From Phlegmacium glaucopus (Eukaryota; Basidiomycota; Agaricomycetes; Agaricales; Cortinariaceae): 17,479 bases of DNA. This document shows positions 1-17,479 of this stretch, piece by piece. Each line of letters starts with the position of its first letter. Within the stretch, counting starts at the first letter, position 1. The position numbers and the translations under genes were made by a program. Under the pieces are notes generated by a model, which saw only the letters and a program-made list of their open reading frames with translations, had not been told where the DNA came from and did no database searches. The stretch is taken from assembly GCA_015039465.1 (NCBI GenBank), contig MU130104.1, positions 84,642-102,120 of the forward strand, given 5' to 3'.

Positions 1-357
1 CCTGCTGTTCCAACCTGAACCCTAACTCAACTAACTACCCCCATTCACCAGCTCACCAGTTTCCATCGCCGCTTCTGTTGAGTCCTCTAAGTACTCTCCG
101 GTCTCGGTCAATTGGTTGGACATTAGACCCATATATTGTGGTCTGCTTCCAACCTGAGCCCTAACTCAACTAACTCAATTCTACTACCCCCATTCACCAG
201 CTTACCAGTTCTACTACCCCCATTCACCAGCTCACCAGTTTACCAGTTCTACTACCCCTCCGGTCATCAGTCTCCATCGTCGTTTCTGCTGAGTCCTCTA
301 AGTACTTTCCGGTCTCGGTCAATTGGCTGAACATTAGACCCATATATTGTGGTCTGC
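1..357 (+). repeat. Satellite-like tandem repeat, two units
   Basis: Two head-to-tail units run from about 1 to 145 and from about 142 to 357. Each starts with 'ccaacctgaRccctaactcaa', passes through 'cccccattcaccagct' and 'gagtcctctaagtact', and ends with agacccatatattgtggtc (125-143 and 336-354). The second unit is longer because a 30-bp subunit is duplicated (181-210 and 211-240). A third copy lies in mirror orientation at 2057-2235. The small reading frames here are low-complexity Ser/Pro strings and are not credible genes. Confidence 0.85.
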
Positions 358-390
358 TGTTCACCAAGTTCAGCTTGCGAACACAGGTGC

Positions 391-410
391 TCTGGTCTGG
401 TCTGGTCTGG
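391..410 (+). repeat. Microsatellite (TCTGG)4
   Basis: Four perfect copies of the pentamer TCTGG lie between the second and third copies of the agacccatatattgtgg motif (the third is at 434-452). This looks like simple slippage and has no visible coding role. Confidence 0.85.
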
Positions 411-644
411 TCTCTGCGAATTTGTTGAGTAGTAGACCCATATATTGTGGTCTATTGCTCAACAACTTGCAAGTTCAAGTTGCAAGTGGAAACAACACAC
501 ACATGTTCAAACACTCTATTCGCACTCTTAAATCTAATTCTCGAGTCAAACTTGAAATAAATCTTTTAGTTGTTAGTGCTGAAGCCTAGTATTCAGGGTG
601 AGGGTGGAGGGAGGTAGTAGAAGCTGATGTCCGGAATCTTTAAA

Positions 645-910
645 CCACAAAATATGGGTCTAAAGCTGCCGAGATTTGGAGTGGAGCTATCAAAGGAAGA
701 GCGAGGTGGGTGTTTGACAACAAATTTAGGCCACAAAATATGGGTCCAAAGGTGTTGAGGAAACAAGCCACCAACATCTGGTAGAAAGAGGGAGAGAGAC
801 TTGAGTTGTGAGCAGTTGAGAGTTTAAGGAGTATGGAATATAGTATGTTGATAAGCGTTGGTAGGATCTTCAGGGTATTGACAACTCTAAAAGACCACAA
901 AATATGGCTC
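645..910 (-). repeat. Inverted copies of the agacccata...tgtgg motif
   Basis: The motif ccacaaaatatgggtc, the ordinary reverse complement of gacccatattttgtgg, occurs at 645-660 and 731-746. A copy with one change (ggctc) lies at 895-910. The spacers are 70 and 148 bp and are unalike. Together with the forward copies at 125, 336 and 434 the cluster forms an inverted arrangement of one short motif. No gene is apparent in 460-1026. Confidence 0.75.
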
Positions 911-1026
911 TAGAGTCGAAAAGGCAACCGATGTTTAGATAAAACTTGGAATGTAACATACAAAGTATGAATAAAGTCACCGTATAATGATTGGTAGACA
1001 GGAATTCAGACGCAAGGAGTTAGAGA

Positions 1027-1248
1027 GCCATGAAACCTATTAAATTTTAGTACCTATTTTGTTTACCTGCGCAAGTCCAGGAGTTACCGGCACATAAAAA
1101 GAGAGGTTTAACGTTAGCATGTCAGCTTGTGGATGGATAAGCTCTACTCTCTCCACCGTTTGGATTGGGCAAAGAAGGGTGGGTAGCTGGGTTATCAGAG
1201 GGTCATGAAACCTATTAAATTTTAGTACCCACATGTCTTATCTGCGCA
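1027..1248 (+). repeat. Direct repeat pair, about 45 bp
   Basis: The string ccatgaaacctattaaatttt and its flanks occur near 1029 and again (as tcatgaaacc...) near 1204. Both copies are followed by 'agtacc' and, about 20 bp later, by 'ctgcgca'. The offset is about 175 bp. The rest of the interval shows no gene. It could be the ends of a small non-autonomous insertion or a remnant tandem duplication. Confidence 0.7.
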
Positions 1249-1261
1249 CTACAGGATTCAG

Positions 1262-1699
1262 TTGTGCATAGATGCTGATGTTTCTCGTTGTCTTACGGAG
1301 CTTGGGGGTGGCTGTTTCGTCGTCTCTATTTCCACCCGATTGCACATAGGCGGTGGTAATATGTTACCCGAGGGTGACAATTTATGTATCTCTTTTATCC
1401 TTTCTGCTGCCACCCACATGTCCCTGACAGCCCTCTCGCTCGCTGTCCCAGGCGCTCCGCCTACTCTTTTCCTATTCAACTCGCAGAGCTCCTGTCGGGA
1501 CCGTACGATCCCCCATCCATTACCAGTCATCATCGTCCGTTCTCCATCCCGACCCTACCCATTGCTCCCGGTCCACACCCATATTCATCTACCCAGACCC
1601 GACCCTCCACTAAATGCTGCCACCTTCTCCGATAATCATTATTTCTAAGTCCCCTTCCGACCACGGGCTCGTTGTCACCGTTCGTCTTATTGGTTCTCT
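1262..1699. other. Unassigned C/T-rich stretch; orientation undecided
   Basis: Open frames exist on both strands here, but their translations are low-complexity (Pro/Ser/Leu on one strand, Gly/Arg on the other) and match no family I recognise. About 1545-1610 contains repeated 'acccgaccc' and 'ccacaccc' strings like those in subterminal regions of fungal DNA transposons. The mirror block that is certain from about 1700 may begin inside this stretch, for example as LINE 3' sequence. I could not place the boundary. Confidence 0.4.
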
Positions 1700-1800
1700 C
1701 ACCTTGGTACACTAACGCACCCTTAGTACTACTAATTCCTATCCCCCTCACGACTTGTTAGTATTTCTACCAAAGGTCCGTCGTTATCCGTGTCAACTGG

Positions 1801-2037
1801 TCGTTCTTCCTCTCCCTCAGCCAAAAGGCAAACTCAAATGCCGCTTCCTACACCGCAAGCACGACCATCACTCCCGTAACCTCCTCCTTTACTTCCTGAC
1901 AAAGCTGACACTTCGGAACCGTCACACCCGTCCTACCACAAAGTCTCGCCGCATACGCCTTCTCCACAACTAATTCTCCCCTCACCGGCCATGCCTCGAC
2001 CCGCTACTAACGCCTAACCGCTGCCAACTCTCCCAGA
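1801..2037. other. Mirror-written LINE (Tad-like) ORF2 C-terminus
   Basis: Read right to left from 2037 without complementing, the frame gives LDPLNRRQSAIIAQLRTGHS, then a CCHC-type finger CPHCQGFTVETVLHFLLQCP, then YQHERHILRRKLKRK and LSFLL at about 1801. The RRQ...LRTGH...LN..L.RI core followed by C-x2-C...H-x4-C is the conserved tail after reverse transcriptase/RNase H in fungal non-LTR retrotransposons of the Tad/I type; that family assignment is from memory. The frame opens directly after the adapter, so the upstream RT part is missing. About 79 codons are open. This is a fragment with no complete element. Confidence 0.85.
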
Positions 2038-2056
2038 TCTAGCCTTCTCGCAGCAC
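2038..2056. other. Illumina TruSeq adapter remnant, mirror-written
   Basis: Reversed without complementing, these 19 bases read CACGACGCTCTTCCGATCT, the 3' end of the TruSeq universal adapter. Their plain complement reads AGATCGGAAGAGCGTCGTG, the start of the matching read-through adapter. Nineteen consecutive matches cannot reasonably be chance. It joins repeat sequence to LINE sequence, so the underlying contig was built partly from chimeric, untrimmed reads before it was reversed. Confidence 0.96.
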
Positions 2057-2235
2057 GGTGTTTTATACCCAGATTACAAGTTGGTTAAGCGGCTCTGGAC
2101 TCTCATGAGTCTCCTGAGTCATCTCTACTGCTACCCTTGACTACTGGCCTCCCCATCATCTCGACCACTCGACCACTTACCCCCATGATCTTACTCAATC
2201 ACCTCAATCCCAAGTCTAACCATTGTCCTCATTTC
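2057..2235. repeat. Mirror-written copy of the 1-145 repeat
   Basis: Read right to left from 2230, the text runs ctcctgttaccaatctgaac, then cctaactccactaactc, cccccattcaccagctcacc, ctactacccctccggtcatc, gagtcctctgagtactctc, aggtctcggcgaattggttg, and ends aacattagacccatattttg. It follows the forward units at 1-145 and 142-357 step by step with scattered substitutions. Alignment to the normal reverse complement fails. Confidence 0.93.
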
Positions 2236-2286
2236 GTAACCTGGCCTTCAATGCTAACTTATGAAAGCCCCGGCCATTGATTGCAA

Positions 2287-3071
2287 ATGACATCGCCTTA
2301 CTCAGACACGAAGTACATAACTTCTTTTGTCTTTTTCACTCGAAATTCCGACCTTCATCAGACGATGATGACATTGAGAAGGACACAGTCGGAAGCTTCT
2401 GTTTCGTCTGGATTGTGGATGTCTGTCCGAGTAAGTTTTCTTGTTCGCTCATATTTCCATTCAAAACTAAGTAATGCATTTGTAGACTCCTCAACATTTA
2501 ACGTCCATCGAAGAAACCAATCCACCCAGTTCCTAGCTCTCCACCTCTCCTAACCGGGGCACCTACTCTCCGATTTATAAACTCTCACCTCTACCTCCAC
2601 TTCTGCTGCCATCGGCAGTTTTGAAGTGGGTGGGCGTAACCCAGCAGCCGTGAAAAGGGCTCATGTTCGTCCACTTTCCAAGTAATTACTCCAACTCCAT
2701 TATCGATGATGGGCAAGGTCTTCTGTAGAAGACTCGCTGTTTGAGAAAACAACTACCGTTCCTCCATGTCATCTGACTGTCTTTGATGATGATTATTCCC
2801 ATCCTCTGCAAGGTGGATCACTTCCTCCCAATCAATTCCGACCTCCATACATCCTCAGTATCAAGAGCATTCATAGAATGAAAGATTATGATACAATGAT
2901 CAATGTTAGTATTTCCACCCTTTTTTGTCTATCTCAAAATTTACAAAATATACATTACAGATGCTGGGAGGACACCTTCATTGTCATTCCATTGGATCTC
3001 TCATCGCATCGAGGCACTCTGCCATGCAGGGAACTCAGATGTACAAGGCCAGGACACCTATGAATCGCTAA
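2287..3071 (+). pseudogene. Unidentified multi-exon fungal gene, degenerate
   Basis: Three stretches look coding. The first begins near 2287 and contains TLRRTQSEASVSSGLWMSV, followed by a clean 55-nt intron (2431-2485, GTAAGT...TGTAG). A middle stretch around 2590-2680 contains SAAIGSFEVGGRNPAAVKRA. A last stretch from about 2727 contains HLTVFDDDYSHPLQGGSLPP and HRMKDYDTMIN, a 56-nt intron (2905-2960), then MLGGHLHCHSIGSLIASRHS, ending at TAA 3069-3071. An in-frame TAG near 2534 and frame changes between 2535 and 2727 mean it is either broken or has introns I failed to place. I do not recognise the family. Its orientation is normal, which bounds mirror block M1 on the right. Confidence 0.5.
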
Positions 3072-3246
3072 ATGTCATCCTATCAATTTGGTGGTGAATT
3101 GATGATCAAAGCTCAACAAAGTCTTTTGGAACGACATAGCTGGGAGGATTGACAAATATAGGAGTCATATTAATAAACTCATCGATCCTTATCTATATCC
3201 TCCACAATCATTGTTAATTCATACCACCTAATCGAACCTCGCATCC

Positions 3247-3531
3247 ATGCCTTCTGTCCATTGTCCCCGATGCGCAAAGAAGTTCAAGGATCAGACCAGT
3301 CTTCTTCAACATATGAACCAGCCATCTTCCTCCTGCTTAACGCACTTCGAAGAGCGTATCAACATCTTCAATGCTCTTCAATCGGGTCCAACAACATCTG
3401 AGAGTGATGATATGGGTCAAGAAAGTTTTGAACCACCCGATTTTATGGATCACAATGCAATACTCAGCGACATCCCAGGACACCCCAGGACACCCCAGGA
3501 CATCCTAGAGCTAGCACAGGTAAAACTTTGA
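3247..3531 (+). pseudogene. Plavaka-type transposase N-terminus, copy 1
   Basis: A 94-codon frame begins MPSVHCPRCAKKFKDQTSLL and has a C-x2-C...H...C zinc-finger-like start, followed by acidic sequence. This is how many Agaricomycete Plavaka (CACTA/EnSpm-like) transposase genes begin; the family is recognised from memory. It terminates after 94 residues instead of the 900 or more expected, so only the N-terminus remains. The end (IPGHPRTPQDILELAQ) is altered by a short tandem repeat. A second, partly deleted copy of the same region lies at 4486-4932. Confidence 0.7.
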
Positions 3532-3625
3532 GTAGTAACAAGCTTATCCAAGGACACCAGTCAGGACAAACCTAGGACAGCATAGATAGAACTTTTCAGC
3601 CGTCACCCATTTTCTCAGGACAAAC
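3476..3625 (+). repeat. Short (c)caggacacc repeat cluster
   Basis: The unit ccaggacacc repeats in tandem at about 3475-3505, and looser caggac copies continue to about 3625 ('caaggacacc', 'caggacaaacct', 'taggacagc', 'caggacaaacc'). The tandem part lies inside the truncated Plavaka frame and lengthens it. This may be a repeat expansion or transposase-site-like repetition. No function is visible. Confidence 0.7.
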
Positions 3626-4485
3626 CTTTAGTGTATCCTGGTGCATTGACCATCTGGATTAAATCACATCAGGAAGACCGCTGGGAGTCCCTATAGAATT
3701 TATGACATTTTGCTAGCAAAATCTTGAACCTGCTGCGATCCAGGAAAGTAGTTTTGCAGTTTATATCAATAAGCAGAGCTGCTATTAATATAATTTAAAC
3801 ATATTCAGGGTCCTAAAACAATTCTCTACCATCTTTAAAAAATTTCCTTTTTTGGAATTTATGTAATCTACCCTGACCCAAAATGCTGTAGATCATCAGT
3901 GACCAATGGTCTGTGCGCCATCCAAAAGATATATAAACCACCCACAATTTTGTTTTCTTATTTCCTACTTCCCCAAGTATTATACTAGTATATATATGTA
4001 TCACTATTTTATTATTATTTTATTACTAGTAATATATATGATCATTATAATAATTGAATATAATTTTATTACAAATAATATTATTCTGTTGTGTGAGAAC
4101 ACTCAATTATCTGGTTTAAATATGTTTTCTAACATAAAATCCAAAGCCTAGACTAAAGCTCACTCAAGATGCAATACTCAAGGATGCATCGAAGATTCAT
4201 CCGTCAAGATTGCCAACCCAGATTATACCGCAGAGAATATCGACTCACAAAAACTCGATGCCTAAAGACACACACAAGTTACCTCACGATTGCCCAAAGA
4301 CAGCAACTAAAATTTGACTGCAGTCACCACCAGGATAACTTGCTACTCCCACGATGTACCATATATTGATCCCTTCGAGCACTTATACCACCGACCGTTC
4401 TGCTATGGGGCTACTTCCCAGGACATTGTCATGCACAGCCCAGATTGGACGAAAACATTGCATGTACAATGATACAAATACTTGC
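3532..4485. other. AT-rich interval without a credible gene
   Basis: No conserved protein was seen on either strand or in mirror reading. Positions 3960-4090 are extremely A/T-rich with repeated 'attattattt', 'tatatat' and 'ataata' strings. The small frames are low-complexity. The interval separates the two Plavaka N-terminal copies, so it is either an insertion or the spacer of a duplication. Confidence 0.6.
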
Positions 4486-4928
4486 ATCCATGCGCAAAGC
4501 ACTTCGTAACAGCATAACAAAACATACAATCAATGTCCGTTCTTCAATCGCTTAGTCCTCAAAAAAACATGAGAGCGATGACATGGCTCAAAAAAATTTT
4601 GAGGACCACCCGATTTTATGGATACAATGGAAGATTCTCTGCGAACTTCCCCTCATTCCCCATTATCCCCTCCAACGGCCGCATCTCAAAACCCTGAAGA
4701 CGGGGTAAATCCATTCAGCATCAGGAAGCACCCTACATCTGGCAGTCTATTTGGATGTGGCGAGACGTTCATGGATCAATTTGACAAGGATAAATTTACA
4801 GAAACGAGGAAGGAGCACCTATACTATCCTTTTGCATCGGGGGACGAATGGGAGCTAGCCTCATTTCTCCTTCATTCTTGCCTAAGCATGGCTGTCATAG
4901 ACCGTTTTCTAAACCTCAAACTGGTGAG

Positions 4929-4932
<4 letters not shown>
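4486..4932 (+). pseudogene. Plavaka-type transposase N-terminus, copy 2
   Basis: The start (gcatccatgcgcaaag) matches copy 1 with an internal deletion, and about 4497-4640 repeats 3339-3465 with substitutions, including the shared 'accacccgattttatggat'. The open frame from 4618 ends with FMDQFDKDKFTETRKEHLYY, PFASGDEWELASFLLHSCLS and MAVIDRFLNLKLV, the strongly conserved block of Plavaka transposases just upstream of the zinc-cluster/DDE region. It then runs directly into the 48-A homopolymer, so everything downstream is missing in this orientation. The matching C-terminal half lies beyond the A run, written in mirror image. Confidence 0.8.

Positions 4933-4978
<46 letters not shown>
4931..4978 (+). 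repeat. 48-A homopolymer at a mirror junction
   Basis: An uninterrupted run of 48 A starts right after LNLKLVS of the forward Plavaka fragment. On its right, at 4979, the mirror-written Plavaka C-terminus begins at once. No polyadenylation context or element end is visible. Its exact placement on the forward/mirror boundary suggests a join or gap-fill artefact rather than a retroposed tail. Confidence 0.9.
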
Positions 4979-4979
<1 letters not shown>

Positions 4980-4980
4980 C

Positions 4981-6420
4981 CTTAAGACTTGTCATCGATT
5001 TCCTTAATATAAACCACTCTGCCGCTAGCCGGTGTAAAGGTTTTGTTCCTCAGTCCAGTTGTCTGCGAGAATGAACGACGTTACCTTCATACAGCGGATA
5101 CTCAAGCACTAATCGAGCGAAAGGGGCAAACTCTTATATATTACTACTAAAGCCGAGACCTATTCCAGGAGCTCGACATCAACTTGGACTTTATAAGAAC
5201 AACTAGACCCCATGTTACAGTTTGGTTGCACGTATACATTCCTTTGTTAGGAGGGTTTTCTCCGCAAAGTACAGACCTTATTACGCCTTCTGCTCTGTGT
5301 TAAGGTGCTGAACTACTGGAACTCTTAAACCCCCAATCGTGCCATAAGTTAATAACGTTCTACTTGACATAGGTCTGGAAATTCCGGTGATACACCGGTA
5401 AGTGTTCGACCTAGCTCCAATCGTTACTGACCTAGTACCGCGGGATTAAGGGTAAGCGGTCTACCTCCCGTCCGTAAATGTCGGAGTCTGCCCTCCAAGT
5501 ACACCTATCACTATACGAAATAAGACGTTTGCTTTAAAGAAGGTATAGACGTTTACACATTTACCATCACCAGGAGCCCTACGTCTCGTCGCCGGTGGTT
5601 CTCAAGACTATATAGACGGTAGACATTACTATGCAACGTACATCAGCCTGTCACGAAGTGCATTTAGACCTTATAATTTGTTTCAACGGTGTAGTAGTTA
5701 CTCGTATGTAAATATACTACCTAGAGCCAACTCTACCTTCCGACGAACTCTGCTCGTTTTCCATACCCGACCGTAACCATCTTGAGCCGACCCACCTGGT
5801 AAGGGCTCCAACCGTCGAACCCGTTTTATTAGTCCTACTCTCGCGTTCCTGAAAACACTATGGCCTAAATATACCAATTGTTCTAGTCGACAGCAGAGTT
5901 ACTAACTCAGCAGCGACCTTTATGATAACCTCAGTAACAACAGAAGCAGACAACTCCTTTTGGAACGTGCTTTCAGCTGGGGTCGTAGTGCTTAACGACA
6001 TTTTTCCAACTTAGCAACTGTAAAGAGATGTGCCAGTTCTACAGCTGTCTAAACCCTAAGTATCAAAACTAACAACCTCTCCAGACGCCCTAGAAATTAA
6101 TGTAGTTACACTCGCGCAAGACAGGGCAGACGGCTGGTAACATCACGCTATGGCAAACGCACTTATGAACCTTACTGTGAGACGTCTTTAAGGTCAAAAC
6201 CCTACATGGTTAATAGTTATCGTACTGTAAAAGGGGCGGCTCGGGGGCGTCGTTACTAACTGAGAAACACTAGTACTTTAAGGGATTCACGATGTAGTTA
6301 GAACCACGTTTAAACGAGTAGTTAAAGGTAACTAACTCGGTCCATCGCCTTCAGGTAATCTCGAGCTTATCGTTGCTCCTTCAAACCACCTTGTCGTAGA
6401 CGTTAGTGCCGTTGTTACGT
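4981..6420. other. Mirror block M2: Plavaka transposase C-terminal half
   Basis: Read right to left from 6420 without complementing, a 311-codon open frame gives conserved Plavaka blocks: CIVAVIADAVPPNFLVAIRA, LMDFRYLAQSMEIDEQICTK, then AIDNWYIPKLEFLQSV, ALQWSADGTERAHIDVIKDP and NNQNYESQICRHLDRV. A frameshift near 5490 leads to PSGEWELGRHD and EWPHSGLKGL. A second shift near 5310 leads to WEDCFLTYARWFDIVPQINK, PLQQVRASVDLTPCFGN and finally NVADRRLTKYNSFSYCSEF beside the A run. The order matches the family. The roughly 400-residue middle expected between this and the forward fragment at 4618-4932 is absent. Two frameshifts suggest a decayed element even before the artefact. On the printed strands no frame of 60 codons exists across 4979-6660. 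Confidence 0.96.
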
Positions 6421-6849
6421 TGAATAAGTACTTTAACAAGGAACTGTATTTAGCTCTTTCTTAACATTTCATTAGATAGTGATATCTGGCTGTTTGTTCA
6501 CTCCCATATTACAATGCAGTTTGAATGATAATACTTTAATTCTTGATTGCTCTACTTCGAATTTCTGAAGTGACAAGTAAAACAATAACTAGTAGGTAAG
6601 AGTCTACCTCAGTAGTTCATTGTTGTGGTAATGGTGACAACGGAAAAGGGAGATTAAATTATGTTCATATTATTTAATATTTTAAACAAGCAAGGGCTTC
6701 ATAATGCTTAATAGTAGCAATGTATTTCCTATACAGTGCTGTACAGCGTGATATAGTGACAAAAGCGTTCTGGACAGTGCTAGTGTGTGTGACATGAATA
6801 CTATGGACACTATGACGGACTATAAGTTTGGTGACGTGACTATGACAAA
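6421..6849. other. Boundary interval between mirror block M2 and the hAT element
   Basis: Upstream Plavaka homology in mirror reading stops at about 6420, and the normally oriented hAT gene ends at 6850. The mirror boundary therefore lies between. A candidate hAT left end, TAGTGAT, is at 6477-6483 and mirrors ATCACTA at 10397-10403. Beyond those 7 bp the two ends resemble each other only weakly. No gene is visible in either orientation. Confidence 0.5.
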
Positions 6850-6893
6850 CTATGGGGAACTGTAATTTTGGTGACATGACTGTGACACACTGT
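6818..6893 (+). repeat. Tandem duplication, about 40 bp
   Basis: The segment 6818-6853 (gactataagtttggtgacg...) and the segment 6858-6893 (aactgtaattttggtgaca...) are near-identical with a 40-bp period. The inner edge overlaps the last codons and stop of the hAT gene, so the annotated C-terminal tail of that protein is repeat-derived. Confidence 0.75.
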
Positions 6894-9800
6894 AGGATTT
6901 TCCTGAATTTGCTGATGCATCCTTTACATACCCCATTAAACTCCATACTCCAAGGCACAAGAGGGCACGCGTTGACTGGACAGATAACTGACTATGTACA
7001 TCTGAGAGCAGGAGACGGCCCTGGCTGAACATTCATTCAACATCGACTGACGTGGCTACAATATCTTTGTAAGTAAGTCTGTTGAATAGAGAAAAGAAGT
7101 ACATACCTGGGATTGACAAATAATCCATTGCCATCCGATAAAGGCGAGGGTAAATGTGTCTACGCTCACGCCACCAGAGCAGACCGTCCTTGACATGGAG
7201 TTCACATTTGGTACCCAGGTACTGTTCCAACTCGTCACGCAGCTCCATAGCCTCAGGTTCTCTGAGCGCAGGCAAATCGTCAAAGATGTTTTTTGACGAT
7301 GAGGCCTTCAACGGACTTGGGGTCTTCTGTAGAGTTTGTTAGTGAGGTTCAATATAGAGAAATTGATTAACATACCATGCTAGGATCACCTGAGGCCCAA
7401 ATATCATCGCCTGAGTACTTATAAGACCGCTCAAACTCAGTATGAACAAGGTCCTCTGACCGTTCAACCCAAGCTTCCTCCCACCCAGCTTTTTTGAAGT
7501 AGTTGAGCTTGTGTTGAGGGTGTAGAACTGAGGTACAATGTTAGTGAGAGGTATGCACTGAAAGGTTGAATTAATCATACCCATGGCGATCCAAAAGACT
7601 TCGGAATGGTCAGTTTTGTGGTAATACCTGTTAAGGGTTGCTTTCCCAATAGCAAGCGCAGCTTTGATTGCCACGGGATAAATGGGACTGAGTGCTGCAG
7701 TCACGAGGTGTTCGTCAATATGGTCCATAGCAGGGATCACAGTGGTGATGTTAGGTGTGCCACGCGAGAAGAAGAGCGTCGCGTCCTTGAAAATCTATAT
7801 GAACATGACTGAGTTGTAAGTGAAACAGTGAGTAATTAATGATAACTCACTTTGAGGACATCACAGAGCTTTATTGCGATTTTCCAATCCTCCTCGGACA
7901 GCTCATACTGCCTGAGCTTCATCTTCTGATTCCCAGTGATTAAATCGAGGGCTTCCCAATGCTCAACTGCGAAATCAAGCATGTTGTATGTTGAGTTCCA
8001 TCTTGTCCTGACATTGCATGGCATCATCCGCTGGCAGAGGTTGAGGTCCTCGAGGATAGCAAACCATTGAGGTAGGAGGAGGGTGGTTGAGTCCTTGATT
8101 GCGAAGGCCGTTTTGCGCAGCTAAGGACATTAATTAAATAATCATGTATTAGCTAACTATTAACTTACCTTTGTCAACAGTATGCGCACAGGTTCAACAC
8201 TCTCATCCAACTCCTCTAACTCTGCTTCATTCATGAACGTACGTTCATTGATCCACCCCTCAACATTGTCATCCTCACCACCTGCGCCGTCCTCCCCATC
8301 CCTTCTAGCTACCTCTGCTTCCTCAAATTCAATGTTGCCTGCAAGCGATAAGAGCTCGTTGCTCACCTCATCCAAGACCCCATCCTCTTTGGACTTTGGT
8401 AAGTCAAATTGTCGAATAACACTTTTACTACAAGGTTGAGTACATGTGTAAAGCACTGCATCTGATTCGCAGGACCTGGGAAGTTCTCAAGGAGGTCAGC
8501 AAGCTCGCTGATCATCGTGTCATTGTTCGATGCATTGTCACAGGTGATTGAAAGGATCTGCGCACTAGTGAGTCGACAATCCATTGACTGAGAATAGCTA
8601 CTGACCTTGTCACTAATTCCGAAATCATCTAGAATTTTTGCAAACGCCGCAGCAAGGTTAAGCCCGGAATGCGAACACGTGACCTCAACAATGTCAAGAA
8701 GCATCGAAATAGGGACACCATCCTTCTCAAAATGGACCATCACAGCTACATATGCCTTGTGATTAGGTGAAGTCCATGCATCCGTTGCAAAACTCAAGGC
8801 TCCTTCATACTCCTAGTATCATCCAAGGTAAGTCTCCAGTTATTGCATAGCTGCCAAATCAATTCATAAATTTACCTGCAGCATCTTTGCAATACACTTA
8901 TGAACATTCACAAAGACTGTTTTTACATCACACAAAACCGTTTCCGGGGAAGGTATGTGATATCCAGGCCGTCCTGTTTTCATAAGAGACTGAAATCCGC
9001 GGTCCTTCACAATCTTGAAGGGCCGTTTGCTCTCAGAAACCCAACGCACAATTTCGGCTCTAGGTTGCAGCATCAGATTCAGATTCACGTTTGAAGAAGA
9101 GAAAGAAAAGGATCAAGATTAATGTGCGTACCTAGCCTCACTTGTTGTATGCTGAGTATGTCGATAGGTGACCTTGCTCTTACTGATATGTTGAAATTCG
9201 GTCAAGATGGACCCATCCCATAACTTCGTCTTTGCCAGCACATCACAAGCAGCATTAAGATCCTGCGTCGCGGTTGCTGCCTCCACTGCTTCAGTACCCC
9301 AGCAAATCCTCGCATGCCGCAGGAGATTTCCAGTCGAGTTTGCATCACCCTTATCAAGAAACCAACAAATATAATGGCTATTTCGTCCTTTGCACCTGCC
9401 AGCTGCACACTCGAAGACATGACAATGTCGACCATCCTTGTACTGAATCTGTGGAGTTTTCTTAAAAAATACATAAACTGGTGAGGTCCACTTCCTCGCC
9501 ATGCGTTCTAAAAGCATAAACTAAATATTCATCATTGATAATGATAGCTACACACCTAATTCAGCCTCGTCATCCTCTTCAGGATGTTCAAGAACTTCAA
9601 CAATGTCTTCGTCACTGTCAATATCCATAGTTGCTGGAGTTGGCCCAGGTGGATCATGACTATCATTGTCACTCCCATCAGACATTTCAAGGATGTTTTG
9701 TGGGTTGCGCGGTCGCTCCGAGTGGATTAGGTTGTCCTCATCAGGGACTTCTTCAATTTCAACAGACGGCTTCTTTTTTGCTGCAGCCAGTCTATCAGGT

Positions 9801-10000
9801 ACTGGTTTCGAAGCAGTTTTTTTCTGAGGTCCTGGTTTGGCCGGTATGTTCTTCTTTTTTCTGGGTTCTTCTGGTACTGACTTCTTCTTTTTGAGAGCAG
9901 GGATAATGACGGGTTCACCATTGTCATTCAGCAGAGCTTGGCGTTTACGAGAGGTACAAGTCTCTTCAGTTGGTTGGGGGTTGGGAGGCTCAACCGGCAT
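6850..10000 (-). pseudogene. hAT transposase, nine exons, inactivated
   Basis: I place exons at 10000-9556, 9507-9132, 9059-8876, 8812-8169, 8120-7851, 7794-7581, 7527-7376, 7326-7107 and 7055-6850, joined by GT-AG introns of 49-74 nt. Adding one lost base makes the sum 2712 nt, or 904 codons. The start is MPVEPP at 10000, followed by a Lys/Pro and acidic tail, a BED-like C-x4-C...H...C finger (HCHVFECAAGRCKGRNSHYI), the RNase-H-like motifs FATDAWTSPN and ITCDNASNNDTM, RTRWNSTYNML, and the C-terminal dimerisation region ending ATSVDVE. Two lesions exist. A base is missing in an A-run at 8423-8426, between HVLNLVVK and SVIRQFDLPK. TGA at 7033-7035 replaces the conserved Arg just after the presumed catalytic Glu, and the downstream MFSQGRLLLSDVHSQLSVQS is still intact. 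The element is recently dead or carries sequencing errors. Confidence 0.9.
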
Positions 10001-10154
10001 TGCAGGATTTTTGGATTTTTTTTTTTGGGTTGTAATGATATTATATACTATACTGTACAGTTTATGCCATGTCGACCGTATTTGTATGTTAATGCTTGAG
10101 GTGCTAGGCAGTGGCCTCATATACCTCCGTTTCCTTAAATAGATTGTGGCTGGC

Positions 10155-10403
10155 CGCCGCATCAATAACCCGTGCCACAACTAGTGGGGTACGGGTTTTG
10201 GTAGGGTGTGGGATGTCCAACCCGTACCCCAACCCCATAAAAACCTGTGGACTAACCCCGGGGTCTGTCATACCCGTGACAATCCCTAGAACTGGACTTC
10301 AGGTTCAGTTCAACAGTTTCTCTGAACTTTGGACCGAACTTTTGGTCCGTTTCGAGAAGTTCAGGTTCAAACCACGGTTCAGAACCGAACTGCGGCATCA
10401 CTA
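10155..10403 (+). repeat. hAT right subterminal region with inverted repeats
   Basis: A perfect 13-bp inverted repeat, tggggtacgggtt (10185-10197) and aacccgtacccca (10219-10231), flanks a 21-nt loop. Further out, 10285-10390 is filled with short direct and inverted ggttcag/gaactt/ccgaac units. Such GC-rich 'acgggt' and 'ggttcaga' clusters are common just inside fungal hAT ends and would be the transposase binding region. That role is inferred from position. Confidence 0.6.
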
Positions 10404-10955
10404 ACTGGGATGGGAAAAACAAGTTTTATATCAATGTATGTGTTAGTTGTACTCGAGATACCAGGGTGATCTATCATTGTGCCCATCAGCAGCTGCTAGA
10501 TTTCGGACTTATTCATACTGCACGTGCCTCCAGAAGATCATGTGAAGGGCACTGAGTTCATATTCCCACGGCACGAAAGCTGAGGTACGGTAAGACAGGC
10601 GCGATCAAAAGCAGACCATAGATGGAACGATTTGTCTTCCATCATTATATAGGCTGCCTTCGGGAGACTACATTTTCAGGGAGTCACCAACAGTACAACC
10701 AAAGTCGCAGAATTGTATGAGAATTTCATATTCAAATTGACATTCATCCTGTATGTATGTAATAATTGCAGAAGATTGCGCAAGTGCAATCTTCTAATAT
10801 TCACACGACATTCACTTTCTGACAGAGATCATTAATGTGTTCGTGGCAGTTGAGTAAACGTTGAGTGGTAGTCTGGATTCTCGCACTTTTCCTTATCAGT
10901 GGACTGGAAGGCTATAAGTATAGCTAACCCAGTGAACGCCTGGCAATTACACACA
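10404..10955 (+). promoter_or_regulatory. Intergenic region upstream of the P450
   Basis: No conserved protein was seen. There is a TATA-like 'attatatagg' at about 10644, roughly 310 bp before the chosen start, and a nearer 'ctataagtatag' at about 10911. A short imperfect repeat 'gcaagtgcaatcttct / gcagaagattgcgcaag' near 10768-10795 can form a stem. Core promoter elements in basidiomycetes are poorly conserved, so this is only the likely P450 promoter region. Confidence 0.35.
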
Positions 10956-13063
10956 ATGGGCAGCCTTCTTTTTCTCGACATCACATTCGCTGTATTTACA
11001 GTCTTATTGCTTAAGAAGATTTTCACTAAACGCTCGACACCTTTGCCACCGGGCCCACCAAAACTACCTCTTCTCGATAATTTGCTGGACTTTCCTACCG
11101 GTAAAGCATGGATCACCTTCTCAGACTGGGGTAAAAAATGGGGTATGTGTCTCACAAGTTGTCACGGTGCCTCACTGAGGACTTGCGATCATGAACCTCA
11201 ACTAGGTGACATCGTATCCATTTCGGCACTCGGTCAGCATTTGGTGATCCTGAACACTGCAAAAACGGCAGTAGAGATGCTGGACAAGAAGAGTGCAATT
11301 TACTCTGACAGACCCGTCTCGCAAATGGGAGAACTAGCATGCTGGAAAAACTCACTTGGTCTTCTCCCATACGGAGAGCGATTTCGCAATTATCGCAAGT
11401 ATCTCCACCAGCTCATGGGCAACGTTCCCTCGGCATCGTTGTTTTATCCAGTTGAAGAACTAGAAACACGCAAATTATTAAAACGGGTCGCGGAAAACCC
11501 AGACGATTTAGCAGCCCATATACGCAAGTGAGTCCGAATCATAACCTCCCTATTTAGGTGTTCATATACCTCTGTCTGTGTCCGGCTATAATAGCACTGC
11601 TGGTGCAATAATTCTCCATATATCTTACGGGTACGAGATCAAAGAACGGGACGACCCTTTCGTCGCCCTCGCTGAGGAGGCGGGGTCGCAAATTTCGATT
11701 GCATCTGTACCGGGTTCCTTGTCGACATTTTCCCTCCTTGTGTGTTGTCTTGTACAAGTAATTCATCAGAATTACGATGCTGAAGCTTCTAAATTTCTAC
11801 AGTGAGGCATGTACCAGCTTGGTTTCCTGGAGCAGGCTTCAAGCGGACAGCAGCTCGTTGGGCTGAGACGGTTACAAACATGGTCGAAGCCCCATACCAG
11901 TTTGTCAAACAACAAATGGTGAGCTCCGTGGTGTATACTCGCTTGCTTCACTGATACGAAGCATTCTTCCCACCTCGCAGGCATTAGGAACTGCGAAACC
12001 ATCCTTTACTTCACGCCTGCTCGAAGAGCTTCATATCACTGCTGAACAAGAACACGAGATTAAATGGTCTGCACAATCACTGTATGCAGGTGGCGCGGAT
12101 ACAGCAAGTTCTCTTTCTTACCTTAACCCAATTAAGATTCCACTAACATAGGATGAATAGACTGTATCTACCATCCATGCTTTCTTTTCAGCCATGACCG
12201 TTTATCCTGATGTTGCTCGAAAGGCCCAGGCAGAGCTTGACACTGTGGTTGGAACCGACAGATTACCAAAGTTTTCCGACAGAGAGAACCTGCCATATAC
12301 AAACGCTGTTGCACTTGAAATAATGCGATGGCATTCTGCCGTGCCCACTGGTAAATTCTCCCTCTCTAACTCGACGCGCCGCTTACCAAGACGGGACTCC
12401 AGCCCTACCCCATCGTGTGATGGAAGATGATATCCATGACGGCTACTTGATACCAAAAGGTGCCTTCATAATCCCCAACATCTGGTAAATTGCGTTAAAA
12501 CAAGGAATGACTTGAAAACATTTGAAACTAAAAAAATCCACAGGTTCATGATGCACGATCCAAAAGTCTACCCGGACCCCATGAGTTTCAATCCCGAAAG
12601 ATTTCTGGGACCAAACATGGAACAAGACCCTCGCGAGATTTGTTTCGGGTTCGGAAGAAGGTATGTGGATCTATGACTTTTTGTTCCCTTGTTCTTACTG
12701 AATTGCGATTCGTAGAATTTGTCCCGGTGAGATTATCTCTAACTATCTTCGTTGTGCCACGATCGTAATTGATGTTATGTCTCCAAGGTCAAATCTTGGC
12801 TGATTCTTCTATTTTCATCGCGTGTGCGATGATTCTGTCTGTTTTTGACATCGCCAAATATTCCACCAAAGACGGAATCATCATTGAACCGGTCATTGGA
12901 CAGACAATGGGGATCGTTAGGTGAGATTTACCAACATCAAAAGCATTGATGGCGATCTTTAAAAATTATACCTTTTTGTAGCCATCCTGAGCCTTTCAAA
13001 TGTTCCGTTTTACCTCGTTCACAAAAGGCGCTGGATCTCATTAGGTCTGACTTTGAATCATAA
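10956..13063 (+). CDS. Cytochrome P450 monooxygenase, eleven exons
   Basis: Exons: 10956-11142, 11206-11527, 11595-11739, 11803-11918, 11981-12103, 12161-12350, 12391-12484, 12544-12660, 12716-12726, 12788-12920 and 12982-13063. The start [20 protein letters not shown] gives a membrane anchor followed by the Pro-rich hinge [13 protein letters not shown]. An in-frame ATG at 10899 would precede the anchor with 19 polar residues and is less likely. Motifs follow in order: I-helix AGGADT (exon 5), ExxR as EIMR in [11 protein letters not shown] (exon 6), FNPERFLGP, and haem loop FGFGRRICPG (exons 8-10). The product is an ER-bound haem-thiolate oxygenase of the large fungal secondary-metabolism/xenobiotic type; the substrate is unknown. 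Intron 5 is GC-AG (GCAAGT donor, 12104-12160). One base appears missing near 11710: VPG runs into FLVDIFPPL only after a frame change, and adding one base gives 507 codons, the usual length. It is a functional gene with a sequence error or a very young pseudogene. Confidence 0.93.
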
Positions 13064-13120
13064 AACCTGCGTCCATGAAACGTCGTTGGCGTTTTGTATA
13101 GTATTTCAAGTTTGACTGTA

Positions 13121-13507
13121 CTTTTTCCAAGGGGTAAGCAAAAATTGATTAAGGACATTATGTTGTTTTTGGGCTTAGAAATGGCTGGGAGATCGAAAAA
13201 TTCAACTCCGAAGTTTTTCCCATGGGTCCTTGTTGACTTACCATATAAGGAAATTTTGGGGGAGGGGAGGGGTCCAAAAGGCTGGTTTTTTTTTTGAAAA
13301 GTGTGCAGAACGACAAAAGAGGTCCAGAAAATTTGAAAAAATTGGGGGTCAAAATTTTCTCCTCCAAAGTACAAAAGTGGCCATAACTTGGCAACCAGAA
13401 ACTTTGACGACAAAGCGACTTCAGATTTCAATTTCCCAGTCCATTTAGCACCTAAAAACAACATCATGTCTTTTTCTCCAGTGCTGCGTACCCCTTGACT
13501 TTTTCCC
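13121..13507. repeat. Imperfect foldback (MITE-like) element
   Basis: The left arm (13121-13215: ctttttccaaggggtaagca ... gacattatgttgtttttggg) pairs with the right arm read as reverse complement (13507-13405: gggaaaaagtcaaggggtac ... gacatgatgttgtttttagg). Similarity continues inward through '(g)ggag...aaaattttg' to a loop near 13300 that holds a run of T. The arms are about 70-75% alike by eye. A 190-codon minus-strand frame over this area exists only because both arms lack stops and is not a real gene. It may be a non-autonomous transposon inserted just downstream of the P450 stop. Confidence 0.7.
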
Positions 13508-13510
13508 ATT

Positions 13511-14110
13511 TCGCCGTTTACTTACTTCGCGCACTCCCTGAATTTGATATATGGAAGTTCCCAGCTTGCCTCTGCAAAAACATGACAAAGTAAAACTCAT
13601 GACATTCAACAAATCATTTATACGAGGAACTATAGAAAATCTTCAATACGAGCTAAATTTCATAGGTGCTTCCGAATATCGAATCGGAAGTGGGTACTTC
13701 CAAAGTTTATGGCCCGCGTTAAACGTCATTTTTGATATCTCGGGTTTCAGCTGGAATTTGCATTGTTTGTGATAAAATCCTAACGAAAAGCAGACCAAAA
13801 GTCTCAAACGGAGATCAGAACCCCACCACAACTTGGAAGGGAACAATGAATAATCACTTTATCGGAATGGCCTTTAAGCTTTAATAATTTAATAATAATA
13901 ACCATCCGAAATGCAACGTTGACCTACATACTACATAACAGGAGCTGAGCGCTGAGGTGTCGAGGGACTATAGTACGACAAATTTCTTTCAAAGTGTATG
14001 TAAGAATGGCGTCGGGGAATCTGTCAAGATACCATCAATTGCTGCTTTATTATACGATTAATCGGATCTCTGGACGTTCCAGGGAGTTCAAGTCTGTGGC
14101 CTGACTGGTA
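13511..14110. other. Intergenic or repeat-derived, no gene recognised
   Basis: Open frames of about 70 codons on both strands do not resemble known proteins. The palindrome cttccgaatatcgaatcggaag (13668-13689) and the 'gatatctcgggtttcagctgg' text look repeat-derived, and may belong with the foldback element. AT-rich sequence follows at about 13880-13905. Confidence 0.45.
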
Positions 14111-14114
14111 AGTA

Positions 14115-14740
14115 CTAAGAAGGTTGTGCATTAGCATCTTCAAGGGAGGATAAAAATAAAAGCCCTTTATGCAGAATTCGAACATTTACCGGCAAGCTGT
14201 CACACCAATTTGCGTAACTCTTCCGCATGACATCGCCGTCTAGGTACAAAACCAGGTCTTGGGGTAGCACTACTGACTGATGGCTGTTCACGACTGACTT
14301 TCTGATATATATCGACATCAAAACTTCTGTACAGCCCGAAGGACCCTTCTTTACCATATAGTTGAACCCCCATTTCCAAAGGCAAAGCAGTCCGACTCGC
14401 GAAGTTCCTGATGTCCACCTCAGATGCGCCTGTATGCTCAGGTATACTAATGTGAGTCCAGGATAAACACGTTGAATTTGCTTTTATTAGCTGAAAAAAG
14501 TGAAATTTTACTAGCAATACAGATATCTCGGGTACACAGTTTCGCTGGACGTCTTATACATCCATCCATCTAATGTCGAATCACTCTTCCATTCAGGTCC
14601 TGGTGTACGGATAGCCTTGTATCTTCAACCTATTCTTTCTGGTACGTGTTATTCAACCATGGAGACTGGGCCACAATTACTAACCGATTATCGATGATCT
14701 CAACAGTCTTCCTCGTCCGTTTTTCTCCACCAGATGCGCC
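14115..14740 (-). pseudogene. Unidentified minus-strand gene, truncated at mirror junction
   Basis: Coding-like segments from right to left: ASGGEKRTRKTVEIIDN at about 14740-14690, a probable intron (GTTAGT...AATAG, about 14687-14634), PEWKSDSTLDGWMYKTSSET near 14600, SIPEHTGASEVDIRNFASRT near 14440, and VVLPQDLVLYLDGDVMRKSY near 14260, ending at the stop at 14115. The pieces are in different frames with no obvious introns between some of them, so either several short introns or frameshifts exist. I do not recognise the family. Its 5' part would extend right of about 14740, where the sequence turns mirror-written, so the gene is cut by the artefact. Confidence 0.45.
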
Positions 14741-14769
14741 AGGTGCCTATTGGTCGATGACTTCATTCC

Positions 14770-15170
14770 GTATGCCTGCAAGGTTCAAACCTCCACCACT
14801 TTATCGGCGCGACTCTTTACGTAAATAGTGGTAACGTGCTCGTGTTGTTCCAACACAACGAAGATGACCCCTCAACTTCAACTTCTGCCTCTTGTAAAAT
14901 CTGTAAAACTTCCTACAATGACCTATAAGCCTCTATAGCTCTTTCCTTGATTTAATACACGAACTACTTCGTCCCAACTTCCCTGTACCTCTTCAACTAA
15001 AGCTACTCAAATAGCTCCATTCGGGAAAAAAACCGTAAAGTCAATACAAACAATTGCAACCCAAAAGGATCTAAACACCATTAGAGTTTCTTCAACGCGA
15101 GCGCGGATGGGGCTATTTTCCATTCTGATCCGCTTCGTAGGGACAACTCTTCTCACCGCCTCCACAAACT
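14770..15170. other. Mirror-written EF-hand-like protein, C-terminal part
   Basis: The plain complement read left to right gives KFGGGEIAALRNAFITIARA, QQGCVASTGELKLKTENILD, ILKDVTGYSEISRKELNYVL and DEAGLKGHGEVDFDEFIE. An intron with GTAAGC...TTCCTAG (15018-15071, 54 nt) follows, then ICGNLKEVALAPTP, and the frame ends RRSIPVEKSGGGV with TGA at 15168-15170. The helix-loop-helix around DEAG...DFDEFIE resembles an EF-hand with imperfect calcium ligands, as in actin-bundling or calmodulin-like proteins. The exact family is not certain. The beginning is lost at the block edge. It is transcribed left to right in the mirror reading, towards the membrane/C2 gene. Confidence 0.8.
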
Positions 15171-15771
15171 TAAACATACACCTTTAACCGTCAAAGATGT
15201 GGATGTATAAATACAACATTAGAAGCATTAGCTATCTACTGTCACAGTACAACATATAAGCGACGACCGTCGACCCCATTCTATATATGTCGTTAAATTT
15301 ACCATATTGAGTTTAAAATTCAATAGGTATGTAGACTGACCTTTGTTTTCTTTCCATACTATTTTCATACACGTTACCACCCGAAAGTCTTCATCATGAC
15401 CTTAGGATGATCTTATCAACTAGATGGAATCGTTGAACTTGAACCATACGGAAAGTTCAAATATGTTGGTATAACACTGGAACAGGTTATAGGTCCGAAA
15501 GTGTCCGGCGGTGTTCAGTTTTTTCGTTCATTCAACCTTTACGATGGATGTAATAAAGTGATATGAACTTTTTATGGAGCGAAAGACTTTATCTCCGTAC
15601 CGAAAAGATTATAAAATGAAAGTCGTAAAATTGCGAACATGTTCATCTTTTTTCAATTCCCTGAGATTTTTATTGTCAAGAGGGTACTATGACAATTGGT
15701 TGCTATGATGTCAGTGCGTGATGTTAATAGTACTAGTCGAACACTACTGGACTCACCCGTTATGTTATCTG
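15171..15771. other. Mirror-written intergenic region between convergent genes
   Basis: This lies between the stop codons of the two mirror-written genes. It is AT-rich with no conserved frame in normal or mirror reading. It presumably contains both 3' untranslated regions. No terminator signal could be assigned. Confidence 0.5.
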
Positions 15772-17479
15772 AATGAGATCGACCATGTGAGCCCAACAGC
15801 AATGGAAGAAGACTGGGGTCCAGAACAATGCCGTGAACTTGTTTCGGTGGGAGAAAAAATGTACCCAGAGAACACCTGGTATCTCTACACCTCCATGTAT
15901 ACCGTTGCAACCACCCTGACTTCACAATCATCTATTGCTCTATGATTGTCTGTACAGTCTATGACATTATGGGGGTGCTTGTTCTCCCTATAGTAGCTAT
16001 AGATGTACTCTCAACCCACTACTGCTCCATAACTCTAGAACGAGGAATCCTCCACCCTCCTCCCTCTTCCCTTCTTATCAGCATTTCGGTTACTTCCGTC
16101 CGGTTAAGGCCAGCTATGTGAACGCTAGCTTCTGTGCCTATTGGTGTCATCTGTTTAGAGGCTATAGGTGCAGTTTCGAGAGAGAGGTTAGGCCCAGTCA
16201 CCACAGGAGGACAAGCTTTCACCACATGTAAAGCGCAAGTAGTTAGCATTGTTGGCGCTTACTTCTTCCGCGAGCCTAACGGCACTGGAGAAGAAGTCCC
16301 TACAAGACTTCACTCATACCACCTTCGGGTAGGTTAAGCGTCACGCCTGCAACTTCTGGAAACCGTGACGCTTACCTCTAGGCGTCAAATGCTGTAAACG
16401 ACCGCCCAGGACTACTTGCAGCTCGGTCTTACCTGAGCATGTTTCTTTTCTCACCACTCTAGCAATTTTGGTTTCCATCCTAGATATAAAGTGCAATCGC
16501 AAGTCATATATTATCCCGAACCTCTTCCGACGGTATGAACTGGTTTAGGGGTAACGGACAAATCTAAGGCGCCATGTAACAAAGATTGTTCAAGCTCAAG
16601 TCAGTAATATTACCTGGTCCGTCGATCGATATTCTAACTACTCTAGGCGAATAGTGTAAGACATCCTTATGTATTTGCGTGTTTCCACTGATCTTAGCAA
16701 AAGGGTATACAAGCCATGGTTAAAGGACAGGGTCTTCCGCGGGTTAGCTATTAAACTGACTAGTTCGAAGCGTCGTTGACTACCTTTCAGCCGGCTCCCG
16801 CCTCGTCTGCTAAGGATTCGTGAAAGCCATTTTTGTATGGCCTTTAGTCTGCTTCCTTCTTGTTTTGAGTGCAAAGTCAAAAAAGGGGGCATCACTTTAA
16901 CTGAGACCATTGGTAGAGCGCTACCTGAAGCAAGGACCCTCCATCGAATCCGAATTCTTCTAAGACTGAAAAGCATCGTCTTTTCTCACGGTTTTTTCGT
17001 TCCATATAGCAACATCTAGGACGCTAACAGGACATCTGCTTTTCGTTGCACTTATACGGGGTATATCAGTTCAACTCATAGGAGGGTGATGGGTTACGAC
17101 CCTCTGATCGAGGTTTCTTCTAATTTGCCCAACGACGTAACGTAGGTCCTCCGGGTCTCGGTTTCCACCCACGTCATTGGGTATGCATCTACCGCTTACG
17201 TATGCATTTTCGACTCGCGCAGGTTAAACGCTCCTAATTCTTTCCTCTCACATGACTTGCGCATCGAAAGAACCGACTACTGCGCCAGTATTAGAGCCGT
17301 TCAGGTTTCCGACTGCGTTCCTGTCCATTCTTTTCTTGATCCCGAGTACGGAACTCGATACATGCTAAGTGCAATCTAATATCTTTGGTGAACGGTATTT
17401 GCTGTTGTTACCGTAGGTCATTACTCTAGAGGACGGCTTATCGTCAATGCTTCGGGCTATACTGGTTCGGCTATCGCCA
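15772..17479. other. Mirror-written multi-pass membrane protein with C-terminal C2 domain
   Basis: Reading leftward from 17479 without complementing gives about 496 codons after removing four introns: 17394-17344 (GC-AG, GCAAGT donor), 16871-16815 (GTGAGT), 16681-16628 (GTGCGT) and 16537-16483 (GTATGG). Hydrophobic segments include TAIGLVISGFVTAI, YALVLFLPVLASAFGLAEIM, SAFTYAFAIYVWVTAPTFGS and a pair around GKTILVTFLAAWSIIM and QILPLVLTISPLFSLYESIL. The soluble tail has C2-like sequence: KLRISIRSAKGL, SSFAVVTIDEREMYTTFEQE, DPDWRESFDVDIGDLSTVVI and RVFDRKCIDRNWPAFIGFT. The frame stops at TAA 15774-15772. The last exon alone is open for about 236 codons. The N-terminus lies outside the window. 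The family looks like an uncharacterised basidiomycete membrane protein. Ca2+/lipid binding is inferred from the C2 similarity only. Confidence 0.9.

Follow-up and report, generated by a model that had tools for sequence, protein, structure and literature searches.

Uncomplemented reversal of sequence blocks beside gaps in a Phlegmacium glaucopus assembly, most likely an assembly artefact

How can fungal genes and repeats come to lie in a genome sequence so that they are legible only from right to left, letter by letter, without taking the complement? The window discussed here, a stretch of 17,479 nucleotides from contig C51 of Phlegmacium glaucopus, raises this question in three blocks, and the observation of these mirror blocks is confirmed here as real, with corrected limits. 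Both printed strands were searched, and reverse-complement reading of the blocks did not lead to normal sequence on either of them. Because neither printed strand reads normally, blocks 2 and 3 differ from a biological inversion or transposition. The mirror blocks are most likely an artefact of assembly and not a property of living DNA.

The second block (4979-6418, assigned to neither strand) contains the 3' part of a transposon with a DUF6830 domain, reversed in place. A mirror open reading frame (ORF) over 5488-6426 (313 amino acids) matches DUF6830 with an E-value of 9.9e-36, and a second one, over 5271-5867, holds the rest of the domain (E = 5.6e-12), whereas the six printed frames of 4979-6418 gave no Pfam family at E ≤ 1. 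DNA matches of 1.4 kb at 97% also support the mirror reading. The 5' part of the transposon (2057-4930, + strand) is printed normally, with printed matches to contigs C143, C164, and C7, and near 3259-3318 it has a C2H2-like motif, whose zf-C2H2 match (E = 0.002) falls short of the Pfam cut-off. Between this part and block 2 lies a run of 48 A on the + strand (4931-4978), probably a stand-in for an assembly gap; at this position C143 carries about 1.2 kb more (2351-3589 of locus L026, between the flanking matches). The 3' end of the transposon (6419-6917, + strand) is again of normal polarity and matches C88 (99.6%), C73 (98.8%), and C164 (97.6%). In normal copies of the transposon, 6419-6917 directly follows mirror position 4979: a single strand of C143 runs through window positions 6418 to 4979 and then 6419 onward, and a single strand of C88 runs through 6305 to 4979 and then 6419 onward.

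Other copies of the same transposon are themselves affected. The C73 copy is mirrored over 5248-6218, yet normal over 5247-4979, and the mirrored spans of the C200 and C129 copies are different again. The mirror ORF of the C200 copy (locus L027) matches DUF6830 at E = 8.4e-53, and this copy also gave an edge match to the Plavaka transposase domain PF18759 (E = 0.076, below the cut-off). Three of the four mirror ORFs tested from other loci (those of L010, L012, and L015) have no Pfam match, and mirror blocks at these three loci are unproven.

In the third block (about 14766-17479, to the scaffold end, neither strand), the mirror reading gives the remaining exons of a membrane/C2 protein gene, in true order from 17479 downward. 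A mirror ORF over 15775-16482 matches the C2 domain (E = 2.6e-6); the six printed frames of 14755-17479 match no Pfam family at E ≤ 1. The mirrored block aligns with a P. glaucopus hypothetical protein, P0013, at 99.6% over 236 amino acids, with one residue different, and P0013 also matches the preceding exon (24 amino acids, 95.8%). The first exons of the gene are printed with normal polarity at 14593-14765 on the + strand. Two homologues, P0001 (61% identity) and P0003 (48%), follow the normal exon to its end at 14765 and then continue in the mirrored block from 17479; in P0001, residues 31-46 and 46-66 match 14593-14765, and the part from residue 67 on aligns with the mirrored letters from 17479. 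Because the gene spanning 14765 continues once the block is turned, the block has been reversed in place. An EF-hand-like exon lies on the other mirror strand at about 14763-15068 (E = 0.01, below the Pfam cut-off).

The first block (1-2056, neither strand) likewise gives the true sequence in reversed, uncomplemented letters, and its left edge abuts a run of 11263 N. Its mirror polarity is read from repeat copies only: mirrored 574-247 and 290-1 match C143 at 98%, mirrored 2038-1794 matches C186 at 98%, and mirrored 1789-1632 matches a normal repeat copy on C51 itself at 93%; 729-1631 is placed in the block without a direct alignment. The repeat fragments at 1632-2037 (mirror reading, neither strand) include a reverse-transcriptase-like zinc motif, the zf-RVT match of which is weak (E = 0.015) and misses the Pfam cut-off. 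On C143 the mirrored 574-247 and 290-1 adjoin printed 2056-3457, and 2057-2235, of normal polarity, is contiguous there with 2236-3457. The last 19 letters of the block (2038-2056, neither strand), read in mirror, are an exact match to CACGACGCTCTTCCGATCT, which we take to be the end of the Illumina TruSeq adapter. In true order the adapter letters sit at the gap-side end of the block, and an exact search of the genome for them returned no normal copy and one mirror copy, that at 2038-2056. An Illumina adapter in this block misfits an extension from PacBio reads alone.

These results bear on the limits given in the earlier note. There, block 1 was placed at 1700-2235; its mirror polarity is confirmed, and the limits were wrong, the copies on C143, C186, and C51 giving 1-2056. 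For block 2, put at 4979-6420, the polarity holds, since DUF6830 is found solely in the mirror reading, and the right limit is now 6418. Block 3 (14750-17479) stands as well, on the C2 protein in its mirror reading, with a start now at about 14766. When the blocks were reversed, as the note had suggested, and searched for protein domains, blocks 2 and 3 matched Pfam in the mirror reading, and the printed frames matched nothing at E ≤ 1.

Genes of ordinary polarity lie between the blocks. Exons of a hAT-type transposase occupy 7033-9520 on the - strand, with a near copy on C158 (96%); 7033-7338 matches Dimer_Tnp_hAT (E = 2.9e-8), and 8363-8812 and 9119-9520 match no Pfam family. A cytochrome P450 gene follows at 10956-13060 on the + strand; its hand-spliced protein matches p450 at E = 1.5e-65 and the P. 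glaucopus protein P0023 at 97% over 83% of the protein, two exon pieces being 100% identical. A k-mer polarity score, compared with the minimum of 216 reference windows, fell below that minimum over all of 5001-6600, the region of block 2. In block 1 it did so at 1-400 only, in block 3 it was mixed, and a normal stretch (10001-10400) also scored below the minimum; for these reasons the score is taken as supporting evidence only.

The phenomenon is not confined to this contig. A 34-letter repeat word, searched across the genome with up to three mismatches, has 153 normal and 12 mirror matches (12/165), and a 32-letter word, searched in the same way, has 216 and 19 (19/235). The mirror copies of the two words occupy 31 places on 24 contigs, a spread that rules out an accident of a single contig and bears out the earlier guess that similar blocks exist elsewhere. 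Wherever the edge of a mirror block could be observed, in seven blocks out of seven (the three in the window and those on C73, C200, C164, and C129), it abuts a run of N, a stretch of poly-A, or a scaffold end, or, in the case of C129, lies within 50 bases of one. Further mirror stretches of 4 kb each, which hold 11 of the 31 mirror places, include a gap in nine of ten cases. Tiles from other contigs had a gap in 0 of 18, a weak control, these tiles coming from long contigs and being unmatched for repeats; on C51, five of the eight other 10-kb stretches examined contain gaps. Exact runs of 25 A number 157 on the + strand and 1 on the - strand, an imbalance that marks them as gap placeholders. 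Mirror and normal copies were not told apart by their distance to these runs (2 kb or less in 2 of 19 versus 7 of 189 places listed), in a comparison that covered 19 mirror places out of 31, 189 normal ones, and 100 of the 158 runs. It should be mentioned that not every gap flank is affected, because at least one poly-A gap, near position 4000 of locus L013, lies between flanks that both score normally for k-mers.

Could the mirror matches be chance similarity? Nothing speaks for it beyond block 1, where the k-mer score is weak, and the idea is refuted by DUF6830 at 1e-35, the C2 protein at 99.6%, and 1.4-kb DNA matches at 97%; its probability is negligible. Nearly as improbable is that copies of reversed polarity really exist in the chromosome, as the product of some unknown process. 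The scatter of the mirrored repeat words over 24 contigs could be claimed for such copies. However, no polymerase or recombination event is known to yield a parallel copy, and real reversed DNA is ruled out by a gene that is cut at the block 3 junction and continuous when the block is turned, by the position of the blocks at gaps and placeholders, and by an adapter whose letters are mirrored too.

A more serious objection, which we still consider unlikely, is that the blocks arose later, when the assembly was copied or reformatted, and that the public record may lack them. Block 3's C2 protein has an entry among the public proteins, under a contig of 5493 bases, so that a copy of normal polarity is implied for the public assembly; searched with this protein, the analysed genome returned nothing, an empty result obtained without a positive control. 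C51 has 102120 bases, whereas the best public protein matches of its two P450 genes sit on a contig of 123839 bases, and therefore our copy of C51 may differ from the public record. The nine contigs C251-C259 measure 10760 to 81581 bases, and the analysed copy may therefore lack short contigs. On the contrary, C6, C77, and C125 equal public P. glaucopus contigs in base count, so these scaffolds were not rebuilt, and the position of the blocks at assembly gaps, with spans that differ between copies, points to a gap-building step.

We therefore return to an assembly fault: very probably, the blocks are ordinary fungal sequence reversed in place by a gap-patching step that mishandled the orientation of additions at contig edges. 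The software error proposed in the earlier note gains support from the genome-wide mirror copies, the edges at gaps, and one transposon mirrored over differing spans. The form given to it, a minus-strand piece reversed and left uncomplemented, does not hold, since such a piece would appear complemented, with its order correct. What the copies on C143 and C88 and the gene across 14765 show is a same-strand print of the true sequence with its letters in reverse, and such a print implies either a minus-strand piece complemented but unreversed or a plus-strand piece reversed needlessly. The patching step would add sequence at contig edges beside gaps; the added pieces would be flank extensions that run into gaps or past scaffold ends. 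The code may complement minus-strand pieces without reversing them, or reverse pieces that need no change. A PBJelly-like step is a candidate that would fit, because PBJelly lengthens flanks and takes runs from 25 N upward as gaps, as described in the available part of PMC3504050. According to the available part of PMC7550596, the hybrid JGI genomes of a mycorrhizal survey are ALLPATHS-LG assemblies patched with PBJelly; that part does not state that P. glaucopus is a hybrid assembly. Among the titles and abstract openings listed, no published report of a mirror-block fault was found, and PMC8081667 and PMC6191289 describe other matters in the parts available.

What has been found is not biology but a type of assembly error likely to escape standard checks. 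Mirrored text would pass them because length and base composition are kept, blocks 2 and 3 show no six-frame Pfam match, and the only exact adapter match in this genome is mirrored. The artefact likely hides real genes and, with 12 of 165 and 19 of 235 word copies mirrored, would affect the counting of repeats, the limits of transposons, and the gene sets beside gaps. A backward search with each abundant repeat word is a quick test for any assembly. We speculate, tentatively, that one patching fault put mirror blocks at the gap edges of a whole series of public hybrid genomes. If so, these blocks would be invisible to six-frame searches, repeat maskers, and adapter screens, and once turned they would yield hidden genes and transposon ends from many species.

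How do the blocks compare with known systems? The flank extension and overfilled gaps of PBJelly (PMC3504050) resemble them in the new sequence at contig edges in gaps and in the 25-base gap definition; the available part of that paper describes no polarity fault, and here the placeholders are A, not N, and block 1 has an Illumina adapter. The coding content of block 2 and its flanks may be that of a Plavaka-like fungal DNA transposon with DUF6830; this would be the biological cargo alone and leaves the mirror printing unexplained. An ordinary inversion misassembly or scaffold orientation error also leaves a piece wrongly oriented beside gaps, but such errors keep base pairing, so that the other strand reads normally, whereas blocks 2 and 3 have no Pfam match on either strand. 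Uncomplemented reversed sequences also serve as null models; those are made deliberately and from whole sequences, whereas the blocks here are patches edged by gaps.

The genome comprises 60.5 Mb in 259 contigs, and the window (17479 bases) spans 84642-102120, the end of contig C51 (102120 bases). We translated the window both as printed in the assembly and with its letters in reverse order, uncomplemented ("turned" or "mirror"), and scored ORFs and frames of both readings against Pfam; the whole genome was searched with the printed window and with turned stretches, and the copies were then aligned base by base. When block 2 (window positions 4979-6418), the 3' part of a DUF6830 transposon, is turned, it has a 313-aa ORF with DUF6830 (E 9.9e-36). 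Block 3 (about 14766-17479), the rest of a membrane/C2 gene, when turned yields a C2 domain (E 2.6e-6) and aligns over 236 aa, at 99.6%, with P0013, a Phlegmacium glaucopus protein named as hypothetical. As printed, neither block gives any Pfam family at E<=1 in six frames. Turned block 1 (1-2056) matches repeats on C186 (98%), on C51 itself (93%), and also on C143 and C7, with 729-1631 lacking direct alignment. The k-mer polarity score agrees clearly in block 2 only: block 1 scores weakly, block 3 gives a mixed result, and one normal stretch is negative as well. The mirror reading is real, and the earlier note's claim of reversal without complementing is borne out by the DUF6830 and C2 proteins, which appear only on turning.

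On one strand, C143 runs from window 6418 down to 4979 and then from 6419 upward, and C88 shows the same order starting from 6305; C143 also has window 2057 directly after position 1. The alignments of homologues P0001 and P0003 follow the normal exon to its end at 14765 and carry on in the mirror reading, which begins at 17479. Together these alignments show each printed block to be reversed in place: its letters are those of the true sequence, taken backwards without a change of strand. Block 1 had been placed at about 1700-2235; its mirror polarity stands and its limits do not, as 2057-2235 is normal and 1-1699 also belongs to the block. The minisatellite units of 2057-2230 and 1-360 occur both normally and mirrored across a span of about 2 kb, a probable reason for the first reading's confusion over which part was reversed.

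Read from 2056 down to 2038, turned block 1 gives CACGACGCTCTTCCGATCT, which we take to be the terminal part of the Illumina TruSeq adapter. Once the block is put in true order, these adapter-like letters form its gap-side tip. An exact genome search found 0 normal copies and only this mirror copy, which a screen for normal-orientation adapters would miss. The adapter suggests that block 1 derived from Illumina sequence, a poor fit to an extension built solely from PacBio reads.

The reversal fault is repeated across the assembly, as the earlier note had supposed. Genome-wide, at <=3 mismatches, one repeat word of 34 letters matches 153 times normally and 12 times in mirror form, and another of 32 letters 216 times normally and 19 times in mirror form. 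These 31 mirror places, including one inside the window, are spread over 24 contigs and both strands. The transposon of block 2 also has copies with mirrored spans on C73, C200, and C129 (the turned C200 ORF carries DUF6830, E 8.4e-53). An inherited mirrored element might be proposed for such copies, and is disfavoured because their mirrored spans differ from the window's. A possible fourth mirror block on C51 is 70326-72641 (5685-8000 of fetched stretch L010), just right of a 26-A run, where the polarity score is mostly negative; its longest mirror ORF has no Pfam match.

Mirror blocks adjoin gaps. Block 1 begins where an N run stops, block 2 begins at 48 consecutive A (where C143 has about 1.2 kb of sequence), and block 3 ends with the scaffold. 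The mirror blocks on C73 and C200 lie beside N runs, that on C164 beside 27 A, and the C129 match <=50 bases from a run of A. Exact 25-A runs number 157 on the + strand versus 1 on the - strand, and are therefore placeholders written in the scaffold direction. Ten 4-kb stretches were taken, together covering 11 of the 31 mirror places; a gap is present in nine, and the remaining one has a mirror segment that reaches the end of the stretch. None of 18 4-kb tiles from nine other contigs, not repeat-matched, has a gap, whereas C51 itself has gaps in five of eight other 10-kb stretches examined. Among the places and runs listed, mirror and normal copies were not separated by their distance to runs of exactly 25 A (2/19 mirror versus 7/189 normal within 2 kb), and at least one poly-A run has normal polarity scores on both sides. 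On C138, one repeat word is mirrored on both sides of a single 26-A gap, on opposite strands (L059, 1797 and 2198), as would result if each flank had been extended and printed in reverse.

The window's P450 gene (10956-13060) belongs to a family expanded in this genome, with relatives on C125 (several), C77, C159, C105, C6, and C51. It matches P0023 of P. glaucopus at 97% over 83% of the spliced query, two exon pieces at 100%. The two P450 genes identified on C51 have P0023 and P0025 as their best matches. Both are listed with a 123839-base contig, against 102120 bases for C51, and the C2 protein of block 3 with a 5493-base contig; these listings count against full identity of C51 with the public record. 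A genome search with the C2 protein, run without a positive control, gave no match.

The finding of mirror blocks is correct and is important to anyone working with this assembly, but the blocks are not a biological feature. They are best explained by pieces added at contig edges with their orientation mishandled, which would mean complementing without reversal or needless reversal. Such a fault was unreported in the open-licence papers searched. The added pieces may be flank extensions, and PBJelly-type patching is a candidate for the program responsible. Cortinarius glaucopus is an older name of P. glaucopus. A mycorrhizal genome survey that mentions C. glaucopus gives ALLPATHS-LG with PBJelly patching for hybrid assemblies as a class (PMC7550596), and PBJelly counts runs from 25 N as gaps, into which it extends the flanks (PMC3504050).
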